This document shows, piece after piece, positions 1 to 64,000 of a DNA stretch of 64,000 nt (within the stretch, counting starts at the first letter, position 1; every line of letters begins with the position of its first letter). This DNA is from Buchnera aphidicola (Hyalopterus amygdali). Lineage in GTDB: Bacteria > Pseudomonadota > Gammaproteobacteria > Enterobacterales > Enterobacteriaceae. The notes below the pieces were generated by a model. It was not told the origin of the DNA. It worked only from the letters and a program-made list of their open reading frames with translations, and did not search any database. Where the stretch lies: NCBI RefSeq assembly GCF_964059015.1, contig NZ_OZ060383.1, forward strand, positions 372,001 through 436,000, given 5' to 3'. The position numbers were made by a program, and so were the translations under genes.

Positions 1-1
1 A

Positions 2-1321
2 ATAAATCAGTTATATTCTTCTATAGAAAATGATATTATTAATAATAATGAAAATGTATTTAATAAAGATATAGAAAACAACTTACAAACAATTGTTCGA
101 GAATTAAAAAATTTTAATGACAAATTAAAATTTTTAGAAAAAGATGTAAAAGATTCAATTTCAGAAAAAATAAAACAGGCAAACATATTAATTAATAAGA
201 TTTATGATATTAATATCGATATTCGTTTTTTTCCTGTTGCTCAATTGCCAAATAGAATAGATAGTTTTATAGACCAACGAGATGAATTAATTGATCAATT
301 AAATGATATTATCGGGGTGAAGGTAGTTAAGGGGGACAATACGTTTAAAGTTTGTTTAAATAATGGTATGTGTATTATTGATGACCAAAAAAAACAAAAT
401 TTAATTGCATTAACATCTAGTACTGACGATAAATATATTAGTGTAGGATATATAGATGAAAACGATAATACGTTAAAAAAAATGGAACATATGATTCCCA
501 GCGCTTCTTTAGGGGCTCTCCTTATGTTTCGAAGAGAAGATTTACAAAATGCTAAAAATAAACTTGGTCAATTAACCATAAATTTTGCTGATAGTATCAA
601 TGAATGTCATACATTAGGATACGATATTCTTGGAAACCTAGGAAAACAAATTTTTAGTATTAGTAATCCAGAAATCATACCTAGCTCAACTAATGAATCA
701 GATCCACATACATCTATTACATGGGTGGATACAAGTAATGCACAAGATAGTAATTACATAGTCTTTTTAAAAAATAACAATTGGACAGTTACAAGATTAC
801 GAGATCATTTAACAGTAGAACTTGAAATATATCAACAAGATAATAATACATATCTTACCTTCGACGGAATGGAATTGAAAATAGAAGGTAATAATGCTGA
901 AGGCAATGTTTATATGATCAAACCATATTCTAAAACTTTAGATGAAATGAAATTATTAATTGTTAAAAATGATTTATTTTCAATATCTTCATCTGATGAT
1001 CTCAATCAAAAAAATAAAATTAATGCTATTAAAATACATCATTTAAATCAAGATCTTCTAGTTAATAAACAAGAAACATTATATGAATCTTATGCAAGAT
1101 TTTTAAAATCTATATCATATAAATGTAATGATCTTGAAGAAAAAGTGCCATTTAAGCGAAATATGATTGAAATATTAAAAAATAAAAAATTATCAGAATC
1201 TGACAATATTGATGAAAATTACCAGAATTTAAATTATGAACAAAGATGCTATCTTGCAAATGTTAAAATTTTAAAAATGGCAGAAACAATTTTTAATGAA
1301 ATAGTTGATTGTTATAGTTAA
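2..1321 (+). CDS. flgK: Flagellar hook-filament junction protein FlgK (HAP1), 5' end outside window
   Basis: The reading frame is open from base 2 to the TAA at 1319-1321, so about 439 C-terminal residues are present (E. coli FlgK is about 547 aa). The stretch LDQRDELIDQLNDIIGVKV-like near position 280-330 and the C-terminal helix ending MAETIFNEIVDCYS match the FlgK D1/D0 regions (E. coli TAQTIFD...). FlgK caps the hook and forms the hook-filament junction. In E. coli flgL follows flgK before rne; here flgL is absent and a terminator follows directly. An apparent TTG start at 245 is only an internal codon. Buchnera is known to keep hook-basal bodies without a filament, which would suit a role in protein export rather than motility. 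Confidence 0.85.
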   Translation: MNQLYSSIENDIINNNENVFNKDIENNLQTIVRELKNFNDKLKFLEKDVKDSISEKIKQANILINKIYDINIDIRFFPVAQLPNRIDSFIDQRDELIDQLNDIIGVKVVKGDNTFKVCLNNGMCIIDDQKKQNLIALTSSTDDKYISVGYIDENDNTLKKMEHMIPSASLGALLMFRREDLQNAKNKLGQLTINFADSINECHTLGYDILGNLGKQIFSISNPEIIPSSTNESDPHTSITWVDTSNAQDSNYIVFLKNNNWTVTRLRDHLTVELEIYQQDNNTYLTFDGMELKIEGNNAEGNVYMIKPYSKTLDEMKLLIVKNDLFSISSSDDLNQKNKINAIKIHHLNQDLLVNKQETLYESYARFLKSISYKCNDLEEKVPFKRNMIEILKNKKLSESDNIDENYQNLNYEQRCYLANVKILKMAETIFNEIVDCYS

Positions 1322-1350
1322 TTTACTAAAAAACTTTTTACAAAAAAAAT

Positions 1351-1377
1351 AAAAACTTACTTAAAAAGTAAGTTTTT
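1351..1377. terminator. Bidirectional intrinsic terminator between flgK and rne
   Basis: A 12-bp perfect inverted repeat (AAAAACTTACTT / AAGTAAGTTTTT) has a 3-base loop and T-rich flanks on both strands. It lies between two convergent genes, 30 bases after the flgK stop and 63 bases after the rne stop on the other strand. Confidence 0.75.
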
Positions 1378-1439
1378 ATTTTTTATAAAATTTATATTTT
1401 AATAATGAATAACAACCACTTGAATATAAAAAAATTATT

Positions 1440-4304
1440 TTATTCAAATTTCTTAATGGGAGACGTAGCACAATTTGTAGCAGAATGTGCCCCAGCTGAT
1501 TTTTTTAATTTATTATCAGACTTTGTCAAAAAAAATGTAGATTGGATAATTTTTTTATTTTTTGTTTCAAATGAATCACTAAAAATTTTAGTTACTGGTG
1601 CGCTAGAATGACTTTTTGTATTTTCTTTTTTTAAAATATTGTTTGAAAAAACATTTGTTTTATTTAATATTGATATATTTCTTTTTTTAGATCCTAATTT
1701 AGATTTTAATTTTGTTTCTTTTTGATTAACCATTTTATCTTCTAAGAATCTTTCAGAAAAAAATGGTTTTGCATTAACTTTTTTTATTTTACAGAAATGA
1801 CTAATTTGAATTTCTTTAGATTTAACATTATTTGAAGGCAAATGCGAATTTATAATAGAACTATTTTTTTTATAGAAAGTAGAAACGTTTAACTTTTTAT
1901 AAATATTCGTTTTTTGATGTTTTTTTAATTTATTATTTTTTAAAAACGGATATTTAAACCAACTACTTCCTAAAGATAATTCCAACGAAAAAATATCATT
2001 ATCAGCTATTATATTAAAAAATTTAACATGATAATTATTTTCTAAAACTAAATAATTTTTATTTTTTTGGAAAATAGTAGAATCTATACTATCAATATTA
2101 GCAATATTATAATTGTCTATAAAATTCATATGAATAGAAGTTATACTTACGTTAGATAATTTTTTTTTATATAGTATCTTTTTTCTTAAATTTATTTCAT
2201 CAATTAAATAATCATGTATATTATTTTTTACCTTAAAACATAAAGAATTTTTAAATTTTTTTTGATTGTATTTATTGTCATATAGGAAATTATTTTTTTC
2301 TAAAAAATTTTTATTTTCTGCATTTTTATGAATATCAATATTTTTAAAGTAAATATTATTTAATGATATATATTTAATATAGTTGTTACAAAAAAAATTG
2401 TTATTGATTGTATTTGTTTTAATATTATTAATAATCTTATTTTCTTTATCAATTTTTTTGATATTATTATTTTGTTTTTTTTTCTTTAGAAAAAGATTTT
2501 TTTTTAATTGAAAAATATTAAATTTAAATATTTCACTTTTAATAAAAAAGTGCTTTTTAAAAAAAGCATTTTTTACACAAGAAAAAAGTTTTAAAAAAAT
2601 CATTTTATGATTTAAAAAAATATTATTTAAGAAATAAAAATAGCTTTTTTTTATTAGACCACTTTCTTTTTTTATCTTGTTTTTATTAAATAAGTAATTA
2701 AATGAAGAAATATTTTTTAAAATAGGATTTGATTGTACTTTTTTTTCTGAAACTTCTTTTTTTGAATTATTAAATAATTTATTTTTTTTAATTTTAGATA
2801 AACCATAGCTCATAGAGCGTATTTTTTCTCCTTTTCTTATTCTAGATACAAAATAATGCGGAGTCTTCATATTTTTATTAGGAACAATAATAGTTTTACC
2901 ACCTGCTTGACGTTTTTCAATTGCATATACTGCATCTCTTTTTTCATTTAATAAATAACATGCAATCTCTATAGGTACAATTGCATGAACTTCATATGTA
3001 TTTTCTTTGAGAGCTTCTTCTTCAATTACACGTAAAATTGACAAAGATAAAGATTCATTGTCTCTAATAGTACCTGTTCCTGTACATCTGGGACAAATAT
3101 GATGACTAGATTCTCCTAAAGATGAACTTAATCTTTGTCGAGACATTTCTAAAAGTCCAAATTTAGAAATGTGACCAATTTGAACACGTGCTCTATCTTC
3201 ACGTACCATTTCTCGCAATTTATTTTCAATAGATTTCTGATGGTTTACATTAACCATATCTATAAAATCGATGACTATCAAACCACCTAAATCTCGCAAT
3301 CTTAATTGTCGAGAAATTTCTTCTACTGCTTCTAAGTTAGTATTAAATGCTGTTTCTTCAATATCTGCACCACGAGTAGATCGTGCTGAATTAATATCAA
3401 TAGCTGTGAGAGCTTCTGTAGAATCAAGCATAATTGACCCACCAGATGGCAATCTCACTTTTCTCTGAAAAGCAGAATTTATTTGAGATTCAATTTGATA
3501 ATAACTAAAAAGAGGTATGTTTCCTTTATATAATTTAATTCTATTAATAAAATCTGGACGACCTAAAACAGTAATATGTTCACGAGCTATTTCTAATAGA
3601 TGAGGATTATCAATTAAAATTTCACCAATATCTTGACGTAAATAATCTCTAAAAGCACGAAACATTACATTATTTTCTTGGTGAATTAAAAATGGCGCAG
3701 ATTTTGACTTTGAAGCTTTTTTAATCGCATCCCAATGTTTTAATCTAAGAGATAAATCCCATTTTAATGATTTTATAGACTTTCCTACACCTGCAGTTCT
3801 AATAATCAAACCCATTTTTTCAGATATTTTTAAAGAAGATAATAATTCTTTTAGTTCTACTCTATCACTTCCTTCAACTCGTCTTGATATACCAGCAATT
3901 TTAGGATTATTAGGCATTAAAACTAAGTAGCTACCTGCTAAAGTGATAAAAGTAGTTAATGCTGCACCCTTTGTCCCTCTTTCTTCTTTATTTATTTGAA
4001 CAATTAGTTCTTGACCTTCTTGTAAAATATCTTTAACATTTAAATTTTCATCATGATGAAATTTTTCAGGAAAATAGTTTTTAGATACTTCTTTCAATGG
4101 TAAAAACCCATGCTTTTCCATTCCATAATCTACAAAAACAGCTTCCAAACTAGGTTCGATTCGAGTAATTTTCCCCTTATATATATTTGACTTTTTTTGT
4201 TCTGATCTAGAACTCTCTATATCAAGATCATACAAACGTTGACCATCGACAAGAGCTACGCGTAACTCTTCCTGCTGAGTTGCATTAATTAACATTCTTT
4301 TCAT
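1440..4304 (-). CDS. rne: Ribonuclease E, with drifted but motif-bearing C-terminal scaffold
   Basis: Essential endoribonuclease for mRNA decay and rRNA/tRNA processing, and core of the RNA degradosome. The start is the ATG at 4304 ([15 protein letters not shown], as in E. coli); an upstream in-frame start at 4349 has no support. The protein is 954 aa against 1061 in E. coli. Residues 1 to about 510 are strongly conserved: S1 domain, catalytic aspartates in [11 protein letters not shown] and VIDFIDM, and the zinc-link CPRC in [13 protein letters not shown]. From about residue 530 the sequence is Lys/Asn/Phe-rich and barely alignable, but three short segments resemble E. coli linear motifs: an amphipathic helix (2550-2603), an enolase-binding-like motif (1938-1991) and the extreme C-terminus (1440-1499). 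Divergent from rluC, as in E. coli. Confidence 0.97.
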
Positions 4305-4602
4305 TATAACATTTTCTCTCTTATTTTTATAAATAAGTAAATAAATCAACAGGAAATATATATTTTTAAAAATGCATCTTTGAATATCTAATTATGATAT
4401 TTATTTAAAATATGTATAAAAATAAGTTATTTTAAAATATTTTTAAAATAATTTAAAAATAAGTAAAAACTAAAAATAATTAATTTGTGATAAATTTATT
4501 GTTATAAATAATTTAATTGTTCATACTAATATATTTATGTATTTATTTATATTATAATCAATAAAAAATTAAAAAAATTCCTTAATTATAGAGATTTTTT
4601 TA
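4305..4602. other. rne/rluC divergent intergenic region
   Basis: About 300 bases of nearly pure A+T between divergent rne and rluC. In E. coli the rne mRNA has a long 5' UTR with hairpins used for RNase E autoregulation; I could not identify a convincing equivalent hairpin or a clear sigma-70 promoter here by eye. Confidence 0.5.
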
Positions 4603-5547
4603 ATGACATATAAAATGACTTCTGTATCTATTATATATATTAATGAAGATATGATAAATCAACGTATAGATAATTTTTTACAAAAAAAATTTAAAAATGT
4701 ACCAAAAAGTATGATCTATCGTATTATTAGAATTGGAAAAATCCGAATTAATAAGAAAAGAATCAAACCACAATATAAATTAAAAATTGGAGATAGAATA
4801 AGAATTCCGCCTATCAAAGTAATAGATAAGAAAGAAAAAAAATTTTTTATTAGTGAACACCAAAAAATTATATTACATAATGTTTTATATGAAGATAAGG
4901 ATCTATTAATAATAAATAAACCTTCTGGTATTGCAGTGCATGGTGGAAGTGGTATTAAGTTAGGCATAATAGAATATTTTCGAAAATGCAGACCATTGGA
5001 AAAAACTCTGGAACTTGTACATCGTCTTGATCGAGATACATCCGGCGTTTTAGTTTTAGCAAAAAATAGAACATCTCTTATATCATTACACAAACAAATT
5101 AGAGAAAAAAAAATACAAAAAAAATATATAGCATTGGTACATGGATCATGGCCTATTCATTTAAAAAAAATATCTGAACCTATATTAAAAACTTATTCAA
5201 AAAATAAACAAAAAAAAATGTTAATTCATCAAGACGGCAAAGCTTCAGAAACATATTTTGAAATTAAAAAAAAATATTCTTGCACAACGTTAATGTCTAT
5301 TAAACCAAAAACAGGTCGCACACATCAAATTCGTATACATACATTATACGCAGGTTATCCAATATTATTCGATAAAATTTATGGAAAAAACAGTTTAGAT
5401 AAGAATATAAAAAATAAAATCAAAATAAATAGATTATTATTACATGCTAGTTCAATCAACTTTACGCATCCTAAGAATGGAAAAAAAATTTATATTACAG
5501 CACCATTGGATATAGATTTTAAAAATTATTTAATCAACCTAATATAA
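4603..5547 (+). CDS. rluC: 23S rRNA pseudouridine synthase RluC
   Basis: RluA-family pseudouridine synthase that in E. coli modifies U955, U2504 and U2580 of 23S rRNA. Length is 314 aa (E. coli 319). An S4-like RNA-binding domain (residues about 15-75, with QRIDNFLQKKFKNVPKSMIY) is followed by the catalytic domain carrying HRLDRDTSGVL with the catalytic aspartate, and later TGRTHQIRIHT. The ATG at 4603 is chosen because MTYKMTSVSI aligns with E. coli MKTETPSVKI; a second ATG at 4615 is possible. Transcribed away from rne. E. coli yceF and yceD, normally between rluC and rpmF, are absent. Confidence 0.95.
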   Translation: MTYKMTSVSIIYINEDMINQRIDNFLQKKFKNVPKSMIYRIIRIGKIRINKKRIKPQYKLKIGDRIRIPPIKVIDKKEKKFFISEHQKIILHNVLYEDKDLLIINKPSGIAVHGGSGIKLGIIEYFRKCRPLEKTLELVHRLDRDTSGVLVLAKNRTSLISLHKQIREKKIQKKYIALVHGSWPIHLKKISEPILKTYSKNKQKKMLIHQDGKASETYFEIKKKYSCTTLMSIKPKTGRTHQIRIHTLYAGYPILFDKIYGKNSLDKNIKNKIKINRLLLHASSINFTHPKNGKKIYITAPLDIDFKNYLINLI

Positions 5548-5631
5548 TAATTAAAATAATATAAAATAAGTATTTCTATTCATATTAAAAAAATTATTCA
5601 TTTTACATAACATAATATTAAAGAGAAAAAT

Positions 5632-5796
5632 ATGGCCGTTCAAAAAAGCAAACCAACTCGATCTAAAAGAGGTATGAGACGTTCTCATGATTCTTTAAAA
5701 CAAATAACTTTGTCTAAAGATAAATTTTCTGGAGAAATACATATTAGACATCATATTACCCCTAAAGGATACTATAGAGGGAAAAAGGTAATATAA
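5632..5796 (+). CDS. rpmF: Large ribosomal subunit protein bL32
   Basis: A 54-residue ORF begins [20 protein letters not shown] and ends [15 protein letters not shown], almost identical in plan to E. coli L32 (57 aa; two residues shorter at the C-terminus). AAAGAG precedes the ATG by a suitable distance. In E. coli rpmF is followed by plsX and fabH; both are missing and a terminator-like hairpin with fabD follows instead. Confidence 0.97.
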
Positions 5797-5804
5797 TATA
5801 TTAT

Positions 5805-5824
5805 GGTACTTTTAAAAAAGTACC
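5805..5824 (+). terminator. Intrinsic terminator after rpmF
   Basis: GGTACTTTT / AAAAGTACC is a 9-bp perfect inverted repeat starting 8 bases after the rpmF stop and followed by TTCTTT. The short loop and A/T-rich upper stem make it moderate; partial read-through into fabD is likely. Confidence 0.6.
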
Positions 5825-5895
5825 TTCTTTACAATTATATCTTTTAAAAAAATTTTATATCTAAAATATTATTTTATCTAGAAAAAGGCATTTAA

Positions 5896-6849
5896 ATGAA
5901 AACATTTGCGATGCTCTTTCCAGGTCAAGGTGTACAATATATAAATATGTTATCTTCTTTTTTTAAAAAAAATAATAAAATTTTTGAAAAAAAATTTCAT
6001 GAAGCATCAGAATATATAAATTATAACTTATTAAGTATTTTTCAAGAAAAAAAAAATATCAACAACTATCAATACATACCATTAGCAATATTAACCTCAT
6101 CAATTGCAATTTATGAATTTTGGAAAGAAAAAAATGGACCACTTCCAAAATTAATGTCCGGTCATAGTTTAGGAGAATATTCAGCTCTTGTATGTTCAAA
6201 TGCCATTAAATTTCGTGATGCATTAAAAATAGTTAACCTAAGAAGTAAATTAATGCAAGATGTTATTATAAATAAACCATCTCTCGTACTTGCTATCATT
6301 GGTTTAGAACAAATGATTGTTAAAGATATATGTTCAAAATATTCACCAAAAATTGTTTCTATAGCTAGTATAAATTCGGAGGATGAAATTATTATTTCGG
6401 GAGATAAATCAGCAGTATATGAAGCAGGAAAAAATTGTAAAAAAAGGGGAGCTCATCGGATACTAAAACTAAATATCAATATACCTATACATAGTATTTT
6501 AATGAAGCCAATAGCAAAAAAACTTCAAGTTTTATTGAAAAAGATAAAAATAAAACCACCGATAATACCTGTAATTAATAATGTAGATGTTATATGCGAA
6601 ACCAATGAAAAAAAAATCAAAAATGCATTAATTAGACAAGTTTATAATACTGTTAGATGGAAAGAAATTATTGATTTAATAAAATCAAAGAACATTTTAA
6701 CAATGTTAGAAATAGGACCAAATAAAATTTTAACTAATTTAGTAAAAAAAAATAAAAATATAACTGCATTGAATACTAATAAATTAAATAGTTTTTTAGT
6801 AGCACTTAAAAAAATTAATATGAAAAATATGAAAAATAAAAAAAAATAG
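5896..6849 (+). CDS. fabD: Malonyl-CoA:ACP transacylase FabD
   Basis: Transfers malonyl from CoA to acyl carrier protein for fatty-acid elongation. Length 317 aa (E. coli 309). The motif FPGQGVQ at the N-terminus, nucleophile serine in GHSLGEYSA (about residue 92) and histidine in IPIHSILMKP (about residue 200) are all present. The true homologous part ends near 6819; the last nine codons (MKNMKNKKK, stop TAG at 6847) overlap the expected start of fabG in the same frame and arise from a 9-A run. See the fabG entry: a single -1 slip there would extend FabD into FabG. Confidence 0.95.
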   Translation: MKTFAMLFPGQGVQYINMLSSFFKKNNKIFEKKFHEASEYINYNLLSIFQEKKNINNYQYIPLAILTSSIAIYEFWKEKNGPLPKLMSGHSLGEYSALVCSNAIKFRDALKIVNLRSKLMQDVIINKPSLVLAIIGLEQMIVKDICSKYSPKIVSIASINSEDEIIISGDKSAVYEAGKNCKKRGAHRILKLNINIPIHSILMKPIAKKLQVLLKKIKIKPPIIPVINNVDVICETNEKKIKNALIRQVYNTVRWKEIIDLIKSKNILTMLEIGPNKILTNLVKKNKNITALNTNKLNSFLVALKKINMKNMKNKKK

Positions 6850-7562
6850 CATTAGTCACAGGTGCTAATCAAGGAATTGGAAAAGAAATTGCTAAAAAAT
6901 TATCAGAAAAAGGCATCAAAGTCATTGGTACATCTACTACTATAAATGGAGTTAAAATAATTAATCAATATTTAAAAAAAAACGGATTTGGCTTTGTATT
7001 AAACTTAAAAGATACTGATTCAATTCTAGAGAAAATGAAAGAAATTTATAAAAAAAACTATTCTATTGATATACTAATTAATAATGCTGGAATTAAATCA
7101 GATAACTTACTAGTTTATATGAATAGTAGGGAATGGGAAAATGTAATAAAAATTAATTTAACATCAATATTTTATATGTCTAAATCTGTTATCCGTTCTA
7201 TGATAAAAAATAAATATGGACGAATCATCACAATAGGATCCGTAATTGGTTCTATAGGAAATAGAGGACAAGTAAATTATAGTGCTTCAAAATCAGGATT
7301 AATTGGATTTCATAAGTCATTAGCATTAGAAGTAGCATCAAAAGGTATTACTGTAAACATTGTCGCACCAGGATTGATTGATACTCAACTAACAAAAAAA
7401 TTAAATATATTACAATATAAAAAACATTTATCTAATATTCCTATGCAAAGATTAGGAACAACAAAAGAAATAGCTGATGCAGTAATGTTTCTTTCTTCAG
7501 AAAAAGCATCGTATATTACTGGACAAACATTGCATATTAATGGTGGCATGTATATGCCATAA
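6829..7562 (+). CDS. fabG: 3-oxoacyl-ACP reductase FabG, start codon out of frame across a 9-A run
   Basis: NADPH-dependent reductase of fatty-acid elongation (short-chain dehydrogenase). From 6846 the frame reads IALVTGANQGIG (cofactor-binding TGxxxGxG), then NNAGI, the catalytic Ser in TIGSVIGS, YSASK (catalytic Tyr/Lys) and the C-terminal HINGGMYMP, so the body is intact. There is no ATG, GTG or TTG start in this frame before 7035: TAA at 6837-6839 closes it, and the natural starts (ATG at 6820 or 6829) are in the fabD frame. Nine A's lie at 6838-6846; ten would give MKNKKKIALVTG in frame. Expression probably needs RNA-polymerase slippage or -1 ribosomal slippage at A-AAA-AAA before the TAG, or initiation at ATA 6846. 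The first ATG in the correct frame, at 7035, would remove the Rossmann core. Confidence 0.85.
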
Positions 7563-7621
7563 AATTTTTTCTAAAAATTATATTGTTAATACAATAAAAG
7601 TTAAAAAAAGAGAAATTTAAA

Positions 7622-7861
7622 ATGAATAATATTGAAATAAGAATAAAAAAAATAATTTCAAAAAAACTAGATATTAAAATAGAAAAAATATTTAATAATG
7701 CATTCTTTTTAGAAGATCTTGGTGCTGATTCTCTAGATATCGTAGAACTAATTATGGCATTAGAAGAAGAATTTAATATTGAAATATCAGATGAAGACGC
7801 GGAAAAAATAACTACAGTTCAAAAATCTATTGATTATATTAAAAATCAATGTAAAAAATAA
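7622..7861 (+). CDS. acpP: Acyl carrier protein
   Basis: 79 aa, as usual for the family, acidic, with the phosphopantetheine attachment serine in [12 protein letters not shown]. It carries acyl intermediates between fatty-acid synthesis enzymes. AAAGAGAAATTTAA precedes the ATG. It follows fabG as in E. coli, but the next E. coli genes (fabF, pabC, mltG) are missing and tmk follows after 64 bases of AT-rich spacer. Confidence 0.97.
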
Positions 7862-7925
7862 ATCCATCTTGTTTTTTTAATACTTATTAATAAAATATAT
7901 AATTAAGATTACATATAAAAAAATA

Positions 7926-8564
7926 ATGATGAAAAATAAATTTATTGTGATTGAAGGATTGGAAGGTGCTGGAAAAACTCATGCATGTCTCTTTGTCAAA
8001 GAGACATTAAAAGAATACAATATACGAAATGTTGTATTAGTACGTCAACCTGGAAGCACGCCTATTGCTGAAAAAATAAGAAAATTAATAAAAAATGAAT
8101 TTCAAATTGAAAAATTTGAAAAAGAAACAGAATTACTGCTAATGTACGCTGCAAGAATACAATTAGTTAAAAAAATTATACAACCAGCGCTAAAACAGGG
8201 GAAATGGGTGATTTCAGACCGTCATGATTTATCTTCATTTGCTTATCAAGGTGGAGGACTTGGAATTAAAAAAAAATTAATTCAACAACTTACATCTTTA
8301 TTTTTAGGAGATTTGATGCCAGATTTAACTCTTTATTTAGATGTACATCCTAAAATTGGTTTAAAAAGAGCGCTAAAAAGAAAAAAATTAGATCGAATTG
8401 AACATCGATCTTTAAAATTTTTTAAAAAAACAAGGATAAGTTACTTAAAAAATATAAAATCAGATAAAAAAGTTATAAAAATAGATGCTAATTTAAATAT
8501 TAATTCTGTTACTCAAAACATAAAATTTCAAATTTTAAAATGGCTTCACAAAAAAGTCATATGA
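7926..8564 (+). CDS. tmk: Thymidylate kinase
   Basis: Phosphorylates dTMP to dTDP. Length 212 aa (E. coli 213). P-loop GLEGAGKTH near the N-terminus, DR(H) motif in WVISDRHDLSSFAYQGGG and a C-terminal LID-like basic region. Tandem ATGs at 7926 and 7929 are both usable. The stop TGA (8562-8564) overlaps the holB start ATG in an ATGA arrangement, the same junction as in E. coli, indicating translational coupling. Confidence 0.96.
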   Translation: MMKNKFIVIEGLEGAGKTHACLFVKETLKEYNIRNVVLVRQPGSTPIAEKIRKLIKNEFQIEKFEKETELLLMYAARIQLVKKIIQPALKQGKWVISDRHDLSSFAYQGGGLGIKKKLIQQLTSLFLGDLMPDLTLYLDVHPKIGLKRALKRKKLDRIEHRSLKFFKKTRISYLKNIKSDKKVIKIDANLNINSVTQNIKFQILKWLHKKVI

Positions 8565-9550
8565 AATTATATCCTTGGTTAATAAAACCATATAAAGAAA
8601 TTATTCAACAGCACCAAAAAAACAAAGCACATCACGCGATTTTAATTAATACCCAAAGGGGGATGGGGGTTTTTAAATTAATTTGGTCTATTAGCAAATG
8701 GCTGTTATGCTTAAAACCAATAGGAATTCATTTTTGTGATAAATGTCATGGATGCAAATTAATGTCAGCAAAAAACCATCCGGATTGGCACAATATTATT
8801 GATGAAAAAAATGATATTTTTAGTATCGATTATATTCGAATAATAAATGAAAAAATATTTAAGTGTGCACAACAAGGAAAAAATAAAGTCATTTTTTTAC
8901 CAAGTATTCACAAATTTACAGAATCAGCAATAAATGCACTATTAAAAACTTTAGAGGAACCTCCAGAAAAAAATTGGTTTTTTCTTGTAAATTATAATTA
9001 CTTAAATTTACCTTCTACATTAAAAAGTCGTTGTTTTTTATACCGATTGTCGCTTCCTACTGAAAAAGATAGTTTAAAATGGTTAAAAAATAAAAATAAA
9101 GAAGAAAAAATTTCAAATGTAATTGCATTACGTATTCAACAAGGATCACCTATATGTGCTAATAATTTTATTAATGAAGGATTATGGGAAGAAAGAAAAA
9201 TATTATATAAATTTTTCTATAAATCTATTAAAGAGAACAATCTACTTCAAATATTACCAATCTTAAAAAAAAGCAAAACAATAATTAAAATAGACTGGAT
9301 ATGCCTGTTATTATTTGATGCTATAAAAATTAATTGTAATATAAGAAAAAAAATAATTAACTTTGATCAAATAAAATTAATTAACTTTATTTCTAATAAA
9401 TATAACAATGTCACTTTAAATAAAAGCATAAAAAATTGGATAAAATGTCGATATATGCTATCGCATAAAACTGGTATTAATAGTGAATTACTATTATTAG
9501 AAAAATTACTTTTTTGGGAAAAAATTTTAAATTTCACAGTTATATGCTAA
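8561..9550 (+). CDS. holB: DNA polymerase III delta' subunit
   Basis: Clamp-loader subunit. The start is the ATG at 8561 (MKLYPWLIKP, matching E. coli MRWYPWLRP); an in-frame ATG at 8540 inside tmk is rejected. Length 329 aa (E. coli 334). The zinc-binding cluster CDKCHGCKLM and the AAA+ sensor region NALLKTLEEPPEKNWFFL are conserved. The C-terminal third is drifted and Lys/Asn-rich. Cotranscribed with tmk (4-base overlap) and tatD. Confidence 0.94.
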   Translation: MKLYPWLIKPYKEIIQQHQKNKAHHAILINTQRGMGVFKLIWSISKWLLCLKPIGIHFCDKCHGCKLMSAKNHPDWHNIIDEKNDIFSIDYIRIINEKIFKCAQQGKNKVIFLPSIHKFTESAINALLKTLEEPPEKNWFFLVNYNYLNLPSTLKSRCFLYRLSLPTEKDSLKWLKNKNKEEKISNVIALRIQQGSPICANNFINEGLWEERKILYKFFYKSIKENNLLQILPILKKSKTIIKIDWICLLLFDAIKINCNIRKKIINFDQIKLINFISNKYNNVTLNKSIKNWIKCRYMLSHKTGINSELLLLEKLLFWEKILNFTVIC

Positions 9551-9587
9551 ATATTGCATAATTTTTTTATATTAAAGAGAGAAAGTC

Positions 9588-10367
9588 ATGTTCTTAATTG
9601 ATTCACATTGTCATCTTGATCAGTTAAATAGTTGTTTATTAGAAGATAAGTTTGAAAAAATATTAAAAAGAGCAGATGAAAATTATGTAAAAAAATTTTT
9701 AACAATATCAACTTCAATTGATAATTTTCAAAAATCAAAAAAATTATTAAAAAAATATAAATCTATTTTTTATTCTTGTGGAGTTCATCCCTTACACTGT
9801 CACAAGGAAATAAAAAAAATATGTCAATTAGAACAACTATCTTTATCTAAACGTGTTATAGGACTAGGAGAAACAGGTTTAGATTATTATTATTCTGCTG
9901 AAACAAAAAATATACAACAAAAATTTTTTCGAGAACACATTAGAATTGCAATAAAATTGAATAAACCAATTATAGTACATACTCGAAATGCTATAAAAGA
10001 TACAATAAAAATATTAAAGCAAGAACATGCAGAAAAATGTGGGGGTATTTTACATTCATTTACTGAAAGCGAAGAATCAGCACTAAAATTATTAGAAATG
10101 GGATTTTATATTTCTTTTTCTGGAATTATCACTTTTAAAAATTCAATAGATCTGCGTAAAACATTAAAAAAAATACCATTAGAAAAACTATTAATAGAAA
10201 CAGATTCACCATATTTATCTCCTGTACCACATAGAGGAAAAAAAAATCAACCTGCATATTTACTTGATATAGCAAAAAAAATTGCTTTTATAAAAGAAAT
10301 ACATCTAGAAGAATTAGCAAAAATTACTACAAATAATTTTTTTAAATTATTTAATTTAAATCTTTAA
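9588..10367 (+). CDS. ycfH: TatD-family metal-dependent DNase/hydrolase (YcfH type)
   Basis: 259 aa (E. coli YcfH 265). TIM-barrel metallohydrolase with its metal ligands visible: DSHCHLD at the N-terminus, the Glu in [11 protein letters not shown], His in IVHTRNA, His in ILHSFTE and Asp in ETDSPYLSP. Its biological substrate is not settled; relatives act as 3'-5' DNases or D-aminoacyl-tRNA deacylases. It sits between holB and ptsG, exactly as ycfH does in E. coli. Confidence 0.92.
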
Positions 10368-10425
10368 TATAAATATATTATTTAATTAATTTGAGATCTT
10401 ACATATACTTAGGAGTTTTTTTAAT

Positions 10426-11859
10426 ATGTTTAAAAATGTATTTGCAAACCTTCAAAAGGTTGGTAAATCACTCATGTTACCTGTTTCGGTATTACCCATT
10501 GCAGGAATACTTCTTGGAATAGGATCCGCTCATTTTAGTTTAATACCAGAAACTATTTCTCAGATTATGGCACAAACTGGGGGTGCTATATTTTCTAATA
10601 TGCCATTAATTTTTGCTATTGGTGTAGCTCTTGGATTTAGTAATAATGATGGCGTGGCTGCATTAGCTGCCGTTGTTGCTTATAGTATACTCATTCAAAC
10701 ATTATCGGTAGTTGAACCAATTGTATTAAACATGCACATAAATGAAATAAAAAATAATAATATTTCTGATATTGGCATATTAGGAGGAATTATAGCTGGT
10801 TTGATTTCTGCATATATGTTTAATAAGTTTTATAGAATTCAATTACCTGAATATTTAGGATTTTTTGCTGGAAAAAGATTTGTCCCTATTATTTCAGGAT
10901 TATTTTCAATATTTATAGGCTTGATATTATCTCTTGTTTGGCCAACTATTGGATATAAAATTCAAATTTTTTCTGAATGGGCTGCTTATCAAAATCCTAT
11001 TATTGCTTTTTCTTTATATGGTGTGGTAGAAAGAGCATTAATACCATTTGGCTTACATCACATATGGAATGTTCCGTTCCAAATGCAAATTGGAGAATAT
11101 AAAAATGCTATAGGACAAATTTTTCATGGTGACATTGCAAGATATATGGCAGGAGATATAACTGCTGGAAATCTATCAGGAGGTTTTATCTTTAAAATGT
11201 ATGGACTTCCAGGAGCAGCCTTAGCAATTTGGCATGCAGCTAAAAAAGAAAATAAATCTAAAATAGGAAGTATTATGATTTCTGCTGCTTTAACAGCTTT
11301 TTTAACAGGAATTACAGAACCAATTGAATTTTCTTTTATATTAGTAGCTCCAATACTATATGTTATTCATGCAATTTTAGCTGGATTATCCTTTCCATTA
11401 TGTATTTTATTAAATATGCGTGCTGGCACAAGTTTTTCTCATGGATTTATAGATTTTATCGTTTTAAGTGGACACAGTAATAAAATACTTCTTTTCCCAA
11501 TTGTTGGTATTTGCTATGGTCTTTTATACTACGGTATATTTTATTTTTTAATTACTACATTCGATTTAAAAACACCAGGACGAGAAGAAAATAAAAAAAA
11601 TATATTATTTAAAAATAACACTGAATTAGCGCCATATATCATTAAAGCATTAGGTGGTAAAAATAATATAAAAAATTTAGATGCATGTATTACTAGATTG
11701 CGAATTACAGTTGTAGAAACATCAAAAATAAATCAAGATAGCTTAAAAAATCTCGGCGCAGCAGGAGTATTTATTGCAGGATCGGGAGTACAAGCTGTTT
11801 TTGGCACTAGATCCGAAAATATAAAAACAGCAATAGATGAATATATAAAAAATACATAA
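10426..11859 (+). CDS. ptsG: PTS glucose transporter subunit IICB
   Basis: 477 aa, the same length as E. coli PtsG. An N-terminal IIC membrane domain with about ten hydrophobic segments contains the substrate region ITEPIEFSF. The C-terminal IIB domain carries the phosphorylated cysteine in [12 protein letters not shown]. It imports and phosphorylates glucose. AGGAG stands before the ATG. A hairpin follows the stop. Base composition is slightly less AT-rich than its neighbours, as expected for a membrane protein under constraint. Confidence 0.96.
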
Positions 11860-11866
11860 AAGTGAT

Positions 11867-11890
11867 GGGTGAGCAAAATTCGACTCGCCC
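11867..11890 (+). terminator. Hairpin after ptsG, probable terminator
   Basis: GGGTGAG pairs with CTCGCCC (one G-U pair) around a 10-base loop, starting 7 bases after the ptsG stop. It is one of the most GC-rich spots in the region. The tail (TAGTATTAATTTTA) is not a clean T-run, so termination strength is uncertain; it could also protect the ptsG 3' end. Confidence 0.55.
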
Positions 11891-11943
11891 TAGTATTAAT
11901 TTTATTACATCGTAATTTTTAAGATAAAAAACAAAAGTATTTT

Positions 11944-12291
11944 ATGAAAAATAACCATTTAATTTTTAAAAAAATAATAAAAAAAGAAATACCAGCAAAA
12001 ATCATTTACGAAGATAAACTAATAACTGCATTTGAAGATATAAAACCGAAAGCACCTGTACATATATTAATTATTCCCAATATTTTTATAGAAACATCGA
12101 ATGAAATTAATAAAAAAAACAAATATATCTTTTCACATATGTTTTATATTGCAATAAAAATAGCGAAAAAAAAGAAAATAAGTCAAGATGGATATAAAAT
12201 TATACTGAATTGCAATAAAAATGGAGGACAAGAAATAAATTATCTACATATTCATTTGTTAGGAGGGAAAAAACTAAAAGCACTATATTGA
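11944..12291 (+). CDS. hinT: HIT-family purine nucleoside phosphoramidase HinT
   Basis: 115 aa (E. coli 119). [18 protein letters not shown] and [10 protein letters not shown] match the HinT fold. E. coli has the triad HxHxH near the C-terminus; here the aligned segment reads YLHIHLLGG, so the first His is Tyr (codon 12241-12243) while the middle nucleophilic His and the third His are kept. The C-terminus is 4-5 residues shorter than E. coli. Follows ptsG as in E. coli apart from fhuE. Confidence 0.9.
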
Positions 12292-12794
12292 AAAGATATC
12301 AATTTTTTTAAAATTACAAATGTTAATTTATTAAAATTTAATATTATTTATATTTTATAAATAGATGTTTTTTAAAAAGATAATTTTTTTAATTCTAAAA
12401 ATTACATAAAAAAAGTTGTTATATATTAAATTATTAAAAAAATAGTATTTTCTTAAAAACTAATTAATGTAATTGATCATCAATTTTAAAAAAATTAACA
12501 CTAAATTAAATAATAATGCATTAAATATTAATAATGTTATAGAAAAAAATTCAAGATATTATGTTAATAAATATATTATTAATGCATAAAACTATCTTTT
12601 TTTTAAAATTTATATTTGTCAAAAAATACAAGGGACTTTTTGTACTATAAAAATATTGCTTTCTACTGAAACATAAAATATAAAAATTTTCTGATATTTA
12701 AATCAATTTTTTATTTATAAATCAGTAGAAAGTTCTTATTCTTAATTTAAATATTAAAAATTTATAAAAAATAAGATTTTTTTTCTAAATAATA
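12292..12794. other. 503-base intergenic region, hinT to porin
   Basis: No ORF of credible coding character. In E. coli ycfL, lpoB, thiK and nagZ follow hinT; no remnant is recognisable. The 3' half holds a strong inverted repeat (12659-12732, separate entry) on the porin side and a small hairpin TACAA...TTGTA at 12628-12645. The rest is featureless A+T. Confidence 0.6.
12659..12732 (-). repeat. 11-bp inverted repeat downstream of porin gene, possible 3' UTR structure or terminator
   Basis: CTTTCTACTGA (12659-12669) is perfectly repeated in inverse at 12722-12732, with a 52-base AT-rich loop. It lies 63 bases past the porin stop on the porin strand, followed there by CAATATTTTTAT. The stem is clearly richer in G+C than its surroundings, which suggests selection. 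Confidence 0.5.
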
Positions 12795-13901
12795 CTAGAA
12801 TTGATAAACTACCCCAGCTCCAATAATATTATCTGTAGGAATCTTATATTTTTGAACAAACGTATTGCTATCTTTTAACAAATTAATTTGGTAGTTCATA
12901 TATGTCGAAACATTTTTGTTAAATTCATAACGAGTAGAAATATTAATTTGTTTAGATAGATTTAATTCATTTAAATTTTCATCATTTGAATTATGTCCTT
13001 TAGAATCTAAATAACTTAATGAAGGATGAAATCCAGATTCAAAATTATATTCTGCAATTGCTTCAATATTTTCTGTTGTGTTAATATAATTCTTACTATT
13101 AGCAGGATCAGGTGTTAAATTACGTGCAGCACCATAAAAAGCAGCAATATATATATTATGAGCGTCATATTTAAAACCTAATCCATATGAATCTACAGAC
13201 TTACTTTTTAAATCTTTTTTATCAGATGGCAATCTATCAGATGTAAAACAAGAACCCACTGCAGTTAGTCCAGAATCGCTTTCATATTTTAATGATGCGC
13301 CCCAACCAGAGCTATTTTGCTGCTTAGAGGATCTATTTTTATTTTCATCTTGATATTGTAATGCAAAACTAACACCATCTATCATGCCAAAAATATTGTG
13401 GTTTCTATAAGTAAGTAAACTATTATTTCTGCCTAACATATAGTTATCATTATATCCAAATACACTATTATTGTTGATATATGGAACATGATTTATTAAA
13501 GATTGTGCATCATGAATTATACCATAATTACGACCATAGTCTATTGATCCCCAATTACCATATTTTAAACCAGCATAACCTAAACGAACGGTATTAGGTT
13601 GTTGTTTATCTATTAAATCTTCTGGCATAAAAAAATCAGTTTTATATTCGATTTTTGCATAACTAGACAATTTATCAGTAATGTTTATTTTTCCTGCTAA
13701 TCCTAAAATAGAATTTGTATTATCTTCCTTAGATGTAATTTCAGTAGATAAAAATTTATTAGAAAAATTATGATTCGGGTTAACAACACCATATAATTCT
13801 AACTTGTTACCATTTTTATTAAATAATTCTACAGCGTTTGCTGAACCGCTAGCAGCAAATAAAATTGGTATTAAAACTGCTAAAGATTTACTCTTTTTCA
13901 T
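12795..13901 (-). CDS. ompF: General outer-membrane porin, OmpF/OmpC type
   Basis: 368 aa including a typical Sec signal peptide (MKKSKSLAVLIPILFAASGSANA, cleavage before VELFNKNGNKLELYG). The mature start is like that of enterobacterial trimeric porins, with alternating beta-strand patterns and the required C-terminal Phe in GAGVVYQF. AAGGT precedes the ATG. It lies next to asnS, as ompF does in E. coli. It is the only outer-membrane channel in the window and would let small solutes pass to the host. Annotated in some Buchnera genomes under other omp names, so the symbol is by synteny. Confidence 0.85.
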   Translation of the reverse strand: MKKSKSLAVLIPILFAASGSANAVELFNKNGNKLELYGVVNPNHNFSNKFLSTEITSKEDNTNSILGLAGKINITDKLSSYAKIEYKTDFFMPEDLIDKQQPNTVRLGYAGLKYGNWGSIDYGRNYGIIHDAQSLINHVPYINNNSVFGYNDNYMLGRNNSLLTYRNHNIFGMIDGVSFALQYQDENKNRSSKQQNSSGWGASLKYESDSGLTAVGSCFTSDRLPSDKKDLKSKSVDSYGLGFKYDAHNIYIAAFYGAARNLTPDPANSKNYINTTENIEAIAEYNFESGFHPSLSYLDSKGHNSNDENLNELNLSKQINISTRYEFNKNVSTYMNYQINLLKDSNTFVQKYKIPTDNIIGAGVVYQF

Positions 13902-14024
13902 AATTTTAAGTTACCTTATTAGTAAATATAATTTTATTCAAAATAAATTTAAATAAACTTTGTTTTTTAAATTTTTTCGCTATCAAAAATACTAAATTAA
14001 TAAATAATTTCAATAAAAAACCAA

Positions 14025-15425
14025 TTAAAAATTAGCATTTTTCACAGTGCGTGGAAATGGAATAATATCTCTTACATTTGACATTCCACTAATGTAAGCT
14101 ACTAAACGCTCAAAACCCATTCCAAAACCTGAATGATGAACGGTACCATAACGACGAAGATCTCGATACCACCAATAGTTTTCTTTTTTTAAACCTAATT
14201 CTGATAAACGTAAATCTAAAACTGTAATTCTTTCTTCGCGCTGAGATCCACCAATTAATTCTCCAATCCCTGGAACTAATAAATCCATTGCAGCTACTGT
14301 TTTGTTATCGTCATTTAATCTCATATAAAATGCTTTTAATTCCTTAGGATAATTAGTTATTATTACAGGAGATTTAAAATGTTTTTCTACAAGATATCGT
14401 TCATGCTCAGAATTTAAATCACATCCTATAGAAACAACATTTTTAAATGGATAACAAGAATCTAATAAAATATTTATAGCATCTATATAATTTATACGTA
14501 TAAATTCTGTTGACACAAAATTTTCCAGACGATTAATTATATCACTATCAATATAATTTTTAAGAAATTTAATGTCCTTTATACAATTTTTTAAAACGCA
14601 TTTACAAATATATTTCAACATATCTTCAGCAAATGTTGATATTTGATGTAGATTAAAAAAAGACGATTCGACTTCAAGCATCCAAAATTCTGCTAAATGA
14701 CGACTAGTATTAGAATTTTCAGCTCGAAACGTAGGACCAAGAGTATATACTTTTGATAAAGAACAAGCATACGCTTCTAAATTCAGTTGTCCCGAAACAG
14801 TTAAAAAAGATTCTTTGCCAAAAAAATCTTTTTTAAAATCAACGGAACCATTTTTTTTTCTAGGAATATTATTCATATCTATTGTTGAAACACGGAACAT
14901 TTCTCCTGCACCCTCTGTATTAAGAGAAGTAATAATAGGAGTAGGAATCCAATAATAACCTTTTTTATGTAAAAAATGATGTAATGATTGAAATATCTCA
15001 TTTCGTATTCTAACAATTACTCCAATTAAATTGGTTCTAGAACGTAAATGTGCAAATTCTCTCAAATGTTCTATACTGTGTTTTTTTGCAGATATAGGAT
15101 AAGTCTCTGGATTTTTAATCCATCCTAATATTTTAATTTTTTTTGCTTTTATTTCATATTTTTGTTCTTTTCCGATAGATAAAATAAGTTTCCCACTTAT
15201 TTCAATAGAACAACCAATAGTTAAATATATTATATCTTTATAATAATTACACAAAGTGTTGTTTGCAATAACTTGTATAGAATCAAAACATGAACCATCA
15301 TAAACTGTGATAAAAGAAAAACCAGACTTTGAACTTCTACAACTTCGCACCCATCCAGATATAGTAATTAAAGTATTTACTATAATACCATCTTTATAAA
15401 TTTCTGATATTGATATTGCACTCAT
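14025..15425 (-). CDS. asnS: Asparaginyl-tRNA synthetase
   Basis: Class II aminoacyl-tRNA synthetase. Start chosen at ATG 15425 (MSAISISEIYKDG) with AAGGAA upstream; the in-frame start at 15476 adds 17 unsupported residues. The 466 aa equal E. coli AsnRS. An N-terminal OB-fold anticodon domain is followed by the catalytic domain: motif 2 region TFRAENSNTSRHLAEFWMLE and motif 3 GFGMGFERLVAY. A Pro-to-His change (TVHHSGFG for E. coli TVPHSGFG) lies just before motif 3. Order porin-asnS-pncB is that of E. coli. Confidence 0.97.
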   Translation of the reverse strand: MSAISISEIYKDGIIVNTLITISGWVRSCRSSKSGFSFITVYDGSCFDSIQVIANNTLCNYYKDIIYLTIGCSIEISGKLILSIGKEQKYEIKAKKIKILGWIKNPETYPISAKKHSIEHLREFAHLRSRTNLIGVIVRIRNEIFQSLHHFLHKKGYYWIPTPIITSLNTEGAGEMFRVSTIDMNNIPRKKNGSVDFKKDFFGKESFLTVSGQLNLEAYACSLSKVYTLGPTFRAENSNTSRHLAEFWMLEVESSFFNLHQISTFAEDMLKYICKCVLKNCIKDIKFLKNYIDSDIINRLENFVSTEFIRINYIDAINILLDSCYPFKNVVSIGCDLNSEHERYLVEKHFKSPVIITNYPKELKAFYMRLNDDNKTVAAMDLLVPGIGELIGGSQREERITVLDLRLSELGLKKENYWWYRDLRRYGTVHHSGFGMGFERLVAYISGMSNVRDIIPFPRTVKNANF

Positions 15426-15494
15426 AACTTTTTCCTTATATCTTCTTTTTGACAAGTCTATTAAAAAGAAATACATTAAAGTAGATGGTTTGAA

Positions 15495-16691
15495 CTAAAA
15501 TTTTAATGGTAAATTAAATTCTTTACACAAAGAATTCATAAACTCTTTATCTAAACAAAAAGTTTTACCTGGACTATCAGATAACTTAGCCACTGGTTTG
15601 CCATTACACTGAACTAATTTAATTACAATATTTAATGGTTCAACACCTGGAATATCACAAGTTAATTTTGTTCCAATACCAAATACAACATTTGTTCTAT
15701 TATTAAATTTTTTATAAAGAGATATAATCTTTTTAAAATTTAAATTATCTGAAAATAATAATGTTTTAGTAGTAGGATCAATTCCTAAACGCTCATAATG
15801 ATTAAGTGCTTTCTCACCCCATTTCACTGGATCTCCTGAATCATGTCTTATGCCTTGATAAGATTTAGAGAAAAATAAATTAAAATCGCGTAAAAAAGAA
15901 TCCATAGTAATACAATCTGTAAGAGCAATACTTAAATATTGGTTATATTGACACAACCATTTTTTTAATGCTAATACTTGACTATCTCGTAAATTAGAAC
16001 TAATTTGTTGATGTGCTTGAAACCATTCATGAGCCTGCGTTCCTACTGGTAGTAATTTTAAAATACGCGATATATGATAATTACTTGAACCAATCAAAAA
16101 AGGAAATTTATCTTTTAATCTTTTTAAAATTGAGTATTGTACATTATAAGAAAATCGTCTTCTTGTTCCAAAATCAACAATTTTTAAACGAGATAAATCT
16201 ACATGACAATTTTTTTGAAAAAATTCTGTCAATTTTTTATCTAAATGTTGCACTGCAAAATTAGAAGTAATATTCGGATAACGGTTTCTATGAAAAATTT
16301 CACTAATTAATGACAAAATAGGAACTTCCCATAAAATCACCTCTTTCCACAATCCACTTATCTGAATGTGTAATTGACCATGATAGTTTTTTACTTTTAC
16401 TTGTGTAATATTATAACGAAATTTTTTTAACCAGTGTAAATATTCTTTTTTCAAAAATGGAAAAGATGTCATATAAAGATATTCTTCATGACTGAGAGAC
16501 AAAGAAGACATCATATTAATTTGATCTAGTAATATTTTTGAATAACAACCTAAAATATTAGGTCCTCGACAAATTAATTGAGCAACTACATTTACATTCT
16601 TGTAATGATAAAAAACAGCTTGTTGCATATGAAGTTTGTATGCATCAGTATCAAGTAATGTTTTAACTATTGGATGATTATATCGTTTCAT
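15495..16691 (-). CDS. pncB: Nicotinate phosphoribosyltransferase
   Basis: Makes nicotinate mononucleotide from nicotinate and PRPP (NAD salvage). 398 aa (E. coli 400). Conserved [16 protein letters not shown] at the N-terminus, [14 protein letters not shown] [23 protein letters not shown], the active region [14 protein letters not shown] and [12 protein letters not shown]. Cotranscribed with asnS (69-base gap). E. coli pepN, normally between pncB and pyrD, is absent; the 271-base gap upstream holds the divergent promoters, none of which I can define. Confidence 0.96.
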
Positions 16692-16962
16692 AGTATATCT
16701 GTTTTTTAATATATTTTTTTATAGAATAATTATTCTTATATAAAATATTAAAAAAATAATAAAAATTAATCATAATATATGTAAAAATATAACATAAATA
16801 AAAAAGTTATCAATTTTTGACAAAATATCTTTTTATTAAAAATTAAAATTATTTCAAATTTTTTATTTTATTTAAAAAAAATATATAAATATATTTATAT
16901 ATTACATAAATTAATATTCTAATTTTGAATAAATTCTTCATTTATTTCAACAAGGGATTATA

Positions 16963-17973
16963 ATGTTTTACTATTTAATTCGTAAACTTTTATTTTTAAT
17001 TGATCCTGAAAAAGCACATGTACTCACATTAAAATTCTTCAATCTTAAAAATTTTCAAATTATAAGAAAAATGTTTATTAAACCTATTCCATCAAAAAAA
17101 ATTAAATGTATGGGTTTAATTTTTAAGAATAGAATTGGCTTAGCAGCGGGATTGGATAAAAACGGAGATTATATAGATTCTTTATCTACAATAGGATTTG
17201 GTTTCATTGAAGTAGGAACAGTCACACCAATTCCTCAATATGGAAATCCCAAACCTAGAATTTTCAGAATACCTGAAGCAGAAGCTATAATTAACAGAAT
17301 GGGTTTTAATAATCTTGGCATAGACTATTTAATAAATAACATAAAAAAATCTAAATTTAAGGGAATAATTGGTGTAAATATAGGTAAAAATAAAAATACA
17401 AAAATTGAAGATGCAGTAAAAGATTATTTGATTTGTATAGAAAAAGTTTATCCTTATGCTAGTTATATTACTATTAATATTTCTTCACCAAATACAATTC
17501 ATTTAAGAAAACTACAGTATGGTGCATTATTTAATGATTTATTAGATAAAATAAAAAAGAAACAAAATAAAATGTATCATAAATATTCCAAATATGTACC
17601 AATAGCAATTAAAATTTCTCCAGATCTATCAAAAGATGAATTAATTTATATTTGCTATCAACTAATTCAATATAAAATAGATGCAGTTATTGCAACTAAT
17701 ACAACATTAGATCATTCATCTGTATATGGAATGAAAAATAGTCTAGAAAAAGGAGGATTAAGCGGATTACCTTTACAAAAAAAAAGCACTGATATAATAT
17801 CAATACTATATAAAAACCTTAAAAAAAAAATACCTATTATTGGAGTTGGGGGGGTAAATTCTATACGTTCTGCTAAAGAAAAAATTCAATCTGGAGCTCA
17901 TTTAATACAAATATATTCTGGATTAATATATCACGGACCAAAACTCATTACAAAAATAATTAAAAATTTGTAA
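16963..17973 (+). CDS. pyrD: Dihydroorotate dehydrogenase (quinone), class 2
   Basis: FMN enzyme oxidising dihydroorotate to orotate with quinone as acceptor, at the inner membrane. 336 aa, equal to E. coli. N-terminal amphipathic helical domain, [11 protein letters not shown], catalytic serine region [19 protein letters not shown] and GVGGV. CAAGGG precedes the ATG. With pyrB and pyrI in this window it covers two pyrimidine steps. Confidence 0.97.
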
Positions 17974-18033
17974 AATATAAAATTTATTTTTAAAAGAACT
18001 ATTTTAAAATAATCATAATAATAAATTAAAAAA

Positions 18034-20136
18034 ATGAATTACTTATTTGCTAGCACATTTTTTGGATGTGAAAAACTTTTAGAAAAAGAACTATTTCTTT
18101 TGGGAGCTAAGAATTTAAAAATAATAACAGGTGGTATTTATTATGAAGGAACAGATGTAACACTATATAATAGTTTATTATGGAGTCGTATTGCCACAAA
18201 AGTTTTTTTATGTATTAAAAAATTTACAATAAAAAATAATAATGATTTATATATACATATTCGTAAAATTAATTGGACTAAAATATTAAATTCAGAAAAA
18301 AATTTTTCAGTTGTTTGTAAAAATATCAATAACAATACTCAAAAAAATTTATTAATGTCATTAAAAATAAAAAATATCATTTTTAATCAATTTTATCAGA
18401 AATATTATACTTGTCCTAAAGTAAATCTTATTAATCCTGATCTTCTTGTTGTATTATTTTCCGTCGAAAATATGATACACATTATGTTAGATCTTAGCGG
18501 AGATGCATTATATAAAAGAGGATATCGTTTGTTTTCTAAAAATACTACTATTCAAGAAAATTTAAGTGCAGCAATTATATTAACGTCAGGATGGAAAAAA
18601 AATATCCCACTAATAGACCCAATGTGCGGATCAGGAACACTAGTCATCGAAGCAGCAATGATTTCTTCTGATAAAGCACCTGGACTGGACAGAAAAAAAT
18701 GGGGATTCCAATCATGGAAAGGATATCGTAAAAATATATGGGAGAAAGTTTTAAAAGAAGCACAAGAAAGATTTAAAATAGGTATAAAAAACTGTTTTAA
18801 AAATTATCACATAGGATATGATTATGATTCAAATATTATACAGATAGCTCAAAAAAATGCAATTAAAGCAAATTTAGAAACTATTATTAATTTTTCAACG
18901 TGTAACTTAAATAATCTTAAAAATCCGTATAATGAAAAAAATCATGGAATCATAATAAGTCATCCTCCTTGTGAATCTAAAAATAATACTGAAAGTAACT
19001 TAATATCTTTATATGTTCAATTGGGATTTATATCAAAAAAATATTTTAAAAATTGGAAATTAGCAATATTAAGTTCTTCAAAATTTTTGTTAAGTTTTTT
19101 ACAAATGCAATCATACGAAAAAATTTTCTTTAAAAATAGTTCATTAGAATATATTTTAAAAAAATATAAAATATTTTCAAATATATGTAATGATAGAGAT
19201 TTTATAGAAGATTATAAAAATAGATTAAAAAAAAATATTATAGAATTAAAAAAATGGACCGATTACAAAGAAATAGAATGTTTTCGCATATACGATGCAG
19301 ATTTACCGAACTATAAAATTATTATAGATGTTTATAAAGAATGGATTGTAATTCAAGAATACCAAGCACCAAAAATAATAAATTATAAGAAAGCACATAA
19401 AAGATTATGTAATGCTATTTTTTATAGCAAAGAAATATTATCTATTTCTATAAACAATATAGTAATAAAAGTCAGGAAAAAACAAAAAAATAACCAACAA
19501 TACCAAAAACTTTTTGAAAAAAATACTTTTTTTATAGTAAAAGAATATCATACAAAATTACTAGTAAATTTAGTGGATTATTTAGATACTGGTTTATTCT
19601 TAGAAAATCGTCTTGTAAGAAAACTATTGGGTGAAATGTCTAAAGGAAAAGATTTTTTAAATTTATTTGCATACACTGGTACTGCTAGCGTTTATGCAGG
19701 ATTAGGAAATGCAAAAAGCACCACAACTATAGATATATCTAAAACCTATATAAAATGGTCTATTCGTAATATGTCTATTAACAACTTAATAGGAAATAAA
19801 CATTATTTTATTCAAAAAGATTGTTTAAAATGGATTATTTCAACTAATAAAAAATTTGATTTAATTTTTTTTAATCCACCTAATTTTTCAAATTCTAAAA
19901 GAATGGATAAATGTTTTGAATTAAAAAGAGACTATATTAATATACTTATAAATCTAAAAAAAATTTTACGTAAAAATGGAAATATTATTTTTTCAAGTTC
20001 AGTAAACAACTTTGAAATTAATTATAACGATATAAAAAATATAAATTTACATGCTAAAAAAATTACTAATCTAGTAAAATCAAAAGATTTTTCAAAAAAA
20101 AACTATCATTCTTGGAATGTAACACACATTTTATAA
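18034..20136 (+). CDS. rlmL: Bifunctional 23S rRNA methyltransferase RlmKL; RlmL half lacks NPPY
   Basis: 700 aa (E. coli 702). In E. coli the N-terminal half (RlmL) makes m2G2445 and the C-terminal half (RlmK) makes m7G2069 of 23S rRNA. THUMP region residues about 45-155, RlmL SAM motif DPMCGSGTLVIEAAM, then RlmK from about 390 with FLNLFAYTGTASVYAGL and FFNPPNFSNSKRM. The RlmL catalytic motif, NPPYGER in E. coli, reads HPPCESK here (18961-18981). E. coli zapC and ycbX, normally between pyrD and rlmL, are missing. Followed by uup after 20 bases. Confidence 0.93.
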   Translation: MNYLFASTFFGCEKLLEKELFLLGAKNLKIITGGIYYEGTDVTLYNSLLWSRIATKVFLCIKKFTIKNNNDLYIHIRKINWTKILNSEKNFSVVCKNINNNTQKNLLMSLKIKNIIFNQFYQKYYTCPKVNLINPDLLVVLFSVENMIHIMLDLSGDALYKRGYRLFSKNTTIQENLSAAIILTSGWKKNIPLIDPMCGSGTLVIEAAMISSDKAPGLDRKKWGFQSWKGYRKNIWEKVLKEAQERFKIGIKNCFKNYHIGYDYDSNIIQIAQKNAIKANLETIINFSTCNLNNLKNPYNEKNHGIIISHPPCESKNNTESNLISLYVQLGFISKKYFKNWKLAILSSSKFLLSFLQMQSYEKIFFKNSSLEYILKKYKIFSNICNDRDFIEDYKNRLKKNIIELKKWTDYKEIECFRIYDADLPNYKIIIDVYKEWIVIQEYQAPKIINYKKAHKRLCNAIFYSKEILSISINNIVIKVRKKQKNNQQYQKLFEKNTFFIVKEYHTKLLVNLVDYLDTGLFLENRLVRKLLGEMSKGKDFLNLFAYTGTASVYAGLGNAKSTTTIDISKTYIKWSIRNMSINNLIGNKHYFIQKDCLKWIISTNKKFDLIFFNPPNFSNSKRMDKCFELKRDYINILINLKKILRKNGNIIFSSSVNNFEINYNDIKNINLHAKKITNLVKSKDFSKKNYHSWNVTHIL

Positions 20137-20156
20137 ATTTAAAAAAAGAGAAATTT

Positions 20157-21908
20157 ATGTCGCTCATTAGTATGCAAGATGCTTCTTTATCATTTTGTGA
20201 TGTAGAAATATTAAATAAAGCTACTCTTTATATAAAAAAAAACGAACGAATCAGTTTAATTGGTAAAAATGGAGCTGGAAAATCAACTTTACTAAAAATA
20301 ATTAATAAAAAACAAGATTTAGATTATGGTTCTATTGTTTATCAGAAAAATATAAAAATATCTTATTTAAAACAAGAAAATATAAATAATTTAAATATTT
20401 CTATATACGATTTTATTAAAAAAAAATTTAAAAAAGAAATAAATATTAACGAAAAAATAGAAATAGAAAAAATTATTAAAATATTTCAGGTTAATAAAAA
20501 CTCTTTACTTTCAGAGCTATCTGGAGGATATGTAAGAAAAATTGCATTAGGTTCAGTATTATTAAGAAATCCTGATATATTATTACTTGATGAACCTACA
20601 AATCATTTAGATATTAATACAATTATATGGTTAGAAAATTCCCTAAAAAAATTTTCCGGATCAATATTATTTACATCGCATGATAGATCTTTTATACAAA
20701 ATATATGTACTCGAATTATTGATCTTGATAGAGGAAAATTGACATCTTTTCCAGGTAATTACAAAGAATTTTTAAAATTGAAAAACGAACGTAATCACAT
20801 TGAAAAAATTAATAAAAAATTATTTGATCAAAATTTAGAAAAAGAGGAAACATGGATTAGAAAAGGAATTAAAGCTCGTGCTACTCGAAATGAAGGCCGA
20901 ATAAAAAATTTAAAAAAATTACGAAAAGAAAACGAAAATTATAAAAAAATAGAAAATTTTAGTGATATTCAAATCAATGAAATAAAAAGTTATCCAGGAA
21001 AAATAATTTTTAAATTAAAAAATATCAATTTCTCTATTAAGAAGAAAATTATTATTAAAAATTTTTCTTCAATAATACAATATGGTGAAAAAATAGGACT
21101 AATAGGTAATAATGGATCTGGAAAAAGTACAATGATAAAAATACTTATGGGAGAAAATAAAATTCATGAAGGTTCTCTTCATTCTGGAAAGGGATTAAAA
21201 ATAGCATATTTTGATCAAGACCGATCTATTCTAGATTCTAATAAATCTATTTTAGAAAACGTTAATCACGGAAGAGAAAAAGTTATATTAAATGGAAAAG
21301 AACAGCATATAATAGGATATCTAAAAAAATTTTTATTTAAATCAAATCAAATAAAATCTTTAGTAAAAACTTTATCTGGAGGGGAAGCTAATAGATTATT
21401 ATTAGCAAAATTATTTTTAAAACCAAGTAATGTTTTAATTTTTGATGAACCGACAAACGACTTAGATCTAGAGACTCTTCAATTGTTAGAAAATATTATT
21501 ATTAAATATTCAGGAACTGTTTTTATAGTAAGTCACGATAGAAATTTTATTGAAAATACTGTAAATAAATATTGGATTTTTAAAGGCGATGGACTAATTA
21601 ACACACATTTTAGTTCATATAATGAATTTAAAAAAGAAAAAAACAAAAAAAAGGAAAAAATATGTAAATTAAAAAAAAATAAAATCAATAGCAATACATT
21701 GAAAATAAAAAAAGAAATTCAAGAAACAGTAAATAAAATAGAAAAAATAGAAAATAACATTAAAAAGTTACAAATTAAAATGAACGAACCCAATTTCTTT
21801 AAAAAAAATATTCTGCAACAATTACCAATATTAAAAGAATTTAATATAGAAGAAAAAAAACTAGAAAGTACAATAACATATTGGGAAAATTTAGAAAAAA
21901 AATTATAA
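20157..21908 (+). CDS. uup: ABC-F family ATPase Uup
   Basis: Soluble tandem ABC ATPase (ABC-F) that binds ribosomes and affects transposon excision and late ribosome biogenesis in E. coli. Start ATG 20157 (MSLISMQDASLSF, as E. coli) after AAAGAG; the upstream start at 20112 overlaps rlmL and is rejected. 583 aa (E. coli 635). Two Walker A motifs (GKNGAGKST, GNNGSGKST), two LSGG signatures and two LLLDEPTNHLD/LIFDEPTNDLD Walker B motifs. About 36 residues are missing from the helical arm of ABC1 before the first LSGG. C-terminal Lys-rich coiled coil kept. Confidence 0.93.
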   Translation: MSLISMQDASLSFCDVEILNKATLYIKKNERISLIGKNGAGKSTLLKIINKKQDLDYGSIVYQKNIKISYLKQENINNLNISIYDFIKKKFKKEININEKIEIEKIIKIFQVNKNSLLSELSGGYVRKIALGSVLLRNPDILLLDEPTNHLDINTIIWLENSLKKFSGSILFTSHDRSFIQNICTRIIDLDRGKLTSFPGNYKEFLKLKNERNHIEKINKKLFDQNLEKEETWIRKGIKARATRNEGRIKNLKKLRKENENYKKIENFSDIQINEIKSYPGKIIFKLKNINFSIKKKIIIKNFSSIIQYGEKIGLIGNNGSGKSTMIKILMGENKIHEGSLHSGKGLKIAYFDQDRSILDSNKSILENVNHGREKVILNGKEQHIIGYLKKFLFKSNQIKSLVKTLSGGEANRLLLAKLFLKPSNVLIFDEPTNDLDLETLQLLENIIIKYSGTVFIVSHDRNFIENTVNKYWIFKGDGLINTHFSSYNEFKKEKNKKKEKICKLKKNKINSNTLKIKKEIQETVNKIEKIENNIKKLQIKMNEPNFFKKNILQQLPILKEFNIEEKKLESTITYWENLEKKL

Positions 21909-21929
21909 AATTTTTTTTAAAAAAACATT

Positions 21930-22865
21930 CTACATATGTTCCATGCAATCTTTAGAACAACAATTTTTGAAATTAATAGTACAATTATCACATTGAATAA
22001 AAAGAAGGTGACACGAATTAAAAGCGCAATTTACATATCTATCCGAAGGTTTATTACATTGTTTACAAAATGATATAATTTCATCTGAAACTTTTTCACT
22101 CATACGATTATCAAAAACAAAATTACTCCCTTTAAATAAAATTGGTTGTTTATTTTTTTTAGCATCATTAACATAACCAATAATCCCACCTTTAATATGA
22201 TAAATATATTTAAAGCCATTAAAGCGCATCCAAGCCGTGGCTTTTTCGCATCGGATGCCACCTGTACAATACATTACAATTTTTTTATCCTTATTATTAT
22301 GCATAATCTTAATTACTTTTTTTAACTGTTCGCGAAAAGTTAAACTTGGAATTTCTATTGCATTTGGAAAATGACCAATTTCATATTCATAAGAATTTCT
22401 CATATCTATAAAAATTGTTTTTCGATCATTTAGCATGCAATTAACTTCTTTAGATTCAATATAAATACCAATATCTTTAGAATTAAATTCTATATTTTTA
22501 ATATCATCAAAAACAAGATTTTTTTTAATTTTAACAGAAAGAACCCAAAATGCTTTTATATCATGATTTAAAGATTTATTAATAAATAAGTTATTAAGTT
22601 TTGGATCAAAATTATGTAAAAAATTTTTTATTAAAGGGTAGAATTTTACAGGTATACTAATTTGGGCATTAATCCCTTCACTAGATATATATACTCTTCC
22701 TAAAACATTGTATTGATAAAATTTTTTATAAATTTGATCTCTATATTCCTGTATATTTTTAATTGGAAAATATTTATAAAAAGAAACTATAAAACAAGAT
22801 GTTGAATTAGTTAAGATATTTTTTTTTAGTTCTTTTTTAGAATAACGATTATATAAATTTGACAT
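21930..22865 (-). CDS. trhO: tRNA uridine 34 hydroxylase TrhO (YceA), rhodanese domain
   Basis: Oxygen-dependent hydroxylase making ho5U34 of tRNA. Start ATG 22865 (MSNLYNRYSKK) aligns with E. coli; an upstream in-frame start overlaps valS. 311 aa against 350: the Arg-rich C-terminal tail of E. coli is absent. Rhodanese catalytic loop VMYCTGGIRCEKA has its Cys. A Cys-rich zinc-like segment (CKQCNKPSD...CAFNSCHLLFIQCDNC...CCSKDC) ends the protein. Downstream of valS on the same strand, an adjacency not found in E. coli. Confidence 0.92.
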   Translation of the reverse strand: MSNLYNRYSKKELKKNILTNSTSCFIVSFYKYFPIKNIQEYRDQIYKKFYQYNVLGRVYISSEGINAQISIPVKFYPLIKNFLHNFDPKLNNLFINKSLNHDIKAFWVLSVKIKKNLVFDDIKNIEFNSKDIGIYIESKEVNCMLNDRKTIFIDMRNSYEYEIGHFPNAIEIPSLTFREQLKKVIKIMHNNKDKKIVMYCTGGIRCEKATAWMRFNGFKYIYHIKGGIIGYVNDAKKNKQPILFKGSNFVFDNRMSEKVSDEIISFCKQCNKPSDRYVNCAFNSCHLLFIQCDNCTINFKNCCSKDCMEHM

Positions 22866-22893
22866 AATAAAAAACCTTTTAGTAAAATTTTTT

Positions 22894-25770
22894 TTAAGCA
22901 TTATTGTGTTTAGAATGAATTTTAATATATTCTAATTGATGAGATAAAGTTAAATATGTTTTATTTAAATTTTTTAACGTTTTTATTTTTTGATTTATTA
23001 TATCTTTAGGAGCAAAACGTAAAAACTTTTGATTTGATGTTGTTTCTTTATAAATCAAAATCTTTGATTTTATTTTTTCTATTTCTGTACTCAATCGCTT
23101 TAATTCATCTTCTCTATTAACTATTTTAAGGATAGGAACTAAAACATTTACTTCATCAATAACTTTTTTAATGGATAAAGAAGGTTCATGACTATCTTGG
23201 GAAAGAATAGTAATTTCATTTAAATAAGCAATATTTTTTAACAAAAATGTATTTTCTTTAATTAATTTCTTTTTTTTAGAACTAATATTTTGTAAAAATA
23301 ATGGTAATAATTTAGTAGAACTAATTTTCATTTTAATTCTAATATTACGTAAAAAAATAATAATTTTTTGTATCCAACTTATATTAGATAGTACATTCTT
23401 ATCGGATAATTGGTTATTATATTCTGGAAAAGGCTGAAGCATAATTGTTTTATTATTGATATTTTTAATTTTTTTTACGCGCTGCCAAATAGATTCTGTA
23501 ATAAAAGGAATAATTGGATGAGATAATCTTAAAAGTAATTCTAAAACATAAATTAAAACATTTTTGGTATTATATACTTCTTGAAAAGAACCTAATTTTA
23601 TAATTGATTTAACAAATTCTAAATACCAATCACAAAAAACGTTCCAAATAAAGTCATATAAAATATTTGCTGCAGTATCAAATCGATAAGCATCCAATGA
23701 TTCACGATATAATTGCACTGTTTTATTAAACTTAATTAATATCCATTTATTTACTGATAGCATGCTTTCGTCAAGTAAAAAATTAAAATAAACGTGATCT
23801 TTAGTATTCATTAAAACAAAACGACTAGCATTCCACAATTTATTACAAAAATTACGATATCCCTTTAACCTATTCATATCCCATTTTATATCGCGCGTAT
23901 TAGAAGCTAATGCGGAAAAAGTAAAACGCAAAGCATCTGTTCCTGTTGCATCTATTCCATGGGGAAATTGTTTTATAGTAGATTCGCGGATTTTTTCAGA
24001 AAAATGAGGTTGCAATAAATTACTTGTTCTTTTTTTAATTAAATTCTGTAAAGAAATACCATCAATCATATCTAAGGGATCAATCACATTACCTTGTGAC
24101 TTAGACATTTTTTTTCCTTCTTCATCACGTATTAAACCTGTAATATAAACATCTTTAAATGGAACTTGAGGTTCTCCATGACAATCTTTTACAAAATACA
24201 TTGTTAACATAATCATTCGAGCAATCCAAAAAAATATAATATCAAAACCGCTCACTAATACATTAGTTGAATGAAACATTCTTAAAAATTCTGTTTTTTT
24301 AGGCCAACCTAATGTAGAAAAAGTCCATAAACCTGAAGAAAACCAAGTGTCTAATACATCACTATCTTGATATAACATAATATCTTTAGATATATTGTAC
24401 TCTTTTCGTATTGTTTCTTCGCTATGTCCTACATATATATTTTTTTTATTATCATACCATACCGGAATACGATGACCCCACCATAATTGACGAGAAATGC
24501 ACCAATCTTCAATATTTTTCATCCAAGATAAATACATTGCTTCATATTGAACAGGTATAAATGTGATCTTTTTATTTTTTACAGCATGAATAGCTAATTT
24601 AGATAATTGTAATGTTTTTAAGTACCATTGATTAGTTAACATTGGTTGTATAATAATACCACTGCGATCACCATAAGGAACTAAAAGATTGCACTCTTTA
24701 GTGTGTTCTAACAATCCTAATTTTTCTATCTCATGAACAATTTTTTTTCTTGCAGATAAAATATCTAAATTCTGTAATTTATCTGGAATAAAAGAACTAT
24801 AAATATCAGATTTTTTACCCTGATAGTCATAAATAGAAAATTTATTTTTAATCTTTCCATTAAATGTAAAGATATTGATCATAGGTAATTTATGACGTTG
24901 ACCTACTTCATAATCATTAAAATCATGAGCTGGAGTAATTTTTACGCAACCGGTATCTTTTTTTAAATCTGCATAATTATCTCCAATTATAGGTATTATC
25001 CTGTTAACAATAGGACATATAACAAATTGACCAATCAAATAATTATATCTTGAATCTTTTGGATTAATAGCTAAAGCAGTATCGCCTAACAAAGTTTCTG
25101 GTCTAGTTGTAGATACTAATAAATATTTAATTTTAATATTTTTATTATTATTTTTTAAAATTGGATAACGAATAAACCATTTCTTGCCATTTATTAAACG
25201 ATGATCTACTTCTAAATCCGATATAACTGTTTCTAATTTAGAGTCCCAATGTACCAATCTTTTTTTTCGATAAATTAAATTGTTTTTATATAAAATGATA
25301 AAGGCTTCTCTAACAGCATGGCAAATATCAGGATCTAAAGTAAACTTCTCACGTCCCCAATCGACAGAATTTCCTAATCTCCTCATTTGTTTTGTAACAG
25401 ATACATTAGATTTTTTTTTCCATTCCCATATTTTTTTAATAAAATCGTTTCGATTGTAATCTTTTTTGGTTTTTTTTTCTTCTATATAAATTTTTCGTTC
25501 AATTAAAATTTGTGTAGCTATTCCTGCATGATCTGTTCCAACTTGCCATAATGTATTCTTGCCTTGCATTCTATTATAACGTATTAATATATCCATAATA
25601 GTTTGCTGAAATGCATGTCCCATATGTAAATTCCCTGTAATATTAGGAGGTGGCATCATAATACAAAAAGTTGGTTTATTTAAATTTTTATTGGGTTTAA
25701 AAAAATCATTTTTTTCCCAAAAATCATATAAACGTTCTTCAATATCTTTAGGGTTATAATTTTTTTCCAT
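22894..25770 (-). CDS. valS: Valyl-tRNA synthetase
   Basis: Class I aminoacyl-tRNA synthetase, 958 aa (E. coli 951). HIGH-type motif NLHMGH near residue 43, editing domain TTRPETLLGDT, KMSKS loop in EGKKMSKSQGN, anticodon domain and the C-terminal coiled-coil arm (about residues 890-950). Order pepA-valS is as E. coli apart from missing holC, the polymerase chi subunit gene. The catalytic and editing residues I can check are intact. Confidence 0.97.
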   Translation of the reverse strand: MEKNYNPKDIEERLYDFWEKNDFFKPNKNLNKPTFCIMMPPPNITGNLHMGHAFQQTIMDILIRYNRMQGKNTLWQVGTDHAGIATQILIERKIYIEEKKTKKDYNRNDFIKKIWEWKKKSNVSVTKQMRRLGNSVDWGREKFTLDPDICHAVREAFIILYKNNLIYRKKRLVHWDSKLETVISDLEVDHRLINGKKWFIRYPILKNNNKNIKIKYLLVSTTRPETLLGDTALAINPKDSRYNYLIGQFVICPIVNRIIPIIGDNYADLKKDTGCVKITPAHDFNDYEVGQRHKLPMINIFTFNGKIKNKFSIYDYQGKKSDIYSSFIPDKLQNLDILSARKKIVHEIEKLGLLEHTKECNLLVPYGDRSGIIIQPMLTNQWYLKTLQLSKLAIHAVKNKKITFIPVQYEAMYLSWMKNIEDWCISRQLWWGHRIPVWYDNKKNIYVGHSEETIRKEYNISKDIMLYQDSDVLDTWFSSGLWTFSTLGWPKKTEFLRMFHSTNVLVSGFDIIFFWIARMIMLTMYFVKDCHGEPQVPFKDVYITGLIRDEEGKKMSKSQGNVIDPLDMIDGISLQNLIKKRTSNLLQPHFSEKIRESTIKQFPHGIDATGTDALRFTFSALASNTRDIKWDMNRLKGYRNFCNKLWNASRFVLMNTKDHVYFNFLLDESMLSVNKWILIKFNKTVQLYRESLDAYRFDTAANILYDFIWNVFCDWYLEFVKSIIKLGSFQEVYNTKNVLIYVLELLLRLSHPIIPFITESIWQRVKKIKNINNKTIMLQPFPEYNNQLSDKNVLSNISWIQKIIIFLRNIRIKMKISSTKLLPLFLQNISSKKKKLIKENTFLLKNIAYLNEITILSQDSHEPSLSIKKVIDEVNVLVPILKIVNREDELKRLSTEIEKIKSKILIYKETTSNQKFLRFAPKDIINQKIKTLKNLNKTYLTLSHQLEYIKIHSKHNNA

Positions 25771-25847
25771 TTTTCTTTTTCTTTATTTATTAAAAAAGCG
25801 ATATTACTATTTTAAATGTATTTATAATATATTTGTTTAACTTTAAT

Positions 25848-27335
25848 TTATAGAAATTGTGATTTATTTAATAAAAATTGAGATAATAATTCAACGGGAC
25901 GACCTGTTGCACCTTTTTTTTTACCAGAATTCCAAGCTGTTCCAGCAATGTCTAAATGTGCCCATTTATATTCTTTGGAAAATTGAGATAAAAAATAAGC
26001 AGCACTTATCGCACCTGCTTTACTTTTTCCAATATTTGAAAAATCTGCACAATTAGAATGTAATTCATCTTCATTACCTGAACATAGAGGCAAACGCCAA
26101 ACTTTGTCATGAGTTTCATATGAAGCTTTTTCTAAAGAACAAGCGAGATCATTATTATTTGAAAAAAGTCCACTAAAATTATTTCCTAAGGCGACAACAC
26201 AAGCTCCAGTTAAAGTAGCAATATCAATAATAATATCAGGTGAAAAACGTTTTGCATATGTTAAAACATCACATAAAACCAAGCGTCCTTCAGCATCTGT
26301 ATTTAATATTTCTACCGTTTTACCAGACATTGTTTTTATAATATCGCCAGGTCTAAATGCATTTCCTCCTAACATATTTTCGCAACCTGCTAAAATGCCT
26401 ATAATCTTTAAAGGCAAATTTAATTCAGCAGCTGCAATTAAAGTACCATAAACTGCTGCAGCTCCACACATATCGTATTTCATTTCGTGCATATTTTTTG
26501 ATGGTTTTATAGATATACCACCAGAATCAAATGTCAATCCCTTTCCAATTAATATAATAACTTTTTGGTCTTTTTTAATTATATTTCTTCCAGAATATTC
26601 TATTACAGACATATATGGTTTATTTTTAGATGCCTTTCCAACTGCAATATAAGCATTCATACCTAAATTTTCCATTTCTTTTATATCAATTACTGTTGAA
26701 TTCATCATATCTTTATATTTTTCAGATAATTTTTGAACTTTTTTCGATAAATACAGAGGATTGCAAATATTAGGTGGTAAATCACTTATTTTTTTTGCTG
26801 CTATAATCCCAGAATTGATTGCTAAACTATGTTTTAAAGCATTTTGAGCTATATTCAAATAATTGTTTTGTTTTATATGAAATGAAATGGCATTTAAATA
26901 TATATTTTTTTCTGAAATTTTATATAAAAATGCATTGATAGAATTTATTATACCCCTAATGGACCAATATATATCATTTTCTTTAAGAATAATTTTTTTT
27001 AATGAAATAATAATATTTTGAATAGAACGCTTATTTAATACTGTCATAGCACTATTTATAATTTTATTGAGATGATGTCTATTTAAATTATTTTTTTTTC
27101 CGCACCCAACTAACAAAATTCTTTCACAAATTATATTCGGAATATTATATAATAAAAGCGTTTGACCTATATGACCATCTATGTCACCTTTTTTAATTAA
27201 ATTATTAATATAAATACAGATAGAAGGATGTAAGTAATTCTCATCAGATTCAAAGTTACAAGATTCAAAGACACCTATTATTATACAATCAGTTTTTTCT
27301 TTTTCTAAAATAGAGTTTTTAATAAAAAATTTCAT
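25848..27335 (-). CDS. pepA: Leucyl aminopeptidase PepA (M17)
   Basis: Dizinc/manganese cytosolic aminopeptidase, 495 aa (E. coli 503), hexameric in relatives; E. coli PepA also binds DNA for cer/pyr control. Metal-binding lysine and aspartate in GKGLTFDSGGISIKP, the catalytic block NTDAEGRLVLCDVLTYA and LTGACVVALG are intact. The N-terminal third, which carries the DNA-binding surface in E. coli, is strongly drifted. Divergent from argI. Confidence 0.95.
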   Translation of the reverse strand: MKFFIKNSILEKEKTDCIIIGVFESCNFESDENYLHPSICIYINNLIKKGDIDGHIGQTLLLYNIPNIICERILLVGCGKKNNLNRHHLNKIINSAMTVLNKRSIQNIIISLKKIILKENDIYWSIRGIINSINAFLYKISEKNIYLNAISFHIKQNNYLNIAQNALKHSLAINSGIIAAKKISDLPPNICNPLYLSKKVQKLSEKYKDMMNSTVIDIKEMENLGMNAYIAVGKASKNKPYMSVIEYSGRNIIKKDQKVIILIGKGLTFDSGGISIKPSKNMHEMKYDMCGAAAVYGTLIAAAELNLPLKIIGILAGCENMLGGNAFRPGDIIKTMSGKTVEILNTDAEGRLVLCDVLTYAKRFSPDIIIDIATLTGACVVALGNNFSGLFSNNNDLACSLEKASYETHDKVWRLPLCSGNEDELHSNCADFSNIGKSKAGAISAAYFLSQFSKEYKWAHLDIAGTAWNSGKKKGATGRPVELLSQFLLNKSQFL

Positions 27336-27509
27336 GATATTATCTCTTAAAAATATTATTTATAAAAATTTTTAATTGTTTATATATTTTATATACAAAA
27401 AAATAAAATAAAAAAATATTATATACTATATAGTGTTTTTTTTAACTTCTAATTTAAACTATAGTAAAAAATATATTTTTTATCTAACTTTCTATAGAGA
27501 AAATAATTT

Positions 27510-28526
27510 ATGAACGAACTTTATCAACGTGATTTTTTAAGACTACTAGACTTTACTAGTGCAGAGTTAAAAAATATTATAGCATTATCTATAAAATTAA
27601 AAAAAGATAAAAAAAATCGAAAAGAAATTCAATTACTTAAACAAAAAAATATTGCTTTAATTTTTGAAAAAGAATCAACTCGAACAAGATGTTCATTTGA
27701 AATTGCTGCTTTTGATCAAGGTGCTCATGTTACTTATCTTGGACCAGGTAGCACTCATCTTGGAACAAAAGAATCAATTGAAGATACTGCAAAAGTACTT
27801 AGTAGATTATATGACGGGATTCAATATCGAGGTCATAATCATGAAACTATAGAGATTTTAGCAAAACATGCGAGCATACCAATATGGAATGGATTAACTG
27901 AAAAATTTCATCCTACACAAATAATTGCTGATTTATTAACCATGAAAGAAATTTTTCCAAATAAAAATTTTTTCGATATAAAGTGTGCGTATGTAGGTGA
28001 TTCACATAATAATATAGGTAATAGTCTTTTAGAAGCAGCGGCTGTTATAGGATTAGATTTACGTTTGATATCTCCAAAAAAATGTTGGCCGGATAAAAAT
28101 CTTTTATTACTATGTAAAAACATAGCAAAAAAAAACAAAGGTAATATTATGTGTACTGAAAACATTAATGAAGGTGTAAAAAATGTAGATTTTATATATA
28201 CTGATGTTTGGGTATCTATGGGAGAAAATAAAAAAATATGGAAAGAAAGAATTGAATTGTTAAAAAATTATCAATTAAATGATTCTATGATCAATATAAC
28301 AAAAAACAATAATGTAAAAATACTACATTGTCTTCCTGCTTTGCATGATCAAAAAACTACTATTGGAAAATCTATATTAAATGAATATGGATTTAAACAT
28401 GGTATGGAAATAACAGATACAATTTTTCAAAAACATCAAGAAACTATATTTGAACAAGCAGAAAATAGATTGCATACTATCAAAGCAATTATCATATCTA
28501 GTCTTGTAAAAAAAATTCAATTTTGA
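27510..28526 (+). CDS. argI: Ornithine carbamoyltransferase
   Basis: Condenses ornithine and carbamoyl phosphate to citrulline in arginine synthesis, an essential amino acid for the host. 338 aa (E. coli 334). Carbamoyl-phosphate site [43 protein letters not shown] and the ornithine-site cysteine in HCLPALHD are present. TAGAG lies upstream of the ATG. I see no clear ARG box in the 174-base argI/pepA gap. Confidence 0.97.
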
Positions 28527-28671
28527 AAAAAATATATATTTAATTCAACATAAAAAATAATATTATATTTTCAATATATAAACAATTATTCAATAAATTT
28601 TTTCTTATCTCTTTATATACTGATAAGGTATCAAACGCTATCTTTTCCACGATAATTAAGGAAAATAAACG

Positions 28672-29604
28672 TTGAGAAATTCTCTATATAAAAAACATAT
28701 AATTTCAATTAATGATCTTAATCATAATGAGTTAGAACTAGTTTTAAAAAAATCTGAAATGCTAAAAAAACAACCACAGTCTAGTTTATTAAAAAATAAA
28801 ATTATTGCCAGTTGTTTTTTTGAAGCATCAACACGCACTCGTTTATCATTTGAAACAGCTGTATATCGATTAGGAGCATCAATAATAGGATTTTCTGATG
28901 CTAATAATATTTCTTTATCTATAAAAGGGGAAACATTAGCAGATACTATTTCAGTAATAAGTTCATATGTAGATGCAATTATTATCCGACATCCTCAAGA
29001 AGGATCAGCACGTTTAGCTGCAGAATTATCTAATGGCATACCAATATTTAATGCAGGAGACGGTGCCAACCAACATCCTACCCAAACACTTTTAGATTTA
29101 TTTACTATTAAAGAAACACAAACTAAACTTACTAATTTAAATATCGCTATGGTAGGGGATTTAAAATATGGAAGAACAGTACATTCATTGACACAAGCAT
29201 TAGCTAAATATAAAAACAATCAATTTTTTTTTATCTCACCTGATGCATTAACCATGCCAGATTATATTAATGATATGCTTTATAAAAAAGAAATTAGTTG
29301 GAAAAGATACAAAAACATAGAAGAAATCATTTCTGAAATTGACATTCTTTATATGACTCGCATTCAAAAAGAAAGATTAGATTCCACTGAATATGCTAAT
29401 GCTAAATCTAAATGCGTTTTGCATGCCTCAATTTTAAAAAATGTACGCAATAATTTAAAAATACTACATCCTCTTCCGCGCACAGACGAAATAAATAAAG
29501 ATGTTGATTGTACACCTTATGCTTGGTATTTTAAACAATCAGCAAATGGAATTTATGCACGTCAAGCTATTTTATCTTTAGTATTAGTAGAAAAACACTT
29601 TTAA
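28672..29604 (+). CDS. pyrB: Aspartate carbamoyltransferase catalytic chain, TTG start
   Basis: First committed step of pyrimidine synthesis. 310 aa (E. coli 311). The start is TTG (28672), giving [16 protein letters not shown], aligned with E. coli [20 protein letters not shown] lies 10 bases upstream. Motifs [35 protein letters not shown] and HPLPRTDEI are complete. The 144 bases upstream contain neither a pyrL-like leader peptide nor the UTP-sensing terminator of E. coli pyrBI. Three bases separate it from pyrI. Confidence 0.96.
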
Positions 29605-29607
29605 AAA

Positions 29608-30075
29608 ATGCAAATAAATAAACTTCAAGTTGAAGCAATTAAATCTGGTAGTGTAATTGATCATATCCCTGCACATATTGGATTTAAATTACTTTCATTA
29701 TTTAGATTTACAGAAACTGAAAAAAGAATCACTATTGGTTTAAATTTACCTTCTCAAAAAATAGGGAAAAAAGATATAATTAAGATCGAAAATACTTTTC
29801 TAAGTGATGACCAAATTAATCAATTAGCTATTTATGCTCCCTGTGCTACAGTAAATTACATTGAAAAATACAATTTAGTTGGTAAAATTTTTCCTACCTT
29901 GCCAAAAAAAATAGATCGTATTTTAATTTGTCCAAATAGCAATTGCGTTAGTCATGATCATTGTATAACTTCTAGTTTTATTTTTACAAAAGATATAAAT
30001 AACGAAATAAATTTAAAATGTCAATATTGCGAAAAAGAATTTGCTAAAAATATAGTTTTATATATAAAAAATTAA
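29608..30075 (+). CDS. pyrI: Aspartate carbamoyltransferase regulatory chain
   Basis: 155 aa (E. coli 153). N-terminal allosteric nucleotide domain and C-terminal zinc domain. All four zinc cysteines are visible: CPNSNC and CQYC near the C-terminus. N-terminal residues [20 protein letters not shown] match the CTP/ATP site. Cotranscribed with pyrB. Retention implies allosteric control at protein level even though the transcriptional attenuator is not seen. Confidence 0.96.
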
Positions 30076-30133
30076 ACATTGCATATATAAAAAATTTTTA
30101 CTTCAATTTAAATAATATAAAAAATGGTGCTTT

Positions 30134-30520
30134 ATGAATGTTATAGTTAAAACTAAAAATGCTCCAAAACCTATCGGACCATATTCGCAAGCTATAAAAA
30201 ATGATAATTTTTTATTTACTTCTGGACAAATACCAATTGATGTTAATTCAGGTATTATACCAGATAATATTTCTGAACAAACATATGTTGTATTAAAAAA
30301 TATAAAATCAATTATTATTGCTGCAAATTACAATATACAAGATATATTAAAAATAACAATTTTTACTACTAATTTAAAAAAAATTCATATAATTAATGAC
30401 ATATATGAAAAATTTTTTATAGAAAATAAATCATTATTTCCTGCTCGATCTTGTATAGAAGTTCAAAAACTACCAAAAAATGTAAAAATTGAAATGGAAG
30501 CAATAGCATTTAAAAAGTAA
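30134..30520 (+). CDS. ridA: Reactive intermediate deaminase RidA (YjgF family)
   Basis: 128 aa, same as E. coli. Deaminates reactive enamine/imine intermediates (2-aminoacrylate) produced by PLP enzymes such as threonine dehydratase, so it protects amino-acid synthesis. PIGPYSQAIK, LFTSGQIP and the catalytic arginine in PARSCIEVQKLPK are present. Next to pyrI as in E. coli. Confidence 0.95.
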   Translation: MNVIVKTKNAPKPIGPYSQAIKNDNFLFTSGQIPIDVNSGIIPDNISEQTYVVLKNIKSIIIAANYNIQDILKITIFTTNLKKIHIINDIYEKFFIENKSLFPARSCIEVQKLPKNVKIEMEAIAFKK

Positions 30521-30565
30521 ATATAAAAAAAATTAAATGTTTTTAAAAATTTTAATTATATTAAA

Positions 30566-30584
30566 TATGCCGCAAAGCGGCATA
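30566..30584. terminator. Bidirectional terminator between ridA and deaD
   Basis: TATGCCGC AAA GCGGCATA: 8-bp perfect stem with a 3-base loop, very GC-rich for this genome, lying between two convergent stop codons (ridA 30520, deaD 30588). T-rich tails are interrupted on both sides. Confidence 0.75.
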
Positions 30585-30587
30585 GAA

Positions 30588-32396
30588 TTAATTTTTTTTA
30601 CGACGAGAGAAAGATGATTTAAATTCAGTTTTAATAGTATTAGACTTATTCGTACGATTTTCAGAAGAACGACGATTAAAATTTTTATCTTTATTAAAAG
30701 TAGAGCGATTATAAGTGGCTCTATTTTCATAAGTTTTAACATCAAATCGAAATAAGTGCATATTTGTTTGTTTATTCAAAATTCTTGTTTTTGTAAGATG
30801 TTGAATAACATCTTTAGATAGTCCTTTAGGCAACTCTAGAGTTGAATAAGAAGAAAAAAGTTTAATATTACCAATATTACGACTATTTATATTGCCTTCA
30901 TTAGCAATGGCACCAACTATATGACGAACTTCTACGCCATCATCCCGACCTACTTCAATTCGATATAAATCTAAATCTCTGATATCCCGACGTTCACGAC
31001 GATTGCGATTATTACGGTTACCGTCTTCACGTCGACGATCATATTTGAAAACAGCTTCTCTAGATGGACGTTTTAATAAATCTTTTTTGATTATTAAAGG
31101 CCGTTCTCCTTGAGCCATTTTAAGTAAAGCAGCAGCAAGAGTTTTTATATCTAAATCATTAGAAGAATATAATTTATCTAACAAGTTAGAATATTCATCT
31201 AAATCTCTACTTTCTAATTGTTCTTGTACTTTTTTAGAAAATTGTTCAAGTCGTCTTTTACATAACAATTCAATTTTTGGTAATTGAATTTCTGGAATAG
31301 TTTGGTTTATTGTACGTTCAATATTACGTAATAGTCGACGCTCGCGATTTTCAACAAATAACAAAGCCCGACCGGCCCGACCGGCTCGACCTGTACGACC
31401 TATTCGATGCACATAAGATTCTGAATCCATAGGAATATCATAATTAATAACAAAACTAATACGGTCTACATCTAATCCCCGAGCAGCAACATCTGTAGCA
31501 ATTAAAATGTCTAATCGACCATTTTTTAATCGTTCTAAAGTTTGTTCTCGTAGTGCTTGATTCATATCTCCATTTAATGCAGCACTATTATATCCATTAC
31601 GTTCTAAAGCTTCAGAAACCTCTAAAGTTGCATTTTTTGTTTTAACAAAAATAATTGTAGCGGAAAAATCTTCTACTTCTAAAAAGCGGATTAATGCATC
31701 TGTTTTTTTACCAAAAACCATCCAATAACTTTGTTTAATATCTGGACGTGTAGTAATATTTGATTGTATTCTTATTTCTTTAGGATTATTCATAAATCTT
31801 TTAGAAATACGTCGTATAGCTTCTGGCATTGTTGCTGAAAACAAGGCGGTTTGATGTTCTTTAGGTATTTTAGACATAATTGTTTCTACATCTTCTATAA
31901 ATCCCATACGTAACATCTCATCTGCTTCATCTAAAACTAAAGAATCTAAATTTGAAAGGTTGAGTGTTCCTCTCTTTAAATGATCTAACAAACGTCCTGG
32001 AGTTCCTACAACAATTTGAGGACCTTGGCGAAGAGCTCGTAATTGTACTTCGTATCTCTGTCCACCATATAAAGGCAATACATGAATCCCTAAAATATAT
32101 TTAGAAAAACCTGAAAAAGCTTCGGCTACTTGCATAGCTAACTCTCTTGTTGGAGCTAAAACTAAAATTTGAGGTGCTTTTAAGTTAACATTAATATTAT
32201 TTAATAAAGGCAGTGAAAAAGCTGCTGTTTTACCACTACCTGTTTGTGCCATTCCTAATACATCTCGCCCTTCTAAAAGCAATGGAATACAGGCAGATTG
32301 AATAGGAGAAGGTTTAACATATCCCATTTTAGATAAAGATTTAATAATAAAAGGATTTAAACCAAGAAAAGAAAATGTGCTTTCAGTATGAGTCAT
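30588..32396 (-). CDS. deaD: DEAD-box RNA helicase DeaD (CsdA)
   Basis: ATP-dependent RNA helicase for ribosome assembly and cold-adapted mRNA decay. 602 aa (E. coli 629). Q motif, [41 protein letters not shown], and [13 protein letters not shown] in order over residues 1-370; then the dimerisation region and RNA-binding domain ([25 protein letters not shown]). The basic C-terminal tail is short, with Arg/Asn in place of the RGG-like repeats. ATG at 32396 ([12 protein letters not shown]) aligns with E. coli MAEFETTFADLG. A yrbN-like leader ORF ends 17 bases upstream. Confidence 0.96.
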
Positions 32397-32412
32397 GCAA
32401 TAGATATGCCTT

Positions 32413-32472
32413 TTAAGTTACCGGGGCCAGTCTACATAGCTCATGATGAAAATATATGTTTTTTATTCTCAT
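32413..32472 (-). CDS. yrbN: Short leader ORF upstream of deaD, YrbN-like (19 aa)
   Basis: ATG at 32472, stop TAA at 32413-32415; product [19 protein letters not shown]. The segment FHHELCRLA matches the E. coli YrbN leader peptide (FHDELCRLA, recalled from memory), encoded at the same place. The overlapping frame also reads MSYVDWP, which is the start of the old, longer E. coli deaD annotation, so nucleotide conservation covers two frames. Relative to E. coli the ORF stops about 7 codons early, so it no longer overlaps the deaD start. No good ribosome-binding site is visible. Confidence 0.6.
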
Positions 32473-32504
32473 AGAAAGTTGTGAACCGGCTCAAATTAAA
32501 TGAT

Positions 32505-32540
32505 CTAATAAATATATTAAAAATAAAATATATTTATTAG
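32505..32540. repeat. 14-bp perfect inverted repeat in deaD leader
   Basis: CTAATAAATATATT / AATATATTTATTAG with an 8-base loop. AT-rich, but the perfect 14-bp length is unusual. Not followed by a T-run on the minus strand, so it is more likely an mRNA leader hairpin than a terminator of pnp. Confidence 0.55.
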
Positions 32541-32543
32541 TTA

Positions 32544-32586
32544 TTACTAATAATTTTTTTTAAAAATTAAAATGTATTATTAGTAA
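32544..32586. repeat. 11-bp inverted repeat in deaD leader
   Basis: TTACTAATAAT / ATTATTAGTAA with a 21-base loop, 3 bases from the previous inverted repeat. Together they could form a tandem hairpin array in the transcript between pnp and deaD. Confidence 0.45.
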
Positions 32587-32815
32587 ATAATAGTAAATTT
32601 AAAAAAATATGTTTCTAATAAATTATAGAAAAATATAAAAAATTATATACCATACATATGGTACTATTTGATAAAATATAAATCTATATTTTATTAAAAA
32701 TAAAAATTTTTAATTTTTAGGTTTTATATAAAAAAATATAAATCACATAAAAAATTAATATTTTTTATTGTTTTAAAAATAATTATATCAGATATAAATA
32801 TTATTTATAGATTTA

Positions 32816-34912
32816 TTAAATACAACAAGAATTCTCTACTTCTTTAATACTTAATCGCAAACGTCCTTGACGATCTATTTCCAATACTTTTACGGATATT
32901 ATTTGATCTACAGATAAATGATCAGAAACTTTTTCGACTCTTTTGTCAGAAATTTGTGAAATATGAACTAAACCTTCTTTACCAATACCTATTGAAATAA
33001 AAGCACCAAAATCAACAATACGGGTTACTTTTCCAGAATAAATTCGTCCGACTTCAATTTCTGCTGTAATTTCTTCAATTCTACGAATGGCATTTTTTGC
33101 TTTTTCTCCAATTGCAGCAGATATTTTAACTGTACCATCATCTTCTATTTCAATTATAGTTCCTGTTTCTTCCGTTAACATGCGGATTACAGATCCTCCT
33201 TTACCAATAACATCTTTGATTTTTTCAGGGTTTATTTTGATTGTATGTATACGAGGAGCAAATTCAGATATTTCATTTCTAGGCTGGCTTAAAGCTTTTT
33301 TCATAATATTTAAAATATGCAAACGTGCAGATTTTGCTTTGTTTAAAGCAATTCGCATAATTTCATTAGTAATTCCTTCTATTTTTATGTCCATTTGTAA
33401 TGCTGTAATTCCATTTTCTGTCCCAGCAACTTTAAAATCCATATCTCCTAAATGATCTTCATCACCTAAAATATCTGAAAGTAAAACATATTTTTCTTTT
33501 TCTTTTACTAAACCCATAGATATTCCTGCGACAGCAGATGTAATTGGTACACCAGCATCCATTAATGCCAACGATGCCCCACAAACAGACGCCATGGAAG
33601 AAGAACCATTAGATTCAGTAATTTCAGATACTATTCTTATAGTATAAGGAAAATTATCTAATTTAGGCATAACTGCTAAAAGACTTCTTTTTGCTAGGCG
33701 GCCATGACCGATTTCTCGTCTCTTAGGAGATCCTACTATCCCAATTTCGCCAACAGAATAGGGGGGAAAATTGTAATGAAATAAAAAATTATCAGTTTTA
33801 TCACCTAACAATTCATCTAAATTTTGTGCATCCCTTGATGTACCTAAGGTAACGGAAACTAAAGATTGTGTTTCACCTCGAGTAAATAAAGCTGATCCAT
33901 GAGTACGGGGTAAAACACCAGTTCTCACATCCAGTGCACGAATCATATCTTTCTCTCTTCCATCAATACGATTTTCATTATTTAATATGCGCTTACGTAC
34001 AATTTTTTTTTCAATTTTTTGAAAAATATCTTCAATTTCTGATATATCTATATTTTCATTTTCATTCAAGAAAAATTTTGTTATATCTTCTTTGATAGAA
34101 TTTAATTTGGCATATCTATCTTCTTTATTTAATATTAAATATGCATGACTTATATCTTTTTCAAATAAATTTATAATTTTTAACTCTAATTCCTTATTCG
34201 TTTCAGGATAAGATATAATCCAAGGCAATTTGCTTGTTTCGTTTGATAATGAACGAATATTATTAATAACTACTTGCTGTTGTTGATGACCAAACATAAT
34301 TGCATTAAGTACTATATCTTCACTTAATATTTTTGATTCTGCTTCTACCATTAAAACAGCATTTTGAGTACCCGAAACCACTAGGTCTAAAAAACTAGAT
34401 TTCATATCTTCTGTAGTAGGATTTAAAATATATTGATTATTAATAAAACCAACTCTTGCAGCTCCCACTGGTCCAGAAAATGGCATTCCTGATAAACTTA
34501 ATGCTGCCGATGCACCTATAATAGAAATTATATCAGGATTTATTTGCGGATTAACTGAAACTACTGTAGCAATTATTTGAACTTCATTGAAAAATCCTTT
34601 AGGAAATAAAGGTCTAATGGGTCTATCAATTAATCGAGCAGTTAATATTTCGTTTTCATTAGGACGTCCTTCTCTTCTAAAAAATCCACCAGGTATACGA
34701 CCTACAGCATATGTACGTTCTTGATAATTAACTGTAAGAGGAAAAAACTTTTGATGGGGATGTATCTTTTTTTCCCCAACAACAGTGACAAAAACTGCTG
34801 TATCATCCATACTAGCCATAACGGATGCTGTAGCTTGTCGAGCCATCATACCTGTTTCTAAGGTAATTGTATGTTGGCCATATTGAAATTTACGTACAAT
34901 GGGATTCAGCAA
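32816..34912 (-). CDS. pnp: Polynucleotide phosphorylase
   Basis: Phosphorolytic 3'-5' exoribonuclease, partner of RNase E in the degradosome. 698 aa (E. coli 711). Two RNase PH domains separated by a helical domain; active-site aspartates in [14 protein letters not shown] domain with [14 protein letters not shown]1 domain [20 protein letters not shown]. Downstream of rpsO on the same strand, as in E. coli. A leader hairpin lies upstream (34959-34981). Confidence 0.97.
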
Positions 34913-34958
34913 AATAATATCCTTAATATAAGACTAATTTTTTATTTATTAAAAAATA

Positions 34959-34981
34959 AAAATTCTAAATATTAGAATTTT
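34959..34981 (-). promoter_or_regulatory. Hairpin in the pnp leader
   Basis: AAAATTCTAA / TTAGAATTTT, 10-bp perfect stem with a 3-base loop, 47 bases upstream of the pnp ATG. E. coli pnp has a leader stem-loop in this position cut by RNase III as part of PNPase autoregulation. Equivalence is by position only; the sequence differs and the stem is much shorter than a typical RNase III site. Confidence 0.4.
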
Positions 34982-35108
34982 GAGTAAATATAATTTTCCC
35001 TGATAAATTCTAGAAAAAAATATTTTTTAAAAAATAAATTTATTTATTTTTTAATGATTTTTAAATTGATTTATTACAAAAAAAGTATTTAAACACGATT
35101 GTAAAAAA

Positions 35109-35126
35109 AAGGGCTCAAAAGCCCTT
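35109..35126 (-). terminator. Intrinsic terminator after rpsO
   Basis: On the minus strand AAGGGCT TTTG AGCCCTT is followed directly by six T's. 7-bp stem, 4-base loop, 55 bases after the rpsO stop. E. coli also has a partial terminator between rpsO and pnp. Confidence 0.9.
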
Positions 35127-35180
35127 AATGAGAAATTTTTCTTAAATTAAAAATTTTTAAATATTTTTAACATAAATTTT

Positions 35181-35450
35181 TTAGCGTCTTAATTTTAAAC
35201 TTTTAATTAATGCGGTATAATTAGAAATATCTTTTTTCTTTAAATAATTCAATAATTTGCGACGCTTTGAAACCATATTTAAAAGACCTCTACGACCACA
35301 ATGATCTTTTTTATGTTGAGAAAAATGTAATTGAAGATGATTAATTTGATTTGTCAAAAGTGCGATTTGAACTTCTGTTTTCCCAGTATTTTTTTCATTT
35401 TTACTATATTTCAAAACTGTTTCTTTTATACTTATTGAACTAAGAGACAT
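35181..35450 (-). CDS. rpsO: Small ribosomal subunit protein uS15
   Basis: 89 aa, equal to E. coli S15. GGAGTG six bases upstream selects the ATG at 35450 ([12 protein letters not shown]) over an in-frame ATG at 35462. The conserved core [36 protein letters not shown] binds 16S helix 22. First gene of the rpsO-pnp pair. Confidence 0.97.
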
Positions 35451-35550
35451 GTGACACTCCATATTTTTTAACTATATAAAACTATTTTCAATTTAATAAA
35501 ATTATTTAAAAAATAATATCACGCTATTATTAAATTTAATATAGATTAAA

Positions 35551-36489
35551 TTAATTAGTTAAGATCGAAACTAATCGATATGGTATTAATAATTCTCCAG
35601 TAAAAATTTTTCCTAATCCAATAAAATTATTATTATATTCTTCGAAAACACGAACTAAACTATTTTCAATGTTAGATATAAAATTAATTTTTTGCCCTAA
35701 TTTAAAAAAAGATGATTGCTTCATAGAAATATATATTTTAGGAAAATGACAAATTGGAGTATCTATAGGCATTAATAAATTATCTAATTTTGTGAAAATA
35801 TCTCTTTTTTCAATCTTTTTTTTGTTTAGTAAATTTTTTAAAAAAGATATTGATTTTAATTTAGAATAAGGAAGCAAGCTTATTTTTAAACGACGCAATG
35901 AAATAACATGAGCTCCACAAAGTAATTGTTCTCCTAAATCTTCAATAAATGTTCTAATATAAGTACCTTTTGAACAATACACATTTAATTCGATCCAATC
36001 TTTTCCTTGTTTAAGAAGATCAATTTTATATATAAAAACATGTCTTATGCTACGTTCAATTTTTATCCCCCTTCGGGCATATTTATATAAGGGTATACCA
36101 CGATATTTAATTGCTGAATACATTGAAGGTATTTGATTAATTGAACCTGTTAATTTCTTTAATGCAGAACTCAGTTCAAAAAAATTAAATAAAATAGGTC
36201 TTTTTTTTAAAATTGTACCATAAGAATCACCTGTAGATGTGCTTTCACCAAATTTAGCAATTACATTATATTTTTTATCAGATTGATTTAAATAATTAGA
36301 AAATTTTGTGCTTTCACCAAAACAAATTGGTAACATACCTGTAGCTAAAGGATCTAAAGTACCAATATAACCTGCTTTTTTAGCATTAAAAATATTTTTC
36401 ACTTCTTGTAAAGCACTATTAGAAGATATTCCTTTAGGTTTATCTAACAACAAAAAACCATTAACATCACGTTTTTTATGAAAAAACAT
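35551..36489 (-). CDS. truB: tRNA pseudouridine-55 synthase TruB
   Basis: Makes pseudouridine 55 in the T-loop of all tRNAs. 312 aa (E. coli 314). GFLLLDKPKGISSNSALQ at the N-terminus, the catalytic aspartate in GYIGTLDPLATGMLP, KYNVIAKFG, and the C-terminal PUA-like region. AAAGGA precedes the ATG. In the operon infB-rbfA-truB-rpsO, as in E. coli. Confidence 0.96.
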   Translation of the reverse strand: MFFHKKRDVNGFLLLDKPKGISSNSALQEVKNIFNAKKAGYIGTLDPLATGMLPICFGESTKFSNYLNQSDKKYNVIAKFGESTSTGDSYGTILKKRPILFNFFELSSALKKLTGSINQIPSMYSAIKYRGIPLYKYARRGIKIERSIRHVFIYKIDLLKQGKDWIELNVYCSKGTYIRTFIEDLGEQLLCGAHVISLRRLKISLLPYSKLKSISFLKNLLNKKKIEKRDIFTKLDNLLMPIDTPICHFPKIYISMKQSSFFKLGQKINFISNIENSLVRVFEEYNNNFIGLGKIFTGELLIPYRLVSILTN

Positions 36490-36509
36490 TTATTTATCCT
36501 TTATTTTAT

Positions 36510-36884
36510 TCATAACATAATGTTATTATCTTTTTTTACTTTATTTAATAATATAGAAATTTTATTACCCTTAAAAAATGAGTCATCATGAAAAAAAACA
36601 ATATTTGGAACCATTCTTAAATTCATTGTCTTACATAATAATTTTCGAATGTAACCAGAGGCTTTATTTAATAACATTAATATCTTTTTTACAGTTAAAT
36701 TATTTTCAGTTTCTAAAAAACTAATAAAAACTTGAGCATAAGATAAATCTCTTGATAATCGTACTTGAGAAACTGTTATCATAATCTTCACACGTGGATC
36801 TTTAAGAGAATATTGTATAATCATAGCTATTTTTTTTTGTAATTCTTGAGCAATTCGAGAAGATCGATTAAATGATTTTTCCAT
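36510..36884 (-). CDS. rbfA: 30S ribosome-binding factor RbfA
   Basis: 124 aa (E. coli 133). KH-like fold: FNRSSRIAQELQKKIAMIIQ, DPRVKIMITVSQVRLSRDLSYAQVFISFL, and LRMVPNIVFFHDDSF. Helps 16S 5'-end maturation and cold adaptation. The C-terminal extension of E. coli is shortened and Lys-rich. Between infB and truB. Confidence 0.95.
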   Translation of the reverse strand: MEKSFNRSSRIAQELQKKIAMIIQYSLKDPRVKIMITVSQVRLSRDLSYAQVFISFLETENNLTVKKILMLLNKASGYIRKLLCKTMNLRMVPNIVFFHDDSFFKGNKISILLNKVKKDNNIML

Positions 36885-36943
36885 AATTTTATTACCAAAT
36901 TTAAGATATTGTAAAAATATATAATATTCTATAACATGAATTT

Positions 36944-39535
36944 TTATAATATTCTTTTTACTTCTTTTATTTCAAATACTTCTATATTATCTCCAATGCG
37001 AATATCGTTATAATTTTTTATACCAATTCCACATTCCATTCCATTTCGTATTTCATTTATATCTTCTTTAAAACGACGTAATGATTCCAACTCCCCTTCA
37101 TATACAACTATATTATCTCTTAATATGCGAATCGGATTTTTTCGTTTAATAATGCCTTCAGTTACCATACATCCAGCAATTAAACCAAATTGAGGAGATT
37201 TAAATATATTTCTTACTTCAGCTAAACCAATAATATTTTGTTTTAGTTCAGGTGACAAAAGACCTGTCATAGCTAATTTTACTTCGTCAATTAAATGATA
37301 AATAACTGAATAATAACGCAAATCTAAATTTTCTAAATTAATTATTTTTTTAGCAGAAGCATCTGCTCGAACATTAAAACCCAAAATAATAGCATTCGAC
37401 GCTAATGCTAAAGAGGCATCATTTTCAGTAATCCCACCAATACCTGATCCTATAATATTTACTTTTACTTCATCAGTAGATAGTTTTTTTAATGCTCCAG
37501 AAATAGCTTCTAATGAACCCTGTACATCAGATTTAAGAATAATTTTTAATTCAGAAAAATTACTTTTTTTTATTTTTTCAAACATATTTTCTAAACTTGA
37601 TCTATTTTGATTTGCTAACTTCATTTCACGAGATTTATTTTTTCTATAATAAGATACTTCTTTAGCTTTTTTTTCATTACGTACTACAGTTATTTTATCA
37701 CCTGCAAATGGAACTTTAGATAACCCTAAAACTTCTACTGGAATTGATGGACCTGCACTATTTATTAATTTTCCAATTTCGTTGCGCAAAACCTTAATAC
37801 GACCATACTCTAAACCACATAATATAATATCTCCTTTTTTTAAACTCCCTTTTTGAACTAAAACAGTTGCAATTGGTCCTCGACCTTTATCAAGAAAAGA
37901 CTCTATTACTACGCCCTCAGCCATACCTGAAGATATAGCGTTAAGCTCTAATATTTCTGATTGTAGTAGTATAGTATTTAACAACTGATCTATACCTTCT
38001 CCAGTTTTTGCAGAAACTGATACAAATATATTATCTCCCCCCCATTCTTCTGAAAGAATGTCATGTTTTGTTAAATCATTTTTAATTTGGTTTATATTTG
38101 AATTAATTTTATCTATTTTATTAATAGCAACTATAATTGGAACATTCGCTTCTTTTGCATGTTGAATTGCTTCAATTGTTTGCGGTTTCACTCCATCATC
38201 AGCTGCAACAACTAATACAACAATATCAGTAATCTTAACTCCTCGAGATCTCATACCTGTAAAAGCAGAATGTCCTGGAGTATCTAAAAAAGTAATAGAT
38301 CCTAAATCAGTAGTAACATAATAAGCACCAATGTTTTGCGTAATACCACCTGCTTCATTACATGCGACTTTTGTAGAACGAATATAATCTAATAGTGATG
38401 TCTTTCCATGATCAACATGTCCCATAATAGTTACTACAGGAGCACGTATCATAGAAACATTATTTCCCGTATCACGGTCTTTCATCACTCGTTCTTCTAA
38501 TTCATTTTCACGATGTAAAATAACTTTATGACCCATTTCTTCTGCAATTAATTGAGCAGTTTCTTGATCAAGAATATGATTAATTGTACCTATTATTCCC
38601 ATATTCATCATATTTTTTATTACTTCAGAACTTTTTATTGCCATTTTGTTAGCCAATTCAGAAACTGTAATAGTATGATTAATTACAACATCTCTATTAA
38701 CAACAACTTCTGGTTTTTTAAAAATCTGTTGTAATAAAACAGATTTATTTTTTTGTTTTATGTTTTTCCTATTTTTAGAAACTCTAATTTCATCTTTTTT
38801 ATTTTTTATTTTACTATTTTTTTTATTATTTTTGTTTTGACGATAATTTTTTGTATTTCTATAATAATTTCTTTTATTTTTTTCTATTTCTGAATTATTT
38901 TCATCTTCAATATTTCGAATATGAATTGATTTTGATAAATGATAGTCTTTATCTTCTTTTTTATGCAATTTTAAATTTTCAGTGCTTTCTTTGATTATAG
39001 ATTTTGTATGAAATCCATGTTTTTTTAAATCTGTATTTTTCTTAAAAGACTTGTTTTTTTCATTTTTTTTAACAACATTTGTTTTTTTTAATTGACTTAA
39101 TTTATTTAAATTTGTTAAATTTTTATTAACTCTATTTTCTTCTGAAATATTGATATTTTTTTCAAAAACTTTTTCATTTAAAATATTTTTTTGTTCTTTT
39201 TTTTGATATATAAGTTTATCTTTTAATAAAGATTCTAATTCAGATTTATTACTTTTAGTATATGATCTTTTTTTTCTTACTTCTATTTGAACAGATTTAT
39301 TCTTTCCTCCTGGAGTTAAAACATTTAAAGTGCTTCGTGTTTTTCTTTGTAAAACAAAAGTATTTAAACAAGATTTCTTTTTATTCTCTAAATATTTTAA
39401 TAAATTTTTCTTTTCTTCTAAATTAATAGAATCATTTTCATTTTTTAAAATGCCAATTTCAGATAACTTTTTAATTAATTCTTGAACAGGCATTTTAATT
39501 TCATTTGATAAATTTTTTAAATTTACTTCAACCAT
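36944..39535 (-). CDS. infB: Translation initiation factor IF-2
   Basis: Start ATG 39535 ([14 protein letters not shown]) has AGGAAGGAAT upstream; the frame is also open further 5' into nusA but that is rejected. About 863 aa (E. coli 890). N-terminal IF2N helical domain, a Lys/Asn-rich low-complexity linker (about residues 100-270), then the GTPase: [12 protein letters not shown] (G1), DTPGHSAF (G3), NKIDKI (G4), and domains II-IV that bind fMet-tRNA. The nusA stop is only one base before this start codon, indicating tight coupling. Confidence 0.97.
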
Positions 39536-39536
39536 A

Positions 39537-41039
39537 CTATTCCTTCCTATTATTAGACTTATCACCAAACCAACATATATTACGAGCTTCCATAATTAGC
39601 AAACCGGCTTGATCAGAACTTAAATTTTTAATATCAATTAAATCATCTATCCCTTGATTAGCTAATTCTTCTACGGTAAATATATTTTTTTCAGCTAATT
39701 TTAAAGCTAATACTTGACTCATACCATTTATATTTAACAAACCTTTTTCAATTTTTTTGTTTTTAATTTGATTTCTTTGATCTTCTTCTATAAGAAGTAA
39801 TCCCTTTTTAGCACCATCTCGAACTAATTGTACTTCTTTTCTAGTTAGATTATTAATGGATAACAATTCATTAAATGGTATATAAGCTAATTCTTCAAGA
39901 GAAGAAAATCCCTCTTTAACTAAAATATTAATAATTTTTTCGTTAACATTTAAATTTTTTTTAAAAGTACTAAATGCAATATGAGCTTCTTCTTTATGTT
40001 TAGCATGAAGATCTTCTGTGGTCATAACATTAAGTTCCCAACCACTAATCTGAGAAGCTAATCGAACATTTTGACCATTTCGTCCAATGGCTTGCGCTAA
40101 ATTAGTTGAATCTACAGCAATATCCATAGTATGATGATCTTCATCTACTATAATGGAAACAACATCAGCAGGCGCCATGGCGTTAATCACAAATTGTGCA
40201 GGATTATCATCCCATAAAATAATATCAATTCGCTCCCCACACAATTCACTTGAGACAGCTTGTACACGTGCTCCTCTCATACCAACACAAGCTCCCACTG
40301 GATCAATACGCTGATCATTTGTTTTTACTGCTATTTTAGCTCGCGAACCAGGATCACGTGCAGCAGCTTTAATTTCAATAATTTCCTCTCCAATTTCAGG
40401 AACTTCTATACGAAATAATTCAATTAACATTTCAACTTTAGAGCGACTTAGAAATAATTGAGCCCCACGAGATTCTGGATACACTCCATATAAAATACCA
40501 CGAATACGATCTCCAGGACGAAAATTTTCTCGGGGTAACATACCTTCTCGCAAAATTAATGCTTCAGCATTATTACCTAGGTCTAAAGCAAGATTATCTC
40601 GGTGAATTTTTTTAACTATTCCAGTAATTATTTGGCCAATATGCTTTCGAAATTGATCAACCAACATTGCTCGTTCTGCTTCGCGTACTTTTTGGACAAT
40701 TACCTGTTTTGCAGTTTGAGTTGTTATTCTGTCAAAATTAACAGATTTTATTTTATCTTCTATATAATCATTAATTTTAACTTGGTCACCCTCAAAACAA
40801 GCAGCTTCTAAAGTAATTTCTTTTGTTGGATTTGTTACTATCTCTACTACCATCCATCGTCTAAAAGTACTAAAATTTCCCGTTTTACGATTTATACTCA
40901 CTCGAACATCAATTTCTTGTTCATGTTTTTTCTTAGTTGCTGTTGCTAATGCAATTTCTAAAGCTTCAAAAATTTTTTCGCGTGGAAGCGATTTCTCATT
41001 AGAGACAGCTTCTACAACAGCTAAGATTTCTTTATTCAT
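39537..41039 (-). CDS. nusA: Transcription termination/antitermination factor NusA
   Basis: Start ATG 41039 ([16 protein letters not shown], as E. coli) with GAGG nine bases upstream; an in-frame start at 41054 is rejected. 500 aa (E. coli 495). N-terminal RNAP-binding domain, S1 domain, two KH domains ([31 protein letters not shown]) and two C-terminal acidic repeats ending [10 protein letters not shown]. coli rimP, normally upstream, is missing. A strong terminator sits only about 48 bases before the start (41087-41110). Confidence 0.97.
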
Positions 41040-41086
41040 CTTAGACAACCTCAAACTAAAAATTTTTTAAATAAATATCATAATAA

Positions 41087-41110
41087 AAAACCCCGAAAAT
41101 TCGGGGTTTT
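41087..41110 (-). terminator. GC-rich terminator between tRNA-Leu and nusA
   Basis: AAAACCCCGAA / TTCGGGGTTTT, 11-bp perfect stem with a 2-base loop, T-tail on the minus strand and A's on the other side. It lies about 105 bases after the tRNA-Leu 3' end and about 48 bases before the nusA start. Confidence 0.85.
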
Positions 41111-41214
41111 AGGTAAGATCACCCTATTAATAAAATAATAAAAAACTAAAATACCTTTTATATAAAAAAAATTTTTTTAAAATGGAAAAAAGATTAATTG
41201 AATACTTAAAATAT

Positions 41215-41296
41215 TACCGAGGATGGGACTTGAACCCATATGCTTATTAGCATTATCCCCTCAAGATAACGTGTCTACCAATTCCACCACCTCGGT
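41215..41296 (-). tRNA. leuU: tRNA-Leu, anticodon GAG
   Basis: Read on the minus strand it starts ACCGAGGTGGTGGAATTGG and ends CCTCGGT plus discriminator A. The 7-bp acceptor stem pairs exactly, the anticodon loop is TTGAGGG (GAG complementary to 41260-41262), a long variable arm is present, and the T loop reads GGGTTCAAGTCCC. CCA is not encoded. In E. coli leuU lies next to secG, as here. Confidence 0.95.
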
Positions 41297-41342
41297 ATTA
41301 TCATTAGATATATAAAAAAATATAAACTAATATATTTAAAAT

Positions 41343-41669
41343 TTAATTTGGCAGTTCATTATTTAATATTTTTAATTCCTCTTTTCTATTCATAAACACT
41401 TTTTGTTTTTTATTATCTAAAAAAAAATCTGAATTAACTTTTTTATCATTAATATTACATAAAATAATACTGATAATTAAAAAACAGCAGGCAATTACTC
41501 CAATAGAATTTTTTAAAAAACCACCATTTCTAAAACTATTAAAAATTTTAAAATGATTTGATGTATTTAAATGAATATTATTACTAAACCCCTTCCCTGA
41601 CTGTAATAAAATTAAAAAAATTAAGGAAAAAGAAATTAAAACTAAAAAAATTAAAAAAAATAAATACAT
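41343..41669 (-). CDS. secG: Preprotein translocase subunit SecG
   Basis: 108 aa (E. coli 110). Two hydrophobic segments (residues about 2-22 and 52-72) flank the conserved loop LLQSGKGFSNN; the second reads IGVIACCFLIISIILC. Accessory subunit of the SecYEG channel in the inner membrane. The loop and the hydrophilic C-terminal tail are drifted and Asn/Lys-rich. Next to tRNA-Leu and glmM, as in E. coli. Confidence 0.9.
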   Translation of the reverse strand: MYLFFLIFLVLISFSLIFLILLQSGKGFSNNIHLNTSNHFKIFNSFRNGGFLKNSIGVIACCFLIISIILCNINDKKVNSDFFLDNKKQKVFMNRKEELKILNNELPN

Positions 41670-41870
41670 ACAATATTACTATCCTCTTATATAAATCATT
41701 TTTTAAATATAAATATCTTAGGAAAATTTTATTTAAAAAATACGTTATATTTATAGATAAAAACAGATCAAATATATTTTTTAAAAAAATTTTTAATAAA
41801 TATGAATTATTTTTTTCTAAAGTATTTTAAATAGTATATATCAAAATATATATTTTTTTAATTTAAAAAA

Positions 41871-43197
41871 TTATATGGATTTAATTGTATTTGAAATATC
41901 ATATGCTATTTTTTTTATCTGAACATAATTTTCCCCCTCGACCATAATACGAACATATGGTTCTGTACCAGATTTTCGTACAAGCAAACGACCTTTTTTA
42001 CCTAAAATATTTTTATATTTAAAAAAAATAGATTGAAATTTTAAATTTTTTTCAAAATTTAGATCTTTATTAAAAAAAACATTAAATAATATTTGTGGTA
42101 ACAACTTTATTTGATTAGATAAAAAATACAAAGATAAATTATTTTTAATCATAATTAATAATACTTGTAAACTAGCTATAATTCCATCTCCAGTAGAATG
42201 TTTATCTAATAAAATAATATGTCCTGATTGTTCTGCACCAAGAATCCATTTTTTCTCTTGCATTTTTTCATATATATAACGATCTCCTATATTTGCTGCA
42301 CAAAAAGGTATACCAAGTTTTTTCAATCCTAATACTAAACCTATATTAGTCATTAAGGTACCTACTACTCCACCTTTCAGTTGATTGTTTTTTAAATATT
42401 CTTGAGCAATTATGTAAATAATTTGATCTCCATTCACTTCGTTGCCCAAATGATCTACCATAATAACACGATCTCCATCACCATCAAATGCTAAACCAAT
42501 ATCAGCTTTTTTTAATAAAACTAATTTTTTTAAATCATAAACATTAGTAGATCCGGAATTTTCATTAATATTCATACCATTTGGAAAGATAGAAGAAGTT
42601 ATCACTTTAGCACCGAGATCTTCAAAAATTTTAGGTGCTATTTTATAAGTTGCACCATTGGCACAATCTAGTACAATAGTAAATTTAGATAAGTTAATAT
42701 TGCGAGGGAAAGTATTTTTACAAAAATTAATATACTTTTTTTTAGCATTTGTAATTTTTTCAGAAAAACCAAATACTCTCGAATAAGAAGAATCATACAA
42801 AGAATCGTTTAATTTTTTTTCAATAAAATTTTCTATTTCCTTAGTTAATTTAACACCATTACCAAAAAAAATTTTTATTCCATTATCATAAAAAAGATTA
42901 TGAGAACCTGAAATTACAATTCCAGCAGAAACATTCAAAGATCGCGTTAAATATGCAATTGCAGGAGTAGTTATACAACCTGCTAATAAAGTTGAAAAAC
43001 CTTTTGATAAAATTCCGAATTCTAAAGAGTACTGTAACATACATCCTGAAATCCGTGTATCTCTACCTATAATAATTTTTTTTTTTATTTTTACCTAATA
43101 CTATTGCAATAACTTGTCCTAATTTTAATAAAAAATCTGGAGTAATTGGTTTTTTTCCTACCTTACCACGTATACCGTCTGTTTGAAAATATTTCAT
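41871..43197 (-). CDS. glmM: Phosphoglucosamine mutase GlmM, frameshifted at an 11-A run
   Basis: Converts glucosamine-6-P to glucosamine-1-P for peptidoglycan. ATG at 43197 reads [22 protein letters not shown]... to residue about 40, then an 11-A run (sense strand, 43076-43086) shifts the frame into a TAG. The remaining 389 codons (from 43040, in the other frame) continue the homology: SLEFG...[22 protein letters not shown] metal loop, and [15 protein letters not shown] phosphate site. Ten A's would restore one ORF of about 442 codons (E. coli 445 aa). The catalytic-serine motif is also altered, GSHNLF for ASHNPF. Because the rest is intact, slippage rescue is plausible, but early pseudogene status cannot be excluded. 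E. coli folP, between glmM and ftsH, is lost. Confidence 0.88.
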
Positions 43198-43282
43198 AAT
43201 TATTTTACCCTTATATTGATTTAAATTATTTTTTTAATATACAAATTTCAAAAAAATAAAATTTTATATTTTATAGAAAAAC

Positions 43283-43317
43283 AAGATGAAGCTATAATAA
43301 TTTTATTACTTCATCTT
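43283..43317 (-). terminator. Probable terminator after ftsH
   Basis: AAGATGAAG / CTTCATCTT, 9-bp perfect stem with a 17-base loop; on the minus strand it is followed by GTTTTTC. It lies about 115 bases past the ftsH stop in the gap that replaced folP. The loop is long, so strength is uncertain. Confidence 0.6.
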
Positions 43318-43431
43318 ATTTTAATACATTTTAAAAAAATAATATAATTGACATTAAAATTTTATTTATTCAAAAACAACGTATTTTCTAAGATCAAGCA
43401 AAAATAGTAAATAATTTAAAAATTTATTTCT

Positions 43432-45282
43432 TTAAATATTTTTATTTTGATCAATCTCAGACCATCCCTTTGGATTACGCACATCTCGTCTCGCCATTAA
43501 ATCATCGATTTGTAATGAATCAATAGTTTCATATTTTATTAAAGCGTCTTTCATGGCATGCAAAATATCAATATTTTCATTCAAAATTTTTCTTGCTCGA
43601 TTATAGTTTACTTCAATTAACAATTTAACTTCTTCATCAATAATTCGAGCTGTATCATCAGACATGTGTTTTGCTTTTGCAACAGAACGACCTAAAAATA
43701 CTTCCCCTTCTTCTTCTGCATATAATAAAGGGCCAAGTTTATCTGAAAATCCCCATTGAGTTACCATATTTCGTGCTAAATTTGTAGCTACTTTAATATC
43801 ATTAACTGCACCAGTAGAAACATTTTTAACACCATAAATAATTTCTTCTGCTAATCGACCACCATACAGTGTAGATATCTGACTCTCTAATTTTTGCCGA
43901 CTAATACTGAGTACATCTGATTCTGGTAAAAAAAAAGTTACGCCTAATGCTTGTCCTCTAGGAATAATAGTAACTTTATGTGCAGGATCGTGATCGGGTA
44001 CTAATCTACCAATAATAACATGACCAGATTCATGGTATGCAGTTGATTCTTTTTGTAAATTACTCATTATCATAGATTTTCGTTCAGAACCCATCATAAT
44101 TTTATCTTTTGCTTTTTCAAAATCCATCATAGAAACAACTTGACCATTTAAACGGGCAGCAAAAAGAGCTGCTTCATTAACTAAATTAGCTAAATCTGCT
44201 CCTGAGAAACCCGGTGTACCGCGAGCAATGATCATAGGATCTACATCTTTAGATAAAGGCACTTTTCGCATATGTACTTTTAAAATTTGTTCACGACCAC
44301 GAACATCTGGTAATGCTACAATCACCTGTCGATCAAAACGACCTGGTCGAAGTAAAGCAGGATCTAAAACATCTGGTCTATTAGTAGCAGCTATTAAAAT
44401 TACTCCTTCATTACCATCAAACCCATCCATTTCTACAAGCATTTGATTTAATGTTTGTTCTCTTTCATCATGTCCTCCACCTAAACCAGCACCTCTTTGA
44501 CGACCAACTGCATCAATTTCATCAATAAATATAATACATGGTGCAGATTTTCTAGCATGATCAAACATATCTCTTACTCTGGATGCACCAACTCCAACAA
44601 ACATTTCAACAAAATCAGAACCTGAAATAGTAAAAAATGGAACTTTAGCTTCACCTGCTATTGCTTTTGCAAGTAATGTTTTTCCTGTTCCAGGAGGTCC
44701 TACCATTAATATCCCCTTAGGAATTTTCCCCCCTAGCTTTTGAAAACGAGTAGGTTCTTTTAAATATTCAACTAATTCGCTAACTTCTTCTTTAGCTTCA
44801 TCACATCCGGCAACATCAGAAAAAGTCGTTTGAATTTGATCTTCTGATAACATGCGAGCTTTACTCTTACCAAAAGACATTGCTCCTTTTCCTCCACCCA
44901 TTTGCATTTGACGCATAAAAAAAATCCAAACACCAATTAACAATAACATTGGAAACCAAGAAATGAAAATAGAAATAAGAAGACTTGGTTCTTCAGGTAC
45001 TTCACCAACAATTTTAACGTTTTTTGTTAAAAGATTGTCTAATAACTTAGGATCATTAATAGGAATATATGTAATATATTTACTACTATCTTTTTTGATA
45101 ACACTTATTGTCCGTCCGTTAATATATGCTTCACGGACCTGATCTTGATTAACTTCTGATAAAAAAGTAGAATAATCAACTCTGTGATTACTTGTATCAC
45201 TAGAATTAAAATTCTGAAAAACAGACATTAAAATAACTGTAATAAATAACCAAAAGATCAGGTTTTTAACCATGTCACTCAA
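43432..45282 (-). CDS. ftsH: ATP-dependent zinc metalloprotease FtsH (HflB)
   Basis: Membrane-anchored AAA+ protease. A TTG start at 45282 lies 8 bases after GAGAGG; the alternative ATG at 45273 ([10 protein letters not shown], equal to E. coli MAKNLILWLV) is 17 bases away, so both are possible. 616 aa. Two membrane segments (about residues 5-25 and 103-123), Walker [14 protein letters not shown], Walker [13 protein letters not shown] region RPGRFDRQ, zinc site HESGH. The last about 30 residues of E. coli FtsH are absent. Order ftsH-rlmE is reversed in transcription as in E. coli (rlmE upstream). Confidence 0.97.
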
Positions 45283-45337
45283 TGGAACAACCTCTCATTA
45301 ACATCTATTGTTAAAAAACAACACAGATTATTATTTT

Positions 45338-45958
45338 TTATCTGGTTGCTAGAATAAATATTTCTCGAGATCTTGCTCGAGAAGTTTTAGGTTTAAAAAT
45401 TTTAATTTTTGAAAAAAATAATTTCATCTGCGAAAAAAAATCATTGAAACCTTCTCCTTGAAATGACTTTAATAAAAGAATACCATTTCGAGATAATAAA
45501 CAATTGGATATTTTCAAAGCTATATTACATATTTCAATAATTCTAGGCATATCAATAAATGAACAACCTGTCATATTTGGTGCCATATCCGACATAATTA
45601 CATTAAAATTAGAATTAGAAAAATTATTTAACATTAACTGTAATTTTTTTTTATTAAAAAAATCTATCTGAAAAAAGTCAACACCTATTATTTTTTTCAT
45701 AGGTAATATATCAAAAGCTATAACGTGACCTTTTTTTCCTATTTTACTAACTGCATATTGAGACCAACCTCCAGGAGAAGATCCTAGGTCAAGAACATGC
45801 ATTCCACTTCTAAATAATTTATTTTTTTTATCAATTTCTTCTAATTTAAACCAAGATCGTGAACGTAATCTATTTTTTTGTGCCTCCTTAACATATTTGT
45901 CATTAAAATGCTCTAGTAACCAACGATGAGAACTCTTTGATACTTTTTTATAAATCAT
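45338..45958 (-). CDS. rlmE: 23S rRNA 2'-O-ribose U2552 methyltransferase RlmE (FtsJ/RrmJ)
   Basis: 206 aa (E. coli 209). SAM motif VLDLGSSPGGWSQYA, catalytic K-D-K-E set visible as KSRSWFKLEEID-like RSRSWFKLEEID, MSDMAPNMTG, LLKSFQGEG and SREIFILA. Upstream of ftsH on the same strand with a 55-base gap, the heat-shock ftsJ-ftsH pair of E. coli; I could not define a sigma-32 promoter. Confidence 0.95.
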   Translation of the reverse strand: MIYKKVSKSSHRWLLEHFNDKYVKEAQKNRLRSRSWFKLEEIDKKNKLFRSGMHVLDLGSSPGGWSQYAVSKIGKKGHVIAFDILPMKKIIGVDFFQIDFFNKKKLQLMLNNFSNSNFNVIMSDMAPNMTGCSFIDMPRIIEICNIALKISNCLLSRNGILLLKSFQGEGFNDFFSQMKLFFSKIKIFKPKTSRARSREIFILATR

Positions 45959-46010
45959 GTTTGTAATATCTTTGTAAAAGATTTGTGGAGAAATTTTAAA
46001 AAAAGTTTAT

Positions 46011-46490
46011 TTAAATATAATCTATCCGTAAAATCTTATATTGAACATCACCCGATGGTGTGCATATAATAACAACAGTATTAACAGTTTTACCAATTAA
46101 TCCTCTTGACATTGGAGAATTAATGGAAATTAAATTTTTTTTAAAATTAGCTTCATCATCACCAACAATCTGATAAGTAAATATTTCATTTGTTTCAATA
46201 TTTAAAACAGTTACTGTAGAACCAAAAACAACTCGTCCATCATTTGAGATCTTTGTTATATCTATAATTTGAGCATTAGATAACTTAGATTCAATTTCTT
46301 GTATACGCCCTTCACAAAAACTTTGTTCTTCTCGAGCGGAGTGATATTCAGCATTTTCTTTTAAATCACCATGTTTTCTCGCTTCTGTGATTGCAAGAAT
46401 AATACGAGGACGTTTTACATTTTTTAGTTTTTCAAGCTCTTCACGGAGTTTTTCAGCACCTCTAACAGTCATGGGGATTAAATTAATCAT
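46011..46490 (-). CDS. greA: Transcript cleavage/elongation factor GreA
   Basis: 159 aa (E. coli 158). ATG 46490 ([20 protein letters not shown]) has GAGGTG nine bases upstream; a GTG at 46502 is rejected. N-terminal coiled coil with the acidic tip ([17 protein letters not shown]) that enters the RNAP secondary channel, then the FKBP-like C-terminal domain. E. coli yhbY, between rlmE and greA, is missing. Confidence 0.96.
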
Positions 46491-46922
46491 ATAATAAAAC
46501 ACCTCATTAATTTTACTTCTTAAAAAAATATTTATAAAAAGTATTGCTTCCTATAAAGTTTTTTAAAATATTTTATATTAAAAAAATATTTAAAATAAAA
46601 AGAAAAGTTTTTACTTTTTATAAAAAGTAATGCTTTAGATAAAAGTATAGTAATATTATTTTATCATTGATAAAATTTCATAAAAAAAATATAAGTGATT
46701 TGTTGAAATAATTTATTTTAACAAAATATATTAAAAAAGTTATTAAACTTGATATTTTTGATACATATAAAATATTTATACAATTATAGATTTTAAGTAT
46801 ATATATATTATGAATATAAATACCTAATTTTAATTCAAGATATATTTTAATGTAAAAAATAAAATTTATCAAAATTTTAAAAAATTTAACGTTTTATAAA
46901 AATAATTAAAAGAAAATTAGAC
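46491..46922. other. greA/ibaG divergent intergenic region with two palindromes
   Basis: 432 bases without a credible gene; an AT-rich 64-codon minus-strand frame (46678-46872) has no coding character. Two near-perfect palindromes stand out: TTACTTTTTA/TAAAAAGTAA (46611-46630) and ATTTTATC/GATAAAAT (46658-46676). E. coli greA has a leader with internal terminators that yields the GraL RNA; these palindromes, about 120-185 bases upstream of greA, may be related in function, but no sequence match can be claimed. Confidence 0.5.
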
Positions 46923-47168
46923 ATGAATACAAAAAAAATAGAATTTATTCTGAAAGAACAATTAAATTTAAAAGAAGTTTATGTAACAGAAGAGAATAAT
47001 CATTTTAAAATAACAGCTATAGGAGACGTGTTCAAAGGAAGTAGTCAAGTTACAAGACAAAAAATGATTTACAAACCTTTAATCAATATGATTACAAAAA
47101 ATAAAATTCACGCTATATCTATAAAATCTTATACATTAAATGAATGGGAAAAAAATAATAATTTATAA
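46923..47168 (+). CDS. ibaG: BolA-family protein IbaG (YrbA)
   Basis: 81 aa (E. coli 84). BolA/IbaG fold: residues ITAIGDVFKGSSQVTRQKMIYKPL contain the conserved core with FxGxS-like signature. BolA-type partners bind monothiol glutaredoxins and Fe-S clusters. Immediately upstream of murA (28 bases), as in E. coli. Confidence 0.92.
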   Translation: MNTKKIEFILKEQLNLKEVYVTEENNHFKITAIGDVFKGSSQVTRQKMIYKPLINMITKNKIHAISIKSYTLNEWEKNNNL

Positions 47169-47196
47169 TTAAAATAAGATAGAGATTGGATTATAA

Positions 47197-48450
47197 ATGA
47201 ACAAATTATATATAGAAGGAAATAAACAATTAAGTGGAAATGTTAGAATTTCTGGATCTAAAAATGCAGCATTACCAATTTTATTTATGAGTATTCTAAC
47301 AAAAGAAAAGGTTCAGTTAACTAATGTGCCAAAATTAACCGACATTGATACAACTATTCAATTATTAAAATATTTAGGAGCAAAGATAAAAAATAAAAAA
47401 AAAATACTCCATATTGATACAAGTTTAATAAAATCAAACTGTCCACCATATCATTTAACAAAAAAAATAAGAGCATCAATATGGCTATTAGCACCTCTTT
47501 TAATACGTTTTGGTAAAGCTAAAATATTTTTACCAGGAGGATGTAAAATAGGTTCTAGACCAATTGATTTACATATCAAAGGATTAATTGAATTAGGTGC
47601 AAACATTACTTTAGAAGATAATTATATTTTTGCTACTATCGAAAAACCTTTAATAGGAAAAAACATTTATATTCAAAAAGTTAGTGTAGGAGCAACTATT
47701 ACTATTATGGGCGCAGCTGCTTTGTCTGAAGGAACAACTGTAATTGAAAACGCAGCCAGAGAACCAGAAATAATTGATATTGCAAAATTTTTAAATACTT
47801 TAGGCGCAAATATCATTGGTGCAGGTAATAATAAGATTTTCATTAAAGGCGTTTCTAGACTTTTCGGTGGTACTCATAAAGTTATACCAGATAGAATTGA
47901 AACAGGAACTTTTTTAATTGGAGCTGCAATATCTCAAGGTAATGTTATTTGTCATCAAACTGAACCCAAATTTTTAAAAAATGTACTAATAAAATTATTA
48001 GAATCAGGTGCAAAAATTAACATAGGAAAAAATTGGATTCAACTCGATATGAGGGGGAAAAAACCGAAATCTATTAATATTGCAACTTCCCCTTATCCAG
48101 GATTTCCAACAGATCTACAACCACAATTTACTTTATTAAATACGATTTCTCAAAGCGAAGGTATTACTACTGAAAATATATTTGAAAATCGTTTTATTTA
48201 CGTTTCAGAATTAATTAAAATGGGCGCTCAAATAAAAATTAAAAAAAATTCTGTAATTTGCAAAGGTGTTTCTCATTTACAATCTCAAAATGTATTTTCA
48301 ACTGATTTAAGAGGAGCAGCAACATTAGTTTTAGCAGGTTGTATTGCCAGTGGAATTACAATAGTCAATAATATTTATCACTTTGAAAGAGGATATGAAT
48401 TATTTTCGGAAAAGTTAAATAAATTAGGAGCAAATATTAAACATATATAA
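47197..48450 (+). CDS. murA: UDP-N-acetylglucosamine 1-carboxyvinyltransferase MurA
   Basis: First committed step of peptidoglycan synthesis. 417 aa (E. coli 419). SGSKNAALPI, the active-site cysteine loop PGGCKIGSRPIDLHI, RIETGTFLIGAA, and FPTDLQPQF. Follows ibaG. With glmM it supports retention of a cell wall. Confidence 0.97.
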   Translation: MNKLYIEGNKQLSGNVRISGSKNAALPILFMSILTKEKVQLTNVPKLTDIDTTIQLLKYLGAKIKNKKKILHIDTSLIKSNCPPYHLTKKIRASIWLLAPLLIRFGKAKIFLPGGCKIGSRPIDLHIKGLIELGANITLEDNYIFATIEKPLIGKNIYIQKVSVGATITIMGAAALSEGTTVIENAAREPEIIDIAKFLNTLGANIIGAGNNKIFIKGVSRLFGGTHKVIPDRIETGTFLIGAAISQGNVICHQTEPKFLKNVLIKLLESGAKINIGKNWIQLDMRGKKPKSINIATSPYPGFPTDLQPQFTLLNTISQSEGITTENIFENRFIYVSELIKMGAQIKIKKNSVICKGVSHLQSQNVFSTDLRGAATLVLAGCIASGITIVNNIYHFERGYELFSEKLNKLGANIKHI

Positions 48451-48561
48451 AAAAATCTTTTTATTTTACAAAAATAAATTATATTTATTTAAACTAAAAT
48501 AATCATTATTGATTTATAATATTTTATCAAAAAATTTAAAAAAATAAAATTGGAGTATTTC

Positions 48562-48885
48562 ATGTATGCAGTTTTTTTAAGTGGTGGAAAACAATATCGA
48601 GTTAAAAAAAACCAAACTATTAAATTAGAAAAATTAAATTATGTGGCCGGTTCAATTATTGAATTAAAAAATGTATTAATGATTTCTAACGAAAAAAAAG
48701 TACAAATAGGTAATCCTTTCTTACCTCGTAGTACTATTAAAGCACATGTAGAAAGTCATGGAAGATTAAAAAAAATTAAAATAATAAAATTTCATCGACG
48801 CAAACACTATAAAAAACAACAAGGTCATCGTCAATACTATACTAATGTAAAAATTTTAGAAATCAACAATATTAATGGAGAATAA
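48562..48885 (+). CDS. rplU: Large ribosomal subunit protein bL21
   Basis: 107 aa (E. coli 103). ATG 48562 (MYAVFLSGGKQYRVKK) after TTGGAG; an in-frame TTG at 48550 is rejected. Conserved FHRRKHYKKQQGHRQYYT near the C-terminus. E. coli ispB, divergent from rplU, is missing and murA lies upstream on the same strand. Six bases separate it from rpmA. Confidence 0.96.
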   Translation: MYAVFLSGGKQYRVKKNQTIKLEKLNYVAGSIIELKNVLMISNEKKVQIGNPFLPRSTIKAHVESHGRLKKIKIIKFHRRKHYKKQQGHRQYYTNVKILEINNINGE

Positions 48886-48891
48886 ATAAAA

Positions 48892-49146
48892 ATGGCACAT
48901 AAGAAAGCCGGCGGATCGACAAGAAATGGACGAGATTCGCATGCTCAAAGATTAGGCGTAAAATGTTTTGGCGGAGAAATGATTTCAGCAGGTAGTATTA
49001 TTGTAAGACAACGAGGAACAAAATTTCATCCTGGGAAAAATGTAGGTTGTGGAAAAGACCATACAATTTTTGCAACTATTAAAGGAAGGGTAGAATTTAA
49101 AAAAAAAGGAATTAAAAAAAGAACTTATATTAATATAGTTCAATAA
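48892..49146 (+). CDS. rpmA: Large ribosomal subunit protein bL27
   Basis: 84 aa (E. coli 85). [16 protein letters not shown] is the flexible N-terminus that reaches the peptidyl-transferase centre; [17 protein letters not shown] follows. Coupled to rplU and followed by a terminator before obgE. Confidence 0.97.
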
Positions 49147-49169
49147 AAAAATTAATCATTATAGAAAAA

Positions 49170-49186
49170 CCCCTTTTGATAAGGGG
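49170..49186 (+). terminator. Terminator-like hairpin between rpmA and obgE
   Basis: CCCCTT TTGAT AAGGGG: 6-bp stem with A's before and ATTTCTTTG after it, 24 bases past the rpmA stop. Short T-run, so probably a partial terminator that lowers obgE relative to ribosomal-protein expression. Confidence 0.75.
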
Positions 49187-49216
49187 ATTTCTTTGAAAGA
49201 AAAAAATTAAGAATAA

Positions 49217-50221
<1,005 letters not shown>

Positions 50222-50263
50222 TATTTTTTTAATTAAAAAATCTATTTTTTAAATTTATATAAA

Positions 50264-50298
50264 AAAGAACTCGGTTGATTATAAAAACCAAGTTCTTT
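50264..50298. terminator. Bidirectional terminator between obgE and rpsI
   Basis: AAAGAACTCGGTT / AACCAAGTTCTTT, 13-bp stem with one mismatch and a 9-base loop, between convergent stops (obgE 50221, rpsI 50312), T-rich on both strands. Confidence 0.85.
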
Positions 50299-50311
50299 AA
50301 AAAAATATGAG

Positions 50312-50704
50312 TTAACGTTTAGAAAATTGTGTTCGTTTCCGAGATTTACGAAAACCTACCTTTTTTCGTTCTACTTGTCTTGAATCACGTGTAACAAAAC
50401 CAGATTTTCTTAATTCAGCACGCAAAGAATGATTATATTTTATTAAAGCACGGGTAATTCCTTGTCGAATAGCACCAGCTTGTCCAGATACACCCCCACC
50501 TTTTACAGTAATATAAATGTTAAAATTATTTATCATATCAACTAATTCTAATGGCTGACGAACAATCATACAAGAAGTTTCGCGACCAAAATAATCTTTT
50601 AAAGAACGTTTATTTACAGTTATTTCTCCATTTCCAGATCGAAGAAAAACTCTAGCGGAGGAACTTTTACGACGACCAGTCCCATAGTTTTGGATTTTAG
50701 TCAT
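50312..50704 (-). CDS. rpsI: Small ribosomal subunit protein uS9
   Basis: 130 aa, equal to E. coli. [17 protein letters not shown] at the N-terminus, [21 protein letters not shown] in the core and the basic C-terminal tail ending RTQFSKR that reaches the P-site tRNA. Downstream of rplM (17-base gap). Confidence 0.97.
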
Positions 50705-50721
50705 TTATTTTATACCTTTTT

Positions 50722-51150
50722 TTAAATATTTAAAAACTGAGGACATTGTGCTACATGATCGTGATTTTCATTAGAAAAAACTTTTAATTTTTTGAACATA
50801 GAACGACCTAGAGCTCCTTTTGGTAGCATTCCTTTAACAGCTATTTCAATAATTTTAATAGGGTTTTTAGACATCATTTCTTCAAATCTCAACTTTTTTA
50901 TACCACCTATATAACCAGTGTGATGATAATAAGTTTTATTAATTCTTTTTTTTCCTGTAACTAATATTTTTGAAGCATTTAAAACTATAATATAATCACC
51001 CGTATCAAGATGAGGGGTATAATAAGCCTTATGCTTTCCTCTTAGAAAAAGAGATAATGTACTTGCAAATCTACCTAACGTTTTATTAGTAGCATCGACA
51101 TAAAACCAACTTCGTTTTATATTGTTTAATTTAATTGAAAAAGTTTTCAT
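50722..51150 (-). CDS. rplM: Large ribosomal subunit protein uL13
   Basis: 142 aa, equal to E. coli. ATG 51150 ([20 protein letters not shown]) is supported by homology; an in-frame GTG at 51162 adds four residues. Core [24 protein letters not shown] and [21 protein letters not shown]. First gene of rplM-rpsI, divergent from pheA. Confidence 0.97.
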
Positions 51151-51522
51151 TTTATCGTTCACTTAAAATATTAATGAATAAAGAAAATAATACTATGATT
51201 ATAATTAATAAGATATAGTAAATATGTCATTGCCAACAAGACTTTCTTAAATATTTTAAAAAATTATTAATCAATACTACATATCTAATAATAAACAAGA
51301 AAAATGTATTAATTCAACTTGATTAAAAAATAAATTCCTATTTTCTAAATATCTATAATATAAATATTTTTCTATTAAAAATATAGAAAAAAATAAATAA
51401 CATCATGTATTCTACATTTGCAAATTAATGTTATTTTTTTTTAAAATACATAAGTATACATATTACAAATACATTTTATTTCTAAATCATATACATTAGA
51501 CATGTCACAGGTAAAATAAATT
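51151..51522. other. rplM/pheA divergent intergenic region
   Basis: 372 bases, AT-rich. It contains the terminator-like hairpin 51395-51442 on the pheA side. A TATAAT sits at 51354-51359, but no good -35 lies 17 bases upstream. No pheL-like Phe-rich leader peptide is found. Remaining sequence featureless. Confidence 0.55.
51395..51442 (+). terminator. Terminator-like hairpin in the pheA leader, possible attenuator
   Basis: AAATAACAT (51395-51403) pairs perfectly with ATGTTATTT (51428-51436), and the right arm runs into a nine-T tract (51434-51442). It lies 80 bases upstream of the pheA ATG and on the pheA strand, where E. coli has the pheL attenuator. The 24-base loop encloses a tiny ORF, MYSTFAN (51405-51428), with only one Phe. 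Confidence 0.5.
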
Positions 51523-52680
51523 ATGCCATCTAAAAATGATTTATTAAAATTTCGTAATGAAATCAATGATGTTGATAAAAAGATAGTTCAGTTGCTCGCA
51601 AAAAGAAAAAAACTCGTATTAAATATCGCAAAATCTAAAATAAAAAATAATCAACCGATAAGAGATATACAAAGAGAAAAATATTTACTAGAAAAATTAA
51701 CTGATTTAGCAAAAAAAAATAACTTAGATAGTAATTACATAATACGATTATTCCAATTAATAATTGAAGAATCAGTATTAACACAAAAAGAAATATTAAA
51801 AAAATCTCGTAATGATAAAAATATAAATAGTCCCACCTTTTCTTTTCTTGGTCCCAAGGGTTCTTATTCTCAGATTGCCACCTTAAAATATGCAGAAAAA
51901 CATTTTGAGAGATACATTGAGAATGCCTGTTTAAATTTTGAAGAAGTTGTAAAATCAGTTGAATGTAAAAAATCAGATTATGCTATATTACCAATAGAAA
52001 ATAGCTGTTCTGGATTTATCAATGAAGTATTAAATATATTAAAAAAAACAAAATTATTTATTATTGGAGAAATTAATATTCCTATAAATCACTGCTTACT
52101 AGGAATAAAAAAAATAGAATTAAGTCAAATCCAATCAATATATAGTCACCCTCAACCATTTAAGCAATGTAGTAATTTTATAAAACAGTTTCCTAATTGG
52201 AAAATCCAATATACTAATAGTACAGCAGATGCAATGAAAAAAATTACCGAATATAAAATACAGAATAACGTTGCATTAGGAAGTGAAATTGGAGGAAAAA
52301 TTTATGGACTAAAAGTATTGTATAAAAACTTAGCAAATAAAAAGAAAAATATAACAAGATTTATTTTTCTAGCAAGAAAATTTGCTACAATTTCTTCAAC
52401 AGAAAAAACAAAATTAACATTAATTTTGAATATAAAGAAAGTTTCAAAAGAGCTTGATAAAATACTATTAATATTAAAAAATAAAAAAATAATTGTAAAA
52501 AAATTAACTTCTCAAAATATACACAAAAAATTATGTAAAGAAACATTTTATATTGATATTCAAGGAAATATATCATCTCCCTTAATGCAAGAAATTATTC
52601 AAAAAATACAAAAAATTACTCATTTTGTAAAAATTTTAGGTTGTTATCCAATTGAAAATACAGCACAAATCCTAAAATAA
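51523..52680 (+). CDS. pheA: Bifunctional chorismate mutase / prephenate dehydratase (P-protein), allosteric motifs lost
   Basis: Converts chorismate to phenylpyruvate for phenylalanine. 385 aa (E. coli 386). Chorismate mutase domain (residues 1-90: LRNEINDVDKKIVQLLAKRKK), prephenate dehydratase domain (FLGPKGSYSQIAT, PIENSCSGFINEV, catalytic Thr in KKNITRFIFLARK), then the ACT regulatory domain. E. coli GALV and ESRP, which bind or transmit the Phe signal, align to KELD (52447-52458) and TSQN (52507-52518). Loss of these motifs has been reported for Buchnera pheA and predicts feedback-insensitive enzyme. Confidence 0.96.
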   Translation: MPSKNDLLKFRNEINDVDKKIVQLLAKRKKLVLNIAKSKIKNNQPIRDIQREKYLLEKLTDLAKKNNLDSNYIIRLFQLIIEESVLTQKEILKKSRNDKNINSPTFSFLGPKGSYSQIATLKYAEKHFERYIENACLNFEEVVKSVECKKSDYAILPIENSCSGFINEVLNILKKTKLFIIGEINIPINHCLLGIKKIELSQIQSIYSHPQPFKQCSNFIKQFPNWKIQYTNSTADAMKKITEYKIQNNVALGSEIGGKIYGLKVLYKNLANKKKNITRFIFLARKFATISSTEKTKLTLILNIKKVSKELDKILLILKNKKIIVKKLTSQNIHKKLCKETFYIDIQGNISSPLMQEIIQKIQKITHFVKILGCYPIENTAQILK

Positions 52681-52804
52681 ATAGTTTGTGCGAAAATATA
52701 TATTATTTTATATAATAAAATTATATTAATAATAAATAAAAGATAAATGATGTTTAAATATAATTAAAAAAACTTTAACATTACTTTAAAATGAGTAAGA
52801 AAAA

Positions 52805-54157
52805 ATGTTTAATCAATTAACTGAACGTCTTTCACAAAGTTTTCAAAAAATTATCAATAAAGGAAGACTCACAGAAAATAATATCAAAGATACTATACGA
52901 GAAGTAAGAAAAGCATTATTAGAAGCAGACGTAACACTGTCAGTAATAAAAATATTTATTAAAAATGTTACAGAAAAATCAATTGGCCATGAAATAAACA
53001 ACAGTTTAACACCTGGTCAAGAATTTATAAAAATTGTAAAAAATGAATTAATTGCAGCAATGGGAGAAAAAAATAATACTTTAAATTTTTCTGTCGAACC
53101 ACCTGCCGTAATGTTATTTGTTGGATTACAAGGAGTTGGAAAAACTACAACTTTAATAAAAGTTGCAAATTGGATTAAAAATAAATATAAAAAAAAAATA
53201 TTAACAACATCAACTGATGTTTATCGAGCCGCTGCAATTGAACAATTAAAAATATTATCCAATCAAGCAAAAATAGATTTTTATTCATCTAACATAGATC
53301 AAACACCTAAAGATATTATCTACAAGGCAATTGAATACGCAAAATTAAAGTTATATGAAGTGTTATTGATTGATACAGCAGGACGCTTGCATATTGATAA
53401 AATAATGATGAATGAAATACATCAAATACAAATTTATTCTAAACCTATTGAAACACTTCTAGTAGTAGATTCAATGATGGGTCAAGATGCAGTAAATATG
53501 GCAAAAAAATTCAACGAATATTTATCTATATCAGGTATTATAATTACTAAAACTGATAGCGATGCTAGAAGTGGTGTCGCTTTATCAATGCGTTATATTA
53601 CTGGAAAGCCAATTAAATTTGTAGGAACAGGAGAAAAAATAACACAACTAGAAACTTTTCATCCTGAAAGGATAGCAGATAGAATTTTAGGAATGAATCA
53701 AGCAATATCTTTTATTAAAGAAATTGAAGAAAAAGTAAATCAATCGCAAGTACAAAAATTAACTAAAAAATTTAGAAAAAAAGATAACTTTGATTTAAAT
53801 GACTTTTTAATACAACTAAAAGAAATGGAAAAAATGGGAGGTGTAAATTATTTCATAGAAAAATTTTTAAAAAATAAATTTTTATCTAATAATTCATTGT
53901 TAGTTGAAAAGAAAAATATTACAAAAAAAATTGAATCTATTATATATTCAATGACAATGAAAGAAAGAATATGTCCAACAATTATAAAAGGTTCTAGAAA
54001 ACGTAGAATTGCTTTAGGCTCTGGAACGAAAATTCAAGATATAAATCAATTATTAAAAAATTTTAATGATATACAAAGAATAATGAAAAAAATGAAAAAA
54101 GGTGGAATTGGGAATATAATTCGAAATATAAAAAATATATTACCTAAAAATTTTTAA
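52805..54157 (+). CDS. ffh: Signal recognition particle protein Ffh
   Basis: 450 aa (E. coli 453). N domain, GTPase G domain (GLQGVGKTTTLIKVA, DTAGRLHID, TKTDSDARSG) and the C-terminal M domain that binds 4.5S RNA and signal sequences (KGSRKRRIALGSGTKIQDIN). The M domain has fewer methionines than E. coli in its groove, with more Ile/Lys. First in order ffh-rpsP-rimM-trmD-rplS, as in E. coli. Confidence 0.97.
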   Translation: MFNQLTERLSQSFQKIINKGRLTENNIKDTIREVRKALLEADVTLSVIKIFIKNVTEKSIGHEINNSLTPGQEFIKIVKNELIAAMGEKNNTLNFSVEPPAVMLFVGLQGVGKTTTLIKVANWIKNKYKKKILTTSTDVYRAAAIEQLKILSNQAKIDFYSSNIDQTPKDIIYKAIEYAKLKLYEVLLIDTAGRLHIDKIMMNEIHQIQIYSKPIETLLVVDSMMGQDAVNMAKKFNEYLSISGIIITKTDSDARSGVALSMRYITGKPIKFVGTGEKITQLETFHPERIADRILGMNQAISFIKEIEEKVNQSQVQKLTKKFRKKDNFDLNDFLIQLKEMEKMGGVNYFIEKFLKNKFLSNNSLLVEKKNITKKIESIIYSMTMKERICPTIIKGSRKRRIALGSGTKIQDINQLLKNFNDIQRIMKKMKKGGIGNIIRNIKNILPKNF

Positions 54158-54231
54158 AAAAATTAATTAATTTCGTTGAAATATATAAAACAAAAATTTT
54201 CATAAATAGATTTTTTAAAAGAGAATAAAAA

Positions 54232-54489
54232 ATGGTAAAAATTCGATTAGCTCGATATGGCACAAAAAAACGTCCGTTTTATAAAATGGTAGTAGCAGAT
54301 AGTCGATTTTCTAGAGATGGTCGATTTATAGAACGATTAGGTTATTTTAATCCTCTATCCAAAAGTAAAAATCATGAACTTAAAATAAATTTAAATCGTA
54401 TTTTATATTGGAAAAAAAATGGTGCACAAATTTCAGAAAGAGCAAGAAAAATAATAAAATTATTAAATAAAAAAGAGGAAAAATTATAA
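54232..54489 (+). CDS. rpsP: Small ribosomal subunit protein bS16
   Basis: 85 aa (E. coli 82). [25 protein letters not shown] and ERLGYFNPL are typical. AAAAGAG precedes the ATG. The stop TAA (54487-54489) overlaps the candidate ATA start of rimM. Confidence 0.97.
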
Positions 54490-55016
54490 ATATTAATTCA
54501 AAAAAACCAAATAATCCTATTATGATAGGAAAAATAGGACGAGCCTATGGAATATTAGGTTGGATAAAAGTTTTTTCTTTTACTGAAAAAAAAGAAAAAA
54601 TATTTTTTTATTTTCCATGGTTTATTCTAAAAAAAGAAAAATGGGAAACAATTCAATTTGATAAATGGAAAAAATATAAAAATAATTTTATTATACATAT
54701 AAAAAATATTTCTGATAGATCAATAGTTAGCACGTTCACTAACTCAGAAATTTTTATAGAAAAAAAAATATTACCAATATTAAAAAAAAACGAATATTAC
54801 TGGGATGACATTATTGGATGTGATGTATTTAATATAAAAAAAAAATATTTAGGAAAAGTAATCAATTTAATAAGAAGTCAAAATAGTGATATTTTAATCA
54901 TAAAAAATTATTTACAAAAAAATATTTCAGAAAAAATAATGATCCCATTTATACATAAAAAAATTGTTTGTAATATTAATATTAAAGATAAAATTATAGT
55001 AATTATATGGAATTAA
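54486..55016 (+). CDS. rimM: Ribosome maturation factor RimM, no canonical start codon at the expected place
   Basis: Helps 16S rRNA/30S head maturation with S19. Core [22 protein letters not shown] and the PRC-barrel part [13 protein letters not shown] match E. coli RimM. The first ATG is 54522, but homology (NPI before MIGKIG, as DPIVLGKMG in E. coli) extends upstream to about 54492 without ATG, GTG or TTG. Candidate starts are ATT 54492 or ATA 54486; the latter is 7 bases after AGAGG and overlaps the rpsP stop as ATAA, which could have arisen from an ancestral ATGA overlap by one G-to-A change. Start uncertain; product 165-177 aa (E. coli 182). Confidence 0.85.
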
Positions 55017-55056
55017 AAAAAAAACTAAAAATAATCAACAATGCAATATTAATTTA

Positions 55057-55794
55057 ATATGGTTTTATATTATTACAATATTTCCAAAAATGTTCGATGC
55101 AATAATACATTATGGAGTTACTGGGAGGGCAATTCAAAAAAAAATTATAAATATTCAATTTTTTAATCCAAGAGATTTTTCTGATAATAAATATAAATCC
55201 GTAGATGATCGTCCTTATGGAGGAGGACCAGGCATGTTAATGAGTGTTAAACCACTTTATTTATCTATTAAAAAAGCAAAATCTTTATTACAGGATGCAA
55301 TGGTAGTTTATTTGTCACCTCAAGGAAAAAAATTACATCAAAAAAAAATTTTAGAAATTATTAAAAAGAAAAAAATTATCTTTATATGTGGTCGATATGA
55401 AGGAATAGATCAAAGAATTATTGATTATCAAGTAGATGAAGAATGGTCTATAGGAGATTATGTGCTCACAGGAGGAGAGCTTGCGGCTATGGTAATAATT
55501 GATTCTATTTCTAGACTAATACCAGGTGTTATTAATAAAAAATCAGTAGAAGAAGATTCTTTTTCTCATAATTTACTTGATTATCCTCATTATACTAGAC
55601 CTAAAATAATTAAAAATATGCATGTTCCAAAAATATTATTTTCAGGTGATCACGAAAAAATTAGAATATGGCGTTTAAAACAGGCGCTAGGAAAAACATG
55701 GGAAAAAAGACCTGATCTAATAAAAAATGCTAATTTAAAAAAAGAAGAAAAAATACTTTTAAACGCATTTAAAAAAAATAAAAAAGAAAAATAA
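55057..55794 (+). CDS. trmD: tRNA (guanine-N1)-methyltransferase TrmD, ATA at the expected start
   Basis: Makes m1G37 in tRNA, preventing frameshifts. SPOUT knotted fold: [56 protein letters not shown]. From 55057 the frame reads (ATA)[19 protein letters not shown], aligned to E. coli [20 protein letters not shown]; the ATG of E. coli corresponds to ATA here. The first in-frame ATG, 55090, would remove the first beta-strand (11 residues). No ribosome-binding site is evident for either. About 245 aa from ATA (E. coli 255). Confidence 0.88.
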
Positions 55795-55831
55795 AAAAAT
55801 CTTTTTAATTTCTTTAAAAAAAGGAAATAAC

Positions 55832-56179
55832 ATGAATAAAATTATTCAAGAAATTGAGAAAAAACAATTAAAAAAAGATATACCTAATTTCAGACCTGGA
55901 GATACAGTTGAAGTAAAAGTATGGGTTATAGAAAGTTCAAAAAAACGTTTACAATCTTTTGAAGGAATAGTTATTTCAATAAAAAATCGATCCTTAAATT
56001 CATCCTTTACTGTACGTAAAATTTCCAATGGAGAAGGTATTGAGCGTGTATTTCAAACTCACTCTCATAGTATTGATAGTATAATAATTAAAAGAGAAGG
56101 TAAAGTTAGAAAAGCAAAATTATATTATTTAAGAACACGTACTGGGAAATCTGCTCGAATTAAAGAACGAAAAAAATAA
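55832..56179 (+). CDS. rplS: Large ribosomal subunit protein bL19
   Basis: 115 aa, equal to E. coli. [25 protein letters not shown] and the C-terminal [15 protein letters not shown] are conserved. AAAAAGGAAAT precedes the ATG. Last gene of the rpsP operon. Confidence 0.97.
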
Positions 56180-56210
56180 GAACTTTAATTAATTTAAAAA
56201 AATTTAGTCA

Positions 56211-56238
56211 TGCAGTCACGACGTTATTCTTGACTGCA
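56211..56238. terminator. Hairpin between rplS and tldD
   Basis: TGCAGTCA / TGACTGCA, 8-bp perfect stem with a 12-base loop, between the convergent stops of rplS and tldD. Comparatively GC-rich. T-runs are weak on both sides. Confidence 0.7.
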
Positions 56239-56270
56239 CCATTAAAAATTAAAGAGGATTTATTTAGAAA

Positions 56271-57722
56271 CTAAATAGTTCCACCTACTGTTAATTGCTC
56301 TATTTTTATAGATGGTTGCCCTATTCCTACAGGAATACTTTGACCTTCTTTTCCGCACATACCCATACCTTGATCCATCTTTAAATCATCACCAACCATT
56401 GATATTTTTTGCATTACTTCTAAACCGGAACCAATAAGAGTCGTATTTTTAATTGGTGAAATAATTTTCCCTTTTTTTACTAAATAAGCTTCTGAAGTTG
56501 AAAATACAAATTGTCCAGAAGTGATATCAACTTGACCTCCAGAGAAATTAATAGCATATACTCCATAATCAATACTTTTTATAATGTCTTCTAACTTAAA
56601 TTGACCTGATGTCATATAAGTATTAGTCATGCGCGGCATAGGTAAATGTGAATAAGATTCACGACGTCCATTACCAGTAGATTTCATACCCATTAAACGC
56701 GCATTAAGTTTATCTTGCATATATTTTTTTAATATTCCATTTTCAATGAGTATATTACGTTGACCTGGGACACCTTCATCATCGACATTCAATGAACCAC
56801 GTTGATTTTTTATAGTTCCGTCATCAATTACAGTACATAATTCCGAAGCAACTTTTTTTTCAATCATATTAGTAAAAATTGAGGTTCCTTTTCTATTAAA
56901 ATCACCTTCTAAACCATGTCCTACTGCTTCATGCAACAAAACACCAGGCCAACCAGATCCTAAGACAACTGGAAAGGTGCCAGAAGGTGCTTCTTTTGAA
57001 GAAAGATTTAAAAGAGCTATACGAACTGCTTCTTTCGTCCAATAATCAACTCTTGCTTCTCCAAGAATATCATCTTGCTTTAAAAAAAAACTATAGTTAC
57101 TACGGCTACCACCTCCACTTCTACCTTTTTCTATTTTTCCTCGGTCTTCAACTACAACGCTTATAGAAAATTCAACTAATGGCCTTATGTCTGTAGCTAA
57201 ATTTCCATCAGTAGAGGCAATTAAAATTTGCTCATATGAACCACTTAAACTTGCATTTACTTGTACAACTCGATCATCAATCTTATGTGCTATATGATCT
57301 ACTCTGTAAAGTAAATTAATTTTTTCACTAGATGTGAATTCTGTTAACGGATTAAATGGTCGGTAAAAAGACTCCTTTTTTTGATTTAACAAAGGTTGTA
57401 TTTTTAATTTTTCTTTCTTATCAAAAATACTTTTTGCTATATGAGCACTTTTTCTTACTGCATCTATAGAAATTTGATCAGAATATGAAAATCCAGTTGT
57501 TTCACCAGAAACAACTCTTACACCAATTCCTTGATCTAAATGATAGTTACCTTCTTTAATAATTCTATTTTCAATCGACCAAGATTCGATCATGCGAGAT
57601 TGAAAATAAAAATCTCCATAATCTAAGCTATGAGTACATATTTCTTCTAAACAAGAAAAAATATCTTGATGATGTATTTTATTCGCAGTCAATAAAGACT
57701 CAGTAACTAATTCCAATGTCAT
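56271..57722 (-). CDS. tldD: Metalloprotease TldD
   Basis: Subunit of the TldD/TldE (PmbA) heterodimeric zinc protease that matures microcin B17 and degrades unfolded peptides in E. coli. 483 aa (E. coli 481). The HExxxH motif is in [18 protein letters not shown], and a C-terminal Cys near [15 protein letters not shown] is kept. Single gene on the minus strand; its partner gene is not in the window. Confidence 0.95.
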
Positions 57723-57874
57723 TTGGACTCACTTTTTAGTTTAAATGTTATTTAAAAGTCATTATAAAAGATTAAATAAAAAAAATAAAAAATATTTTTT
57801 ATAAAAATTGTTATATAATACTTTTAAAGAATTTAATAAAAAAATAAAAAATAATATTTTTATTGGAGTGAAAT

Positions 57875-58333
57875 ATGCACAAAAAAATTAATGTGCTACT
57901 AATTAACGGACCTAATTTAAATCTTTTAGGAAGTAGAGAAAAAGAAATTTATGGAGACGAAACCTTATATGATTTATTAGATAATTTAAAAAAAAGATCA
58001 GAAAAATTAAATATATCATTAAGCCACGTTCAATCAAATGCAGAACATGTATTAATTGAAAAAATTCACTCTTCAAAAAAAAACAATATCGATTATATTA
58101 TCATCAATCCTGCAGCATTTACACATACAAGCATAGCAATTAGAGATGCATTGATTGGTATTAATATTCCATTTATTGAAATTCATATTTCTAATATTTA
58201 TGCAAGAGAAGATTTTCGTTCACATTCATGGTTATCTGATATTTCTCAAGGTGTTATTACAGGATTAGGTTTTGATGGATATTACTGGGCTTTAGAAACA
58301 ATATCAAAAAGATGTTGCATACAAAAAAAATAA
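57875..58333 (+). CDS. aroQ: Type II 3-dehydroquinate dehydratase AroQ
   Basis: Third step of the shikimate pathway. 152 aa. [17 protein letters not shown] with the catalytic Arg and Tyr, [17 protein letters not shown], and [18 protein letters not shown] with the active-site His. E. coli uses the unrelated type I AroD; type II is found in other enterics such as Yersinia. It supplies the pathway that feeds pheA. TTGGAG precedes the ATG. Confidence 0.96.
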
Positions 58334-58436
58334 CTATTTTTTATTTAAATTTTTTTAAATCCCCTTTGCACCTTCTACTTTAAATTCTATAATACCTTTA
58401 GAAAGTGCAATAAAAAAACTTAATATTTATTTTAAA

Positions 58437-58736
58437 TTAATTCATACCATACCTTTTTAGTTTTTTCCGTAAAGTACTTCGGTTAATACCCATAATCGAA
58501 GCAGCTCGCGTTTGGTTTCCACGCGTATGTTGCATTATTACATCTAGCAAGGGTTGTTCTAATTCAGACAACATTAATTGATATACATTATTTACATATT
58601 GAATATCATCTAAACTTGAAAAATAATGTTCTAAAGATTTTTTTATTAATGCACGTAATGATTTTTTGATAATTTTATCTTTTTTATCTTTTTCAAAAAT
58701 AAATAAAAATTCTGGACCTATTAACTTATCTGACAT
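58437..58736 (-). CDS. fis: Nucleoid-associated DNA-binding protein Fis
   Basis: 99 aa (E. coli 98). The C-terminal half [41 protein letters not shown] is nearly identical to E. coli and includes the helix-turn-helix. The N-terminal half is drifted. In E. coli fis follows dusB; that gene is absent here. One of few DNA-binding regulators in the window. Confidence 0.96.
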
Positions 58737-58869
58737 AAAATAACCAACTTTTTATCTTATTAAATATACCTATATTATTAATCAATTTAATTTTTTAAAC
58801 AATAAATCATCTTTTAAAATAAGATGATATTTTTAATTTTTAAAAACATAAAAATGATTAAAAAATATT

Positions 58870-59823
58870 TTATTTTCTTTTACTTAAATAAAAAAGAAGA
58901 TCTTGCATATCCTGAGGTAAGGGAATAGTCCAACTCATTAAGTTTTTAGTAATAGGATGAATAAATTTAATATAATGAGCATGAAGTGCTTGACGGAAAA
59001 AACAACATTTTTCAAGATAATTTTGATCTTCTTTAAAATTTTTTAAGCCATAATTAATACCACTATATAACGGATCACCTAATATAGGATATCTAATATG
59101 TAACATATGAGTACGAATTTGATGCGTACGACCAGTTTCTAATTTTAGAATGATATGTGTATGAAATTTAAAACGATAAATTATCTTATAGTGGGTAATA
59201 GATTTTTTCCCTAATGGATGTGTCATCATACATGTTCTCTTAAGAGGGTGTCGCATTATAGGCATGTTCACAGTGCCACCTGTAATCATTTTTCCTTTTA
59301 CAATAGCTTGATATTCTCTAACAATTTTTCTTTTTTTTAACAATTCTATTAACTTAACATATGAAATAATTGTTTTTGCGACAATCATTAATCCACTTGT
59401 ATTTTTATCCAAACGATGCACAATACCACAACGGGGGATAGAATTAATATTTTTATAACGGTACAATAATGCATTTAAAATTGTTCCATCTTTATTCCCG
59501 GCGCCTGGATGAACAACCAAACCAGCTGGTTTATTAATAATTAATATATTATCGTCTTCATAAACAATATTTAAAAAAATATTTTGGGGTAAGTGAATAA
59601 GATTTTTTTCAAAAAGAGGATAAATAGTAATTTTTTCTCCACCTAACATTCTTTTATCCGGTTGATTTTCTACCTTTCCATTGACATAAACATTCTTCAT
59701 AAGAATCCATTTTTTAAAGCAAGAACGTGAATATTGAATAAAGAGTTTAGGTAAAATTTGATCTAATCTTTTTCCAAATAAACCAATGTAAGGTACATCC
59801 GCATTTAGTTCTTTTTTGTTCAA
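58870..59823 (-). CDS. rluD: 23S rRNA pseudouridine synthase RluD, TTG start
   Basis: Makes pseudouridines 1911, 1915 and 1917 in helix 69. 317 aa (E. coli 326). The TTG start (59823) is 8 bases after AAGGA, which supports it. S4-like domain (RLDQILPKLFIQYSRSCFKKWI), catalytic aspartate in GIVHRLDKNTSGLM, and TGRTHQIRTHM. Divergent from bamD, the same pair as in E. coli. Confidence 0.95.
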   Translation of the reverse strand: MNKKELNADVPYIGLFGKRLDQILPKLFIQYSRSCFKKWILMKNVYVNGKVENQPDKRMLGGEKITIYPLFEKNLIHLPQNIFLNIVYEDDNILIINKPAGLVVHPGAGNKDGTILNALLYRYKNINSIPRCGIVHRLDKNTSGLMIVAKTIISYVKLIELLKKRKIVREYQAIVKGKMITGGTVNMPIMRHPLKRTCMMTHPLGKKSITHYKIIYRFKFHTHIILKLETGRTHQIRTHMLHIRYPILGDPLYSGINYGLKNFKEDQNYLEKCCFFRQALHAHYIKFIHPITKNLMSWTIPLPQDMQDLLFYLSKRK

Positions 59824-59976
59824 TGAAATAATCCTTAGTTTTTAATATCTATCTAATATGATATTTTATAATATGATTGTGAATTTTGTTTTACTAAAAT
59901 CAGTAATTATCTATATTATTAATATATACACATCGTTTATAAAAAAATTTATTAATTTAAAGAAAAATATATCCCA

Positions 59977-60711
59977 ATGAAGAAAAAGAAAAATTTTATA
60001 TTTATTTTTATGATATTCTTTTTAAATTTTTCAGTATTATCTAATAATTTAAAAACCAACATTTTTATAGAAAATAATTATATATATAAAAAATGTAAAA
60101 AAGAATTAAAAGAAAACAAATTTAATAAAGCAATTATTAGTTTAAAAAAAATTGAAAATAATAATCTTACTAATATAAATAACGATAAAATTCAAATAAA
60201 TTTAATTTATGCTTATTATAAGATTGAAAATTTTAATATGGCTGAAAAAAATATACAAAAATTTATTAAATTATATCCTAATCATCCAAATATAGACTAT
60301 GTTTTTTACATACAAAGTCTAATCAATATATCTTTAGATAAAACAATATTTTATAAATTCTTGCCAATTCAAAGCTATAATAGTGATCCTATTTATGCAA
60401 ATAAAGCATTTTTCCAACTTAAAAAATTTATTACTCATTATCCTAATAGTGCATATCTTATAAATGCAAAAAAAGATTTATTTTATTTAAAAAAACGTTT
60501 ATCAGAATATGACTTAAAAATATTAAAATATTATTTTTTTCATGAAAAATATATTGCAGTTATCAATCGCGGAAAGGAAATACTTCAAAAATATCCAGAA
60601 ACATCAGCTGCAATAAATACGCTTAAATATATGGAAAAATCTTTTTTTGAATTAAAAATTTTTGATACAGCAAAAAAAATATCTCAAATTATTTTATTAA
60701 ATAAAATTTAA
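59977..60711 (+). CDS. bamD: Outer-membrane assembly factor BamD (YfiO), lipobox cysteine absent
   Basis: TPR protein of the BAM complex that inserts outer-membrane beta-barrels such as the porin in this window. 244 aa (E. coli 245). A hydrophobic N-terminus ([20 protein letters not shown]) is followed by SNNLKT; the LxGC lipobox of E. coli (LFLAGC) has no counterpart and no Cys appears before residue 39. TPR core conserved: [34 protein letters not shown]. Without lipidation it might be cleaved and periplasmic, or anchored by its signal segment. Confidence 0.88.
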
Positions 60712-60798
60712 TTTTTTTTATAAAACAGTTAATATTAATTTACTTATAAAAAAAATTTTAATAAAAACTAATTTTATTTTGAATATGTAACTAAAAAC

Positions 60799-63432
60799 AT
60801 GAAAAAAACAACAAATGAAATACGTAAAAGTTTTTTAAATTTTTTTAAAAAAAAAGGACATGTAGTAATTCCAAGTAGTTCTTTAATTCCCAAAAATGAT
60901 TCTACATTGTTATTTACTAATGCAGGTATGAACCAATTTAAAGAATACTTTTTAGATCAAAAAAAAATATTTCATCCACGTATTGTTACTGCACAAAATT
61001 GTCTAAGAACTGGAGGTAAACATAATGATTTAGACAATGTAGGATATACAAAAAGACACCATACATTTTTTGAAATGTTAGGTAATTTTAGTTTTAATGA
61101 TTACTTTAAAGAAGAAGCAATTAAATATGCTTGGGAATTACTAACATCAAAAAAATGGTTTAATATAAATCCGTATAAACTATGGATTTCAGTATATGAA
61201 TACGATGAAGAAACATATAAAATATGGCGTAATATTATTCAAGTTCCTGCTAAAAATATTATAAAAATAGGAGATAAAAAAAATTCTCAATATGATTCTG
61301 AAAATTTTTGGCAAATGGGAGAGACTGGACCATGCGGTCCATGCACAGAAATATTTTATAAATACCATTCTAAAAAATTAGATGATCATGAGGATTTTTT
61401 TGAAAATAAAAATGAAAATTTTATAGAACTATGGAATATTGTTTTCATAGAATTTAATCGAATTTCTAAAACAAAAATACTTTCTTTAAAAAACAAATCA
61501 ATAGATACAGGAATGGGTTTAGAAAGAATTTCTGCTGTATTGCAAAATGTGCATTCAAACTATAAAATTGATATTTTTCAAAATTTAATAAAAAAAATAT
61601 ATAAATTTGCGAATGTAAGAAATGTAAATAATATTTCTTTAAAAATAATAGCTGATCACATTAGATCTTGCGCTTTTCTTATTGCAGAAAATATCATTCC
61701 TTCTAATGAACATCGTGGATATGTTTTACGAAGAATTATTAGAAGAGCGATTAGACATGGTAATAAAATTGGAATAAAAAATCATTTTTTTTATAAATTA
61801 GTCCCTGATTTAATTGAAGTTATGGGAGATTCTGCTGAAATATTAAAAGGACAAGAAAATAAAATAAAAGAAGTGATCAAAAAAGAAGAAATACAATTTT
61901 GTCAAACATTAGAAAAAGGTTTAAAAATACTTAACATAGAAATAAATAAAAGCGAAAATAAAAAAATGTCAGGAGAAACTGCATTTTATCTCTATGATAC
62001 ATTAGGATTTCCTATTGAACTAACATCTGATATTTGTCGTGAAAAAAATATTGATATTGATTTTAAAGGCTATAACATAGCCAAGGAAAAACAAAAAAAC
62101 AAATCTATTCAAAAAAATAAATTTTACAAAAATTACAATGAAAATATTAATATTCATGATACATGCAAATTTGAAGGTTATAAAAAATATAAAATAAAAT
62201 CACTGATAAAACATATTTTCATAAAAAATTCATCAGTTCAGATCATTCAAAAAGGACAGAAAGGAACTATTTTTCTTGAAAAAACCTCTTTTTATCCCGA
62301 ATCTGGTGGTCAAATAGGTGACATAGGTGAAATATATTATAAAAAATCTCGTTTTATAGTAAAACAAACAAAAAAATTTGGTGATACAATTGGACACTTT
62401 GGAGAAATAATTTCAGGTGTCATGATTATTAATAAATTTGTATATGCTAAAATTGATCAAATATATAGAAAAAATGTGCAATTAAATCATTCAGCAACAC
62501 ATCTACTTCATTCTGCATTGCGAGAAATATTAGGAAAAAATGTCATTCAAAAAGGTTCTTTAGTAAGTAATACACATTTACGCTTTGATTTTTCTTTTTC
62601 TGATAATATAAATTTATTAAAAATACAAAAAATTGAGAATACTGTTAACACACAAATTCGTAAAAATACAATAATTAAAATTAAAAATTTAACCCTAGAA
62701 GAAGCTAAAAAGAAAAATGCAATAGCTTTATTTGATCACAAGTATAAATCTCTTGTTCGAGTCGTATTCGTTAAAGATTTTTCCATAGAACTTTGTGGTG
62801 GTACTCATGTAAAAAGAACTGGAGATATTGGATTATTTAAAATTATATCACAATCAAATATATCTTCAGGTATTAAAAGAATTGAAGCTGTTACTGGACA
62901 AAAAGCAATTGAATATCTACATATTCAAGATAAAAAAATAAAAGATATATCTGCTATTTTAAAATCTAATAATTCCAACATAAAAGAAAAAATAGAAAAA
63001 ATAATAAAAAAAGTTACATATTTAGAAATAAAAATATCAGAGTTACAACAAAAAGAAAACCTACATCAAATTAAAAAATTAATTAAAAATGTTAAATATA
63101 TCAATAAAGTAAAAATATTAATTAATATTTTTCAAAATTACGATCAAAAATCACTAAGATCGATAATTGAACAATTAAAAAAAGAATTAAAAATTGCAAT
63201 TATTATATTCATCAATAAAAATAGAGATAATTTTACTATTATTATCGGCATCACTAAAAATTTAACTCACTACGTAACCGCAGCAGAAATTATGGATATT
63301 TTTATTCAAAAAACAGGTGGGAAGGGAGGGGGAAAAAGTACAATTGCTGAAGGAGGAAGTATAAATATAGAAAAACTACCTAATTTTTTAATTGATATTC
63401 AATCATGGATTGATAAAAAATTAAAAAAATAG
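60799..63432 (+). CDS. alaS: Alanyl-tRNA synthetase
   Basis: 877 aa (E. coli 876). Class II catalytic core (RTGGKHNDLDNVGYTKRHHTFFEMLGNF), tRNA recognition domain, editing domain with zinc ligands HSATH and ELCGGTH, then a C-terminal coiled coil and the C-Ala domain (GGKGGGKSTIAEGG). Order bamD-alaS-csrA is partly specific to this genome; alaS-csrA-serV is E. coli order. Confidence 0.97.
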   Translation: MKKTTNEIRKSFLNFFKKKGHVVIPSSSLIPKNDSTLLFTNAGMNQFKEYFLDQKKIFHPRIVTAQNCLRTGGKHNDLDNVGYTKRHHTFFEMLGNFSFNDYFKEEAIKYAWELLTSKKWFNINPYKLWISVYEYDEETYKIWRNIIQVPAKNIIKIGDKKNSQYDSENFWQMGETGPCGPCTEIFYKYHSKKLDDHEDFFENKNENFIELWNIVFIEFNRISKTKILSLKNKSIDTGMGLERISAVLQNVHSNYKIDIFQNLIKKIYKFANVRNVNNISLKIIADHIRSCAFLIAENIIPSNEHRGYVLRRIIRRAIRHGNKIGIKNHFFYKLVPDLIEVMGDSAEILKGQENKIKEVIKKEEIQFCQTLEKGLKILNIEINKSENKKMSGETAFYLYDTLGFPIELTSDICREKNIDIDFKGYNIAKEKQKNKSIQKNKFYKNYNENINIHDTCKFEGYKKYKIKSLIKHIFIKNSSVQIIQKGQKGTIFLEKTSFYPESGGQIGDIGEIYYKKSRFIVKQTKKFGDTIGHFGEIISGVMIINKFVYAKIDQIYRKNVQLNHSATHLLHSALREILGKNVIQKGSLVSNTHLRFDFSFSDNINLLKIQKIENTVNTQIRKNTIIKIKNLTLEEAKKKNAIALFDHKYKSLVRVVFVKDFSIELCGGTHVKRTGDIGLFKIISQSNISSGIKRIEAVTGQKAIEYLHIQDKKIKDISAILKSNNSNIKEKIEKIIKKVTYLEIKISELQQKENLHQIKKLIKNVKYINKVKILINIFQNYDQKSLRSIIEQLKKELKIAIIIFINKNRDNFTIIIGITKNLTHYVTAAEIMDIFIQKTGGKGGGKSTIAEGGSINIEKLPNFLIDIQSWIDKKLKK

Positions 63433-63570
63433 AAATTTTAAAAATTAATTTTTAAATATAACTATTTAAAATATAAATAAACATACTTATATTATGATTA
63501 TTTAAAAAAAGATTTATTTATAATATAAAAATATTTTTATCTCATGATTTTTTATTAAAATATTTTGTGC

Positions 63571-63599
63571 TCTACATTTAATCTTTCATTTTTTATGAT
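63571..63599 (+). promoter_or_regulatory. Candidate sigma-70 promoter for csrA
   Basis: TCTACA (4 of 6 consensus) and TATGAT (5 of 6) are separated by 17 bases, 44 bases upstream of the csrA start. In this AT-rich sequence chance matches are common. Confidence 0.4.
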
Positions 63600-63642
63600 A
63601 TAAAAAAGATGGGCCGAAATCTTTTATTTCAAGGAAAAAAGA

Positions 63643-63825
63643 ATGCTTATTCTAACTCGTCGAGTTGGCGAAACGTTAATAATTGGCGATGAGATAACTG
63701 TAACAGTACTAGGAGTTAAAGGTAACCAAGTTCGTATTGGTGTAAATGCCCCTAAAGAAGTTTCGGTACATCGTGAAGAAATATATCAACGTATTCAAGC
63801 TGAAAAAAAACAAAAAAAAAGTTAA
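63643..63825 (+). CDS. csrA: Carbon storage regulator CsrA
   Basis: 60 aa (E. coli 61). [34 protein letters not shown] is practically the E. coli sequence, with the RNA-binding residues of the first and last strands. AAGGAAAAAAGA precedes the ATG. Dimeric RNA-binding protein acting on GGA-containing leaders. Its retention suggests that post-transcriptional control matters in a genome poor in transcription factors. Confidence 0.97.
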
Positions 63826-63836
63826 TAGTAAATACT

Positions 63837-63864
63837 GCATCTTACTTTTGATTAAGTAAGATGC
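63837..63864 (+). terminator. Terminator after csrA
   Basis: GCATCTTACTT TTGATT AAGTAAGATGC: 11-bp perfect stem with a 6-base loop, 11 bases after the csrA stop, followed by TTCTTATAAAAG. Confidence 0.8.
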
Positions 63865-63900
63865 TTCTTATAAAAGAAAAAATTATTTTTCAAAAAAAAA

Positions 63901-63928
63901 TTGACTTATATTAAAAAAAAAGTATCAT
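63901..63928 (+). promoter_or_regulatory. Sigma-70 promoter of tRNA-Ser
   Basis: TTGACT (5 of 6) and TATCAT (4 of 6) spaced by 16 bases; the -10 ends 26 bases before the tRNA 5' end. Best promoter match in the window. Confidence 0.7.
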
Positions 63929-63954
63929 TAAAGTAATAGAATAAATTTTAATCA

Positions 63955-64000
63955 GGTGAGATGGCCGAGAGGATTAAGGCGCTCCCCTGCTAAGGGAGTA
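63955..64000 (+). tRNA. serV: tRNA-Ser, anticodon GCU, 3' part outside window
   Basis: GGTGAGATGGCCGAGAGG begins the acceptor and D arm; CTCCC CTGCTAA GGGAG is the anticodon arm with GCT at 63989-63991. It matches the first half of E. coli serV, which also follows csrA. The sequence ends at the start of the variable arm. Confidence 0.95.

Follow-up and report, generated by a model that had tools for sequence, protein, structure and literature searches.

Slippage of RNA polymerase at poly-A runs is a phenomenon already known in endosymbionts: as Tamas and colleagues are said to have described in 2008, genes of Buchnera and Blochmannia that are frameshifted at a poly-A run are reportedly corrected by transcriptional slippage. 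Correction of endosymbiont poly-A frameshifts in this way is cited in the accessible text of both PMC5009743 and PMC3017870; the former puts the corrected share of transcripts from frameshifted endosymbiont genes at 12-50%, and the latter, dealing with Blochmannia A-run frameshifts that are possibly corrected likewise, cites 30% full-length transcripts. In Buchnera transcripts, according to the openly visible part of PMC5574713, homopolymers hold 151 of 157 insertions versus 16 of 57 deletions; the longer the homopolymer, the more frequent its insertions, with an exponential rise. That same part of the study also supplies counter-evidence: it reports no transcription error that restores a frame. 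For Buchnera fabG, we found no report of this frameshift in the open-access papers searched; the available text of PMC9116674 adds none, and a table in the available portion of PMC11188193 places fabG and fabD among the gene losses in Phyllaphidinae.

The locus considered here is the fabD-fabG junction of Buchnera aphidicola from Hyalopterus amygdali, which has a 646,967-base genome in three contigs; the window, that is, the whole stretch of DNA analysed, spans 64,000 nucleotides (Table 1). NCBIfam models identify both genes (TIGR00128 at 270.4 bits, cut-off 260.9, for fabD; the 3-oxoacyl-ACP reductase model TIGR01830 at 300.3 bits, cut-off 297.75, for fabG), Pfam is consistent with both names, and the nearest named FabG relatives are those of Buchnera of aphids. 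An earlier note on this DNA had claimed that fabG lacks an in-frame ATG, GTG or TTG ahead of its core and that the natural starts, at 6820 and 6829, lie in the fabD frame, followed by AAA-AAA-AAA-TAG. Direct reading bears this out, coordinates included: the fabG frame opens with AAA AAA ATA GCA TTA GTC, its first in-frame start codon is internal (7035, more than 60 codons in), and the fabD frame extends across both ATGs and the run before reaching its stop. With one extra A in the mRNA, the N-terminus of FabG would read MKNKKKIALVTG. In an intact relative, G025, the same ATGAAAAAT precedes an A10 run, and FabG begins MKNKKKTALITG; in most intact relatives, the ATG stands 18 nt from the reference codon, one more than ATG 6829 does here.

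Table 1. Features of the fabD-fabG junction, in window coordinates
Feature	Position	Strand	Remarks
fabD (ACP S-malonyltransferase)	5896..6849	+	317 aa, ATG 5896 to TAG 6847-6849; TIGR00128, PF00698
ATG in fabD frame, candidate fabG start	6820..6822	+	26 nt 5' of ATA 6846; in-frame spacing would be 27
ATG in fabD frame, best candidate fabG start	6829..6831	+	17 nt 5' of ATA 6846
TAA shutting the fabG frame upstream	6837..6839	+	direct reading
A9 run, proposed slip site	6838..6846	+	exactly nine A, direct reading
fabG (3-oxoacyl-ACP reductase) open frame	6840..7562	+	TIGR01830; best match among solved structures is 1i01
ATA, first codon of predicted database protein P0002	6846..6848	+	238 aa, MALVTG
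TAG, fabD stop adjoining the run	6847..6849	+	direct reading

How, then, could FabG be made? We think it probable that fabG is one A short and is corrected by RNA polymerase, which would add an A in part of the transcripts. In the first codons of the gene, a coding poly-A run would have been shortened by one A, which RNA polymerase would put back in a fraction of the mRNAs; an A10 transcript, translated from ATG 6829 or 6820, would give full FabG (MKNKKKIALVTG...), and an A9 transcript would give FabD ending at TAG 6847 plus a mere short peptide from the ATG. Because fabD shares its frame with the ATG in this genome (G000), a slipped transcript would also let ribosomes coming from fabD make a FabD-FabG fusion. 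The frames, the recurrence of the frameshift, its restriction to runs of at least nine A and the conservation of FabG are observed; we infer the slippage itself, its rate, the ATG used and every protein product. The earlier note had attributed the one-base slip to ribosome or polymerase without choosing; the slip still offers the best reading, with the polymerase as its likelier agent.

Comparison across aphid symbionts points the same way. A table of fabG starts was drawn up for 58 species: 36 genomes of the genus, Pemphigus obesinymphae and 21 other reduced-genome species of the family. Left out were G041, G123, G259, G119 and G278, which have in-frame starts and were judged not Buchnera-like, and G279, which has the same FabG protein as P. 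obesinymphae; G065, G094, G098 and G154 were kept, all four with runs below nine A. The start is in frame in 47 of the 58 species and missing in 11: G000, G010, G004, P. obesinymphae, G237, G280, G281, G126, G290, G285 and G289, among which FabG protein identity marks G010, G281 and G285 as the symbionts of Rhopalosiphum padi, Thelaxes suberi and Floraphis choui. The loss is confined to long runs: fabG is out of frame in 0 of 34 species with up to seven A, 0 of 6 with eight and 11 of 18 with at least nine, so every start-less species has a run of nine or more and none of the 40 with shorter runs is affected. Seven species with runs of 9-11 A, G025 among them, have fabG in frame. This restriction to long runs is not in itself proof of rescue, because replication slippage and miscalls are likewise promoted by long runs. 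The frameshift is biased in phase as well: in 10 of the 11 start-less species, the closest ATG on the 5' side stands one base too near (at 17 nt in eight species, 26 in G281 and 14 in G126), and only G285 is in the other phase, a third-phase count of 1 in 18 runs that has p = 0.007 when related species are counted as independent. Since transcription errors in Buchnera homopolymers are far more often insertions than deletions, a gene that is one A short should be easier to correct than one that is one A long, which fits the count of 10 to 1; against this, one short is the same phase as two too many, and G285 is an exception.

Could the ribosome slip instead of the polymerase? A -1 ribosomal shift on A_AAA_AAA would yield the same proteins, FabG from ATG 6829 or a FabD-FabG fusion; the direction is that of dnaX, the stop codon adjoins the run, -1 fits 10 of the 11 species, and a 7-bp stem in the best fold begins at the TAG. 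But this stem leaves no spacer, and the 84 nt downstream fold at -10.1 kcal/mol (z = -0.54), with 60 of 200 shuffles equally good. Inspection by eye finds no GGA or AGG, and thus no Shine-Dalgarno-like site, in 6800-6837. The heptamer is A_AAA_AAA instead of the shift-prone A_AAA_AAG, and the former is far less prone to shift in E. coli according to the accessible part of PMC5009743. Furthermore, the heptamer takes just seven A, yet fabG is frameshifted in 0 of the 40 species with fewer than nine. With the usual stimulators absent, a ribosomal shift finds little support, and we regard it as unlikely. The likeness to the dnaX site that the earlier note had drawn is weak for these reasons, and a dnaX-like programmed site was rejected: the stem is not significant, a Shine-Dalgarno-like site is missing, and the heptamer differs, the run being A9 followed by TAG.

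The FabD-FabG fusion, the second product foreseen in that note, is possible on paper by one added A in the window species but not in 7 of the 11 frameshifted species. The window holds no continuous single frame for the two enzymes, TAG 6847 ending fabD. In G000, G280, G281 and G126, fabD stays open across the fabG ATG and the run as far as a stop at +1 or +7 behind the latter, so that a single extra A would make a continuous FabD-FabG frame in these four; in the other seven, the R. padi symbiont included, it would not. Among intact species, the fabD frame, taken here as the longest open frame and not by homology, ends past the run in 3 of 47, in another phase, compared with 4 of 11 (p = 0.02, from small numbers). 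A conserved fusion was therefore rejected, and since the fusion could form in 4 of 11 species only, it is unlikely to be a selected purpose and is probably incidental. A more elaborate proposal would have slippage at the junction split the operon, with unslipped transcripts giving FabD, slipped ones giving the fusion and free FabG, and run length setting the stoichiometry; this is doubtful, but if true, run length would govern the ratio of two fatty-acid synthesis steps. In a close relative represented by proteins alone (P0123 and P0007, each on a contig of 82,442 bases that is taken to be one and the same), FabD ends in KINIKYEE and the FabG prediction begins late. FabD-FabG proteins in a single frame are rare among database records; the best 120 of 1907 protein matches include seven near-full ones (P0124, P0125, P0126, P0136, P0160, P0163 and P0164), the only one with an organism name being P0125 (Salmonella enterica) and none being named Buchnera; some of these records may be sequence errors. 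P0124, P0125 and P0126 measure 554-558 aa and possibly carry such errors at the junction. In G030 (L022), G007 (L036) and G009 (L121), fabD overlaps the fabG start in a different phase and ends 20 nt past the fabG reference codon.

If the upstream ATGs were irrelevant, FabG might initiate at a rare codon, ATA 6846 in the window, or inside its first strand. P0002 is predicted to begin at this ATA, the aligned codon is ATA or ATT in 7 of the 11 start-less species, and a TTG or GTG follows it at a distance of two or three codons in G010, G126, G281 and G237. However, the aligned codon is ACT in three species and GTA in one, for which reason ATA initiation was rejected as a general answer; G000 has no ATG, GTG or TTG from there until 7035; by alignment, initiation at the ATA would lose six residues ahead of residue 7 of 1i01; and a rare start does not predict that 10 of 11 species retain an ATG just one base nearer than usual. 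We consider initiation at such a codon quite improbable. To judge by this comparison, annotation often seems to misplace the starts of such genes, at ATA, TTG or internal codons.

Homopolymer miscalls are common, and the A9 might be one, the true genome having A10. Against this stand the presence of the frameshift in 11 species, P0003, a FabG from the R. padi symbiont that is truncated at its start and listed under both 'ncbi' and 'lgn' source labels, and two close relatives represented by proteins alone (P0007 and P0008, lgn, 90% identical), which begin at residue 26 of 238; a miscall is very unlikely. That fabG is a young pseudogene is barely credible: a frameshift is present and the start is missing, but the remaining 238 codons are open behind a single indel, dN/dS is 0.11-0.16 against G010, G001 and G008, and elsewhere the frameshift is common to supported clades.

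Judged by its codon substitutions, FabG is still under purifying selection. In 23 chosen pairs, for which synonymous sites are partly saturated, dN/dS is 0.11 for G000 and G010 (with 24/10/68 differences at the three codon positions) and 0.15 and 0.16 for G000 with G001 and G008; six pairs of intact genes give 0.14-0.28 and seven further pairs of frameshifted genes 0.14-0.32. Two of the latter exceed the intact range (P. obesinymphae-G280, 0.32; G281-G126, 0.31), a point that counts against rescue by slippage. The FabG tree, built from 59 rows of one short protein and unable to separate gain from loss, requires eight state changes, seven of which the starred branches make unavoidable. A clade with support 99/87 unites G280, G237 and P. 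obesinymphae, all A10 and all frameshifted, and another with 96/94 unites G290 and G289, both frameshifted; with eight changes and a supported A10 clade, the frameshift is therefore recurrent and in places inherited. Among relatives with DNA, the window species has no frameshifted sister; a common origin of its frameshift and that of the R. padi symbiont is unsupported, as G010 pairs with intact G008 (96/77). Features known from endosymbiont slippage genes are found here, namely a run of at least nine A and a single indel in an open, conserved gene, and sharing without decay is seen for the site overall (G280, G237 and P. obesinymphae). Since the same slip recurs at the same site in related symbionts, fabG probably needs polymerase stutter to be read correctly.

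Why fabG, when A-runs abound? An A9 run is in itself ordinary in this genome, and it is the location that is remarkable: the window has 60 A9 matches (both strands, overlapping) compared with 64.2 expected, and AAAAAAAAATAG occurs 31 times in the genome versus 12 for a reversed control. A general frameshift census, which covered 49 gene families, about 60 kb, in 19 genomes (931 cells, four without a match) and is blind to frameshifts within the first codons, finds a frameshift close to 22 of the 691 coding runs with nine or more A; at the fabG site, 11 of 18 species with such runs are out of frame, by a different test and in a different species set. Within the same 19 genomes, the comparison is 3 of 7 with 22 of 691 (Fisher p = 0.0013). 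In this 60-kb sample, 16 of the frameshifts near runs of nine or more A are one short and 4 are in the other phase, from seven and two families, respectively. A census of early runs finds the in-frame upstream start missing in 9 of 70, of which fabG accounts for two (G000 fabG not counted), trmD for five and other genes for two. The idea that fabG is the sole such site was dropped, trmD early A-runs also often lacking a start; fabG is a hotspot inside a general phenomenon.

Several other genes show comparable features. In the window, trmD (TIGR00088, 55007-55812) has no in-frame upstream start: ATG 55007 sits 17 nt 5' of the open frame with A10 (55015-55024) between them, a geometry like that of fabG, and the family profile starts at residue 12, so the affected stretch is a symbiont-specific extension. 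On the minus strand, a frameshift splits glmM (TIGR01455, 41880-43197) at A11 (43076-43086), near codon 40; 8 of 19 genomes, that of the window among them, carry a frameshift at the same position, at A9 or A11 and in two phases. The fabD gene itself is frameshifted near runs of 8-12 A, around codons 143-162, in G029 (L146), G012 (L149), G009 (L167), G034 (L173) and G017 (L176).

The fabG A-run of aphid symbionts is a natural allele series, with in-frame, one-short and other-phase members and runs from fewer than 6 to 12 A, and it allows a comparative test of whether polymerase stutter sustains frameshifted symbiont genes, a proposal to be set beside the one Buchnera transcriptome study (PMC5574713), whose accessible part describes no restored frame.

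How does the junction compare with described systems? It shares with E. coli dnaX an A-rich slip site and the -1 direction. It differs in its heptamer, A_AAA_AAA in place of A_AAA_AAG, in having neither a significant stem nor a Shine-Dalgarno-like site, and in the confinement of its frameshift to runs of nine or more A. The single-frame FabD-FabG proteins (534-560 aa) join these two enzymes in the order seen here, but their frame is uninterrupted, whereas a slip is needed in this symbiont. The slippage genes of Buchnera and Blochmannia are likewise those of AT-rich insect symbionts, in which one indel in a long coding A-run leaves the gene otherwise open and conserved and the state is present in more than one species; unlike them, fabG carries its run in the first codons, overlapping the end of the upstream gene so that a fusion is possible, and its site has been struck repeatedly across aphid symbionts.
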